Positions 1 through 64,000 of a stretch of 64,000 bases of DNA are shown one piece after another. The notes beneath the pieces were generated by a model. The model saw only the letters and a list, made by a program, of their open reading frames with translations, had not been told where the DNA came from and ran no database searches. Within the stretch, counting starts at the first letter, position 1. Each line of letters opens with the position of its first letter. The stretch comes from Dictyophora rubrovolvata. Its lineage: Eukaryota; Basidiomycota; Agaricomycetes; Phallales; Phallaceae. The position numbers were made by a program, and so were the translations under genes. The stretch spans positions 1,302,001 through 1,366,000 of the forward strand of contig CP114124.1 in assembly GCA_029959195.1 (NCBI GenBank), read 5' to 3'.

Positions 1-523
1 CAAGTTTGAATGCACATTCAGTGGAGATGGGACGTACGTCACTACTTTATTTTATTTCCACCCCCGCCTTTTATTGGTTTCTACTCCTATTCATTCCAGG
101 CATGTTTTAACCGGGTCATACCACAACTACTTCCGAATATATGACGTCCAGACAACGCAAGATGTGGTGCTGCAGGCAGACAAATCAGCGTTCAAGGCCA
201 AAAAGATTGGGCTAAACGGACCAATGGCGAAAGGAGCTGGCAATGGGGTGAAGTCCGGTCCACTAGGGAAGGAGGGTATGAACATTGACACGATTGATTT
301 TAACAAGAAGATTTTGCATGCTAGCTGGCATCCTCGGGAGAATACTATTGCGGTATGTAATGAAGTCAGATCATTTGCTTACTCGGTACTAACGGATTTA
401 CCTTTTTTTCTTTCTTTCATAGATTGCGGCAACCAATAATTTGTTCTTGGTTTGTATTTCACATATTGTCACCCGCGAAGTAATTGATAGAGCTGATCAA
501 AATTATAGTATAGTGCCGCATGA
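1..523 (+). CDS. CDC55: PP2A regulatory B subunit (B55/CDC55), 3' part
   Basis: C-terminal part of the WD40-repeat B55 regulatory subunit of protein phosphatase 2A, which directs the phosphatase to mitotic and stress-signalling substrates. The visible protein includes the conserved run HVLTGSYHNYFRIYD and the near-terminal HASWHPRENTIA followed by IAATNNLFL. Exons read as 1-33, 100-352, 423-449 and 509-523; the last tiny exon gives YSAA and a TGA, matching the short tail of fungal B55 proteins. Introns have GT-AG borders (gtacgt, gtatgt, gtttgt donors). A low-complexity insertion between the last two WD repeats (about KGAGNGVKSGPLGKEG) is typical of fungal orthologues. The 5' part lies outside the window. 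Family assignment is firm; the last splice is inferred from frame closure and family similarity. Confidence 0.93.
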
Positions 524-1194
524 ATGAAAAAAAAATTAAGTGAAACTAGACCCCTCGATCGATTGGATCACATCTCTAAGCCCGCAAGCTTGATGTTCTC
601 GTTAAGTACTATCTATCGATCACGATCTCAGTTTCACAGCCCGCCGAGTATTTATTTGCCATCACCCTTCGTTTCTGTCGGCATGATTTTCATATCCATG
701 GATTATAGTGGTCCCCTCTCTCTTTCTCTCTCAAACTATCATTCGTCTCATCATCTTCATCTCGCCTCGGTGAACGGTCTGGTTCTGGACTTTTTCCATC
801 TCCTGTCATATTTAGTATTTAGTACTTTTTTTTTTCCTTTTTTCTTCTCATTCACCTCGTCCATCCATCTCTACCTACGCTCCTTAAACCATATTATTGT
901 GACGGATTTCTTCCGTTGTTTTTAATGTCCCTTGACGATGTGTTTACGCCATCATCCCATCACCCCATCCACTTGCTACATCTCTCCCGTTCCATCATCC
1001 CCCTTGTATCTTTTCCTCCCAAATAGTCAAACAAGCAGGCGCAGGAAGCGAAGTCAATTTGTTCAGAAGTAGATAATACTATTATACGTCCTAACTTTCA
1101 TTTCCTTTCCCTGAGTACGTCATGCACCTGAAGCGGTTTGACTAATACCAACAAGAAAAAGGGTATATATTTACGAAGCATCCGGATTCTTGTT
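524..1194. other. intergenic, convergent 3' ends
   Basis: Region between the end of the PP2A B subunit gene (plus) and the end of the secreted-protein gene (minus). It is pyrimidine-rich on the plus strand, with C/T tracts around 700-1020. A long open frame here (524-925) is low-complexity Ser/Phe/Leu-rich translation with no family features and is not called as a gene. Probably 3' untranslated sequence of both neighbours. Confidence 0.5.
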
Positions 1195-2346
1195 TTACAA
1201 ATCGAATCGCCCGAATAACACAAATAGTCCCAGTCCTAGAGATATAAGCCAATTCACATCTCTGTCTTTAACAACGCCGTTTACAGGTAAAAAAGCCTCT
1301 GTAGCAATGGGTGCGTATGTCGAGGTAATTAGAGTGGTAGCTAACGATGTGACTCTGTAAACACAAATCATCAGAAAAAGCGTCAAAAACTTTTTCAATA
1401 GCGAGTACATACGTAGTTGGAACACCGCTAACGGTGTCTGTATCAGTAACAGTCTCTGTAACGGACATTGTTAACGTGATCGGGTACTGTTTTCCAAGCC
1501 ATGGCTGTACGGAGGGTGGAGAAGACGCTTGAGGTTGGGGTTGGTAAGGATTAGTGATGCTGTCGTTGCAGCCCGATTTTGGAGAGTTTGAGATGATATT
1601 TATGGGGATGGGTGTTATTGAATAGTGTTCCTGTTGATGGGTTGTTAGACAGGTGATTCGACGGATTGACGACTTATACATACGGTCGAGTTTATACGGG
1701 CCATTTCGTAGACGGTTAGCTACAGATGATAAGAGATGGTTGTAGTCGATTTCTCTCTTTTATTAAGTGTGCTTACATTGTAGGCTCCCGCTGATACGCA
1801 AGGTGGTATAACGTAGGCTAAGTGCTTAACCTGTTGGAGTTGCATTTTCTATTCATGAACTTGAAAAACGAACATGACGCTTACTGTGCTACCTGGCTCC
1901 TGTGTTAGATACTGTGGTCCTTCTGATACCGTCACGTTAAGTTTGGTCTCCGCAGAAACGAGAAATAAGTTTAAGGATTGATACATTGTGTCGAGTGTAG
2001 AATTGGGTAAAAACGCTTGCTGAGATAGTTTTCCATCTCCTGATAACTGTGGAATGTCAGATTGAATAGAGGAACTTTAATAAATTATAAGGCCTTCACA
2101 TCAAGAGCGATAGGTAAAGTTTGACCTGCTGTGAATTGACTAAAGTCCGAAGAGTAAAGGGTCAAGTCCAGTCCGGGAAAAAAGAAGACATACAAACCTC
2201 CGAGGGTTTGGAGCGTCGACAATGGCCAGTCCATTAGTGAAAACTTGGCCATTTATCAAAATTTGGCCGAGAGCGACACGGGAAGACAAAACATAGATTT
2301 GCAGCAGAAGCAAAGTAAGATCATAGGGACCGGAAAGGTTTCTCAT
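1195..2346 (-). CDS. secreted, probably membrane- or GPI-anchored fungal protein of unknown function
   Basis: Seven exons close in frame to a 272-residue protein: 2346-2198, 2139-2100, 2046-1885, 1830-1777, 1719-1684, 1630-1413 and 1354-1195. Residues about 10-27 form a hydrophobic signal peptide (LLLLQIYVLSSRVALG). A compact domain follows with ILINGQVFTNGLAIVDAPNP, then TAGQTLPIALD and SGDGKLSQQAFLP. After this comes a Pro/Ser/Thr-rich stretch (about residues 165-200) and a C-terminal hydrophobic segment WLISLGLGLFVLF ending RFDL. This layout fits an extracellular protein held by a GPI anchor or a C-terminal helix. I believe similar proteins occur across agaricomycetes but cannot name a function. 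It is divergent from the LIM gene, with 442 bp between start codons. Gene structure is well supported because all seven exons keep frame; function is unknown. Confidence 0.8.
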
Positions 2347-2788
2347 GTTATTTCTCGTCCAGCGAAAAATTCCAGCAAAATACGTGCGAAGGTATATACT
2401 TTTTTTAAAGGAGTGCGGAGTTGAGGATTGGAGTGCGACCAGGAGAAATCACGGTAAATCCAGGGGTAGAGAGTGTTGTTGCTATAATTGGCATTGTCGC
2501 CGTCGTCATGATGATGATATCAATGCTGGTAGAACTTCAAGGTTAAAAACCAGAAAAGTAGCCAATTTAAATGCCTTTGTAAGGTAGGAGTCAACTTTGA
2601 AAATGTTGTTTCTACTTGTTGGAAACCCGAATCAAAATTAATGAAGTTCTTTGCTTTGAAACTTTTGGACCTAATAGTTACCTCAGGCGGCTTATGTAAT
2701 ACGCACGTGATCAGTTTATAAATTCGCGAGTCTTGCCCCCAAACGACATTCACCACAATTCGTATCTTCTGTTTCTTAAAGTTTTCCC
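2347..2788. promoter_or_regulatory. shared divergent intergenic region
   Basis: 442 bp between the start codons of the secreted-protein gene (minus) and the LIM-domain gene (plus), so it should hold both promoters. I see no clear TATA box or repeated operator; a short GATGATGATAT stretch near 2508-2520 is the only simple repeat. Open frames here on either strand lack family features. Confidence 0.4.
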
Positions 2789-5024
2789 ATGGGATTTTGC
2801 CGTAGATGTGGAGATATTGTACCCCCGCAAGCAACGCGTTGCAAATGCGGCGGTACTCCGGTTGGTAAGTGCGAGCTTTTTGACTGAGTGAGACAACCTA
2901 TTCTTTGACGTAATTTTCTCTACTAGCACCCGCGAATCTCTGGAGTAAAACATCGCGTAATGAACCAAAAGATGATAAATGGAGTAAAACGTTTGTTATT
3001 GAAAATATTTTCTGCCATAACTAAACACTTATGAACCATCCCCTCTCGCACCAGGTATACCACACCACCTCGCTCGCGTACAAATTCAGCAGCAGCCACA
3101 CCGACGAAGTCTCCATTAACAAAATCGCCTTTCGGATCTGGGGTCAGAGTCGACGAGCCTTTATCTTCCCCCAGTCCCAAGGTTAGCACGTCGCCATTAC
3201 GAGGCACACAGAGACTACGAGATCTTGAAAACAACTTGGAGTCACCCACAGACATACTTATATCCCCCGAAGATGCTACGCTTGCGAAAGTCTTTGGATC
3301 TATTTTGCAACCTACTTCAGAACTACCCATCCATTCTTGTGCTCTTTGTCATGAGATATTCGCCCCTGACGCCACCATTTACCCTGACTTGTCCAGCGAT
3401 TCTCGCTCGGATTCATCATTTCTTTGTCGATCGTGTTTCGTAATCCGTGGAGGTTCTAAAGGCAAATGCAAGGCCTGTTATAAGGATGTCCTTGTCGTTA
3501 CGAACGAAGGAGGGTTCGTTGAATTCTCCGGGAATGTCTGGCATAAACGATGCTTCCGTTGTGAAAATTGTGACGTGGATATTAGCCACTCGCCCATGGT
3601 CGATATTTTTGGAAAACCGTCTTGCCAGGGCTGCTTTGATACTTGCACAATCCGTTCTCGAAATCCGAACAGGACTCCAACTAAAGCCCCAAACAAGACT
3701 CAAAACAAGACTCCAACCAAAACTCCAACCAAGACCCCCACCAAGACTCCACCTAAAAAACTTTTAGAAGTCACGAACAATTTAGGGGGAGTCGATCGAG
3801 GAAGTCGGGAAATCAATCCTGCATTGGAGGAATTATCTACTCGTCTGGGCATCCCACGCACTGCTCCTGAGCCCACTAAAGTTATAGATGATCCATTCCT
3901 GACCAAAAGCACAGAATCCAAGTCGAAGTCAGGCGGTTTGGTTTCCAAAAAAGTCGAATCGAGCACTGATTCACCAGGAAAATCTCGCATAGGATTACCG
4001 GGAAAACCTTTCGAAAGCGAAGCTTCGGTAATTAACAATAATCTATTCGACACTTGCTGCAAAGGATGCTCAAGGCCACTATTAAGTCGATTCGGTGACG
4101 GCAAGTTTGTCAATGCGCCGGGAGAAGACGGAAAACCGGTCTCTTATCATGTTCAGTGTTTTCGTTGCAGCATCTGCCAGAAGCCGATCGAAGGCTCGCG
4201 ATCGACACCTTTCGTCCGAGGTGCTAAAGGAATATGTCATTCAGAGGTTTGTGATTCCCCATTATAATTGTTGCTTCAACGAATGATTTATGTTCCATTA
4301 TAGTGTGCCGATAACGAAAGAGGACGTAGCCGCGTTTTAGCATCGCCTCTACGTATCATTGTCCCGGAGCATAAACCCACGCAAGGTATAGTTAAAGAGT
4401 TGCAAACTGCTCCTCCCTCTTCACGAATATTCCCGCGTTTTGGAGATTCGGAAACCTGTCCGGGATGTCAAAAGGGTGTATCTATAATGGAAGTTGGTGT
4501 CGTTTCGGGACCACAGGCCAAGAGATGGCACAAAGCATGTCTGGTATGTGGAGGTAAAGGAGCCAAATTGCCTCGACCTGGTTGCGGCAAAGTACTCGAT
4601 AGCTCGGCAAAGCTCGATATAGATGGTGCTATCTGGTGTCGTGAATGCCTGGTGGGTTTTTTTCTTTCTCTGGATCTTTTTCGAAGGTTTTTAAAGAGAA
4701 ATGTTTTTATCTCAGTTACTTTTACCAATCGAGAGACGATCATCGCCGCAAAACTCGCCTATACGCAGCCAGCATACTGGTCAAGTGGCTAGTCATCTAA
4801 CTGGTGGTTCAACAACAATTGCACGTCAATTCACCGGAAATGCCGTTGGATTGTTACGCAGTGGCTCGATCAGTCCAATACGACAGTTGCGGAGTGTGAG
4901 TCCCACTAAAGGGCTGAGGCCCATCAACAGATACTCTCAACCAATGAGTGCTAGAAATAAGAGTATCGACGTAGGTCGAGGAATGTTTTTGGTCCGGCAA
5001 ATGACTGGAAGTAGTCAGCGTTGA
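2789..5024 (+). CDS. multi-LIM-domain protein
   Basis: Five exons (2789-2864, 2927-2990, 3055-4246, 4304-4651, 4716-5024) close to 662 residues. The start ATG opens with a small zinc-ribbon-like module of four cysteines (FCRRCG...RCKCGG), encoded by exon 1. A Ser/Thr/Pro-rich linker follows, then a LIM domain beginning CALCHEIF and continuing CKACYKD...WHKRCFRCENC...CQGCF, a Lys/Thr/Pro repeat, a second LIM (CKGCSRPL...YHVQCFRCSICQKPI) and a third (CPGCQKG...RWHKACLVCGG...GCGK...WCREC). The tail is Ser/Arg-rich. LIM domains are protein-protein adaptor modules, often cytoskeletal or in Rho signalling, but no RhoGAP or other catalytic domain is visible. Role inferred: scaffold protein. The gene is clearly real; the partner is unknown. 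Confidence 0.88.
3670..3752 (+). repeat. coding minisatellite, Thr-Pro-Thr-Lys repeat
   Basis: Within the LIM gene a roughly 12-bp unit (ACTCCAACCAAG-like) recurs about seven times in tandem, giving RTPTKAPNKTQNKTPTKTPT-like protein. The 5' units are diverged and the 3' units nearly identical, as expected of recent slippage. It sits in the linker between LIM domains, so copy-number change would keep the reading frame. Confidence 0.8.
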
Positions 5025-5259
5025 GTGCGTATGTGTTCTAGTCGTCATTTGTTTGCTTTGGAGAACAAAATAGATACCTGAACTACGCCTCAATTTTTTT
5101 CGTTTGTATGTTTAAATAATAACTGTGCAATGTACCTTCAATAAACTATTAGTGGTTAAGCAGTGATAAATGGCCATTTTGCAAGGCGGTTACTGGGCCG
5201 AACTTTAAAGCCCGACGGATTACCTCCGGTAGCCATTCAGCGACATTGTTGAAGACTCA

Positions 5260-5901
5260 ATGTCGAATAATGCCCAAGCCGGATCGTCTGCTCAAGGGAG
5301 TCAACCACAAGCCACTCCAGAACAGCAAGCTCCGATGGATCCACGGCAAGCCGAAGAGCAGGCTCGAAAAGATCGGACACTGACTGAGTTCATGTTGATG
5401 TTGGATGAATATGAGCCTATGGTACGCGAGTTACAATCAACCCTTTTTTTTATTTGCATTTTTATTGGCCAATTGACGATGTTTAGATACCTAGTGAAAT
5501 TGCAGATTTCTATTTCCAACGTGTTGGATTTGAGACTGAGGATGTTCGATTGTTAGTGGCTTGCTTTATGAATTTGACGCGAGCCGCCCAATTAATTATA
5601 TATTTTATTTTTCACCAGAAAGCGATTGCTATCACTTGCTGCGCAAAAGTTTGTGTCAGACATAGCAGCTGATGCTTATCAACACGCAAGAATAAGAACA
5701 AATGCTGCAGGCGGTGGTCGTGGACGGGCAGGAGCAGCTAAGGTAAACTTCACAAAGGACAGATCTTCCGCTTTGGTTTCCCTCTGTTCAACGCCCTTTT
5801 TTTTGCAGGATAAAACCAAAACAACATTAACAATGGACGACCTCAGCGCTGCGCTTGGCGAGTACAATATCAATGCGAAGAAACCCGAATTTTTTATGTA
5901 A
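5260..5901 (+). CDS. TAF10: transcription initiation factor TFIID/SAGA subunit 10
   Basis: Small histone-fold subunit shared by TFIID and SAGA. Four exons (5260-5421, 5487-5551, 5619-5742, 5809-5901) give 147 residues. After a Gln/Pro/Ala-rich N-terminus comes the histone-fold core: LTEFMLMLDEYEPM, then IPSEIADFYFQRVGFE, then KRLLSLAAQKFVSDIAADAY with the ARIRTNAAGG continuation, and LTMDDLSAALGEYNIN before the stop. These are signature TAF10 segments (IPxxIxxxYLxxAGF and QKFISDIxxDA in relatives). Length matches short fungal orthologues. Convergent with the oxidoreductase gene, leaving 118 bp between the stops. Confidence 0.95.
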
Positions 5902-6019
5902 AGATATGACGGAACTATGGACCCTAGTTACATACAAAGGCAGTAATATTGTATCACTTCAGTTTGATTCTATGTATTTTTTCTCTCAGTTATTATACAG
6001 TGCTCTCTCATTGACACTT

Positions 6020-7780
6020 TCATACAACCTTTTCAACTCCAGGAGGAAGTTGGTATCCGCCTTGACGACGAACCTGTCAGGAATTTGGTTAGAGGAACAT
6101 GCACGCAAGAAAGGCGAACTTCCTATACACTCTTACCTCATCGAAAACTTCCATCTGGAATAAGCTAGTCTCAAGACTCCAAGTATCATTCTCCAGTTTC
6201 CCTGCTTGAATATCACGAGCAACTGCATCTGCCATGTAGTGGTGACCACGGCCAACGTGTTTAAAATATTTTTTCTCAGTCCTGACGACCTCTCCGGAAC
6301 CAGGTTTGGAGAAGTAACGGATCGTATAAGATAGAGGCCTATATATTGGTGACTGCAACGCGTTATGATAACCGAGGAAATATAGCTAAACAAAGACGTT
6401 TACATCAACGGTTATCGTGCCATTCCTAAAGCGCATTGTTAACGGGGGACTTGGAGGTGGAATCGTAATGCTGCATGACAGAATCGCCTGGAAAATGTTG
6501 TTTCCATGGAACCCAGAAGAAATTATTGAATAACACTCACTTGCGCTTGCAGTTCTTCGAAAGTCAGTGTAAAGCTCGTGCTGCTATCCACGCCAGTAAT
6601 GGGCGACTTCAGTATCGCAGCTGCAACAGAAGCAGGTCGACGCCTGCTATTTTTCTCGTGTTCATACAAAGCAAGATGTGTCCAAATGAAAGGATATGGT
6701 CCCCTAGAAAAAAATGGCTAATGTTAACTCGGTCGATTTTTCAGTGTAATATGTATACGGACAAGTCAAGAATCGCTCCTCCGCCTAATCTAGGATCCAG
6801 GATACGGTGGGTGACGGGTATATCTAAAAACTGCGCTGTCAGACATACCACTGGCTATGTCAAGTGAAGGAACAACTCACTGTCGACGTCGAAATCGCCA
6901 GACAAATCCGCGTGCCTGTGATTTTGGAAATCCAGAAACTTCGTTCAGTTTAGTCAAGGGACAACCATACAGTACTTTGATATCGCCAAGGACGCCTGAG
7001 TCTATAACTTTCTTTATGTCGTATGCAATAGGCTGAATCATGCTCGGACGAAAAATGTTCATATATCAAGGAGGGTATGACAAGACGTACCTGAAAACGA
7101 GTCCACATTGCCTCCATAAGGAACAAATTCTTCTCTGAAGCCAACTTGATGAGATCACGCAGTTCGGCTGCATTGGATGTAAAAGGCTTTTCGCATAGAA
7201 CATGCCTTCCGGCCAAAAGAGCATCTCTGCTATTTTCATAGTGATATGTATGCGGTGTTCCTGAGCATACATATAAGCTTCAGTGGTACACCATCATGCT
7301 GAACTTGTCAGGACCCACCAATGTAGACGATATCAACGTTCTGGGACGAAAAGTTGTAGTGAGAACTAACAAATGAAGCAAATTTACCAACCGGATCAGC
7401 ATGCACCTCTTCGTATGTCCCATATACCTTGACTATACTTCTATCCGCGTTTGTTTCAGTAACGAAAGCCTCTGCTTTGGACAAGGATCTGGATCCTATT
7501 GCAACGACTTGATGCACCACATCGGCGACACCGCGACTGTGAAATTAATTAGAAACAGTCTATCTCGACTCGTTTTATTCTACCTTTCCGGGTCAATCAA
7601 TAAATCCTTTGGCACATATGAGCCTTTTTGATACACAAACCTATCATACTGCGATTACCTTTATGAAATGGCCCGAAATCAGACCGCAACCAATGATACC
7701 CCAACGCAATGTTCTTTGTGAAATTGATGAATAAACAAGAGGGAATCTAAATAAGAGGAAACTGACATCTTGTCCGACAT
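6020..7780 (-). CDS. Gfo/Idh/MocA family NAD(P)-dependent dehydrogenase (dihydrodiol / D-xylose dehydrogenase-like)
   Basis: Intron-rich gene rebuilt from about eleven short exons. The start MSDK leads across an intron into LRWGIIGCGLISGHFIKD, the Rossmann GxGxxG dinucleotide motif. Next come VVHQVVAIGSRSLSKAEAF, NVDIVYIGTPHTYHYE and HVLCEKPFTSNAAELRDL, where CEKP carries the family's catalytic lysine. LMEAMWTRFQP, HADLSGDFDVD and DPRLGGGAILDLGPYPF follow, as in dimeric dihydrodiol dehydrogenase and fungal NADP-D-xylose dehydrogenase. The end reads FDEVRRQGGYQLPPGVEKVV. The enzyme oxidises a sugar or diol; the exact substrate cannot be read from sequence. Soluble, no signal peptide. Tandem downstream of the RPC53 gene on the same strand. 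Confidence 0.9.
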
Positions 7781-7934
7781 CCTAGTAGTAGTAGTTCGAA
7801 TACACTTTCACCACGCCTTTGAGAAAACATCTCGAGTTCACCCGACGGGCCGAGTGGTTGACAGTGATGGGAAGAGATTTCCCGGCTAAATTTCGTTCCC
7901 TAACAAATCATTACACAGGAATAAATCTAGATCA

Positions 7935-9533
7935 TCACGAGGTATCCATTGATGTGGTCTCCTTTGAACTATTGTTATCTACACCCAAGTCTTCAAGCAG
8001 CTTGTCGACATCGGGGGATACTACAAATCGTCTGTTAACTTCGCCCAGCACACAAAGTTTCTTCTCTTCCGCGTTGAGATATACAGCCTGCTGAAGAAAT
8101 GAAGGTTGTGTGGCGGCGGTAACCTTTTGTCCCATTTTTTAGAAAGCAATTTACACAAACATCTAATATCGAAAAGACTCACGTCTAGTAGCGTTCCATT
8201 ACTAAGTCGTAGTTTAATCATTCCACTCCGATGCACTTCTAATTGTCCAATAACACCGTCGATCTTTTTTTCCTTGTTGTCTTCCTTAGTCGAAGTCGCA
8301 CTTGATCCACTAGGGGCTTCTGGTTTCGCGTCAGGCGCAAACGTGACTTTCTTTTCTTTCGCCGCGGGCAGGCTGGACTCTGAAGTCGCTGGGTCAGGTT
8401 TGTCTATAATCATCGGTTCGGCCTCTTGTTCGTCTCCCGGTGCTTTGAATCGTGCAAAGTTGTGCGGAAATTGGAAGAAATACAACTTTTCTTGAAGGGA
8501 TACCTGGTCTTTTGTTTAGCAGCATATTAGGGAGACGAGGATGCATACAGACATCATCATTTTTTACGGCGAAATGTTCGAAGAGATCTTCTGTTCCCTC
8601 CTCTTCTTCGCTTTCACTCAGGTGTAGCGCATTCGATACATCTTTACTCTCTTAAGCATGCATACAAGTTAGATGAAAGACTGACTGTGAAGAGAAATGG
8701 CTTTACCTGTGGATCGACTCTTCACCTCTCGCTTTTCCGCAATCTTACCCAAAGCTTCCTTCTTTTTTTTCAATTTATCGCGTCTCAGACTTTCAGGAGC
8801 CATCCAATCCATCGTTCTAATCGCATTCATGTCCACTATCTGAACGCCTTCATCCGGGTCCGAATAAACTTCCACATCTTCTTCCTCCTCCTCAACTTTC
8901 ACAGCTTTCTCCTTCCCTTTGAAAGTTTTCGCCTGTTCATCCTGTGCGAGTCCAGTAGCCGAACTCGACGACGGATCTTCTGCTTGGGGAGCTACATAAG
9001 TTGCACGGACGGCACTTTTCTTAGGTCCACCCAAAGCAGGACCCATAGCAAAGGGTCCGCTGGCAGTCATGTGCGTCTCCTGACGAGGAACAGCTCCTCG
9101 TGAAGCACCACGCCCACGTCCGCGTCCACGACCTCTGCCTCGTTCAGATGCAAGTACATCGGTGGTGACTTTTGCTGTTGAAGCTGGTGCTGGGGCGGGT
9201 TCTTCCTGACCGAAAATTGAGCAAGTTAATCTCAAAGCATAGCGAAAAGAAACACCTGTTTAGTTTCCTGCCTAAGTGGATTTAAAAAAGAATTCTACAA
9301 CACGTGATAAATAAACTCACTCTGGTTTCTTGCGCCGCGCTGGTAGTGTCGGAACGAACCTGAATTGAGAGAGGATTAGAGGCTCTTTTAGGGGAAAGAC
9401 AGAATCTTATTTACTTCATTTTCTGAGTCCCTTGTCTAGTAACCGGTTCATCTTGCTTTTTAGCTTGATTCCCGACAGCTTTAAGGCTTGACGTCGTGTT
9501 TCCATTGTTGGATGGTTCGGCTCCCGACGACAT
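7935..9533 (-). CDS. RPC53: DNA-directed RNA polymerase III subunit RPC4/C53
   Basis: Pol III subunit C53, which with C37 forms the TFIIF-like module used in termination and reinitiation. The protein starts MSSGAEPSNNG, continues across a small exon ending QETR, and has an Arg-Gly run (RGRGRGRGRGRGASRG) followed by VQIVDMNAIRTMDWMAPESL. The C-terminal dimerisation region has YFFQFPHNFARF, IGQLEVHRSGMIKLRLSNGT, LLDVTAATQPSFLQQAVYLN and GEVNRRFVVSPDVDKLLED, the conserved RPC4 domain. One intron joins VKNDD to VSLQEKL using a gtctgt donor and gaccag acceptor (49 nt). The N-terminal half is charged and low complexity, as in other RPC4 proteins. Start codons of this gene and FIS1 are only 50 bp apart. 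Confidence 0.93.
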
Positions 9534-9583
9534 TGTAAGAAGGGACGAAGCGCCCAATTACGACGATCTTGAATTCCGCGACG
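9534..9583. promoter_or_regulatory. 50-bp divergent promoter between RPC53 and FIS1
   Basis: The start codons of RPC53 (minus, 9533) and FIS1 (plus, 9584) are separated by just 50 bp, so 5' untranslated regions and core promoters must overlap or transcription must start within the coding regions. No TATA box is seen; the segment is GC-leaning with repeated CGACGA motifs. Confidence 0.6.
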
Positions 9584-10286
9584 ATGCCTTCAGACGAATT
9601 ACCGTATGCTGCAGAAGCTCAGATGAACATCACGTACGATGAGCTAGATGTACGTTTAAATGTTACTTTTTGATATAGTATTGTGATATTGATTATTCCG
9701 TAGGTCCTCCGCCGACAATACCGGAAAGAGGTGGCAGCACAGGGCCACGCTACGACTCAAACCAGATTCACCTATGCTTGGGGATTAGTCAAGTCACCAC
9801 GGAAAGCTGAACAGCAAGAGGGAGTTTCGTTATTAAGATGTAACACTTTTCTCAGAAATCCCGCATTGCCCCTTTTTTTTTGAAATGTACTTCATTACTA
9901 GCTGTATACCAGGATGATCCGTCGCGTCGAAGAGAGTGTCTGTATTACTTGGCTCTAGGTCATTATAAGATGGGACAGTACGAAGAAGCACGCAGATTCA
10001 ATGGTAACTTATTTTCCGTTTCGTTAGTTCGATAGTTGAATGTTGCCGATAGCATTACTTTTGGACAAGGAGCCGAATAACCTTCAAGCAAAAAGTCTAG
10101 ACGTCCTCATAGAAAAGGCTCTGAAACAAGGTATGTTGCAGAATACTTGCGGTCTGCCATTGCCTTCTCACCGAATTAAATGATCTTCCAGAAGGATACG
10201 TCGGAATGGCAATTGCTGGAGGTGCTGTTGCTGCCGCTTTAGGAGCTCTACTTGTTGTGGGTGCATTGAGGAGATCGAGGAAGTAG
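9584..10286 (+). CDS. FIS1: mitochondrial and peroxisomal fission protein Fis1
   Basis: Tail-anchored outer-membrane adaptor that recruits the dynamin fission machinery. Five exons (9584-9649, 9704-9839, 9902-10003, 10053-10130, 10192-10286) give 158 residues. The TPR-like cytosolic domain is visible: [17 protein letters not shown], then [20 protein letters not shown] and [20 protein letters not shown], then [20 protein letters not shown]. The C-terminus is a single membrane segment [20 protein letters not shown] followed by basic residues RRSRK, the classic tail-anchor signal. Length fits the family. Divergent from RPC53. Confidence 0.96.
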
Positions 10287-10770
10287 CTGTTATCTCGACT
10301 TTCTTTTTTTGCGTATCTTATATCTGCTAGTTTGAGCCTCATGTTCTGAAACAAGCTCTATGTGTATGTATTTTCTTTCATTTTGAACTCCATGAATATT
10401 TATCGATCCATGGCTAGGTATTTATAATTTTAGGACTGTCCTTGGACTATATATGCCGCCAATACATCGGCAGCCCCGATATTTCTGGCACATTTATATA
10501 CTGACATTTGGGAAAGGCCTCTCAAGACGGAAAGAGCTGACAGCAATGGAACTTTGTGTATAACCCAGATGCGAGCAACATCATAATACAATAACTAATG
10601 CTTTTTTGCAAAAATAACTTTACAGTGAGTAATGTTCTAGTGAATGCGGGAGGGGTGAGATATGATATTGGGGAAGTGAATAGTCCATAAGAAGTCCATC
10701 AGTCATGTTGGCAAAAAAGAATCTTCAGGGAGTATTAGATACATAAATAAAAACAACGCTGAATCTTGTT
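10287..10770. other. intergenic, convergent 3' ends
   Basis: Region between the stops of FIS1 (plus) and the M50B-like gene (minus). AT-rich, with AATAAA-like strings near 10741-10750. No coding or repeat signal seen; probably 3' untranslated regions. Confidence 0.5.
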
Positions 10771-12014
10771 TTACGTACTTGCTTGCTGTTGCATTTCATC
10801 TTCTGATTGCTTGAACAATACGATGCCAGCAAATATGAAGCCTACTAACGCCCCTAGTTGGAAAATAATCCAAAAAATGGCCCATACTACAAAGGAATAT
10901 AAGCTAATGCTTTTAAATTCGAAGAAAGGATTACCATGAGCAGGGATCTTAGGGTACAGCAAATTGAACTGGGTGGTATCAGCGTCATTGCGCTTTTTGA
11001 AGAATTTTTCGTCACTGATGTCCCCTTTGAGAAGACAATCGCGAATGTTAGTATCAGTATGTTATCGTATCAGCCAGCAAAACACTTGCAAATGACATAA
11101 AGAATATTGATGATTCCTAGGAACAGACAGTACCACCTTAGAGCAGAGCTTAATGAATTGCATGAGAACCGTAAGAACGATACATGAACACAAAGAAAGA
11201 CCTACGCATGGTCAATGAACCAGAACCCAATTAAGAGGCCTTCATAAGCCAGGGTAAGAATAACAGTCCTGGTTCGATAAAGATCAAAAAGGCTGAAAAT
11301 CCAAGTTCAGCAACTACTTTACAGTTTATCACGAACAAGTGCCAGAGGGCAAAGCAAACCAACACCAATAATAAAACCTGGAACAAAGAGACGACCGTCA
11401 AGAACTGCGAGCTAAGTCTATGAATGAGGGTGAGAGTAACATACTACAGATCTTCGCTACGAGAGTATCCCAGCCAGCTAGGACAAAAACACCACCGATG
11501 ATGGTGGAACCGATATAACCGGCAGTGAGAATAGTTGGAGGGTGGCCACCTTCAACTAAAGTACACCCGCCGAGATTTGGGTCAATGGTAATCCTAATGA
11601 CTGTGCCGCCCGTTAGAATCGCCTGTAAAAATGTCCGTCAGAATACGAGAAAAAATAGGCAGAATGATGGAAGAATCGTTTTGTACCATAATAGTATGAC
11701 AGAGCTCGTGCCATCCGATGGTAAATAGCTGACAATAAGTTTAGGTTCGTGCACCGAGAAACAGGAGAATTGAATACCTTGAAAGGAATTATGATATTTC
11801 GAACGACGGGAGCATTCCATATAGCAAACACAACGGTGATATATACCAGGATCTAAATTACATTCCTTTCAGAATTATAAGATTTCACCCTTGCAAGTAT
11901 TTGGAGACAAACCACATAAATGACGACTGCTTGATCGTGGGTGGGAGTGATTTTTGGTGGTGAAGGTGCAATTTTGGGAGCTACTGGAGGTCGTGGTGGT
12001 GTTGCAGTTGACAT
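10771..12014 (-). CDS. peptidase M50B-like multi-pass membrane protein
   Basis: Predicted integral membrane metalloprotease of the M50B-like family. The N-terminus MSTATPPRPPVAPK is Pro-rich and cytosolic. A first hydrophobic segment (ILVYITVVFAIWNAP) is followed by FTIGWHELCHTIM, which contains an HExxH zinc site. AILTGGTVIRITIDPNLGGC and TILTAGYIGSTIIGGVFVLA follow, then LIGFWFIDHA, ALRWYCLFLGIINILYV and the final helix FWIIFQLGALVGFIFAGIVL. These match the fungal and plant M50B-like family in order. Many short exons; one intron near 11300-11330 appears only about 30 nt long and may be misplaced. The HELCH triad suggests catalytic competence, but no substrate can be inferred. Confidence 0.85.
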
Positions 12015-12232
12015 TCGTGCGTCCTCGACCTGGCTGCACGCGGAGTGTGTGCGTACGCTCGCGGAAATCTCGCGGACCGATCAGCAACGATTAACGCGGG
12101 AACACTTCCGAGTGCAGTCACGTGCAGTCTCGATCGAGAGAATTCTATTGGACAGTTACTACGTGGTATGTACAGTACAACTAGTAGTGAGTAATAAAGT
12201 TATCCACAGAAGTAATCCCCCGCAAAAGCTGC

Positions 12233-14835
12233 TTAAACCTGTCTCGATTCGTCTGTGTTTAGAATCAAAGTGCTGAAGAATCGAACATAATCCACCATTC
12301 CCATAGCAGACGAGGCTGAAAACACAAATGATCAATTCAAGTTTAATGAGGGCAAATATCCACTTCATAAAAGTACCTTCGTTAACCGAGTGAATACTTC
12401 CTCCAGGATAGGTACCTAAAGGACATGTTAGCAAAACAAGACTTGCATGAAGTGATATCGTTAATCGCACCATTCGGCCTGACGTGATGACCGTATCTGT
12501 TTACAAACATTGGTAAAACTGGGAGAATTTCCACAGAATAATCATTGCAAACTAACCGGAAAATATGTGGCGTTAGTTTCCAGTAATACCTCGTATCTGA
12601 GAAAGGACGTCAGCGAAAAAAAAAAACACATCAAGTTAGGCCTTAGGCCGTATTTACCAGTGTCTGCATGCGTTGTCAGCTTGAATTCAGCACGTATACA
12701 AAAAATAATTGTGCTCACTCCCGGTCATGGAACCAGGTGCAATAATAACCTTTGAAAGCGGTAAACATTCCCGCTAAAAAACGAATCAAGCCAGCAGCAC
12801 TGTACCTTATCTAGACTCCCTTCAACCCCCCCAGACTCCTCAATCGTAGCCCTGATGGAGGCAGAGAGTAAATTCCAAGGAGCAGAGCCGTAGGTGGGTG
12901 ATTTAGGTGCAGGCTCAAGGGCATTGTTAAATGCGTCATATGTATTTACGCTGCCCTCTGAGGAACTTGACGAAACTAATTCGCCGAACGATGTAAATGA
13001 TAGATTATACTCCTGTACTACCGGCTTGAGGAGAGCAGATACTCGCTCTTTTATGGCGTTAACAGAACTTGAAAAAGCACGTCAAAATCTTGAAGCGTAA
13101 GAGTCATTATGAAGTTACTTGCCTTGCTGTATCGATACGATGGTTGACTACAGCCGTAGCTTGTTCTGGAAGGGCGTTAACCTTTACTCCGCCTTGGATA
13201 AGATCAATAGCTTGAGTTGTTCCCAACGTATACTTCATCTCAGGATATGCAGACAATATCTCTTTCTCGACACGCTTAAGAGCTTTATCCGACTTTAACG
13301 AGCGGATGATATCCTTGGTCAATGATTTCGGAACCTTAGGTGCATGGACAAAGCATTGGATGGTTTCGTATGTGGTTTGCTCGCGGACCAAATGAGGCAG
13401 AGGAGGGTTCTGTTCAAGAGCGACCAAGAGAGCTGATAAAATGCCGATGCTCTAGATTGTCTCGTCAGTCATGAAGAAACCAATTTGAAGTAAATCTTGT
13501 TACAGTGTGATCTCGTGGACGACTTGAATGACCTCCGGGGGTATTAACTTGAATGGCAGCATCCAAATATCCCTAGATCACTCAACCTCGTAAACATGTT
13601 TGAACAGAACAAGATTTATCCAACCTTCTCAGCAGTACCTGGCGCAATTACCATGGCTCCATAGGCATTAATCGTAATCCCTAATTAACATCTCATCAGT
13701 ACTTGGCTGCTAGTCCGAAGTTTGAAAATCTTCATACCTCCTTCGTCAACCAGAAAAGTGAATCCATTCTCCCCGTAGGTTTGAAGGAGATATTTGCTTA
13801 TTTCATAAGCGCCCTGAAACGTTAAGCTAAATAAGTATGAAACGAGCTAAAAACCGGTACAGACGAAAAGTCCACTTGTTTCTTCATCAAATCCAAAGGC
13901 CAGAACGACCGATCTCTCAGGTTGAAACCCTTTACTCAATAACGTTTCAACCGCTGACCTAAGTACTTTGAGTAACGAAACAGGAGATAAAAAACGGTCG
14001 GAAGAAAACAAACATAAGACTAATCAAACCACTTTTGTCGTCGCTACTTCCACGACCCCATATATAAGTGCCTTTGAAACAAGTGTTATTTAGTTCATAA
14101 ATACGAAAGGAGATATCCCACCATCAAAGTAACCGGAATAAGGTGGGTAGATCCACTGATCGAGGGTTAAGGGATCGACGGGAACGACGTCTGAAAGACA
14201 ACAGAATTAAGAAACCACAAGACGTGTTTCTCATGAGGGGGAAATACCTTGATGTGCAGTCAAAAGCAAAGGTTTGAGGGATTCATCGGTACCCTGCCAG
14301 TGGTAAACAAGACCATAGGTATTAACCTTGGTCAGTTTAAGACTTGTATGACTGACATATGCTCGTTCAGTGACGTGAGCATCCCTTCTGAACAGAATGA
14401 GACTTACATCAGGGGATAGACCGAAAGCAGATAATCATGGAATTGGCCAAATACTTTCCAACGTGGGTCCTTGTCTATAGGCCCCATAGAATCATGGGAT
14501 TCGCTTGGAACTTGAACTGCACCCGAAAGCCATTCCGCTACTTGAATTTTGAACTTTTCCGTATTGTAAAGCTCGTTGAGCTCAGCGTTAAGTTTGGCCG
14601 ACTTTTGAGGAGTTTGGCTCTCCACTTGAGGACATAGTTCATCTATGTCATTCAAGGCTGGAAAGACGAGGTGTTTGACTCCATATGAGAGAAGATAGTA
14701 TTTAACAGTCAAGACTGTTGTCAGGATGGTCAGGCTTAGCCATTGCCATTTTCGTGAAAACTTGGGTTTTGGATGGAATTTCTTGGTTTCCACCAAAGTA
14801 GGTGGGATTTCTAGATCTCCCTTGCCTTTCGACAT
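12233..14835 (-). CDS. CPS1: carboxypeptidase S (Gly-Xaa carboxypeptidase), M20 metallopeptidase
   Basis: Vacuolar M20-family zinc carboxypeptidase. The N-terminus MSKGKGDLEIPPT leads into one membrane anchor (about LSLTILTTVLTVKYYLL), as in yeast Cps1. Metal-site motifs appear in order: LLTAHQDVVPVD, GRGSSDDKS, FGFDEETSG and VDEGG, with HSVNE near the end. The dimerisation segment includes HSSRP and NALPEQATAVVNHRID. The last exon gives MGMVDYVRFFSTLILNTDE before TAA. The ATG at 14835 was chosen because it directly precedes the cytosolic tail. It releases C-terminal residues from peptides for nitrogen recycling. Many short introns, so internal exon edges in the 12.4-12.9 kb part are less certain. 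Confidence 0.93.
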
Positions 14836-15449
14836 TAACAGTGACTTTACCAGCAAGTGTTTTGAAAAGGGTTCGGCCGCTGTCGATGATGGAGGGGGGG
14901 CAATGGAATGATTTTTTTACGCGCAAATCGTGTGTAAAATAAATGACCTCAATAAATACTCAACCCAGGTTTAATAACAATCATGTGAACACTTTAGTAA
15001 TTGGCGGGAGATAAGATCATCTGCATCGTGGGCTCGTGTGAACTTTTGATCCGAAGCATTTCTCGGAAGTCCGAGATGGAACCAAGCTAAAATTTATTTA
15101 TTTTTGAACACCACTCCAAACGCACAGCCTCACATATCTTGAAATTCAACATTAAAAAAATCATGAAAAAAGAGTAACGTCTGAAGCGCACCTGCGAAAG
15201 GCAACTGGAGAATATTCGAAATGCACGCTAAGTGGTGACACAGGTGCAGCACGAAAAGAGTTTTGTATTTGGGTAACTTCAAGTTGAACTCCTTTCAAAT
15301 GACCCGAGAAATGGTTTGCATTGAATAGCCCGAGTTACCGTCATCATTGTACATGGTTATTACAGTGAGGGCATCTAAGAACGGTGTTGAGTTCTCTAAA
15401 TTAATATGCGGGTAAATCTGTTTTCAAATTCGTGTTAAAGGTGGATATG
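14836..15449. other. intergenic between CPS1 and mL44 genes
   Basis: About 610 bp containing the CPS1 promoter and the 3' flank of the mL44 gene, both minus strand. AT-rich; no open frame with family features and no repeat noticed. Confidence 0.45.
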
Positions 15450-16695
15450 TTAATTAGTCTTTTGCGTGTCGCTTGAAGCTCGCTCATAATTCGTTCCCAC
15501 CGCCTGATTTCCTCTACCACTGAAACCATAATTCACTTCGCTTTCACCTATAGGCGCTGGAATGTACGGTAGCGACGACGCTCGGGTGTTGTACAGACAC
15601 GAGTCTGGAAAGGTTGCTGTTGGTAAGTTTACAGGTTTAGCTGGATGCTGTGTCAAGTATAATCGATGAAGAGCATCTTGGGCAGCCTAGGGTTGTTTAC
15701 ATAGATATGATGAATTGCAGCTTTCTAGACGCAAATTCCAAAGACTTACGCGATATTCTGCCATTTTAAGTGAGCTTCCGAAGCCTTCTCCCAGTTTATC
15801 AGCACCCGAGTAGATTCCGACTACAAATATGGGGGAATTCGATAAACGTCCGGTTTCTTTCAGCAGCCTATTCGCACAAATAAACATATTTTTTCCTAAG
15901 TGACGGACTTTTATGACGTACCGTGAAACAGGACGTTCTCGTTTAAATTTTGCTACCGTCTCTACTAGAGTTAATTTTGGATCTCGAAATCGAATTAAGG
16001 ATTTTATGTCAACAGTGCGATTAAGGAAAAGGCTATGGGTGAAATTTCGGGCCGAGGAGAGAGATTTTTGCTGATAAATGAGACCAGTTAAGGCTCTAGG
16101 AATAGAAGACAAAGCGTCTGTCCGCAGAATAATGGTTTGTGTGGGATCGCGAGGCTTATGTCAAATTAAGTCTCTTGCAACAAGTACACTGTTTAATGGC
16201 TGGAAAGCTTACAGTTCGGTCCCATCTCAAAAGATGAGAAGCACCCATCTCCTGTGCAACACTTGCGCATGTCATAGGACCAACATACGCGCTAACGACG
16301 GCTTTCAGAACACGGGTGGGGAGATGCGGATAAGCTGCATGAATAAACTCAGAGGCAAACAGTCCAAGAAGCGAATTTCCGAGGCTGGCGAGAACTTCGT
16401 TGGAAGGAGGAATGGGTTCATTGGGATAATGCTTTTGGTGAAACGGTATAAATGAAGGGTGAATGCAGACTTGCTGAATGATAGCAGAATCCGTCAACAC
16501 ATCCGCCAGGCCAATTCGGTGTGCAAATGCCCGTAACGCAGCAGGCGGCGGAGGCTGTCTCGTGGCCCAAATTTCAGGATCAAACGACTTTCGCGTGTCT
16601 CGAGCTCGCGATTCTCTTGGAGGAAAATGTTGGGTTTTTGGAAGAGCTACTGTCTTTGCAACATTGGATAGCAGTCGTCGATGGCCATACTTCAT
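15450..16695 (-). CDS. MRPL3: mitochondrial large ribosomal subunit protein mL44
   Basis: RNase III-fold ribosomal protein. The N-terminus MKYGHRRLLSNVAKTVALPK is basic and Ser/Leu-rich, a plausible presequence. The RNase III-like domain follows: ALRAFAHRIGLADVL, QVCIHPSFIPF and SNEVLASLGNSLLGLFASEF. The last replaces the catalytic signature ERLEFLGDA of true RNase III, so the enzyme site is lost, as expected for mL44. After the middle exons (IPRALTGLIYQQKSLSSARN) comes the double-stranded RNA-binding domain (SPIFVVGIYSGADKLGEGFG, then AAQDALHRLYL). The tail is Pro/Ser-rich. Exons join with clean phases at gtaagc, gtacgt and gtaagt donors. Confidence 0.92.
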
Positions 16696-16771
16696 GGCTT
16701 TTAAAGCAGAGACGCTGGTCCAAGAAAGAACCGGGATTATTTACGCTGAGATTACATAAGCTACTCTATCT

Positions 16772-18458
16772 TTACTCTCTTCTTGTCATCGTCTTCGTCT
16801 TGGAAATGTCATAAATAAGTTCAGGTTGTCGAAATTCGTCGGTCAATTGACTCTCACCATAGTCGTGTAGCTCTCTTTTGAGATTATTCCCCAAAGGAGT
16901 GGCTCCCTCTTCTATCTTTTTCACTTCAAGCTTGTCAGTCGGTAGCCATGATATCATAACGGGCTCCCTGCATACCTTGATCTTTGGTTTCGAGCTTTAC
17001 TTTCATGTCTTTAGACTCTTCAACTTCGTTCATAAATGGTTCGGGATATGGATAGTCGGGAATGAACGCCTCATATTCCTCGTCGACTTGGGGAATGTCG
17101 ATTTTCGAAAGCCCTGCCACGCCAAGAAAGCGAAAAACCCTCAAACATTGTACATGCCAACTTTTCAACAAATAAAATTAATTCACCTTCGATGTCACCT
17201 CCTTCAGCCCTGACGATTAAACTCGTTTCATCTATGGAATCTGGGGGACACTCTTTCAAGAAATTTCGCCACAAATGTCTTCCTAGCACTCCTGTCAGTG
17301 CCACATGTTCGCCAATCCGGATTATGACCCTTTTATGATTGACATCCTGTCCAAGATTCAAAATAAGTACTCAGAGAAATATGTCTGCAGGTTATCATAC
17401 CGCATACAATTCTTCGGGACCGTCCACAATTAACTGTAACCAATTCCAGATGCCTGAAAAGTCAGGTTGACTTGCACCTATCCAACGTACACCATAGGGA
17501 TTGTTTATCATGATTAGCTGACTTTGTTCCTCGGGCAATTCTTTTTGCTCGTCAGTAGCATTCTGCAGAGTTACGTCGGCATCGGATAGCACTGGATTTA
17601 GTGCTGATTGATAAGGCCGAAAGGCAGACGGGGGATTAGCCATACTCGTGGTCATATTCATATTATTAACTGAAGAGTACGCCGGCGGACGCGAAAGCAA
17701 ACGAAGAGGAATCTCCTAAGCTAATTTCAGAACTGGAGCATACGTGTAGATCATTGACACATTACCGCATTCCCTGGTGTTGTAGACTGTCCATCGTTAG
17801 TGACATTCGGAAGGGGAATACACCAGCCAATTGGTTCGATGCCGCTGCGCTGTCGCTCGCACCAAATTGGATCTGGAAAATTACGCACGAAATCCTGAAA
17901 TGGGGGACGTCTAGGTACCTCTGGAAAATCTTCTTTCCACTCTGTGTTGGTTTTGCTCAGCTATGTAACTCTCGATCGTTAAGTTATCATGATCTTACGG
18001 TTTTCACTTGGATCGCCATAATCCAAGTAGTTGTATTCAAAAACTTGAGACGTCAGGTCCTTCTCGGTATCTAACGGTCGAACTAGAAATTCTTTCCACC
18101 TGTATTCACCCAATCTTGAATGAACATCAACGTCCAGGTCCACTTTTGCTATAAGAAAGGGTTTCTGTGTTGAACGCGTGAACACAACTGGATTGTGCGT
18201 ACAACTAGTAGGGTTTGTTACCCTATGTTTTTCGCAACTTACATTCGTTTGATGTTGCAATGAGCTTATCTTTGTTGCATGACATCGCAAAAGGAGAGAT
18301 AACCACCACAACACATCTCCGAGGTCGAAGTGTGTTAAACTGGCCTTCCTTTTGTAAAAATCTCTAAACCAAGGTTTCTGAACAATTAACCAGTGATCTG
18401 TTTTTTCTTTTTCCCTCCGTTCTCGTTCAAGGTCTTTTTGCCTTTTGGACTTTGCCAT
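16772..18458 (-). CDS. conserved-looking protein of unknown function
   Basis: Not recognised. Several exons keep frame through clean splice sites to a protein of about 430 residues. It opens with a charged MAKSKRQKDLERERREKEK (probable coiled coil), then HWLIVQKPWFRDFYKRK and a short hydrophobic patch DVLWWLSLLLRC. Distinct conserved-looking blocks follow: KPFLIAKVDLDVDVHSRLGE, FEYNYLDYGDPSEN, DPIWCERQRSGIEPIGWCIP, NNPYGVRWIGASQPDFSGIW and HKRVIIRIGEHVALTGVLG. The tail is acidic, ending KTKTMTRRE. Tryptophan- and proline-rich blocks separated by an Asn/Ser-rich linker suggest a folded, well-constrained protein. The first ATG in frame was used; an additional 5' exon is possible because an acceptor-like TCAG lies just upstream. 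No localisation signal is obvious. Confidence 0.7.
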
Positions 18459-18724
18459 GAACAAGTATTCTGACGACCAAATCGTAGTAAGCACAATAAG
18501 AACCGGACCCGCCGGTGAAACACCGCTTCAAGAAGGTATGTGAAATTTAAAACTCAGGCGTTCCACTCTGAAACGTCTCTTCTAAGCTATTTTGTATATG
18601 TATGATAGAGACGTAAAAAATTTTAGTGTATCTACGGTCCCTTCGTATCGAGAAAGTAAATATCAAAGAAAGATACAGAGCATCTCATCCGCTCGCATTA
18701 TTTTGGTCTCCCAGAATCCTCTTT

Positions 18725-21022
<2,298 letters not shown>

Positions 21023-21132
21023 CTAGCAGGAGGAGGAGGAGGAGGAGACGAGTAAGTAGGAAGTTACTAGTTACTGTTGTTGACTTTCCCACGTCGGAAT
21101 GTGAAATTTCTTTATATTCCCGACGGGCCTCC
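21023..21132. promoter_or_regulatory. 110-bp divergent promoter between ATP1 and bL21m
   Basis: The two nuclear-encoded mitochondrial genes start back to back here. The segment holds a GGAGGAGGAGGAGGAG polypurine tract at about 21030-21046 and no TATA box. Shared regulation is inferred from the spacing only. Confidence 0.6.
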
Positions 21133-21691
21133 ATGACCAACAGCAGTATGTCACTTGTTTCGATAATACACTCTTATTTTGTCTGACATTTCTCTTATTA
21201 TTTATTGAACAGTTTGGAGGTCTTTATTGTCTACAGCTAAAAAACTGCATACCGCATCGCAATCGCCAGCACCCACCGACCTTCCATCAGCTTTGGGATT
21301 GCTGAAATCGCAACCGTCACATTATGTCGTTGCGTCACTGCATCAACGACGATATTTACTGACTCCAAAAGATTTACTTACTGTACCCCATCTCAAGGGA
21401 GTCGCAGTGGGTGATATTATCCGGCTTTCGAAAATTCACGAACTGGGTTCCAGAGACTACACGCTCCGAGGCACGCCGATTATCCCGCAGGAAACAGTTA
21501 GGATAAATGCCACTGTCGTCGAACATACTAAAGGTCCTATGGAAGTGATTTTCAAGAAGAAACGCCGCAAAGGATATCAGAAACATATCCGTCATAAACA
21601 AGGCTATACCAGACTACGCATAGGTCCGATTGAATTCCTCGATGGTCCCCCTAAATTGCATACGCCAACAACAGTAGAGGAGGAAAAGTAA
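21133..21691 (+). CDS. MRPL49: mitochondrial large ribosomal subunit protein bL21m
   Basis: Two exons: a 13-nt first exon 21133-21145 (ATG ACC AAC AGC A) and 21213-21691, giving 163 residues. The spliced N-terminus MTNSIWRSLLSTAKKLHTAS is a typical mitochondrial presequence, which supports the short first exon over a start inside exon 2. The body carries bL21 features: HYVVASLHQRRYLLTPKDLL, VGDIIRLSKIHELGSRDYTL, RINATVVEHTKGPMEVIFKK and the RNA-contacting KKRRKGYQKHIRHKQGYTRL. It binds 23S-like mitochondrial rRNA in the 54S subunit. Convergent with PRP40, 117 bp between stops. Confidence 0.94.
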
Positions 21692-21808
21692 TACTTTGCA
21701 ATCGCATCACGAATTAAATTTGACTCTTGACGAGCATATAAAAGTATTTAGTTATATTTGGTTACTATATATGTTATTTTTGAGTTAACATACAGAAGGC
21801 TGATCGAA

Positions 21809-24800
21809 TTAAATCTCCCCCTCTTCAGGCGTGTCTTCTCGCCTGGAAGGCTCAGTCTTCTCGACGCGAGGTTTCTGAATAGTAATATATATGTTGGTCT
21901 TTGATGACCCTTGAAAAGAAAATACAATTTTACCTTTTCAGCCCGCTTTTCACTTTCAACGTCGCCATCCGCCAATCTCTTGCTGCCTTCGCGTTCACGG
22001 TCGTCGTGGGACTCTGGACCATCGCTACGACCAAGCTCTCGGGAGCTATCGCGACGATTGAAGCCGTCTTCCCAATCCATCTCGTCTTTGTGTTTTTCAC
22101 GGCCGCGGTCTCGTTCGCGGTCGCGCTCACGATCACGCTCACGATCACGGCCTCGTCCAGAATCCTTTTTACGATCCCTAATATTGAAAGGTTAAGCACA
22201 TAATTAGCGACGAAGAAATCATGCGAACTACCTATCACGGCCCGAGTCGCGGTGTCTTCCACTGTAGTAGTCCCGGTCTCGATCCCGGTCGCGGTCTTTA
22301 TCGCGATATTCTCGTCTGTCATAGTCATCACGGCTATGGCGCAAGTGCCGATCTTTATCGTACTCTTTACTTTTATCACGACCATGCCTATCCCTGTCTC
22401 GCTCTCGGTCGCGATCCTTGTGGCTCCGATCATCCCTGTCTCTATACCGGTCGCTCTCGCGGTCCGGTTCCTTTCGTCTCCTACTAGTCGTCGAGCCACC
22501 ATCCTCAGATGCTTCCTTAAGTTTTTCCTAGAAAACATTTCAGATAATTATAAACAGAGAGACACGCATATTTACTTTTTGTCTACGAATAAACTTGGCA
22601 AATGCAGCTCGTCTTCCATCATCATCGAGAGCTTTGAACTCTGTAAGATGCTCAATTAAGGGAACCGTCTGGAAGACAACAGTAAACAAGTTAAAAAAAT
22701 GAATGATAAAATCAAGACATACGTCGTCGTAAGATGAATCAAGGTCGACCGGCTTGTCAAGTTTCTTCATGGCATATCGGAGATCGTCCTGTAAGTGCCT
22801 TTGTTTGCGTTCAGCGCGTCGCCTCTCCTCGGCCTGAATCTTTAGCGCATCATCCTTCAGCTTCAGAATAAAAAGAGTCGTGAATCAGTGTAAAAATCGG
22901 TCGATAAGGATACATACCGCTTTCCAAATGTCATGCCTTTCTTTCTCTGTCAATTCTTTGACCTCTTCATCGTCCGCTTCAGCATCCTTAAGGGCCTTCC
23001 AAAAGTCTTCTTCAGAAGTATCGACGGTGACACCGAAATCTCTGTTCTTAAAGACACGCAAGGCGATAGCAATTCGAGCATCCAGTTGTTGATCAAGGTC
23101 ATCGACCATATCCCAAAACAACTCCAAAGGAGTTGACCCCGGTTTACCCAACATATCCAGATAAGCCGATTCAGAGGAAAACAACGGATATACTTCCTTC
23201 CATTTCGTGCGAGGTCGGATTTTTTTTTCACGCACCAAGTTGGCAAGGAGAGCCTAGACATCGCACTGACATAAGACTCAAAACATAGTAGTAGAAACGT
23301 TAGACTGACCTTGAATGCTTCCCTGGCTTTCCTTTCTCTACGTGCTTTCTCAATCTGGCTTTTACGCAACTGCTCTTCAAACTCACGTTCCTTCACACGT
23401 GAATAATCTTCGAATGCAAGAAGGATGTCCAGATCCGGTAGCTTCTGAAGTTCTGTATCATGTTTCCACTCATGAGAGTCGAGGAGCATGTTATGAGCTT
23501 GACGCCAACGTGTCATCACATCCACCTCCAATTGCTTGAATAAAGTTACGACTTTAGCAATCGAGCGAGCTCTGATTTCTCGAGATTCTTGCTAATAACA
23601 ACAGACGGTTAGTATATGTCACAAAATGATAAGTAGACAAACAATGCTCACCACTTCGCGTTGTTTCAATTCTGCAACGTATTCTTCAAAAATAAGCTTT
23701 CGCTCTGCTTCGACCTTAGCTTGCTGCCAGATGGGATGCTGGGAAAATAGCCGGTCGGCCGTTGCAAATGTCGTATAATGAGACACATTCGGATTACCCC
23801 TCAACATATTGCGTATCGCCGGACGCAACTTAGCTAATCGAGCTTCTTTCTCCTCAATCTCCTTTTGTTTGAGGTTATCGACATACTGTTTAACCCGTCT
23901 TAGCTTGAATTCTTATAACCCAGTGAAAGAAAGAAATAAAATACCTTCTGCCACGCAGCTTTTTTTTCCGCGAGACTACTGAAAGATTTATAAAGAGGAT
24001 CAGTAACTATAGCCCTCATTGTGTGATCCCATGTCCATGTCGGATCGACACCAGCCTTTCTCAGCAAGTGATTGAAAGCTTTTTCCGCCTCTTCATGAGT
24101 CGCCCACCCATTGTGAGGTATAACAGGATCATCAGGCATATTTGGTCTCAATGGTAATGGTCCTCCGGCACTGAGAGGTGGAGTAGGTTGCACCATACCA
24201 GTGACACTGACGGGGGTTCCATAGGGTCCCAAAGGACGAGCTAAAAGATTCATATCGAGTCCATTCGTGACTGCAACGGCATTGGCATTCGTAGGCATTT
24301 GAGTGACATCTGCAAGATTTGGAGCTATCAGACGATTGCTGGGAGAAGAGACGGGATTAGAGGTGTAAGTAAAATAAAGGAAAAAGAAAATATGTTACCC
24401 TGCCGGAGAGGGAACAATAGGTGCAGGACTTTCAGAAGGTGCGGTTTTTTGATCCTTCTCGACTTTCTCTAAAAGAAGGAGGAGCTCATCGGGCATGTCC
24501 CATTTTGATTCTTTTGTCTGGGTCTGGAAAGTTGAAGGGTTGAGAAATCCTTCAGAAATAATATATTTTTGTAACGTACGTTAAAGTAATACTTTCTGCC
24601 ACCGGCAAAGTACTCTTTCCATGAAGTCTGTCCTAATGCACGCTATAATTTTGTATAATCAGACTCTGGGGATTCGAAGTGGCCGAAATTGATTCACCTC
24701 AAAAGGCGTTTTCAAATCTAATAATCAGTATCTCGGGTTTTGATAATATAAAGTAACAACTGTACCATCAGGTTTTTCCCAAACGCTTTCTTTTGTAATT

Positions 24801-24959
24801 GTACTATACCAATAGCTTCGACCTTCAGAGTTACGATGTTCCGTCTTAGAAAGGCGTAAGTAGACTGACCCAGTAAAATGATTTCAAAGCCTACCCAGGT
24901 TGCCTTAAAGCGATATTAGATTTCACATAGAAGCTTTAGAATATCAACAAACATACCAT
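21809..24959 (-). CDS. PRP40: U1 snRNP-associated pre-mRNA splicing factor Prp40 (WW and FF domains)
   Basis: The first coding exon is only the ATG (24957-24959), followed by a 9-nt exon (24895-24903, Ala-Thr-Trp) and then an exon from 24844. Together they give [19 protein letters not shown], an exact WW-domain start. The second WW reads [16 protein letters not shown] then [14 protein letters not shown]. After a Pro/Asn-rich linker come FF-type repeats: [60 protein letters not shown] and [20 protein letters not shown]. The C-terminus is a long Arg/Asp/Lys-rich tail (repeated DRDRDR) ending [10 protein letters not shown]. Prp40 bridges 5' splice site and branch point. Family is certain; some linker exon edges are approximate. 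Confidence 0.95.
22090..22470 (-). repeat. Arg-Asp/Arg-Glu-rich coding repeat in PRP40 tail
   Basis: Imperfect hexamer repeat (CGxGAC-type on the coding strand) that encodes alternating Arg-Asp and Arg-Glu dipeptides in the PRP40 C-terminus. It produces long spurious open frames on the opposite strand (Ser/Arg- and Val/Ile-rich) that should not be annotated. RD/RE tails are common in splicing factors and are probably disordered. Confidence 0.75.
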
Positions 24960-25431
24960 TCTTTTGTATGAGACAAACCCTACCCCCACTGACTAGGATA
25001 ATCTGGATGAGCGTGATTCGACAGTCACCTACATACACCCACAGCTAACCTCACGCGACTTGTAAAACTGACTGCATAACAATGAGATTCAATTTACATG
25101 CATGATAGTTTCGAGGTCTAGAGCAGATTATTTTATATTATGAGCAAGTGCGACACTATTAATTATCTAGTGTTGACGAAGCCTGATCTTCATAATGAGA
25201 TGTGCTACTTTGGCTGCTCTCAAGCTGAAGCCTGAGCCTGCCAACATGTGCCCACTGTCGACAATTCTGACCGTTTCGATGGGAGGAGTTTAATCAGTGG
25301 AGAAATGTAAAGACCTGCATCGTGGTGTACCCTTTCTAGAGAGTCATATGCTGAAAAACTGTGGTTTGTTTAGCAATCGAGCTTTAAGACAATCAATCCA
25401 GTAAACCATACCAAGCGTTGTTACAGTAACC
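24960..25431. other. intergenic between PRP40 and URB2 genes
   Basis: Holds the PRP40 promoter and the URB2 3' flank. A small plus-strand open frame (about 25199-25297, MRCATLAALKLKPEPANMCP) and its antisense have no recognisable family. No tRNA or repeat signal found. Confidence 0.4.
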
Positions 25432-28400
25432 TCAACCTTTTCCGGTGTACTTTTGCTTAGCGTAATCGCCCCATAATGCTTTCAACAAAGCCCTCTGTTC
25501 AACGTCCAAGTTTTGCATCATTAACGTGTCCCGGCCATGTTCTCCGGTCATAGCGCAAAGGGCAAATAATCCTGGTTGCAGTTCCTTCCTGACCTGCACA
25601 GAGATATATGTCAGGGGATCGGATATGGCTTCCAAGTATGCCAACAAAACATATGGGGCATGTCTTGCAAATGATCTAGCCAGCGACGCGGCTTTTGGCA
25701 GCTCAGAGCCGCCACGAGACCGAACCGATGTTTTCGTATTGAAGGATGTTAAAAGTCGAGCCAATGCTGTCCCGTCCGAGACACGAAAAGATTCGGATGG
25801 ATTGACCCAACGAGGATACGTGTCAGCTATAAAGCGATATTGTTTGGTACCCAAATGAGGTCGAGTCGTGCGTAATAACAATATCAGTCGACGTAGAATC
25901 TTGGATATGTGTGGAAAGAAGGAATTCAGCAGGTCGTGTCTCAAGCGAACAAGGTCGCCAAGCATAGAGACTATGGCGTGGAATATTGAATAAGACGTAT
26001 GGCCATCATGGTCATGGGATCCATCTGTCAACGAATGTGTGATATTGACGATCTCCCCGACGTCCAGAGATTTCAATGCTACAGCCTTGAGACCAGTGTT
26101 AATCATATGGAAATCCGCTTAAGAGTTAAACTTACACGTTCTGAACACTGGAAACGCAAAAACTCAAAGATTTTACGTATACTCGGAGCAGATGACTGGG
26201 TAGTATCAGTGTTAGACAAAAGCCGAAGACACCGAGACGCGAAAACTGAAGATATTTTGAACGATTCTATAACATCTCTCATGATGGAATCTCAAATCAA
26301 GGCATTTTTAATGTGGTACGCACTTTCTGGCGCATCTTTGAGAAACAAGATAGATGCATGCAACGCCGCGTTCAGCATGATTGTTGTTGTCTCCTTTTCT
26401 AGATATTCTCCTAGGATGTCCAAAAGGACTTCATACCGATCAAGCTCTAGTTCTTTGCAAAACCGGGTTAGAGGCTCATCACATGCTGGGTGCTAATTAA
26501 TGCAAAGTCATAGCAGAGACTGAAACAAGCTCACCCTGCGAGATATTTTTCTGACAAACGAGTATATAACCAGCGACAATTTCTATAAGCATAGACTCCT
26601 CAGTTCCGTTGGACAATTTACTTTGAAGCAGCATTATGGACAAAATGTCTGGGTATAAATCTTCGAAATCGAAATCTGCGTTATGTAACGACATCACCCG
26701 TCGAAACAATTTGTTGCAAATAATTCCTGAATCGGCTACTTTCAACGGTCCTGCGGTACCGAATTTAACAGCGAAAGGGGGGTGCGCGCGTTATACTCAC
26801 CGCTTAAATTCCATACGGACAAAGACAAAAGTGCTTTCCAACCCCTTATTATTGCATGAATACGGGATGGAAGCACATCCTCCTGTAAAATTCGTTTGCT
26901 AACGCTTTCGAGAAAACGTCCCAGCCGCGTCTGTATTTTATCTATTAGCAAGAGTGTACTTTCAGGCAATCTGAAAAAAAAGGTTAGGTCAGAATGGAGC
27001 GTGACTTAATTAACATACCTGGTTCTCGCAGTATGGTTTACAATTGAATTGATAACTAGTATCGCCTGCGAAGGAACAGAGTTGTCATCCAGGTTTTGTC
27101 CGGTTTTAATTTCATGGTTCAGTATTATACGAAGGATAATGTCAAGAGATGACCCTTCGCCTTTGGCTGCATTTTGGAGTATCAATCTACAACAATGAGA
27201 TGTTAGTTATACTTTGAGACATGTAGACACACTTTAACAAAGCTAGCCGTATTCCCTCAGAGCTCCCACAAAATCGAGAGCTTTCCTGAAATCGCTCCTT
27301 GAATACATACTCGACCCATGACGAATCCGATGCCTAGAATAGTTAGAATCACCAACATCAAAATCAACAACATGTCTCACTATTTCTCCCAACAACTTTG
27401 AGGGCTGCTCGTTCCAGCATTTAGATAGATAACCACGAAAGGCTGTGCAAATTTCCGTTCCAGACACGGAAGGCAGATTCTGCGAATCGCCAAAATTAAT
27501 GAAAATATCGGCATTTAAAGCCTTTATGATCAAATCGTCTTTCGATTTTTTCGAGAGATAGTTGGAAGGAAACCGGACTAGACGCTTGTATATGTCGGCG
27601 GCATGCTTGAGGTCCTCAGGCGAGCATTGCATACACCGTTTTAATTCGACTGAACTCATACCCGGTCGAATGGGCATATGCTTTGAAGCAAGGACCGAGG
27701 TTTCCTCTTCCAATACAACTTGCAATGTTGCTAAATAGTTGTTGATAAAACGGGATTATAAAAAACCTATAACAAACCTCGCACTTTTTATATTTGGCAT
27801 TTCCCAAAAGAAAGCAGCCTGGAATAGTCGATCAACGATGGCACCCATAGACAGTTGGTCCTCCGTTTTAGGGTTTTCGTCCGTCTGACGCATTAATAGT
27901 CGTACTATTCTTCCAAGTTGTATTTGGGACGCAAAGGCGCTGTTACGTAGTTGAAATTAGTTTTTCCAAAGCGACGAAAACAAACTCACTCCACGAATGG
28001 AAGGTATACTTCTAATAAAAACGCCAATAAGGCACAAGCCACATACGAGGAACGATAACAGAATTCATTTCCGTCAGACGCAGCACTTTCGACATATCTA
28101 TGTGTTTCAATGTAATCCAATACTGTGTCTAGGCGTTTACCCTCCTTGTCTCGTCCGGAGATGTCACCAATGCTTGCATAGATGCACCAACGTCCCTGCA
28201 AGTCTTTTAAGAATGCCGAAAGAAATACATTGAATATCGCGAACTTACTATTTCAAGCTGCAATTCCGGCATTGTAGCTTCCTTCATAAATGTACTCATA
28301 ATACCTGCGTGGTTCAATAATGTTGTCCGGGTCTTCGGACCTACGTCATGACCGTATTGAACGAATAGGTTGTACGACAACTGTAGGAGGGAGCCAAAGA

Positions 28401-30464
28401 AACATTGGTCAGACCAGTTCATTGATTTGTCCATGGACTTTCTTTTTTTGGACAAGATTCCATTCATCGAAGATTGATTCTTCAACAGAGGAAATAATTG
28501 TTCCAAGGTAGTTGCTATACAATCATCCAACGGAATAAGACAAACCGACAAAGTTTGGATATTCCTATGTGAGAGGGCTTCTATGATACTGGTGTTCATA
28601 CGAACTACCAAGAAGAATGCAACGGCGTCCATGTCAGGTCGCCTTTCAGTCGATTCAGAACCGAGATTTGAGATTTTTCGGCGTTTAGCGGCGGGAGTGG
28701 TCCATGAATATCCTTCGATGCATTTCTCCAAAACACTTCCAATGTTTTCAATTATCGTCTTAGCTTGACCCGGTGAAGTATAGGTCAAGAGAGCACTTCT
28801 GAGCTCATCCAGAAACGCAAAGGACATCAACGGAGAATGGAAGCATGCTCTGTAGACCCTTTGTGGAGCCATATCCGAGATTAACGAAAATGTATTTTTC
28901 AGGACACCTTGAAGAATTTCCGTGAAAACGTGCCACGTCCTTGTTTTAGAATAAAAGGATAACAACTGCTTCCAAAAGGGAAGAGCATTATCAAGAATTT
29001 GGGGAGAACTCTTTTTTAAAAAAGATAAATTCATTCACAGCAAAAATAATGAACGTTAAAGGCTCACTAAGGCAATCTGGCTTAAGACTTGTGGTGATAC
29101 GGGATCAACTAGTTCCGGCTCCATACGATACAAAAAGCAGAAAACGCTTAAGGCATGCTTCAACAGAGGTATTTGGGTTTCTAAAAACTCATTAGAAAAA
29201 GACCCGCAAAACACATTAAGATAAACGAACCGTCCCAAGGGCAGTCCATCAATGACAAAGCCCGTTGTCTTAGATCGCAAAGCTGTGACCTCCACTCGGT
29301 TCCGTTCTTGATCGTGCCAATTTCCTCCTGCTCTGCGATCGTGAGCACTTCAATAGTAATATTCCAAAGTCGACTTTGATCCTCCAAATCTTCAAGATCC
29401 TTAAGGTACTGTATTATTTGAATTGCAGAGTTTGTCCCGATTTCAGCAAGGCGTTCTTGAACCTGCATGGCACTAAGGGATGGAGGAAAGAGCGTGAGCT
29501 GATGCTGGCGATGACTCGTAAAATGATCTTTGTAGAGGCGAGGCAAGACTTTCAACAAACACCACCTGAACGTCTGATCCGATTTCCACTGGCCGCTGAG
29601 AAAGACAGGCGAGAGCAAACACAATGTGCTTTGCTTTGAATCCAGCGTCGATTTTAGGCTTTCCAGATTGAAGAGAATATGTCTACCGATTTGGTACAAC
29701 TCCTCGACGGAAACCCCTTTTATGTCAGACTGTAGAGCAAACAACCACTCCTTGATGTGTTGGGAAAACGAGGAGAAAATCTAAGATTGGATATGAGAAC
29801 ATTATTGCAATTATACACAGATGTAGACAGGCCTTTTTCTTCTGGTTTGCAGAGGCTATGCCGAAACTATGTCGTAAAGAACTCCAAATTAAAGTAACCG
29901 TTTCTATTACATGAGAGTCGAGAAGATTATGTGAGTGCTCTGTTATCAAAGAAACGGAGGCCCAAAATAGTTCCGACAAGACATCCAAATTATGTGTAGA
30001 CCGCGGCCACAATATGGTTAAAGAACGAAGGACTTGAGAGAAAAGGGTGTTCACGGACTCCGTCGAGAGAGAACGGTATGAGAGAAAAATCGCGAGGAGA
30101 GAAGGTGCGATTGTAAAACGCGAAGTAATTGGTGCTATTGGTGTGTCCCCGGGATCAGAGAGTACGTCCGCCAATACTTCCCAATATTGTGGATTCAAAA
30201 TGGGCTCGACTTCTGAGCTTTTGAAACAATGAAAATATATTAAATGGTTAGATGGAAGGCGTCATACACTTACCTTTTGACTCTAGTAAGCAGAGGTAAT
30301 AGCCATTCCAGAATAATACCAGCCTTTCTCGGTATTCTGGTCGCGCTATTCTTCCAGGCTGCTTTTGCAATGGACAGTTTAGTCGGCCAATCTTCGTGCG
30401 GAGGGTCTGTTGGCGCTTTTAAGGCTCTGACAAAGGAATGTGCAGAAGCTAATGCTTCGTCCAT
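25432..30464 (-). CDS. URB2: nucleolar pre-60S ribosome assembly factor Urb2/Npa2
   Basis: Large helical-repeat protein of the Npa1 complex, needed for early 27S pre-rRNA processing. The start MDEALASAHSFVRALKAPTD at 30464 was chosen as the first ATG before a helical N-terminus. The body is a long run of amphipathic helices with few motifs (for example FLDELRSALLTYTSPGQAK and YVACALLAFLLEVYLPFVE). The C-terminal exon carries the Urb2/Npa2 C-terminal domain: SYSIFHAIVSMLGDLVRLRH, HISKILRRLILLL, HAPYVLLAYLEAIS and VRKELQPGLFALCAMTGEHG, ending ALLKALWGDYAKQKYTGKG. About 1,500 residues, in the range of the family. Exon edges in the middle were not all resolved. Function is from the family. Confidence 0.88.
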
Positions 30465-30853
30465 GACGTATGAATTTTGAGACAGAACTTGCAGCTCAAA
30501 GCTGAAGGCTAAAAAAAGGCATACTCGGCTGCGGCAACTTCGCTCGGCAGAACTCGCCGCCGCCAGTCGATATTTGTCCAAGCAAATATTAAACACCGTC
30601 GAAGCTACTTATTTTTTTGTTCCATTGGTAAACATAATCGACCTAACTTTCGGACAAGAGTGGTGGGAACAAGTTTTTTCTGCCATTTCTACCGTAAATA
30701 TACGGATGCACAATACCCCATCTAAGAGCTTCAATTGTCATTGTTATTACTACACTTACAGAATTGTCTAATCTCAGACAATATTACTACACTTAGAAAC
30801 ATTGTCTGAAACAAAACTACAAAAGAGAAAAAAGGACCTAATATGAAAACAGC
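30465..30853. other. intergenic between URB2 and the Mug135-like gene
   Basis: Contains the URB2 promoter and the 3' flank of the Mug135-like gene. A direct repeat ACAATATTACTACACTTA / CATTGTTATTACTACACTTA occurs near 30738-30798. No gene signal seen. Confidence 0.4.
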
Positions 30854-31701
30854 TTATTCTTGAATATTAACCTGACACCCAAGAGCTTCGAGAAGAAGTT
30901 TTTTCCTCTCCAGAACTGACCCTCTAGGGGCTTCGCCATAATAGTTTTGGAGGTATTCGGTCCGGTGTTGAGCTGTAAGGTTTTCAACCGCCGTAATTGT
31001 ATCTAATAACGGTAGGCCACACTGGAAGGGACCATATTAATTAATCATAAATGATGAAGGAAACTAAGAAAGTAATGTCACCTCAACAGGGTATCTGCCA
31101 TCCGGAAATGGCACAATCTGCAACGCGACATTAGGTCCATAACCTTTTCAATAGTTGGAATCCTAATACAAAAATGAACATCAGAAAGAATAACACATTA
31201 TGCAAACATACTCTTGCAAATGCGCGTATAATGTCTGCCTGTTTCTTACTTAGGCTTGCTATCTCTCCTCTCAGGTTGGTTAGCTCTGTTCTAACACCAT
31301 TAAGTTCCTCCCTCAATGGAGCCACCGCAGTATTAAGGGCAGCAGCAAACCACAGAGGTTGGCCATCTATGAAACAAAAGGGATGAGTAAATCCAAACAG
31401 GCGATTTTGATAAATACTTACCCCCTGTATTAGCAAGTACCCTTGCCTCATAACGGATTGCCTCGGCATAGTCCACCTTGCCGTAATTCTCATCATTTCC
31501 TTGTTGCACGGCGTCCTCTAAAGATGCATAGCTGAAGCGGCATTCCGAATAAGAGACAACGAGCTTACGTTTTGCAGACCTCGTCTGAATAACATATTCA
31601 TGCGCAGTGATCACGTCCTGATCAGTTGGGGGCATGGTGGGGGCAAGAGGTAGAACGGTCAGCATTCCCGTTGGGGCTCGAGGGGGCTGGATCGCATCCA
31701 T
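30854..31701 (-). CDS. Mug135-like C-terminal domain protein
   Basis: Four exons. The N-terminus MDAIQPPRAPTGMLTVLPLA is Pro-rich, then NYGKVDYAEAIRYEARVLAN, then DGQPLWFAAALNTAVAPLRE and a coiled coil of heptads (ELNGVRTELTNLRGEIASLS). The last exons give IVPFPDGRYPVE, CGLPLLDTITAVENLTAQHR and EYLQNYYGEAP, then ERKKLLLEALGCQVNI. That ending (VPFPDG..P..LP.L.....I..LT....YL..Y) is the Mug135-like C-terminal domain common in agaricomycetes and named after the fission yeast meiotically upregulated gene mug135. Molecular function is unknown. The third exon was placed using the TTGCAG acceptor at about 31100, which restores the frame after FAR; this makes one intron about 115 nt. Confidence 0.8.
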
Positions 31702-32219
31702 AATCGTTGTTGCAATGAATGGTAGTCGTTTATGGATGAACAAAGTGTAATCCGCGTTTTGTTGTATTGTTCGCGTCGACGCGTCCGGCACGTGACGCGT
31801 GACCGGTGAGCGGACGGCAGACTTATGGTCCGTCCCGGCGGCGCTCGGACGCTCATGCCGTTACCGGCATTTTGCTTGGTCAACTACTTCCCAAGCGTGC
31901 AGAGGCGATTTTCAACTCGCATTAGCTCAAGTTTCCGATGGTGAAAGACTAACGAAAGTCGATATTTGACCAATCTGTACTCAGTATCATTGGTGCCGAG
32001 CAGGTATTATACACTGAATGGTAAATACAGCTCCAATACCAACCAGTCCGATTCATCGCAATGAACAATTTCGATTGAAACTATTACAGCACCGGACCGA
32101 TTCTGAAGTAGAAAAACCATGCCCAGGAGGGTTTACACCCATTTCTTGCAGCTTGAAGTATATATATACTTATGTGTGCTTTTATTTGCTTGGTGCACAA
32201 ATTTGACACAGTGAAGTTA
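31702..32219. other. intergenic with a duplicated O-methyltransferase fragment
   Basis: Between the Mug135-like start (minus) and the O-methyltransferase (plus). Positions 31881-31958 closely resemble 32611-32688, which is the end of an exon plus the following intron of the O-methyltransferase. Both contain GTTTCCGATGGTGAAAGACT. The copies lie about 730 bp apart in direct orientation. An open frame at 32018-32206 has no recognisable family. Confidence 0.6.
31881..31958 (+). repeat. direct-repeat copy of the O-methyltransferase exon/intron junction
   Basis: About 78 bp matching 32611-32688 with roughly a dozen differences; the central 20 bases GTTTCCGATGGTGAAAGACT are identical. Because it includes both exon end (GCAGAGG) and intron sequence, it came from genomic DNA rather than a processed transcript. 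It is a remnant of a tandem gene duplication or of an unequal exchange. Confidence 0.7.
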
Positions 32220-33138
32220 ATGAAACCTCTGGAGCACATATCAACCAACTTGAACATATGGACAAGGAGCGAGCAGTATCATGACGAATGACTCATAGGC
32301 GGTGGCTTGGATTATGTCCTCCACAACAGTACATCCAAATTTCTACCAAGCATCGCTGTCCCTAAAACTCAGGCAAGTCTTCTTTCCGCAGAAACCTGAT
32401 TAAGCTATACCTTATATAGGGAAAATTTCTCCATCTACTGGCCAAATCGATTGAAGCAGAGAGAATTCTGGAAGTGGGTACCTTGGGCGGGTAAGGCAAA
32501 CACGTATGCAATATATAAATTCCCCAATTTACAGAACATTTCTGTATCAGCTATTCTACGATATGGCTTGCACTCGCCCTTTCTGAAGACATCGGACGAG
32601 TGGTCACACCAGAGCGACTTCCCGAGCATGCAGAGGTGATTCTTAACTCACATTAACTCAAGTTTCCGATGGTGAAAGACTAACAAAATACCACTTTTCA
32701 TTCGAGGTTGCTCTGGAAAATTTCAGACAAGCTGGCCTTGGTCATAAAATCGACCTTATATTGGGTCCAGCCGAAGATTCTTTGAGAGCACTGCAGCCCA
32801 CCCACCCATTCGATTTAATATTCATCGATGCTGACAAAAGTCCAATCCTCACTTATTTCATAGAAGCGAAGCGACTAGTTAGGAAAGGGGGAGTCATTAT
32901 AGGTTAGCACTGTTCACTTTCAAATTCAAAATCGACCTTTTCTGACCCAAGAAATTTGTTAGTTGACAACGTGATTCAATATGGTCGGGTGGCTGATCCG
33001 AGCTACACCGATATTTCCGTTGAAGGTGTTAGACGTTTGCTGGAATACGTCAAGGCGGATGACACCATCTCCGCAACGACAATACAAACTGTCGGAGAGA
33101 AGGGCTGTGACGGTTTTATGTATGCTGTTAAACTTTGA
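32220..33138 (+). pseudogene. SAM-dependent O-methyltransferase (family 3, CCoAOMT/COMT-like) with an in-frame stop
   Basis: Exons rebuilt: 32220-32372, 32420-32490, 32551-32635, 32707-32902 and 32963-33138. Family 3 O-methyltransferase features are complete downstream: GKFLHLLAKSIEAERILEVG with SAM motif I EVGTLGGYSTIWLALAL, then GRVVTPERLPEHAE, VALENFRQAGLGHKIDLILG, PFDLIFIDADKS (metal and SAM acidic residues), RLVRKGGVII and VDNVIQYGRV, ending GCDGFMYAVKL. The first intron uses a GC donor (CAG|gcaagt). Near the N-terminus the frame reads WTRSEQYHDE, then TGA at 32289-32291, then LIGGGLDYVL. Relatives have Phe at that position (YHxxFLI). Either a pseudogene, a read-through stop, or a protein started further in; nothing else is broken. 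Methylates a small catechol-like hydroxyl if active. Confidence 0.75.
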
Positions 33139-33563
33139 AGGTCAGATGTCGGCAGCCAAAATAATCCATGTCTGAAGTTTTGCAATGAGAATCCCCCGGA
33201 CAAAGGGGGGAGAATACAGTGAAATCAATCATGTCGGAATACAAGGGGGATAAAGACCTAAAATACCGTAGGGTTTTGTGACAAATACCTCGCGACCCAT
33301 TTAGGAGCCGAACGTTTGAGTTTCAGCGAAAAACACATTATCCATGCTCCTTGGTGTTCCGTAGAAGATCAAGCTCGTTCAAATAGATTTTCAAAAACTG
33401 ATAACCCGAGCTGGCCCGAAAAGTAGGCTTAGCTCTTCGCCAAGGTTTTATCTTGGTTCTTGATGTAATCATGGTCAGTGTGCGTGGAATGCTTTAATTG
33501 AGTTCGCAAAAAATCTAATTATTTATAATCGTAACGGAATGGGTAAAGTATACATTCCGCGAA
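33139..33563. other. intergenic, convergent 3' ends
   Basis: Between the O-methyltransferase stop (plus) and the MFS transporter stop (minus). No coding, repeat or RNA signal noticed. Confidence 0.4.
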
Positions 33564-35034
33564 TCAAATCTTGGTCAACTTGAATCCTACCTTTTTCGTC
33601 CTTGTAATAAAACACAACATGCCACCGAAAATCAAAACGAAGCCGCTGAAGAACCACGTTCCAATGTAAGCTTTAGCACCGGTCTGATCATGTTGCCCTC
33701 TGCTTAAAATTGCGCCTCCAATGGGATTACCCACCAACGCGAAGAACGAGGCTATAGTGTAGGCCATACCGACTCGAGTACCGATGTGATCCGGGCGGGG
33801 GGTGAGATGAGCAATTATAGCAGGTGGCAGAGAAATCATGCTGCCGGATATAAATCCGTACAAAATGCCCAGCACAACGAGGGAGCCGGATGTGTTGGCT
33901 GCGGACCAAAGAAGGGCAACAACACCTGCGAGGACGATCGAAGGAGTCATGATATTAAGTCCTCCAGTTCTGGATGGGTTAATTTCCTGTTAGATGAAGA
34001 TGAATATTCGGACTGCAGAATGCAACGTACTTGTCAGCCAAGTAATTCGGTCCTGTACGGCCGACAAGACTACAGGCGTTCATTATGGGTAGCAACCATT
34101 TGGCAAGGTTCGCTTTTACATGGATTACACCTGCATAGCTCTCGACATAGTTGTAAGGGATGTAACTACCCATCAACATCATCGAGAAGGCACCCACGAA
34201 GGACGTATATGCGCCTTCATGGAAGGCACCAACTTCCCAGAATGGTCCTTGTTTGCGTGGCGGTAGACGCAAACGAATAGCAGCGATGCAGATCGCGAGA
34301 GTAGAGAGCATGATGAAGCCGAGGATACGCATGGACCAGGCGAAACCGACACGACTCAGTAGATTCGAGAAGATGATAGGGTAAACGATTCCAGCTGCAG
34401 AAATGACTTCAGTTAAACAATACTCATTCTGGTGAACTTTGCTCACCTAGGCTGCTTCCGGTTGCTGCAACTCCGAATGCTGTCATCCTGTTGTGACGAA
34501 AAAACTGACCCAACACCGTTGGACAAGGGTACCACAAGAATCCAGCACCTAGCCCTACACAGATACCCTGAGAGAGAAATAGCTGCCAATATTTGGTGCT
34601 GATCGAGGCCATCATCATACCGAATACCTGAAAGAACGTGCCAATGAGAAGTTGAGTGTACAAATAACCGGCATCGACAAGACGGCCGCAGGGTGCGCCT
34701 ATGATCATTAGTAGGAAAGTTTGTATACCCCCTATCCAAGAGATGGTAGAAGGTGAAGAGTTTGGGAGCAGAGATGTTGTGTAATAGTCTTGAAAGACCC
34801 CAAATGAATTGAGAAGTCCCCTGCGGGTTGTGAGACAACGTATACGGAAAGTGAAAACACTCACCATGTATTGAAAAATATCATCCATGAAGCAAGAACT
34901 TGCAACCAAGCCACTAGTCCGCCATCTGGAGGGGCTTCTTCTTCGACAATGATGTCCTGCGAGTCTTTCTCTGAGGAAGATTGAACTACTACGACCTTTT
35001 CGTTGACTGTCGGAGAGGTTTCCTCGCTTTGCAT
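33564..35034 (-). CDS. MFS transporter, monocarboxylate transporter-like
   Basis: Major facilitator of the fungal MCT (SLC16-like) type. The cytosolic N-terminus MQSEETSPTVNEK is acidic and leads to APPDGGLVAWLQVLASWMIF, the PDGGxGWxVV-type signature of MCT proteins. TM2 follows across an intron (GLLNSFGVFQDYYTT), then WIGGIQTFLLMIIGAPCGRL, LGAGFLWYPCPTVLGQFF, FGVAATGSSLG, AGIVYPIIFSNLL and MGSYIPYNYV. The second half has AAIIAHL-type TMs (FISGSMISLPPAIIAHL, YTIASFFALVGNPIGGAIL, GTWFFSGFVLIFGGMLCFI) and ends KKVGFKLTKI. Twelve helices are plausible. Probably a plasma-membrane carrier for a carboxylate or related small molecule. Its position between the methyltransferase and the ALAS-like gene suggests export or uptake of a product. 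Confidence 0.92.
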
Positions 35035-36556
35035 GACGAATGGAGAGAGAAAAGCTGTTCTCGTTCAGGTGTGCACAGAAAAGAGACAGACATTTGAGTC
35101 AAAGATGGATGAAAAATAATTCTATCCGAGTGGTAAGCGGTAAGCAATATTCAAGGTTATCCCACGCGATTTCGCCGGGTACACATACCATCGCTAAGCA
35201 ATGGTGAACAGAAATCGAAAGACAATAATTCTCCTGACTACGTATTCAAGTTCTCGAAAGCCTCCGGATCCATTTGGGCGTGTTTTATTCAAATTTTCAG
35301 ACTTCAGAACCCCCGCTAATAGTGTATATCGGAGCCCGGATATTAATATTGAATAATCATCACGAGCAACTTCAAGATGATCTTGAGTTGATCATGAATA
35401 ATCCGACTTTTGTACAGGTGAGATCCCCCTTTTCCCTGGCATTGAGTGCGAATTAATTGCGCCACATGGTGGATTGTAAGCTGATGCTAGCCGAGATTCA
35501 ATATTCAACATTTGCTTCCTGCCAAAAAATGGTACCGGTGTAAATCTCTCTAGGGCCGATTCAAGTTGAGAAGCAAGCCAGCTTTTGTATGCCTTGTCCG
35601 TGAGGCTAAGGAGTTAATGTAAAAATCTTCACGCGAGAAGCACTCAGGGATCGGACTGTACCAGTGGTGCGAACTCTTAGATCTTGAAGATTTGCCAGAA
35701 GAGGGTACGAAAACTTAACTTCTGGCTGCATACAAGGGCCGTGGTACAATTAATTAAAAGGCACCATCAACACAAACGGGGCAACGGGCTTTACGCTAAA
35801 AAGAATTGAGCTCAAATTCACGGAAGAAACCTTGAAGGAAACAACACAATCAGGGAGCTTGAGAGTATCCGTGAGAGAGAATAATTGCAGCGTACATGAT
35901 TTAATTCGAGAGTACCGAGGCGGCCTTTTTGCGCACAACTGTAGCTATTTCGTTAGCAGCCAGAACTGCGGTCAAATCCAATTTAAATTTTCTCAAGCTA
36001 ATGAGGGACATCGCCGTTGGCAGTCTTAAACTTAGTAGCAGAGTTGCGGCGCTCACGGTCGTGTCGAAGTATTAAATGTCTTATCATTGGCGGTAATGTA
36101 ATTACTCGTTGCAATGAAATATAATTCAACTTGATGTTGATTTTTGAACGACATTCACTTTGACGCAGCGTGCCCGTTTTCAAAAGTGCAAGGCCCGGAT
36201 AAGGAATGCACATAATAATGAAATGCCACAACTGGAAGGTCGTCTAGGGGACAAACCGCTGGTAAATTCAAATGTAAAGGAAAAAAGGAAAGAAAACGCT
36301 CACGACATTAATTGTCTATCGTTGATACAGCAGTGCTATGAACATGAAAATTACGCGAGCTGATGTCCAGATACTTCGAAAACAAAAGCTCCACAAAAGA
36401 AAGAAATTACGCAAGCAAAAGAGTTAATATATTCTTCGAGGTTTCAGGGCCAGATTTGCACTCGTATAAAGAGAATGGTGCAACTTCTCTCTTTACAGTC
36501 CTAACGCTCACTTCCTCTTGACAGAACACCCTTTAATACGGTTCCCTAAAAAATGA
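35035..36556. other. 1.5 kb intergenic with faint coding-like remnants
   Basis: No intact gene. Weak coding-like stretches occur at 35274-35420 (EQLQDDLELIMNNPTFVQ before a gtgaga donor) and 35565-35715 (KPAFVCLVREAKELM, then LYQWCELLDLEDLPEEGT), which may be decayed exons, but I cannot assign a family. The MFS and ALAS-like promoters must also lie here. Confidence 0.35.
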
Positions 36557-38238
36557 ATGCCCAATCTCTTCGACGAGCTGTACACACAGTGTCAAAGCGG
36601 CAACGTGCCATGGCCACAGAAATTCCAAGCTATGAGCCCCTTGGTGATGAACGACCTTGATTGTTAAAACGTCACTCACTTACCTGCAAATATCATCTTC
36701 TAGTCAACCTTGAAAACGAGCTCAAGCCCTTCTCACTTAGGCCACTGGAAACATCCCAAACACAGTTCGCTTACACTGACTTCTTTAAAGATAAACTTCA
36801 ACAAAAAAAGGATGATAATGTATATACAGTACTTGCCTCGTTGAAATATGGCCGACACTTACTTTTGACTATATGCTAGACCTATCGTATTTTCCGTAAC
36901 CTAAACCGCACCATTACTTCAAAATCTACCCTCGCTCGCTACGTTGATCCATCAGGGAAAGAAGCCAGCCTCCACATCAGCGTCTGGAGTAGCAACGACT
37001 ATGTAAATATCAGAATTCATATATCTCCTGTCATTCATAGTACTCACGGTTTACTCTAGCTCGGACTCTCCAAAAGTCCAGTTGTTACGTCGGCTGTTAA
37101 ATCAGCTATAGAAGCTTATGGTGTCTCAGCTGGAGGGTCGCGTAACATCGCTGGCCACAATAACCAGGTTCGCTCCTTGGAAGCTGCGCTCGCTAAATTC
37201 CATAACAAGGACGGTGCGCTTGTTTTCAGCAGTGGGTACGTTGCAGGCAGCGAGACGCTCGACGCGCTGGGAAAACACATTCCAAATGTTGTTTTCCTCT
37301 CCGATAGCGAGAACCATGCGTCAATGATTGCTGGAATGAGGAACAGCCGGGCCCGCCGTCTCATTTGGAAGCATAATGACATGGAGGATCTTGAGCGTCA
37401 GTTGCAGACACTTCCGCTCTCACAACCCAAAGTTATTGCCTTCGAAAGCGTTTATTCTATGAGTGGAAATGTCGCACCCATTCGTGATATTATCCAGCTG
37501 GCGAAAAAATATGGCGCCTTGACTTTTCTAGACGAAGTGCACGGTGTCGGCCTATACGGCCCAAACGGCGGCGGCGTCAGCGAACATCTCGACTGGGAAA
37601 TTCATTACAATGGCAATCCACTCGGTCAACGTACCCTACAAGATGAAATAGATATTATTTCAGGGACAATGGGCAAGGCATTCGGTACCTACGGCGGCTT
37701 CATCGCGACTTCTGCGGAGGTAGCCGACATGGTGCGCTCCTTTGCCTCAGGCTTCATCTTCACGCTCGCACTCCCACCTGCACTCATGGCTGGTGGTGTA
37801 GCATCTGTCGAGTACGTTGCCAAGAGTTCACAAGAAAGAGTACGTTTGGCGAAGAACGCTCTCCTCGTGAAAAAGCTCTTGTATGATTATGATATTCCCG
37901 TTACGCCCAACCCCAGTCACATTCTGCCCATATTCGTAGGCGAAGCCGAGAAGACAAGAAAAGCCGCAGAGGTATTGTTGGACGAGCATTCAATTTATGT
38001 TACACCAGTGAACGCTCCGAGCGTTCGACCTGGTCAGGAAATATTGAGGATCAGCCCGGGAGCAATACATACAAAAGAAGATTGCTATGCGCTTGCGAAA
38101 GGTTTAGATGTCGTTTGGACAAAACTGGGTATCAAGAGGGGCCGTCAATGGGATCCGACTGGGTTGCGATTCGAGAACAATCACAAACCTCTTTGGACAC
38201 CAGGTCAACTGGACCAAGCGGTATCGAAAAGCTCCTGA
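36557..38238 (+). CDS. 5-aminolevulinate synthase-like alpha-oxoamine synthase without presequence
   Basis: PLP enzyme condensing an amino acid with an acyl-CoA. Exons 36557-36662, 36704-36819, 36880-37002 and 37060-38238 give 507 residues. Start chosen at 36557 because this frame splices cleanly into FAYTDFFKDKLQQKKDD and TYRIFRNLNRTITSKSTLAR. ALAS hallmarks follow: VWSSNDYLGLSKSP, GVSAGGSRNIAGHNN, FLSDSENHASMIAGMRNSRA, FESVYSMSGNVAPI, TFLDEVHGVGLYGPNGGG, the PLP lysine in DIISGTMGKAFGTYGG, and GFIFTLALPP. Unlike true ALAS it has no mitochondrial presequence or Cys-Pro haem motifs; the N-terminus MPNLFDELYTQCQSG is acidic. Usual TRNISG reads SRNIAG and usual FTTSLPP reads FTLALPP. Probably a cytosolic paralogue with changed acyl-CoA preference rather than the haem-pathway enzyme. 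Confidence 0.88.
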
Positions 38239-40081
38239 GCTCAGCAGGGCAGATGTAAATGAAGGAACTTGATGCATTAGAGAATTAGAGTTTTATTAGA
38301 ATTTAAGATTGCAATGGCTGAGAAGTGCGCATGTCAACATACTAGTTAATACTATCTTTCCATTGAAGTATGCGATGTCAAAGACTCCCTTGCTTGAGAG
38401 TAATTATTGTGAACAGACGATGTCATCACTGCAACGATCATATCTACTCTGAGAGAGAAATTCTGAACGCGTCGCACGAGACGGTCATGTCACCGATCCT
38501 CGCGTGCATCATTAAAGACGCTTTCGATGGACTGGCGTCACAAGGTCACATCAAGACCTGCATTTGTCGATTATCCCCCCACATTGTATCTTGTCGCCTC
38601 TCGTCATCCATGTTGAACAGGAGTTATTATTAGTGTAAGTATGTGATCACTACTGCTACTGGCCTCATCATTCTCTCTCACATGGTCTTATAAGATAGGT
38701 CATTTTTGTATTTTAGACTTTAGAACCTGGCGCAATATATTTTTTGACTTATTATTATTATCGATCGAGATACAGAAAATTTCACTAGTTGGCATGGGGC
38801 CCGGGTCTGGGACTGAGGCCTTGAGGAGCTTGAGGACTCGGAACGTACAAGTTGATTCTCTGTCCCTTTGGTTCTCAGTTATGTTGGAGCTCAGCGGACC
38901 GCAATGCGTTTGGGGAAAATCTTTCACTCCTGATCGGTATTTGACTCGTTATATGAACAACTGTCGAACTGTTGCCAGGCGTCGTCGGAAAGCAGAGGAA
39001 GAGGTCAACCTATTTCGAGATAGGAAGCGACAGCGCAACTGGAAATCCAGCGCGAGCAGCTTTCACGCTAACGGAGGTGTCATGTTACAAATGCTTCTCT
39101 TGCAACAACAGAAGATCTAGTCAGTAATTCCTCTGAGTCGGGTCCGAGTCACAGGAAACCTGAAACTAATGGCATGAACTCCGATGTGTTCATTGCCAAT
39201 GTTGTGAGTTTCATAATGTAGAGTCTTAATATTATATTCATCATTTTCCAGCCTGTGTTCGACGACGTCACTGCTAGTAGCAGTCAACACGGCCCTTCTC
39301 ATGTGCATGATAGGCTCGATACCATGTCCGCGGCCGAAGTTAGGATGGGATTTTCGCCTTGATTATCCAAATTAGGGAAAACTGTGGCTGCCTTACCACA
39401 TTCGTGTGAAACTAACCTGCGCTGTCAGTTCTGATGGATTAGAAAATGAGGAGGGGCTTGCAAGAAGTTCGATTTGTACCCTTGGCACGGTGGCTTTACG
39501 ACCGGGGATTGTTTACTCTAGTCCACTATTTTGTTATTTTTCCGAAACGTAAGATTGATAAAATAAGTCGGTGGGGAATAAAAAATATAATCGTTCGCTT
39601 GATTGGTGTGGTCTCTTCGGACTCTCTGGTCCGGGGGCGACAAATTTGTAAACACGGTGGGCAACCTATGCAGCCATTATATCTTGAAAAAATGCGCTGG
39701 CACCATAGCATTGTTTTTTGAGATATTGAAACCTTAGCACTCCACAGACAGCAGTATGGCAATATTGTCCAAAGGCACGTTGTTGAACTGTTGTTGACTC
39801 GGAATTCATTTCATCGCGGCAATTCGGCGAGTCGGTGGCAAAGTTTAGCTTTGTCAGCCGTCGGAGCCGGATGTGAGAATTCGGGAGACTGTTGGGGTGT
39901 CTATTTCCGCTAGTTATAAGCCTGTCTGTTATGGATGCGAAATGCTTTCCCGCCGCTGTAAGACTTGCCTCTATCTTTCTTTCTAAAGAAGCTTATCTTT
40001 CTCAAAATTATCGACATGTTTCTTTTTCAGCCTTCAAACTCCTTTTGCTCGGTTTCTCTTTGCGCCGGTTCCCAATTTGAC
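38239..40081. other. 1.8 kb intergenic, decayed sequence
   Basis: Between the ALAS-like gene and the zinc-finger regulator. Apart from the zinc-finger-like remnant at 38794-39120, no gene is supported. Open frames at 38370-38633 and 39446-39721 show no family features. The last few hundred bases should hold the promoter of the ZAP1-like gene. Confidence 0.4.
38794..39120 (+). pseudogene. degenerate C2H2-like N-terminal fragment
   Basis: The frame contains CVWGKSFTPDRYLTRYMNNC followed by a basic helical run (ARRRRKAEEEVNLFRDRKRQ). This resembles the N-terminal single C2H2 finger (C..CGKxF...L..H...C) plus basic helix of proteins common in agaricomycete genomes, several of them tied to DNA transposons. 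The second zinc cysteine reads Trp and the first histidine reads Tyr, so it would not bind zinc normally. Only this segment remains; a possible further exon (39250-39360, PVFDDVTASSSQHGPSHVHD) follows. Assignment is tentative. Confidence 0.35.
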
Positions 40082-41955
40082 ATGCGTACCATGTCCCCAT
40101 CGGAATGCGACCAATGCGTATCTGAATGCGACGTCGAAACTTGCGGTATAAATCCAGAGAACGAACAATGCACCGATCGTTGTTTGGTTGTACCCTGTGA
40201 GGAGCGGTGCCTCGACGCCTGCGACTCCTGTTTCGACACGCCCCAGACGATCTGTGATTCAAATGAGTGTCAGAGTTTCTTTACGGGAGCTGTGCGTAGA
40301 AAGATACAAATCTCATATCGTTTTCTTCTAATTCTGAAAAAAAAATTTCTCCCTAGGCCACAGGGATTTCTGCCATACCAAAGGCGAGCTTCACACATCC
40401 ACCAAACCTCGAGCATGGATACCTACCCTTGGACTGGAACTCTGTTCCTGAGGACTCCCTTGAAGCGTTGTTATGTGCCTGTAACAACCACGATTACCCT
40501 CATCAATTCCGACGGGGCGTATGCACGAAGTACTGTCAATCTGGTCCAAATGCCTCGTACGCGACAACATCGTTGCTTCACCCCTCCTCCTCCTTAGAAC
40601 GCACTCCGACCCCTTCATCTCCCGCATCTGCTTTGTTCTCTCCCGTACCCACTTCCGGATCCAGCAGCTCTTTGCGATCCACGCCAGACATTTCCGGCAG
40701 CTCAGGTTTATTGATGACTTCTGCTGCATCAACTAAATTCAATATCAAATCGGACATTTGTGCCGATGAAGAAGGAGATCGTTGTCTATGGGGGAAATGC
40801 AGACTCCTGTTGTCCTCGCCCCAAGATCTCGCCAGCCATCTCACAACGGATCATTTGAACCAGTATTTTGGTCAGCATTACGGGCAGCCTAGTGATTGTC
40901 TTGTCCCTACCGACGGATCTCAGGTTGATATACCCTGTCTATGGAACAATTGTAACGTTTATTATCCATTAGTCTCACCGACTGCAGCAGGTCCTTCAAA
41001 TTCGGGACATGTTTCAACGGAAACAACCCACTTCGACCTTCTCAGACATATTCAACATGATCACGTAGAAACACTACCTATTCCAATTGAAGCGGTACAA
41101 ATATCGCTCAATGGGGATCAATGTTCTGATTTTGATATCGGACATGGACATGCTAACGCATTGCCATCTGGAAGTATCTCCGGATCTCTTGGAGATAAAA
41201 CTGAACTATTTTGCCGTTGGCGTGATTGTCCATTAGCAGATGTCGCTTTCGCTTCGCCTGCGGATCTAACGCAGCATTTAACAGATGCACATGTGGGGAT
41301 GGGGAACTCTCGATATCATTGCCATTGGGCTGATTGTCATCGTCATGGAGAATCTGGCTTCTCGAGTAAACAAAAGATCTTACGGCATATACAATCTCAT
41401 ACTGGTGAGTTATTGGAAACACTGGAAACGTTGTTTGAGAGTTTACCAATCGATTTCCCCCCCCCCCCCCTTTTTTTTTCAAAAAAAAAACTCACTTGAA
41501 AGGCTACCGCCCTTTCAAATGCGAATTATGCGATCAGCACTTTTCGGAGGCTGCGACACTACAACAGCATATGCGGCGTCATACGAAAGAAAGTAAGTAT
41601 TTTCTAAAAGGCTAGATTTTTTCAACTAATCAAATTAAGAACCATTTATTTGTCCTGAGCCGGGGTGCGGAAAAGCTTTCGCCATCGCGGGAGCATTGAC
41701 AATTCACAGACGAGTACACACGGGGAGTAAACCCTTCAAGTGCAAATTTTGTGATCGGTAAAGATTTTCTTTTCTTTTTTAAAATGAAACCAATATTTTT
41801 CTAGCTCTTTCTCCGAATCTTCTAATTTATCCAAGCATATTCGAACTCATACTGGTGATCGACCGTATTCGTGTAACTTCCCGGGATGTGACAAAAGATT
41901 TGCTCGTCCAGATCAGGTCGCTCGACATAGAATTACACACGAGAAGAAAAAATGA
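40082..41955 (+). CDS. ZAP1-like zinc-responsive C2H2 transcription factor
   Basis: Five exons (40082-40291, 40357-41404, 41503-41592, 41640-41757, 41805-41955) give 538 residues. The N-terminus is strikingly Cys-rich: about fourteen cysteines in the first 65 residues ([16 protein letters not shown], then [11 protein letters not shown]). A Ser/Pro-rich region follows. Eight C2H2-type fingers can be counted: CLWGKC, CLWNNC, CRWRDC and CHWADC (the paired CWxxC type that in Zap1 senses zinc), then [26 protein letters not shown] and [10 protein letters not shown] (the DNA-binding block with HTGxKPF linkers), ending HEKKK. The order of sensing then DNA-binding fingers matches Zap1. It should activate zinc-uptake genes in zinc deficiency. 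A C/T homopolymer run lies in intron 2. Confidence 0.87.
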
Positions 41956-43037
41956 AGTGAAATGGAATGGAGGATCGGATACTCATGCTCATATTTTGTA
42001 CAATGACGGAAGTGTAGTTGTAGGATGTATAATGCATAAAGCTCGAGTTGAGTAAGATTTCGTATAATTGTGCCAATGTATGTATATTTCTTCGCATACA
42101 GCGGTTCGTGGTAGATATTATTCTAACGGTGATTAATATATATCACCTCATAGCAGTCTTTAAGGACGCTGCTGTCGCTGAATAGTTTATTTATCCATTA
42201 AGGAGCCATCAGGGGTTTATGGACTCGAATTTCTCTCCTGGGTCAAAGATCCCTAAAGCTCAAAGCATCTTGTTGCCAGCTTGCATGCATTCATGTAAAA
42301 TTAGGGAATGTCGGAGTAGGCAGAGGGGGCGCATCATGATCATGGAGTTCTTTGGAATCGTTTCAACTCTAAACACACCGCCATGAACGTTGAACGATTG
42401 CTCTTTCTGAGTGAAACACCCCCAAAGACGTTTCGTCGTTTCAGCTGCTGTTTCTCTAATTCTGAGCTTCAAGCACCCCATTTAAATAAGGAATGCCAGG
42501 TTAGGCCGTTTCACTATCCGTTTCGATTAAACGATTTCAGATTTCAGCAAAACGCCTCTGGAGGATTCAGACGTGACACTGAACTGGGCAAAACGACCGT
42601 CGTTTCACTCAATGTCACCCGTTTCACGCACCAATCATTCTCGACCAGAAAAGTCCTTTTCAGAGAGATCTATGAGATAATAAATAAATAATAACTTAAA
42701 TAATTGTTTAAGAAACTGTACAAGTTGCCTCATGTCTATTTGTATTCTAAAATTTTCAACATGATTTCTGCTAGCAGCCTTGTATGATTCATTCATCCGC
42801 GATCCTGGCAGCCCGCCAAGTTATACATATATATGTAGTTCCATATGATAATCACAAATGACCAAGCTGAAATCAAATAACTTGAAATTAGAAATTATTA
42901 GTTGGCAGTTTGGCACTGGTATTATAGACTCTGACTCACATTGTTTACGTAACTGGTTTATCTATAAATGACGGACTCGGCTCGGCATTGAGAGAAATCC
43001 TCTCCCACCCGCCAAGCTATTTACTTGTCTTCTGACC
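41956..43037. other. intergenic between the zinc-finger gene and NMNAT
   Basis: About 1.1 kb, AT-rich in its second half. It should hold the NMNAT promoter. No coding, RNA or mobile-element signal recognised. Confidence 0.4.
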
Positions 43038-44135
43038 ATGTCAAGGCTGCAGTCGGTGTCCCCCTGCACATTCCCCACACATCGTTTGAGACATGTACAG
43101 CGGGACCCGTCGAGGACGCCAATCGTTCTCGTAGCCTGTGGTTCATTTAGTCCAGTGACCTATCTTCACCTCCGTATGTTCGAGATGGCTGTCGACCACG
43201 TTCGCCAAAATACCGAGTTTGAGATTGTTGGTGGCTATTTGTCACCCGTTAGTGACAAGTATGTCAAACCTGGTCTGTTGTCGTCATATCATCGGTACGG
43301 GTACATGTTCATATTTCATATCATATGTCATGCTCTTAGCTGTCATCGCTTTTCTTATGATAGTGTAACTATGTGTGCCCTGGCAGCGGAGGAAACAAGT
43401 TCATGGTTGATGGTCGACCCATGGGAAGCCTTCCAGCCAGAGTATCAACGGACGGCCGTCGTTCTGGATCACTTTGACCACGAAATCAACACTGTTAGAG
43501 GAGGGGTCACAACCGCTGATGGTCAGTCTCTTTCCTTTCTCCAGCACCTGACTTATAGCGCTGAAATTGATGCTTATTTCCTAAGGGGAGAAGCGTCCTG
43601 TCCGCGTGATGCTTTTGGCCGGTTCAGATCTTATCGCGACCATGTCCGAGCCTGGAGTATGGTCAGCTGCAGATGTGTGTGCATCGCTCGTTCCCATGAG
43701 ATTTGTATCGTCCTTATATGCGTCTTTTAGCTAGAACATATTCTCGGCAAATATGGTGTTTTCATTATCGAACGCGCTGGCACTGATGTATCAGCCGCGA
43801 CGGAAGCACTGGCCCAATGGCGACACAATATATATTTAGTGCCCCAAATGATTTTCAATGACGTATCAAGCACCAAGGTCCGTTCCGCTAAAGTTTCCAT
43901 TATTTTACCCTCGTCAATGTTGTTTTTTTTTAGGTTCGATTATTTCTTCGGCGGGGGCTAAGCGTACGATATTTGACTCCTTCGTGTGTTATCGACTACA
44001 TTGAAGAGAACGGTATGGGCACACTACGGTCTTGTTTTACTTTTATTTTTCTGATTCTTTTATTTTTCGAACGTAGGCCTTTACTTGGATGAAGGTGATC
44101 AAGGGAGGGCAGGCTCAAGAAAACTATCAAATTAA
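43038..44135 (+). CDS. NMA1: nicotinamide mononucleotide adenylyltransferase
   Basis: NAD-pathway enzyme making NAD+ from NMN and ATP. Start MSRLQSVSPCTFPTHRLRHV. The nucleotidyltransferase motif is LVACGSFSPVTYLHLRMFEM (GxFxPxxxxHL), followed by VGGYLSPVSDKYVKPGLLSS. An intron then joins to VTMCALAAEETSSWLMVDPW, EYQRTAVVLDHFDHEIN, RVMLLAGSDLIATMSEPGVW, HILGKYGVFIIERAGTDVSA and the substrate motif NDVSSTKVRLFLRRGLSVRY, then YIEENGLYLDEGDQ. Five introns, all GT-AG, keep frame (for example GAT G|gtcagt ... cctaag|GG GAG AAG). All catalytic motifs are intact. Nuclear or cytosolic, no targeting signal. Confidence 0.95.
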
Positions 44136-44394
44136 AGAATTCACATAATAATAACGTCCCCCGAACCTCATCTATAAATTATCAACCTTGGAAAGAGACA
44201 TTGTGCTTTTTTGTACATCAAATGTATTTGCATTATAGATAAGACTTTTGGCGAGACTATTGAAACGCTGAAGGAAACCTGGCGGAAAAAAAAAAACTAT
44301 ACCACATGAGCTAATATCAGGGCCGATAATGAGCTTGTAACGAGCTACAAATAGTCAAAAAAAAATCTAAGAACTCAAGTACTCAGTACTCACC
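44136..44394. other. 3' flank of NMNAT gene
   Basis: AT-rich flank with A-runs near 44287-44296 and 44358-44366. Nothing else seen. Confidence 0.35.
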
Positions 44395-45154
44395 CTTTGA
44401 TTGATCCAAATTCAATCCAAGTTTATGGTGGAGTCCTGGACTGGCAAACCAACTTCTCGGAGCTTCAAGCTTCAAGCTTCAATAAGGCCCTACGACAGGT
44501 GGCACCTCAACGTCAACCGTCAACGTCAACCGTGAACCAGAAAATTAATATAAATAACACACATAACACACACATCACATATAATTACTCGGACTCCCTG
44601 ATGAGACTGTCCCCGAAAACACCACAGGTCAGGTGACCCTCTTAAGTCCTTTACGCGCCGCACAGTACGTATAAATTCATCCTCTTACCAGCTTTCTCTC
44701 CCATCTTGAACTTGATCACCAACCCACTAATGACTTCAAAACCGAGTCAAGTCCCTCATCCTGATGCGACTAAATTTCAAAACCTTGCTCAGCCAGAGGA
44801 ATACGGCCGATCTACTATCATGATTGTGGAAACCAAATGACAACTTCAAACTGAGTACAAAAATTCTTGAGAGACTTGAATTAAGCCTCCAACAGCTATG
44901 CCTCGACCATTCCATCTGTTGTAACTCTTTCCAATCCATGTATGCTGGTGCAAACACCATCAGCTACAAATTCTTACACTGGTTATCATTAATCCATGGA
45001 CAAGTGAGGAGATAATGACGGCGTAAATGTTTACTTGCTACAGGATTGATCAGAGAGTGTATTTGCAGTTGCCAACTCCGCAAACAGCTTTTGCAGTTGG
45101 AACAAAAGGAATTTACAGACCTCATGAAACTTTTTTCTCAAGTGCCTCCCACAC
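44395..45154 (+). pseudogene. unidentified coding-like remnant ending at an LTR
   Basis: Stretches with coding character lie in more than one frame: FSELQASSFNKALRQVAP, then SQVPHPDATKFQNLAQPEEY, FKLSTKILERLELSLQQLC and the helical RKQLLQLEQKEFTDLMKL next to the LTR boundary at 45155. Short tandem repeats (AGCTTCAAGCTTCAA and CAACGTCAACCGT) are present near 44460-44535. I cannot assign a family; it could be host or element-derived. It looks broken and is cut off by the repeat that follows. Confidence 0.3.
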
Positions 45155-45503
45155 TGTCACAGTATGCTAGCGACACTTTCCGTTTTCCCATTTTCCTGTT
45201 CTCCCATATTCATGCTCTTTCTGTGTTTATTCCACCTTTTCTCACTTTCTCATATTCCTGACTATTTCTCGTTTCTAACTCGTTCTCTTGAATTCAGTCT
45301 TCAACCGAATTCTCGTTTTCATTTGTTATCACCGCGGATCCCATGGGGATCAACCGAGCGCCTGTACTCATAGATATATAGTTGTTTTCCCTAGAGGAGG
45401 ATCCCTAAGCTTTTTCTCTTAGGTTTTCCCTCCTCTAGGTGAGTAGCTAGTTGCTTTCCATGAATAGATCTTAGGTTTTCCCTCCTCTAGGTGTGTGCCC
45501 TGA
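45155..45503 (-). mobile_element. degraded solo LTR (minus orientation)
   Basis: About 350 bp related, in inverted orientation, to the solo LTR at 46989-47395. Shared landmarks include the CTCTAGG boxes near both promoter-proximal ends, the ATATATAGTT segment and the terminal part GCTAGCATAC-TGACA (seen here as its reverse complement TGTCACAGTATGCTAGC at 45155). The outer end is less well defined and I see no clear target-site duplication, so this copy is probably older or rearranged. Retrotransposon class I, superfamily not resolved because no internal coding region is present. A fossil; no coding capacity. Confidence 0.6.
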
Positions 45504-46983
45504 GTTGCCCTAATACTCACTGACTCATATGCCCCCCTTTTTATTACTCGCTTTTTTTCTCTTTGTTTCTTTTTCCTTCTTTTATTAATCCAGCTCACAA
45601 TTACTAATTGTGTTACCACTCAAATTCCAAAAACATTCTTATTGTTCCAAAATATATAAATACTGCATGTAAATACCTGTAACAGTATGTCATGAGCCAT
45701 TTTCTTATGACATCTGTTTTCTGTACTCACGAATTATAACAATTTATTGTTATACAAATTATGATCAAACTTTACTATGAACCATTGAATCCTATATTTA
45801 CTTTGATTGGTAAAGTTCATATGATATATATAGAACATTTTCCATCGTGTTCTATAAGATTCTAACAAAACACGATATAGACAAGAACTATTAAGTACTA
45901 TTCTATTTTTGTACTTTCTTTGTTCTTGACCCTGCACAATTTAACTAGTATTTAAACTTACTGTAAATATGTAGTTAAAGTCATCTTGAAATTGAACTTT
46001 GATTTGATTCAATATTATCTTTGTTAAACCCTTATTTATGTTACAAATCGTTTCTATCTCGAACTCCCGTTTTCTCATAATCTCCATTCTCCTTGTCTTT
46101 GATGACTCTGTCATCAAAGGCCTTGATTCTCTTCAAATCCCGTCTTTGTGAGTGTATGTTCATCACGATTCAAATTGAGGAACATTTCAAGTCTTTGGAG
46201 CAGATGTAACACATAAGTTGAAGCCAGGTTCCTTATTATACTCATTTTATTGATTTCACGATCTCGAACAATTTCGGATCTTGACACAGTAGCAATACCT
46301 ATGTTGGTTTGACTCAAGTTTAAGTTTGTAGTTTTTGTTTAGTGTTTTTGGTTTTGCCTCTTGTCTATCTCTACGCTCACGTCTTTACCTTTGGAAAACT
46401 CTGAGACTGTATATTTCAGAGTATAAACTTGCGATCTGAGTTATCACAATTATTGTACTCTGCCTCACAAGCAACCTTTGATTTGTTAACAGTAACTGTC
46501 TTTTGGTTATTGTTGTTTGTTGTTGTTTCCATCACCTCCACCTTATTTCATACTAAGCAGCACCTGGACTCGCTCCGTGGAGATTGACTACCTCACCCAT
46601 TCTTTTCTTGTGTATTTCGCCAGGTGTATTATTTTCCTTTTGTGCATAGTTGTGAGGGATTTGTTTTAGATTTAGAATAGACTTAGCTCCTAATAAAATA
46701 TAAAGAAGTTTTGTTTAGGGATTGTTTAGCAACTAAAAGTCCTGTTATTGAAGGTGAGACTCTTGAAGAAAGATTTGAACTTTAAGAATTAAGTTCAAAT
46801 CAGTAGAGATAGATGGGGACTTATTACTAAGTCCTTGAGAATAGAAAAAAGATAAGAGGAGAAAGACAAATTTGATTGGTAAGCACTTTAGTGCACAACA
46901 GTAGTTACAAGATAGATTATTTATAAGAGAAATGAGCCCCTATTTATACACCTTTGGGCAAGTACAAATAGCTCCAAACATTA
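45504..46983. other. AT-rich spacer between the two LTRs
   Basis: About 1.5 kb with strong AT bias and no protein family. A subregion near 46640-46980 has short direct and inverted repeats and may be an older element. The two flanking LTRs are in opposite orientation, so they are two separate insertions rather than the ends of one element. Confidence 0.4.
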
Positions 46984-47400
46984 GTAAGTGTCAGGGCTAC
47001 TCACTCAGACTAGAGGGAGGGGATCCTAAGCAAAATGTATTTTGGAAAAATACTAACTCACCTAGAGGGAGGGGATCCTAAGAGAACAAACTTAGGGATC
47101 CCTCCTCTAGGGCTACTAACTATATACTATGAAAAAACGGCGAAGGCCATACACGGCCTTCAGTTCATGGACTGGGTGCAGATACGCACTGGTCCTGGAT
47201 CTTTAGCCGGGGCCTAGGCCATGGCTCTGATGGGAATGGGTGCTGAGCACCCATTGGAGGGAAAGAAGGGAATACGGAAGGAAGGGGGAATGCAGGAAAT
47301 AGGATAAAATACGAGAAATAAGGAAATGAATAGGATAAACCAGAACTGAAGATAAACGAAGGGAAATAAGGGGATGATGCTAGCATACCCTGACAGTAAG
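46984..47400 (+). mobile_element. solo LTR with intact 5-bp target-site duplication
   Basis: A 407-bp solo LTR at 46989-47395 begins TGTCAGGG and ends CCCTGACA (perfect 8-bp terminal inverted repeats with TG...CA ends). It is flanked by a perfect 5-bp direct repeat GTAAG at 46984-46988 and 47396-47400. Within it, CTAGAGGGAGGGGATCC occurs twice. This is a textbook remnant of LTR-LTR recombination. No internal region remains. Perfect ends and duplication suggest it is younger than the copy at 45155-45503. A fossil without genes. Confidence 0.85.
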
Positions 47401-47972
47401 GGAAATATCATGTGAAAGATAAGAAATTACTTAAAAAGGAAGCAAATAAATAATAGTGGATCAGGGAAAATTATAGTGAGACAGGGAAGTGGAGAGAGAT
47501 GATAAGAAAATAAAAGGGTTCCTGGAACTAAGTCATCTGACTGTTCCTGAAAGATAAGATACATTACAAATAAAGGATTATTAAAGCAAGCAGGAACTAA
47601 AAAAAAGAATAAAGGAAATACTTGTTTTTGGGTAGATAAGGGAGGAAATCATGAAATACATGACAAGAAGGAGTGTGAAGAGAAGGCAGAGAACAAGAAG
47701 AGCAGATTTGGAATGAGGACATATCTTTTGTATTGAGGTTTTTGGGATAACAAAAAAATGTTTAGACATGAGTTTTGGGTAGTTGCAAGGGTGAATTCAA
47801 GCTCTGAAGGACATATCATGGGATTAGGGAATCTTTGGAATGTTTTACCTTAATTCTTGCCAAATATAGATTTTGGTGCACAACAGTGCATTCCAGCACA
47901 TAACATTACTCCAGTTTGCAACATGGTGTTCAATAATGCTCATCTTGAGGGCATACTAGGCCACCTGTTTAT
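47401..47972. other. unassigned AT-rich sequence
   Basis: Between the solo LTR and the inverted-repeat element. A short hairpin-like pair (GGAACTAAGTCATCTGACTGTTCC) lies near 47523-47546. No gene recognised. Confidence 0.3.
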
Positions 47973-48645
47973 CCCTATTGATGCCAGGGCCATTTTTGGG
48001 CACTCAAAGGCACTCTGATACTCTCAATGCTGGGGGATTTTCGGGCAATTTTTGCTCAAAAACCCTTTTTTTATTGGGCCAGGTTCTGCCAGCGGATGAC
48101 ATGCCTATGGAGGTTTACGGGTATATGGGACCAAGATAGTGCGATTTGCCATGAGTCCTTGTGGCTGGGTGGTTTAGAGCCGCTGTGGTACTAATTGTCT
48201 GCTAGTTAATATGGCTTCATTGGTTCAATTCTTTTTGTAGCCGAATTTTTTGGCTGCAAGGCTCTAAGTGCCGCCTTGTGCACCTGTGGACACTTGTGTA
48301 TGCGAAACGTGTCAAACTTTTTTCCAAGTAATTCTTCACCAAGGCGGCCGGTGATGTGTTCGCTACTCTCTCTCAAAAAAGCAAAACTGTCAATTATGAC
48401 TGCATACAAGACTTTGGAGGTGCGTACAAAGAAGGATGGCATGATGGAGAAGAAGGGCAAAAGAGGGAGGTGGGAGAAGAGAATAACGAGGACAAGGACG
48501 AAGAAGTCTAGAATATATATTCTTCAAGACTTACACCATGGTCACTGCCTCCTCCTCCTCCAAAAAAAAAGACCTACAGTTTCACCTTATGCTAAAAACT
48601 CTCTATGCCGAATTTTGGCAATTTTCGGCCCCGGCATCAATAGGG
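47973..48645. mobile_element. non-autonomous terminal-inverted-repeat element (MITE-like)
   Basis: The segment starts CCCTATTGATGCCAGGGCC and ends GGCCCCGGCATCAATAGGG, an inverted repeat of 19 bases with about one mismatch, 673 bp apart. There is no transposase-like frame inside, so it would be non-autonomous. A target-site duplication is not obvious: the outer flanks share CATACTAG (47952-47959 and 48651-48658) slightly outside the repeats, which may mean the true ends lie a few bases further out. Superfamily unresolved. The interior carries tRNA-like promoter boxes. Confidence 0.55.
48162..48231 (+). promoter_or_regulatory. tRNA-like A and B boxes (possible internal Pol III promoter)
   Basis: TGGCTGGGTGGTTTAGAGC at 48162-48180 resembles a tRNA A box (TGGCNNAGTNGG with TTAGAGC). 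GGTTCAATTC at 48222-48231 resembles a B box (GGTTCGANTCC). Spacing of about 42 bases is within the range of tRNA-derived elements. A T-run follows directly (CTTTTTG). The full cloverleaf does not pair, so this is not a tRNA gene. It lies inside the inverted-repeat element. Confidence 0.4.
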
Positions 48646-48717
48646 CCTGCCATACTAGAACATGCTGGGAAAACGCGGAGGCAATCTAAGATTAGATATG
48701 AGAATTAGATATGAGAA

Positions 48718-48850
48718 ATTGTTGACTCTTTAGATGTTAGTATGCGTCCACCAGAAGTTGCATGCCAATCCGGCTGTTTAAATTCACGGTCGTATTGATA
48801 TTTTGGTGAATAACACGGCCTATGGTGTTTGGGGAAAGTATACGTAAGGA
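48718..48850 (+). pseudogene. relic of a short-chain dehydrogenase/reductase gene
   Basis: At 48788-48835 the sequence reads GRIDILVNNTAYGVWG, which matches the SDR motif block GRIDxLVNNAGYGxxG (the NNAG structural motif, here NNTA). Upstream, SLDVSMRPPEV resembles the LDVTDxxxV segment that precedes it in SDR proteins, but the reading frame between the two blocks is broken and a stop (TAA) lies just before the motif. No Ser/Tyr-Lys catalytic exon follows. Clearly a decayed fragment of a host gene. Confidence 0.55.
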
Positions 48851-49052
48851 ATTCTACTCCTGGAGACTTTCCAGCTATAGGGAGTCCATTTGCACTTGGG
48901 GGATAGACCTTGCAAGCGAGGTAATCAAACAGGTGGCTCCTTAAAACAAACCATGTTCAAGATTAAACTCAATCACGATGCACCTCCTAAGCGAACCGCA
49001 CTTCTAATATTGAGCATTCTTATGAACAGAAAAAATGATCTGCATGCTGAAT

Positions 49053-52000
49053 CTAATCCGACTCCCAGTTATCACGAACACTACTGTTCAGCGATTTACC
49101 TGAATCTTCCTGCTTTGGCACCGTGATTTCTAGTTTCGGAGTGGTCTCTGCCGCTGTCGACCTCGCAGAACTAGACACATTCCCTTGGTTGACTGCCGCG
49201 ACGACGGACGTCCAACCTCGATTCATAGTAGCAGAGGATCCCACTAATCGCGATGAAGAGGGCTGGTTGGATACAGCGGTTCCCGGGCGTGACGATATCG
49301 ACCGCAAATCGGCCAATTTACCCAAGTTTGCCGATCCGGGGGCAGTCTGATTAACTAAAGTCGTGAGTAAAGGGGTCGGTGTACGCGTATCGATTCGTCT
49401 GAATATTTGAATACTACAAAAGTGTTAGGGTTGAAATGGAATGCCGCTATATAATACCTTTCTTACCTTCGCCGCGGCTCTGGGTCAATCAACTGCGTGT
49501 CCGTACGGTATAAATGACAGAGCTATAAAGTGATAAGTGTCAATCAATAAGTTAAGGCGGAAACGAACTTACTTCTCGAACAAATTTCCGGCGATTTTCC
49601 GGCGTATACGGAAGTACTTGAGTTTTTCTCTCAGAGTTAACGAACCTAGAACTTGTCAGTTGATGTATGCAAAAAATCAACGCGAATCATTACTCGTTTA
49701 GTGTATTCTCTACAGCAGCCAGGAACTTGATATTGGCCTTTGCGAAAGCAACTAATTCATCCGAATAAACAACATTGGGTTTTTCTTTCCTGTCTGGGGA
49801 TATACCCAAAGCCTCGGCAAGTTTGGCGTTGCGTTTCGCAATTGCACATTCGTCTCGGCATTGAAGCTGAGGAGCATTCCGGTTCGGATTCGAGAAACTC
49901 TTGCCACATTTTGTGGGCTGTTGAAAGCGACTACAAGGACATGTTACGGTAACAGTAGCCGTACATGGTTCAGATTCATTGCATATTGATGGAGCATGAC
50001 AAGGCAATGTACAAGGGTGATTATCCGGATGGCTAAAAAAAAGACGGACTCAACAAAACAATACCAATGTTGTTATTCAATCGACTTGCCATAATTTGCG
50101 AGGCTTCCCGCAGATGGATGGGCAGGGCCCGCAAGCATCACCGTGACAGGAGCGCTTACATTTGTGAAATCCACAATCGAGGAGTCTAAAGGCGATGAGC
50201 ATTTGGAAGCTGCCAAACGAACTCCCTCGCTTACTTTCCACAGGATTGACCACATAAAACCGTCTCCTGAGAGCATCGGACGTTGTTGACATTCATCTTT
50301 CCGCAAGAGCATAATTTGCTCGTCAAAAACGGACAGGGTGGGCATGGCACAGCGTCTTCATGACAGTGATGAGGAGCTTTGTCATGTCCACATGGGGGAG
50401 GAGGACGTGTACAAGGATACGTGCAGGATATAACTGTCCCACACGGGACAGGCGGTTCGATAATTGTCCGTCCACAATGGCAAATCATCTATGGAGATTC
50501 GTTAGTAAAAAATGAATGAAGGAAAGAAAATACAAGTCCAATAACCTCCTCAAAGGATGACTGCAAACACGGAGGACAAAGTCCACGATGATCTGCTTCC
50601 GTGCATCTATACAGATTATGATTAGCAATTCCAACGATGCAGCGTTCTCAAGTACCTATGTAAACCACAAGATAAAAGCTTCCCGCAAACCAAATCGCAT
50701 GTATGCCATATTCTCTCAGAATCTTCCCAGTGATCGTCAGACCTCTGAGAAGGTCCCTTCTTCTTGGATTTATTTGGCTTATTTCGACTTATACTGCCCA
50801 AAGGACAGCATATTCGCGAACACTGATGTCGACCACATAATCGCAAGGCCCCACAAACTTTATCGCAGAGGAATGGATCCTGCCGTTCCGATTCTTCCTT
50901 TTGCTGTTCATGACAACGTATTTGTCGCACAGTCAAGCCGCAACGGCAAGGGACCTTTATCAGTGCCTTACAAGGGGGACAGGATGAAGTATGACCTGAA
51001 GGGAACCGTAAATATATATATTCAAAACAAGATAAAAATACCTCATACATATCTCAGCGCAAGTATGCGAACATCCCTCTAAACGTTTTTCGCATATGGA
51101 TTGACAAGAAGGAATCGGGTCCGTGCATTGCAGTCTTTGCGTAGTGGAAATATCAGAAAGAAGCTGTTTGCCACATGGACAGGTGACTACACGCAAGGGA
51201 TCAGATGGACAGGCGACTGGTGTCGGAGACGGTACATGACACGCCTACAATGGAATTAGCCAGACGAAAACAATAACAAATGTCCGTAGCTTACCTTTGA
51301 ACAAAAATGTAAGCCGCAATCGAAAGCTCTGAAAGTGGTTTAATATGTGGTAAAATATAAAGTCAGGAATATATACCTCCTACATGGGCTACCACAGTCA
51401 AAACGTCCCGACCAGCGTATTTCACTATGTTCAGCGTCTAGAACGTAAGCTTCACGGGCCAGCTCTAAGCCACCTCCACATTGCACTTCCTTCGTGGTTT
51501 GTCCGCAAAAGCAGGTTATATCCTCAAATTTATCACATCCTCCGCAATCCCCAGGGTGACATGGACGATTGCATGAGTGAATTTGGCATTGAAGAAGGCG
51601 GCCGCAAACTGCACCGCAGGAATTGACGGCTTGGTCTGCAGGATGAGAATTTTCACAGCGGACGGCATTGGTTACCTTTCCGCAATGGCAAGTAACATAG
51701 ACGGTTAGATTGCAAGGGGGACATGGTCCTTTGACACCAAGTTAGGACTATTCGTAACAAAAGTGTCTGAGCATACCTGGATGACAGCTTAGTGGACATG
51801 GGTGATCGCACGCCATCCTTCGACGAGTACAGGATGCACCGCAGCTGGCATACGCATGTAAGATACATTTGATTCATCTGGCACAAGCACATAAGATATA
51901 ACCAACCTGTGGGGTGTTGAAACTCCTGGCTTAGGATCGGTAACCGAACCGCAAAAACAGCTTATCGAACGGTTAATATCGCGACGCAAAGAAGATAACC

Positions 52001-52778
52001 CAACTCACAAATACCCCCGTGGCACATTGGTACGTTTAGTCTGACATCCCGGACATCGCCAATATTCGAGCTCATCCGTGACGCCTCTAGTTTGTAGTGC
52101 ATCTCGTACATCCTTAACGCTTTTTTTGGCCCAATCTTTGATGCACTTTAAATGGAATGGAGTCCAACAACATGAGGATACGTTACTGTCGAGAGAACAG
52201 CACCAGATAGGCTGAGCCGGATGAAGGGGATTAAAGCAAATAGGACAGTCAGGGTACGGGGGTGTCTTGAGAGAATGGATAAGTCTCGTAGTCAAATCAC
52301 TATCCGGAGGTGGACTCTTTGACCTCGTGGAGGACGTCGGACGAGCAGAATGAGTCAGCCGCGCCCCGAACTGGCCTCTCCTATTAGAATTATCTTTACT
52401 ACGATGACGGGATTTGCTGGTTGTGGCAGTATTGCTATTTACGGGTCTATCGTGATCAATAACCTGTCCTTGTCTGTCGGCCGTTGAGGAAACTTCGCTT
52501 GCTATGGCTTCCGGCTCAACTATGGTTGTATTTCTCGCAGATTGTCTAGGTCTGCTCTTCTCACTGGAACGGTGGCGTTGATCTGATTGAGAATTCGATT
52601 CGTGCCCAGCTCTTCTAGATGAACGCTGCGCTGCGTTACGACCACGATCACTACGGCCATTTTTACCACGTCGCGCAGACGAATGCGAACGGTCAGGCTC
52701 AGGCTCTCTAGTCTGTTGATTTATGATTTCATTACCTGTACTAGGAGGATCTGGTGGGTCTGGAGGGATATTTGACAT
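49053..52778 (-). CDS. FAP1: NF-X1-type zinc finger / RING protein (FAP1/NFX1 family)
   Basis: Start MSNIPPDPPDPPSTGNE. The first 170 residues are Arg/Ser-rich and disordered. A variant RING domain follows (CPICFNPLHPAQPIWCCSL, then CCWTPFHLKCIKDWAKK, then YWRCPGCQ). Then a long array of NF-X1 fingers: CGKVTNAVRCEN, GRLLQCQIHSCNRPCHPGDC, CRRAFDCGLHFCSKACH, CHTSSCPPCKALIKVPCRCG, GKLLGCGFHKCKRSCHGDAC and PCTLPCHAPSIC. The end region has the helical KFLAAVENTLNEFV and ENRRKFVREL of the R3H-containing part and a Ser/Pro-rich tail. Yeast Fap1 binds FKBP12; animal NFX1 is a transcriptional repressor or ubiquitin ligase. The last exon is open to TAG at 49053; a small 3' intron remains possible. Confidence 0.92.
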
Positions 52779-53004
52779 AAACGGGATAGATGTCAGAGTT
52801 GAGGAGTTGATTTAGTGAAGGAAGACGATAAACTTTTTTATAGACGGAGGCTGACTCAGCGGTCGGCACCGAAGTTATCTTATTAGCAGCCAGGCTATTT
52901 CCAGATGACTCGTCGGGAATTAATTTACTAATGGTGAGAAGTAAACTACATTTAGCTTGTTGCCAAGACCAAATAATAATTTATTTAATACACGGCATAT
53001 CTAC

Positions 53005-56000
53005 TTATGATTGGCCGAAGGTCAAGTTTTGAGGAAAGTCAGAGAAGTCTACTTGGTCCTGGATCGCATTTCCGTTCACAGTGAACGAAATCCGCAGCCG
53101 TAGCCGAATCTGAGACTACAATAAAAAATCCCATAAGTTTTTGAGGGCCGATGTGGATAAGAAATGATCGTACCCCAACTGGAGCCATGATCCGCATTTG
53201 TTGTGTCTCACCGGCGCCTGGATTAATGTTTGGACTGCTCATTGGCAGCATTTGCAGTTGTTGCGTCTAAAGATAGTGAAAGATACGTTCAATAGCAAAT
53301 AACAAAGAGACGCATACCTTAGGAACAGCTGCCTGGAAATTAAGACCTGTTATTGGTGTAGATCCTAAACTGTGGAAGCGAGCTAAAATGTTGACCAAGC
53401 CAGGTTTGACGGCAGAAACTTGTGGTGTTAAAGTAATCTTGAGGCTATTCTTTTCGTAAGCTGTATACGACGATGTGCGCGGAGCCGGAGGCGATACAGC
53501 TGGTGCACTATTAACTAACGAAGATGCAGATGCAATATCGAACAGCGATCCATAGGTAGGCTGTGATGGAGGCGGCGGTGAAGACGAACTGGCGGGTGGA
53601 ACCGGCGTTGGAGTGCTATCAAACAAACCAAGAATATCGTCAATTGCACTCTTTTGCTTTGCAGCCGCAGCCACGACGGTGTTATTGTTTCCACTTAATC
53701 CTAGTATCACCGAACCATTTTGTGCAGTAGGTGAGGTAGATGTTGTAGCTTCATCCAAATCGATCATCTGCAGCGACGTCCAATACTAAATATCCCTGAT
53801 GAAATGTGCAACTTACATCGCCGTCCGTTCTGAGTGATCCAACTGGTTTGTTCTCACTAACTGTGAAACTTGTTAATAAATCTCCATAAACCAATGTTGA
53901 ATTGCTAACCAACGCCGATAACCGTTGCCTTAACTTCCGGAACTGGCATTTGCTCTAGAACACCGACAAAAATCTCGCGTTGATTGAAAAGGCTGGCGAA
54001 TTCGATCGCCCGTTGTTGAATTTCAAGTTCCGGACTTGTTGAAAATCCCTCGACTAGGTTAAAAATACGTTCTTTCTGAGCGGCTGTAATTCGTGGCCGG
54101 CTCGATAATTTAGTCGCCGAAGTTACAACAAATTGACGAATCAAATGATTAACATAAGGTGATTGTAGCACATTTTCAAAAAGGTCCACAATATCGGAAT
54201 CCCGGACCTGCAAACAACAAGTGAAGTTCAATTAACATAATCAGAACTAAAAGAGGGCTAACCGGCTTGACATTATCATCCTCTACTATACCGCTTTCCA
54301 ACAGTGTTTCACCATATTCACCAATAATCCATACGGCAGCGAGTGTCAAAGATTCTTGTGAAACATCGGCTTGAAGAGCGGTAAATAATCTCGAAGCGGT
54401 ATACGCTTGTAACTCTGGTGTATGGGCAACCAAGCGTATGAAGGCTGACAGAACTTCCTCTCGGACATAGTTTCCGGCCTATAATGACTTAGTACGTGTC
54501 CAGATACATATTCAGATGTAATCCATACTAATTTCAAAACACGTAGAACGGTATCTATGTGCCACCGTTTATTTGGAGAGAAGCGTTCAGCGGCCTGACA
54601 TATTTGGGTGGTCATGGTTAGTTTAAACTCGCTGTCCGCGACTTCCAGGAAAGCCAAAAGTTCTCTTGTTAGGATCCTAACGTTAGATTCGTTCACGAGG
54701 GCATACGACAGCTCCAAGGCTCGTCGACGTATAGAAATATCACCATCGCGGAGGCAGTCAAGAATCGTATTTCGATGACGTAGAACAGCGTTGGTATCGA
54801 CCCCTACGACTTTATTTAGCGTATGAAGTGCGACGTATCTGTTTTAATTCGTGAACTAGAAGTCCAACCATCGGATATATACGTACCGGATATTGTTGTC
54901 TTTGTTGCTAAGGAATTTGCCTAGAATATTGATCGCCATGACTCGTAACCCGCTGTCTGCTTGTATCTCCAGTATTGTTAGAACTGTCTCGTACAAAATC
55001 GAATTTCCGACGTTCTTTGTGGATTCCGTATTTGTGGCCACCTGTGCGAGAATATCATTCATTGCTTCACTAGCTTTTTCATCCCCTTTTCCTAATAATC
55101 GTAGAAGCCGTAACACCTTCACTTGTAGAAACGGATCTGTGATACCCGATACATCGTGCTCTGGGCTGTAGCCAGTTGTGACAAGAGACTTTAGATGTCG
55201 TACAAGAAGGGAGACGGCCTAAAAAACGATATTTTCAACAAACCACGAAAAAGAAAATAATAAAACGTACTCCTCTGAACTCAGATAAGCAACTGGGTTC
55301 TAATTGGCACATTTCCGTTATGAGAGTGATCCCTGATAATAGGACACCGTGATTGCGATCTGAGAGAAGATTCTTTGCCTTCGGAGCAAAATGATCAATC
55401 AATTCCGGCACTTTACGCACTACCCGCAAAGCACACAACGCAGCCTTTACACAGTACATTAATATCGAGCTCAAAGCGACGAATGGATCTTTACCTTCTT
55501 GCGAATATAACTGTTGCTCGAGCCCAGTAGCTTTTCAATTTCGTTGGATAAGTCGCGAGACATCTCCTCTGAAGCGATATTTGCAAAGGTACATAAAGCT
55601 AACCCAACGATATACATATTTGAATGGTTCATATCACTTGAAAAGCTTGAGACTTAACAAAACTTAAGATCGACACACTCACTTCTTTAAGGAATTTGTA
55701 ACCAACGTTAAAACTTCTTGGTCCTCGTCTAATAACAACATTATGCCAACATATCCAAGACGTTTGTCTGCAAATCTAGGGCTGGCCACTAGTTTTATAC
55801 ATTCCATTTGGCCGAAATGAGCAGGGTATCCTAGCATGTGAATATATAGTAGCTTAGCAACGCTATTGTATCGAGCAGAGGAGTCTTCATTTTTGAACGC
55901 TGTGCGGACATCAGCAGATTCTTTCTGTATAAGATTGCGTTCATCGGCCAAAGTCTACACAACGGCTATGGTGATCACGACGTGTAAGAGGTCAACTAGA

Positions 56001-56103
56001 CATACCTTGCACGACCTGATGGCTTTAATCAATGCTATAGCAACATTAGTGTTTAGCTCCGATATCAAGTTTAAAACCTGCCTTTTAAATTGTGGTAAAC
56101 CAT
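53005..56103 (-). CDS. APL4: AP-1 clathrin adaptor complex subunit gamma
   Basis: Large adaptin of the trans-Golgi/endosome AP-1 complex. A 22-nt first exon (56103-56082) gives MVYHNLK and splices through a GC-AG intron (56081-56035) into [10 protein letters not shown]. The trunk follows: [92 protein letters not shown] and [20 protein letters not shown], then [10 protein letters not shown]-type sequence. The hinge has a clathrin-box-like DDILGLFDS and Pro/Ser-rich sequence. The gamma-ear closes with [32 protein letters not shown] and [20 protein letters not shown]. All domains are present in order. Tandem upstream of FAP1. Confidence 0.96.
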
Positions 56104-56285
56104 GAGAATTCTAAAACACGAGCGCACCGAGACTCGAGATGCGTAAAAGTCTTGCTGACTAAACACCAATTGTGCGCGAACTTTGAAAGCCGACAGAGCG
56201 GCAGTCAAACTAGTAAATAACAACTTTTGGTATGGACCTTTTTAAATTAAATAAATTTATTCGGTAAAAAGAATTTGGCAAACAA

Positions 56286-59200
56286 CTAAGTAAAATACGC
56301 TTCATCTAAGAGAGCCCCCTCCTCTATCGAAGAAAACACCCAATCTGTCATGATAACATATCGTCGTTTCGGCCTGAATACAGAATAATAGTCATCAGCC
56401 GTAATCTCAGAACAGACACCACAATAAACCTACTCAGATGTTTTACGTATAAGCTTGATACGTCGACTGTCATCGCGTTTATCATAAAGTACGTGCGTCA
56501 AAGATGGATCAGATAGATCGACTAATTTGCCACCGTATTCAATAATCTTTTCCTTGACTGCCTCAAAACTAGACAAAGCTCTATCAGAACTTGGAAGGAT
56601 TTTTGAATCATATATTACTGACTTTTCTTCAATTTCAGCTCGCCAGTTATAACTTCGGTCTACAGGTAGATCGTTTCTGGAGGCATTCTCAGACGTATCC
56701 AAATAAAAACGACTGTTTTCATCAGCTACGTGTTTGTGCATTGAATTAATAATTACGCACAGATGTCGGAATATAGCATCGGGGTCGTATTCTGCGGCGA
56801 CCTGATCACTCCCGTTACCTTTTGTATCATCATCTAAGCCTGAGAAAGACTCCTTTACAGGTTGAATATATTGTCGTGTCCTCAAATTCGTGAGTAGTTA
56901 CCTTAATATGTTCAACCGGTCTGGATATCTCTTCCGGAAGTTCCCCCAAGTCAGTAATATCGGTCTCTGCTAAAGTGCTCGCATTTTCTGAATCATTGTC
57001 CGTTTCTTCTTCTTGTTGAACATTTGTGTCCGCATCAAGATTTTCTCCGGCTGTAACATTTTTTTGACTAAACCAATTCTCTGACTTCCCGTCAACCGAT
57101 GTATCGCGAGGAGGTGTTTTCTCAGGAGATGAAACTTGGATGCTGGACGTATCCTCATAATCCTCGTCCATTTGACGAGTATCCGTTGCATGGAAAAAGT
57201 AACTATGAAGTTATTTCCGATAAAGTCATAATTTCATGAAGAGATGCTTACTGTTTACCCATGGAAACTAGACTTTTTTTACTTATACAGTCTTTAATCC
57301 ATTTTGAACGGATGATGTCAATCTGCCCCCTTTCTTTAATATTAGAGATAAAAGGTACTTAAAGAATAGGTTGAGATTACAAGAGAATCTGTAGACGCCG
57401 TTAAAGACTCACTCTCTGCCTTGCCATCATATACCACCATCGTAGTATCTGGTCGAACCATCTGTGCAAAGTCTCCGCCATGTTTGTAAATCCTGAAATA
57501 GTCAGAGATTTATTATATACAACCCACACAATTACCCACATGATTTCTATATCATTTTTGTCTTGTTTCGCCGTAGAAGACTGCGGATCTGGGGTGACTT
57601 CTGTGATACGTTTTGCTCTTAGAGAATTCACGTCTCATGAAACTTCTTCGAACACCCACGAAATTTCATGTCCTCGAATAGATCAGATTCAACCTGCACA
57701 TCTTTGACATTTGCCCCTTGGAACTGAGGTACCACCATGGACTTCGAAGTATGAAATCAGCTCGGAACTAGCAGCCAAAAAATGCTTGCCACCTTCTTGA
57801 CATTCGTCCTGCGACGTTTTTGGCCATCTCTACATACGATTAACATTTTTTTTAAAAAGATTGTGGCGCTTGAGTTAATCCTTACTCTTGATCTTCGTAT
57901 TTACGTTTCTTCCCGTCACGAATGCTTTCGAATAGAGCTGCGACATGTTAACAAAATCGCGTAAGACGTTTTCAATGCTTATTTACCTGTAGCCGTCAAA
58001 CAATCTTCAATTCCTAGATCATCTCGGATAGCCAAAGCGCGGGGAAACCGCATAGTCAAATTAAGGTGATATAAATCTATTTCGTCTTATGTCTCAATTA
58101 TTAGACCGATAGCGCATAAACGAGACACACCGGAAGATACGATTTCGGCTGCCTTGACTTTAACGATGAAAGAGCTGAAAGGAACGGCTTAACAAAGAAA
58201 ACTATCCCTAAAAAATAGAACTCACTCCTCCGGTTCTAAGTATACATCGCCCTTGTCCTCGACACCTTTAGGGGCTGTTTGATAAAAAGACGGAGGATCA
58301 TCTTTAGTCCACGGTTTCCAAGGTTTAGCACGAATCCAGACATAATCGGCAAATGTCAAACCAGATCCTATACGAACAAACGAGCTATAACTACCAAAAA
58401 TGTAAATGTAACTCCGTTTAATAGTTATACTGTCTTACCGAGGTTCATCGGCGTCCAACTGCACGTCGCTGCGGTCGTCGCGTACAGCACAGATCAAAGT
58501 TGACACACCACCACCACGTTTACCAGATCCGTAATTACCAGCTTAAAGGTGTTTTCATCTCTTAATCAAAGACGTTGCAAAATGGCATTACCTACGACAA
58601 GCACATCCACAGTCTCTCCCATATTATCCTCAAAAATTAGACGTCAACATGTGCGGTTAAAAATTCAAGCTAAACACACCATATATTCAGGTTTCACCTG
58701 ACGAAGCCAATTTAGTTATTGTTGGTGAACATAAGGGAGAGCTTACTTTAATAAAATCCACATTTCTTCCGTTCAAAGTATACTTGCTCGCCAAGTTTTT
58801 CAAAATCAGGCCCTCACCGCTAGGATGAGTAAAAAAAACCTGGAAGTTGAAGAAACAAATTTTTTGACCACACCGGTTCTCGATTATTCCATTCATGCGC
58901 GTGCGGACATCTTTTGCAGTTTTCCCTTCAAATTCTTCAACGTATTCCATTCGACCGGGAACTTGAGAAACATAAGCCCGCATATTTTTTTTCCGAGTAC
59001 TCAATCTCTTATCGATGAGTGATATTCCGTTCAAATATAGAAGGTCAAAAATTTTGACTATCCAATTGGCATTGAGACATTTCATAAATTTGACGATAAA
59101 CTCACAGCATGGTCGAGGTCGATTTTCCTTTTGCGATTTATCCAAAGCAGCCGTCTTGAGTGTCCCAAAAGGAAGATGTTTTTCTGTCACTGGATCCCAA

Positions 59201-60598
59201 ACAAGCATTTCGCCGTCGAGAATAAGGCTGGGGAGTATATAATAAGAACACCATTCAAAATCTTGTTCCGGTGAGGGGCCGAACCTTGTTACTCGAGGAT
59301 CAAAGGCCGAATCAATATAAGGTGTCAGACTGCCATCGCCAACAGTTTTGCCATACAGGTAAGTATAGTCCTTTCCTTTCCTGCTGTCAAGTGAGAAGAC
59401 ATATCAAAGCTTGGGAATGAAACAACCTTGAACAGTAGAAATATTCATTGCCTTGTTTGTGAAGTTGTATACGTTCACCATCAAGCTTTTCTTCCATGAG
59501 AAACTTGACTCCTCCGAATAACTTAACAGTATCCTCAATCCGCTTGGTTGGTCGTTTACATAGCATCGGGGCAAATGCATGAAACAATTTGACGGTTTTG
59601 TCATCATCATTTAAACGCTTTGCCGGGTCCGAAAGATCGTATGCAACTCGTTTCAAGTCCGAGCAGGTGTTAAATAAGGGGATGGCATCTTCATGAAACA
59701 CAGAGAGAACGGTTGCTTCTTTGACTAGAATGTTGAGATCTGATACAACGTTTATTGAACTAAGGAAATAAAATTAGAGCAAAACAGATGTCATATTACC
59801 TTTCAGGATGATACGGACGATCCATTTTTGCTCTGCTGGTGTGCAATTATTATAAATTATAGTCATTACCCGAACTTGTTGCTCACTACAAGATATTAAC
59901 ATGATGCATTTCACAATTAAAAATGATCTTACAGTTTACCGCCGGCTTTTGATAATTCATCCAGTAATTTATTGATACGCTCTACATTTAACGAGCCTTC
60001 CATGACATTAGAACGCTTCGAGATAACGTCGGCGAGCACCATGGGAAAGTCTCCCACAGCTTTCTAAGATACCATGAATTCCCAAAAATAAATAAATTGA
60101 CCAATAAAGGACGCACTTCCTTCTCAGTGGGTCTTTTCCAGTTCATTAGGCGAACAGCATCACTATCTTTAACGTTCAGAGGAATCAAGCGAATATAGAT
60201 CTTGGCTAGAGTCTTCTCTTTGATATTATAAACAGCACGCTCGCGGTCCCTCTAGAATCAGACATGAATCTCCTAAAGCCAGATTTTCTGCCCAACGAAC
60301 CTGTGGCAATAGTAACCTAAGTACAGGATACAGATCGCAGCCAACTTCTTCTCGCCATTTCTGGGCAGCTTCAACAAACTCTCACAGACATATTAGTTAT
60401 GACGCTCACCCTAAACCAATTTGCAAGGAGTTTTTTCCGTAGATCATGCTTATTCTCATTACTCAGTCTCTCGTACAAACCTGTCAAGACGCTGAATGGC
60501 GGAGACCTTCCCTTGTTGACAGGGATGTTGGTGTAAACTTCTTCGTGTTCAGCGACATCGGGAACATTGGCTGAAGGGGGAGAAGACGGCGCGTCCAT
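56286..60598 (-). CDS. LIG4: DNA ligase IV
   Basis: ATP-dependent ligase of non-homologous end joining. Start MDAPSSPPSANVPDVAEHEE. The N-terminal domain has PFSVLTGLYERLSNENKHDL and YPVLRLLLPQDRERAVYNIK. The nucleotidyltransferase motif I is EEKLDGERIQLHK (KLDGxR, adenylated Lys), then YLYGKTVGDGSLTPYIDSAF, ILDGEMLVWDPVTEK, IFDLLYLNGISLIDKRL, RGEGLILKNLASKYTLNGR and DFIKVKPEYMDNMGETVDVL. The OB fold is followed by tandem BRCT domains: IYKHGGDFAQMVRPDTTMVV marks BRCT1, an acidic linker (DEDYEDTSSIQVSSPEKTPP) lies further on, and the terminal exon gives KRRYVIMTDWVFSSIEEG. Exon edges in BRCT1 (57.4-57.9 kb) are only partly resolved. The last intron, GA|gtaggt to attcag|G, was chosen because it completes the BRCT fold. 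Confidence 0.94.
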
Positions 60599-60847
60599 GC
60601 AACTTTCAAATTTTGGAAGAGTTTTACAATGTGGCAAGACGCGTACTTGGATGACTTCACGACCGTCACTGGCTCGGGCTCGTCACTTCAGTGCGAGATT
60701 ACGCGATCACGTGTCTTCTTCCCACGATGAATGCTCAAGCGCTCAGAGAGAGGCGTCAAGCTGTGGTTTGCAGGCGATATACATACAATAGTTCTAACGA
60801 CGCTCTAGGGAAGTACATGATATCGAAAACAACGCGTGAGTGCTAAG

Positions 60848-62438
60848 CTATTGACTCTCGGAATAAAGGATTTTCGAAATGGTCTTGGCTAGCTCTGACG
60901 GCGGTTGACTCAAAGCGGTTTCGCGGAACCAGGGTTTTGACATATAATTGCGTATTCTGCAAAGCGTTCAAAACCCTATTTTAATAAAATTTGAACCAAA
61001 AAAACTAACCCATCTGGTAGCAAGACAACAGCGTTGGCGCCTTCCACACCACCCACCGTGTCCCATCCTTCACCCTTTAACCATCTCAATGCTCCCGCCA
61101 AAACACTTCCGCTACTCCCTCCAACGAGCAAACCCTCTAATCGTATGAGTCTATGTGTGGCTGAGAAAGCTTCCTCGTCGCTTGTTTTCAGCCAAACATC
61201 GACCTCGTCCCGGGAAAGTACATCTGGAACGAAGTCGTACCTGTTATCACGATTAATAAACACGCAAGCACGATCTCGACTGGATAACACGTACCCAATA
61301 CCTTCTATAACATATGGCGAATCCTTTCTATCTTCGTTCAAACCCTCGGGAAGCGCTAAAACGCTACCAATCTGTCATGGCATGACCCACCGAGCTTCCC
61401 TGGAAAATGTTTATAGTATGCTTACTGGGTCAATACCGACAATTCTCGCATTTTTATTATGCGTCTTCTTGATGGCGCGAGCAACACCGGTGAGTGTACC
61501 CCCTGTTCCAGCACCAGCGAAGAAGGCATCAACCTTTCCTGAGGAAGGGTATGAAGAAGACCGTGATGGTATGATTATCGCTGTAATTATTTCTGGACCT
61601 GTGGTGAGTTCGTGAGCAAGCGGATTGTTGATATTCCGGTCTGTAGTTCAATAAGTATACGCGTATGAAAATGCAAGAACAAAAAAAAAACAGCCACATT
61701 GGTCAAGTATGACTGCGTTAGGGATGGTCTGCTGTAAGCGACGGGCCACACCTGATAAAGGGTTAATATCGAAATTGATAACAAACGGATTGCCGCACCA
61801 ATATTACTAATTTCCGATTCGGAAGGAGCGCTTGGTGTCCGAACAACTTCTGCTCCTAAAGCACGCAAAAGGGTTTCTTTCTCCTGAAAGAAGACATAAG
61901 TATGCTGATAGCAGCATGAAGAAGGGTCATACCAAAGACATCTTGTCAGGTAGTGTGATTATTAAAGGATAGCCCTACAGAAGCATGAGTCAATGGAGAT
62001 GATCCCTTATCGAAGGTGTAGAACACTAGCCTTGATAGCGCAAGCAAGTGCCAAACCAATTCCTAAAGCATCATAACAATGAAGTTTGTCGAGTCAGATA
62101 GTGAGATCTGTGGGCGTAAAAGATGACACTTGCCGGTGTTGCCACTGGTAGGTTCGATGACGACACTCTGCCCGGGTACCAAAACACCCTCTTTCTCAGC
62201 CTCTAGCACCATACGCTTTGCAACTCGGTCTTTGACAGAACCTCCAAGTGAAAAGAATTCAATTTTGACCACTAAATCCAGAGTTTTTCGATGAATACTA
62301 TGCCAAGTCAAAAGCGTGCAAGCAGTACAGACACAGATTGCATTTTAACCCTTCCTCTTTCGCGATCTTGCTTAATCGAACAAGAGGGGTATTTCCTATT
62401 GTATCAAGGACGTCGTCTACAATCATTGAGGAAGCCAT
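60848..62438 (-). CDS. cystathionine beta-synthase-type PLP enzyme lacking the C-terminal regulatory domain
   Basis: Fold-type II PLP enzyme. Start [20 protein letters not shown], then [33 protein letters not shown] (PLP lysine in SVKDR), [80 protein letters not shown] and the phosphate loop [17 protein letters not shown], then [17 protein letters not shown] and [16 protein letters not shown]. The end is [16 protein letters not shown] and a short tail, total about 365 residues. Yeast and human CBS continue with a Bateman (CBS-pair) regulatory module of about 150 residues; none follows here. One intron uses a GC donor (62133-62063); another near 62030-61970 has an ambiguous donor (gctagt or gttcta). 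It makes cystathionine from serine and homocysteine, or acts as a cysteine synthase. Confidence 0.9.
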
Positions 62439-62734
62439 ATGAGAAACAGAGATACTGGCAATCTCGAAAAGCGACTAGTGGCAGGTCACAAGTAATGGGC
62501 CGGATCTTATATGCTAATGACAGTGCATACTTGCTTGGTACTCCGCATGCGGGTGTAGTAAGCAACATCAGATATCGAGCCCCTATTAAACTCGGATTAT
62601 CATTCAAGACTCTGATTATATTCGGATTCAGGCTCAATTCAAAATGCATAGATACTAGATCATAACTACATATGCACTACAGCGGAATCATACTAATACA
62701 TAACCAATCGATTGCAATCAACATATCGGTATAC

Positions 62735-63466
62735 TCAGTGGCCGAAAATACCCAAATGCAAAGGCCATTTCTCTCCCATCCAGGTTGCGAGGGTTGTGTG
62801 ATCCTCCAGGTCCTTTCCAGTGTTTGGATGTATCAAAACACTGTTAAAACCTCCTTTAAATACTGGCTGAACAAGTTCGAGTCAAGGCGTATGTTTAACT
62901 CACGAACAAGGTCCACGGTTCACTGCGAGAAAACTGAAAAGAGCTCCAGTCTGGTGTGGATCAAAAACGTTCACCTCAAACATTGCAGTCGAGTGGGGAC
63001 CTGTATACACAAACGCTTTGATATGAGAACACTGAGTTGGCAAACAGTTCAAGTGCACTCTACAGACCGACTGGTTTATCCCACAGGCGATAGATACGAA
63101 GCTGACCGCGAACGTCATTAGTGAACTTTCTTGAGCAAAAGCATACCAAGAACCAGCCTTACTTCTGGGAACTCTCGGCGTACACGCTCGTGCAGTGCTT
63201 TCGCATACTCCATCTCACTGCTGATATGGGGTCGGTAATAAACTGTTCAGCAGTACTTGTTAGTCTGCAAGCAAGCTTGAATTTGAAACTTCAATATACT
63301 CACTATGAAAATCGAACCCGTTTTTGTTCTTCATGAAAGGCTCTGGGAATCCATCGTAGCAGGTAGACAGCGGTCCTGGAGTGTTAACCAATGATTTACC
63401 ATCGGCACTGTAGCCTTCAGGTAACGGAGGAGCATTTTCGTATCCTTGTAAAAGAGATGTAGACAT
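62735..63466 (-). CDS. DOPA 4,5-dioxygenase family protein
   Basis: Small extradiol dioxygenase-like protein of about 165 residues in five exons. Start MSTSLLQGYENAPPLPEGYS. The domain reads NKNGFDFHIYYRPHISSEME, AKALHERVRREFPE, LRIYRLWDKPVGPHSTAMFE, DPHQTGALFSFLAVNRGPCS and VLIHPNTGKDLEDHTTLATW, ending KWPLHLGIFGH. The His residues of FDFHIYY, GPHSTAMFE, DPHQ and VLIHPNTGKDLEDHT match the conserved histidines of the family, including likely metal ligands. The founding member in Amanita opens the DOPA ring to betalamic acid or muscaflavin. Most agaric homologues have unknown substrates, so pigment synthesis is not implied. Introns at gtgagt, gtaagg, gtctgt and gtgagt donors. Confidence 0.92.
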
Positions 63467-64000
63467 TTGAAGTTGCCGTGGAAGGGATGGATAACTACAC
63501 TACACTCGACCCAGTGAATAAATATGGGCGCATTTGGGAATTTTTCGTCCGTTTGTGGGTTGTAAGCTGAGTAAGATTCGCACCTAGTTAGTCACTTTAT
63601 GACTAACTTGTCGCCTTCAATAGCCAATCCGGAAGGGACGGTTGGGTTTGTTCAATATCTTACATTCTGATATTACCGGGCCAACAGTTGGAAAGACGAT
63701 TGATAACTGAAACTGGTGCTGACTAGGACGTCTAGTTTGATTGGGTTGTTATTTACATGCAAGAATGATGGCTGTGTTCGTAAAAGTAATCGTTATAATT
63801 TTAAAAGGAAGAAGGGTACCGTCAATGTTTATTGAAATGTCGGATAACGCTTTCGATCTCATTATTGGCCCCAATCAAAGACGCTTCCTTTATATTTACA
63901 GCGAAATTGGCCTCTGTGCACGTACGATTTGATGAACTGAGATTAGGGTACCGTTTCGAAACAAACCACGCCTTCGGTGTTTGAGGCCGAGAAAATATTT
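63467..64000. other. upstream flank of the DOPA dioxygenase gene
   Basis: Holds the promoter of the dioxygenase gene. A short plus-strand open frame at 63741-63932 shows no family features. Nothing else recognised before the window edge. Confidence 0.4.

Follow-up and report, generated by a model that had tools for sequence, protein, structure and literature searches.

Within a 64,000-nucleotide stretch of Dictyophora rubrovolvata DNA (hereafter the window), one gene encodes a protein that, by its sequence, is an apparently lineage-restricted member of the ALAS family whose active site is altered, and that accompanies a canonical ALAS encoded on another contig. The reading we favour, which we hold with confidence and doubt about evenly matched, is that of a mitochondrial-type second member of the family, probably horizontally acquired, that would work on succinyl-CoA and supply an aminoketone outside haem feedback.

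The predicted gene has four exons and three introns (60, 60 and 57 nt), encodes 502 amino acids and ends with a stop at 38238. The exons were joined by working back from the alignment of exon 4 to yeast, human and bacterial ALAS, and on this alignment the gene is real and its structure is established as follows:

36553..36643, plus strand: exon 1, with the ATG at 36553, an in-frame TAA upstream at 36547 and the basic leader MNAQSLRRAVHTVSKRQRAMATEIPSYEPL
36704..36819, plus strand: exon 2, VNLENELKPFSLRPLETSQTQFAYTDFFKDKLQQKKDDN, in which the catalytic domain begins
36880..37002, plus strand: exon 3, TYRIFRNLNR...SVWSSNDY, with Arg72 (R. capsulatus Arg21) and Asn108 (Asn54)
37060..38238, plus strand: exon 4, from LGLSKSP... 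to the stop, carrying most of the core catalytic region and a short WTPGQL stretch in the C-terminal part

The ATG at 36553 is the first in the coding frame, and exon 4 runs for 391 codons without a stop. The 5' end rests on predicted splicing, the donor of exon 1 being the atypical GTGATG, and the solved ALAS start to align with the query at residue 47 for yeast, 49 for human, 54 for R. palustris and 60 for R. capsulatus. The predicted N-terminus is MNAQSLRRAVHTVSKRQRAMATE; its residues 1-22 have a charge of +5 with no acidic residue, and with charge as the sole basis of the call the leader of exon 1 is likely a mitochondrial presequence. Its amphipathicity is unremarkable, being reached by 7.85% of 2000 shuffles. 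A second in-frame Met is codon 20, in the context GCC-ATG-G. The first-pass annotation had described an acidic N-terminus, MPNLFDELYTQCQSG, and had placed the enzyme in the cytosol for want of a presequence. The acidic peptide is the product of an out-of-frame ATG at 36557, which stops after 36 residues when unspliced and meets stops when spliced; since it was read from the wrong frame, the cytosolic location is unsupported. Indeed, the alternative raised in the same annotation, that a 5' exon with a presequence had been overlooked, largely holds, exon 1 giving a basic leader. The reported lack of Cys-Pro haem regulatory motifs was borne out, given that residues 1-60 contain no Cys.

The exon 4 product scores 447.9 bits against the ALAS model TIGR01821 (cut-off 338.55), and 263.5, 237 and 228.1 against bioF, KBL (PRK06939) and SPT, each under its own cut-off. 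The predicted fold is confident and structure comparison puts yeast ALAS first. The motifs noted in the first-pass annotation (DEVHGVG, GTMGKAFG, SRNIAG and FTLALPP) all lie in a single open frame at 37063-38235 of the window, and the ALAS catalytic signature is present, with the PLP lysine Lys316, Asp268 and His271 of DEVH and the substrate-binding Arg440. In R. capsulatus numbering Arg21, Asn54, Asn85, Ser137, His142, Asp214, His217, Lys248 and Arg374 are conserved, and in the numbering of the window protein the conserved residues include Arg72, Asn139, Ser191, Asp268, His271, Lys316 and Arg440. We take Arg21, Asn85, Ser137 and Arg374 of R. capsulatus to be carboxylate contacts. The altered positions are T83S, C115G, T278L and T365S, the active-site residues Thr83 and Thr365 being replaced by Ser137 and Ser431 of the window protein:

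37138..37140, plus strand: Ser137 (T83S), at the amino-acid and succinyl-carboxylate site
37234..37236, plus strand: Gly169 (C115G), adjoining the PLP phosphate and aligned with human Cys258 (contact from the available part of PMC7272653)
37675..37677, plus strand: Lys316 (Lys248), the conserved catalytic PLP lysine
37762..37770, plus strand: Thr345-Leu346-Ala347, FTLAL against FTTSL, including T278L, aligned with human Thr421
38020..38022, plus strand: Ser431 (T365S), inside VNAPSVRPGQE

These residues were compared with a reference set of 350 canonical, mostly fungal, eukaryotic ALAS rows, made up of the listed search hits and the fungus's own copy minus four paralogs. Thr83 and Cys115 are each present in 350 of 350 rows. 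At position 365, 348 rows have Thr; the other two, the canonical-looking P0071 and P0099, carry Ser365 alone. Furthermore, 170 positions are conserved in at least 97% of the rows, and 31 of them are changed in the window protein as against one in the own canonical copy. The departure of SRNIAG from TRNISG, to which the first-pass annotation had drawn attention, is only in part unusual: SRN is rare and IAG for ISG is ordinary in fungi. Indeed, 122 proteins comprise 117 with TRN (TRNIAG 70, TRNISG 47), two with SRN (the window protein and P0003) and three in which the stretch is absent, and position 83 in 355 proteins is Thr in 349 and Ser in three (P0001, which is the window protein, P0003 and P0243), the stretch again being absent from three.

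The C115G change need not alter function, because Gly115 is also found in all four alphaproteobacterial ALAS rows. A Thr of FTTS had been regarded as an acyl-CoA contact; in the available parts of PMC7272653 and PMC8892079, the FTT pair (Thr420 and Thr421 of the human enzyme) binds instead the PLP phosphate of the partner subunit, and for this reason the FTL change would affect cofactor binding and not acyl-CoA. For ALAS, PMC4525017 (in part) describes Thr83 as positioning the succinyl carboxylate and directing amino-acid specificity, and the equivalent residue of ThAOS governs amino-acid choice (PMC11906848, in part). The different acyl-CoA substrate that had been deduced from the altered residues is not implied, because T83S and T365S retain the hydroxyls and the same two changes are carried by actinomycete cyclizing ALAS (cALAS), which condense glycine with succinyl-CoA according to the available part of PMC4525017. 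The pocket is really altered, which makes a non-standard role plausible, as the first-pass annotation proposed; its new acyl-CoA is unsupported.

A search of the genome (28,239,528 bases, 11 contigs) for a second, canonical ALAS found it on contig C10 (G000:C10, about 76155-78197), with 638 amino acids, three exons, three Cys-Pro sites and 89% identity to the ALAS of Clathrus columnatus. Since this copy sits on another contig, haem has its own enzyme and the window gene is a true second ALAS-family enzyme, so that the concern that it might be the only ALAS in the genome proved false. The two proteins are 45-47% identical, depending on alignment, and share the fold, the PLP lysine, DEVH, GT(L/M)GKA, the arginines, a trace of WTxxQL and a presequence-like leader; the window protein differs in its lack of Cys-Pro motifs, in T83S, C115G, T365S and T278L, and in its position in the tree. 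The whole-genome search with the window protein gave six matches, the others being serine palmitoyltransferase 2-like (two pieces) and a gene closest to enzymes of the SphA/AONS type. An oxoamine-synthase-like locus (L017, G000:C2:2706306-2706797, minus strand) has SphA as its nearest solved structure (9pep, 136 bits), and its family match contains two TAA, a possible sign of introns or of decay. In the genome, a single place each was found for HEM2 and HEM3, which rules out a duplicated porphyrin pathway as far as these two genes go. A contaminant contig was likewise rejected, the ATP synthase alpha exon of the window having one full match in the genome, with the other 29% identical, and contig C8 being 2.4 Mb long.

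Protein searches with the paralog covered 5.8 billion sequences, with 7998 and 8000 candidates scored and the best 120 of each listed. Among those listed the relatives are P0003 (96%), P0004 (78%) and P0243 (54%, with the three-sequence profile only), and both P0004 and P0243 are named 5-aminolevulinate synthase in their source. P0004 shares FTLAL and Ser365. P0243, a metagenome protein, is changed at 83, 115 and 365 and has SRN and YPSV, yet its FTTSLPP is intact; because of this combination the Thr-to-Ser pair defines the clade and, in the order these residues indicate, is the first change to have arisen, FTT to FTL being the later one. Clathrus, Gautieria and Sphaerobolus showed canonical copies only among the matches listed.

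In the 57-row tree that includes P0243, the four paralogs form a clade (100/99) within a group of 23 rows (100/99) with ascomycetes, 8 of the 19 other rows of this group carrying ascomycete names, and the paralog clade adjoins P0010 (90/83). In this tree, uniting the paralogs with basidiomycetes was rejected (p 6.3e-9), as was uniting them with cALAS (AU p 1.8e-68). A copy predating the ascomycete/basidiomycete split was also rejected (p 0.0047), and a placement just outside Ascomycota was not (p 0.38). The ascomycete placement depends on one metagenome protein, P0243, and without it the paralogs, whose branch is then very long, come out basal to the sampled fungi (91 rows) or to eukaryotic ALAS (49 rows). 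The 49-row tree again rejects a union with basidiomycetes (p 0.0035) or with cALAS (p 0.00014); its free version is not the best tree, because a constrained search with fungi and paralogs together and human outside scored 9.2 log units higher. The trees rule out a recent origin by duplication of the fungus's canonical ALAS and reject descent from bacterial cALAS. As for the possibility, also raised earlier, that the protein groups inside haem-pathway ALAS, it does nest within the fungal ALAS, but its branch is long and its active-site residues are changed. Horizontal transfer from an ascomycete-type ALAS lineage is the simplest reading, and old paralogy with many losses may account for the pattern instead. 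Among the matches listed for fungal ALAS paralogs or transfer, the open literature contained no report of this gene.

The cALAS of the asukamycin, limocrocin and manumycin clusters share Ser83, Gly115, Ser365 and the NAPSV motif with the window protein, whose VNAPSVRPGQE resembles their INAPSVRxGEE and whose G115, A363, I372 and A379 agree with most cALAS rows as well. Of the four cALAS markers published in PMC4525017, T83S and T365S are present; position 149 is Met (Met203) and not the Leu or Val of marker I149L/V, and position 231, for marker D231T, is Glu in the chain numbering used here, from which the numbering of the paper may differ. At 30 columns that separate cALAS from canonical ALAS, the window protein matches cALAS in 6, canonical ALAS in 16 and neither in 8. 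Among 237 canonical eukaryotic rows, 191 match cALAS at none of these columns, 22 at one, 16 at two and 8 at three, and the bacterial rows match at 3 (L138, L140), 8 (L144, L146) or 9-11 columns (Pseudomonas-type SRN rows, 22 of 28 shown). The resemblance to cALAS is real and not specific, because several bacterial ALAS match more columns. The window protein also differs in its leader and introns and in the rejection of a common clade, and cALAS have partner genes, whereas neither a ligase nor an amide synthase was seen near the window gene.

Bacterial GGSRN loci amount to at least 120 stretches, found with a pattern restricted to a single codon family each for serine and arginine. They were grouped by residues 149 and 365 into sets of 58, 28 and 22, with 12 of 120 stretches dropped; the Ser83 and Ser365 counts in these sets hold by construction and Gly115 (108/108) is independent. 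All four of the Streptomyces GGSRN loci scanned for neighbours (L020, L023, L042 and L059) have an AMP-binding ligase beside the gene, on both sides in L059, and were taken as cALAS from this gene context. In the window, the AMP-binding (acyl-ligase) search gave no match among the 18 listed, 14 of 68 candidates being scored, and the amide synthase and ligase queries from the Streptomyces triad gave none among the 14/14 and 27/27 candidates scored. A C5N triad elsewhere in the genome was rejected, the matches to ligases being weak and generic, and no report of this gene was found among the matches listed from the open literature on fungal C5N compounds. Separately, L021, L024, L022 and L064 hold Pseudomonas- or Bacillus-type GGSRN ALAS, those of L024 and L022 exceeding the ALAS cut-off; an acyl ligase was absent among the two neighbours scanned at each of L024 and L022 and among the neighbours scanned at L021 and L064. 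The hemA-annotated gene of L146, on a Rhizobium gallicum plasmid, has GGARSISG for GGTRNISG, is flanked by genes for an acetyl-CoA C-acyltransferase and for an MFS transporter, and has a very long branch in the 91-row tree. In the Dictyophora genome, AMP-binding matches stand in a row over ~13 kb at G000:C8:2067574-2080676, a possible tandem ligase array.

Around the gene, ten reading frames were scanned within the 64-kb window, of which six had Pfam hits, and the neighbours are C2H2 zinc-finger, cytidylyltransferase-like, adaptin, DNA ligase and mL44-like mitochondrial ribosomal genes and the following transporter:

33564..35034 (ends approximate), minus strand: MFS transporter with the motif PDGGLVAW, MFS_1 35.7 bits in one exon piece

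The transporter, presumably monocarboxylate-transporter-like, is divergent from the ALAS-like gene with ~1.5 kb between them, and co-regulation is possible. Among the frames scanned the neighbourhood looks housekeeping rather than like a biosynthetic cluster; this, with no acyl-ligase match in the window among those listed, leaves unsupported the suggestion that the gene is the entry step of a small-molecule pathway.

Several other explanations were weighed. An ordinary second ALA synthase, condensing glycine and succinyl-CoA for haem or porphyrin under other regulation, in the manner of animal ALAS1 and ALAS2, and changed by drift in a redundant copy, is possible if on the doubtful side: the score above the TIGR01821 equivalog cut-off, the hydroxyls retained at 83 and 365 and the extra ALAS in a porphyrin-gene cluster of Microsporum gypseum (PMC3408471, in part) favour it, whereas HEM2 and HEM3 are each found once and positions fixed or nearly so in the 350 canonical rows are changed, with 83, 115 and 365 changed again in P0243. 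That the gene is a decaying copy without function appears very improbable. Its fast branch, of length 1.27 above the three closest copies, and the 31 of 170 conserved positions changed would fit decay, but exon 4 is free of stops, the catalytic residues are kept, the predicted fold is confident and the 78% relative P0004 shares FTLAL and Ser365.

Two further explanations would give the enzyme another chemistry. A fungal cyclizing ALAS, convergent with the actinomycete enzymes, that forms ALA and then closes it into 2-amino-3-hydroxycyclopent-2-enone (C5N) would explain the two published markers (PMC4525017, in part), the four further residues that agree with most cALAS rows and the likeness of VNAPSVRPGQE to INAPSVRxGEE; it is nevertheless quite unlikely, given Met at the I149L/V marker, the 6 of 30 separating columns matched, the closer agreement of L144 and L146 (8 columns each, against 3 in L138 and L140), Tyr363 in P0004 and P0243, and genome best matches to the amide synthase and ligase queries (2.7e-10 and 7.6e-18) that are generic acyl-ligase. 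We consider improbable a different acyl-CoA or non-succinyl substrate used in the cytosol, with translation starting at the codon-20 Met; the GCC-ATG-G context and the 31 changed positions are in its favour, but the leader is in frame and the putative succinyl-carboxylate residues, contacts which we in part assume, are kept or changed from Thr to Ser.

According to the reading of a horizontally acquired, mitochondrial-type second enzyme, the gene would descend from an ALAS near the ascomycete type that was probably passed horizontally to the stinkhorn lineage. Its Cys-Pro haem motifs and the greater part of its C-terminal extension are gone, but the PLP machinery is kept, as are the residues presumed to hold the glycine and succinyl carboxylates. 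As to import, substrates, product and role, we infer that the enzyme would enter mitochondria and act as an alpha-oxoamine synthase, with succinyl-CoA or a similar dicarboxylic acyl-CoA as its acyl donor. Given Ser in place of Thr83, the amino acid would probably be glycine, possibly also a slightly larger one in a relaxed amino-acid site. The product would be ALA or a closely related aminoketone, made free of haem feedback and for a purpose other than bulk haem. Because Thr to Ser is mild, simple production of ALA for haem is also conceivable. It is unlikely, although it would be the bolder outcome, that this is an independently evolved eukaryotic cyclizing or product-altering ALAS, with which the stinkhorn would make an ALA-derived cyclopentenone or other aminoketone from an ascomycete-derived gene.

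A second copy that apparently came from another lineage, and that is changed at the active-site threonines used to separate ALAS from cALAS, offers a ready test case for the evolution of ALAS specificity in eukaryotes, and the host being an edible cultivated mushroom, a product can be sought directly. Moreover, the name 5-aminolevulinate synthase, when given from a profile only, hides a distinct subgroup, as in P0004 and P0243.

A single ALAS, tied to haem, is the norm in fungi. Animals have ALAS1 and ALAS2, both makers of ALA, and the fungus described here resembles them in having two ALAS genes per genome; it differs from them in that the window copy has changed active-site residues and an origin separate from that of its partner. 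Microsporum gypseum VLB-6/9 likewise shows ALAS paralogs in a fungus (PMC3408471, in part), but when compared by gene context its genes are clustered with those for porphobilinogen synthase and deaminase, whereas the window gene stands alone.
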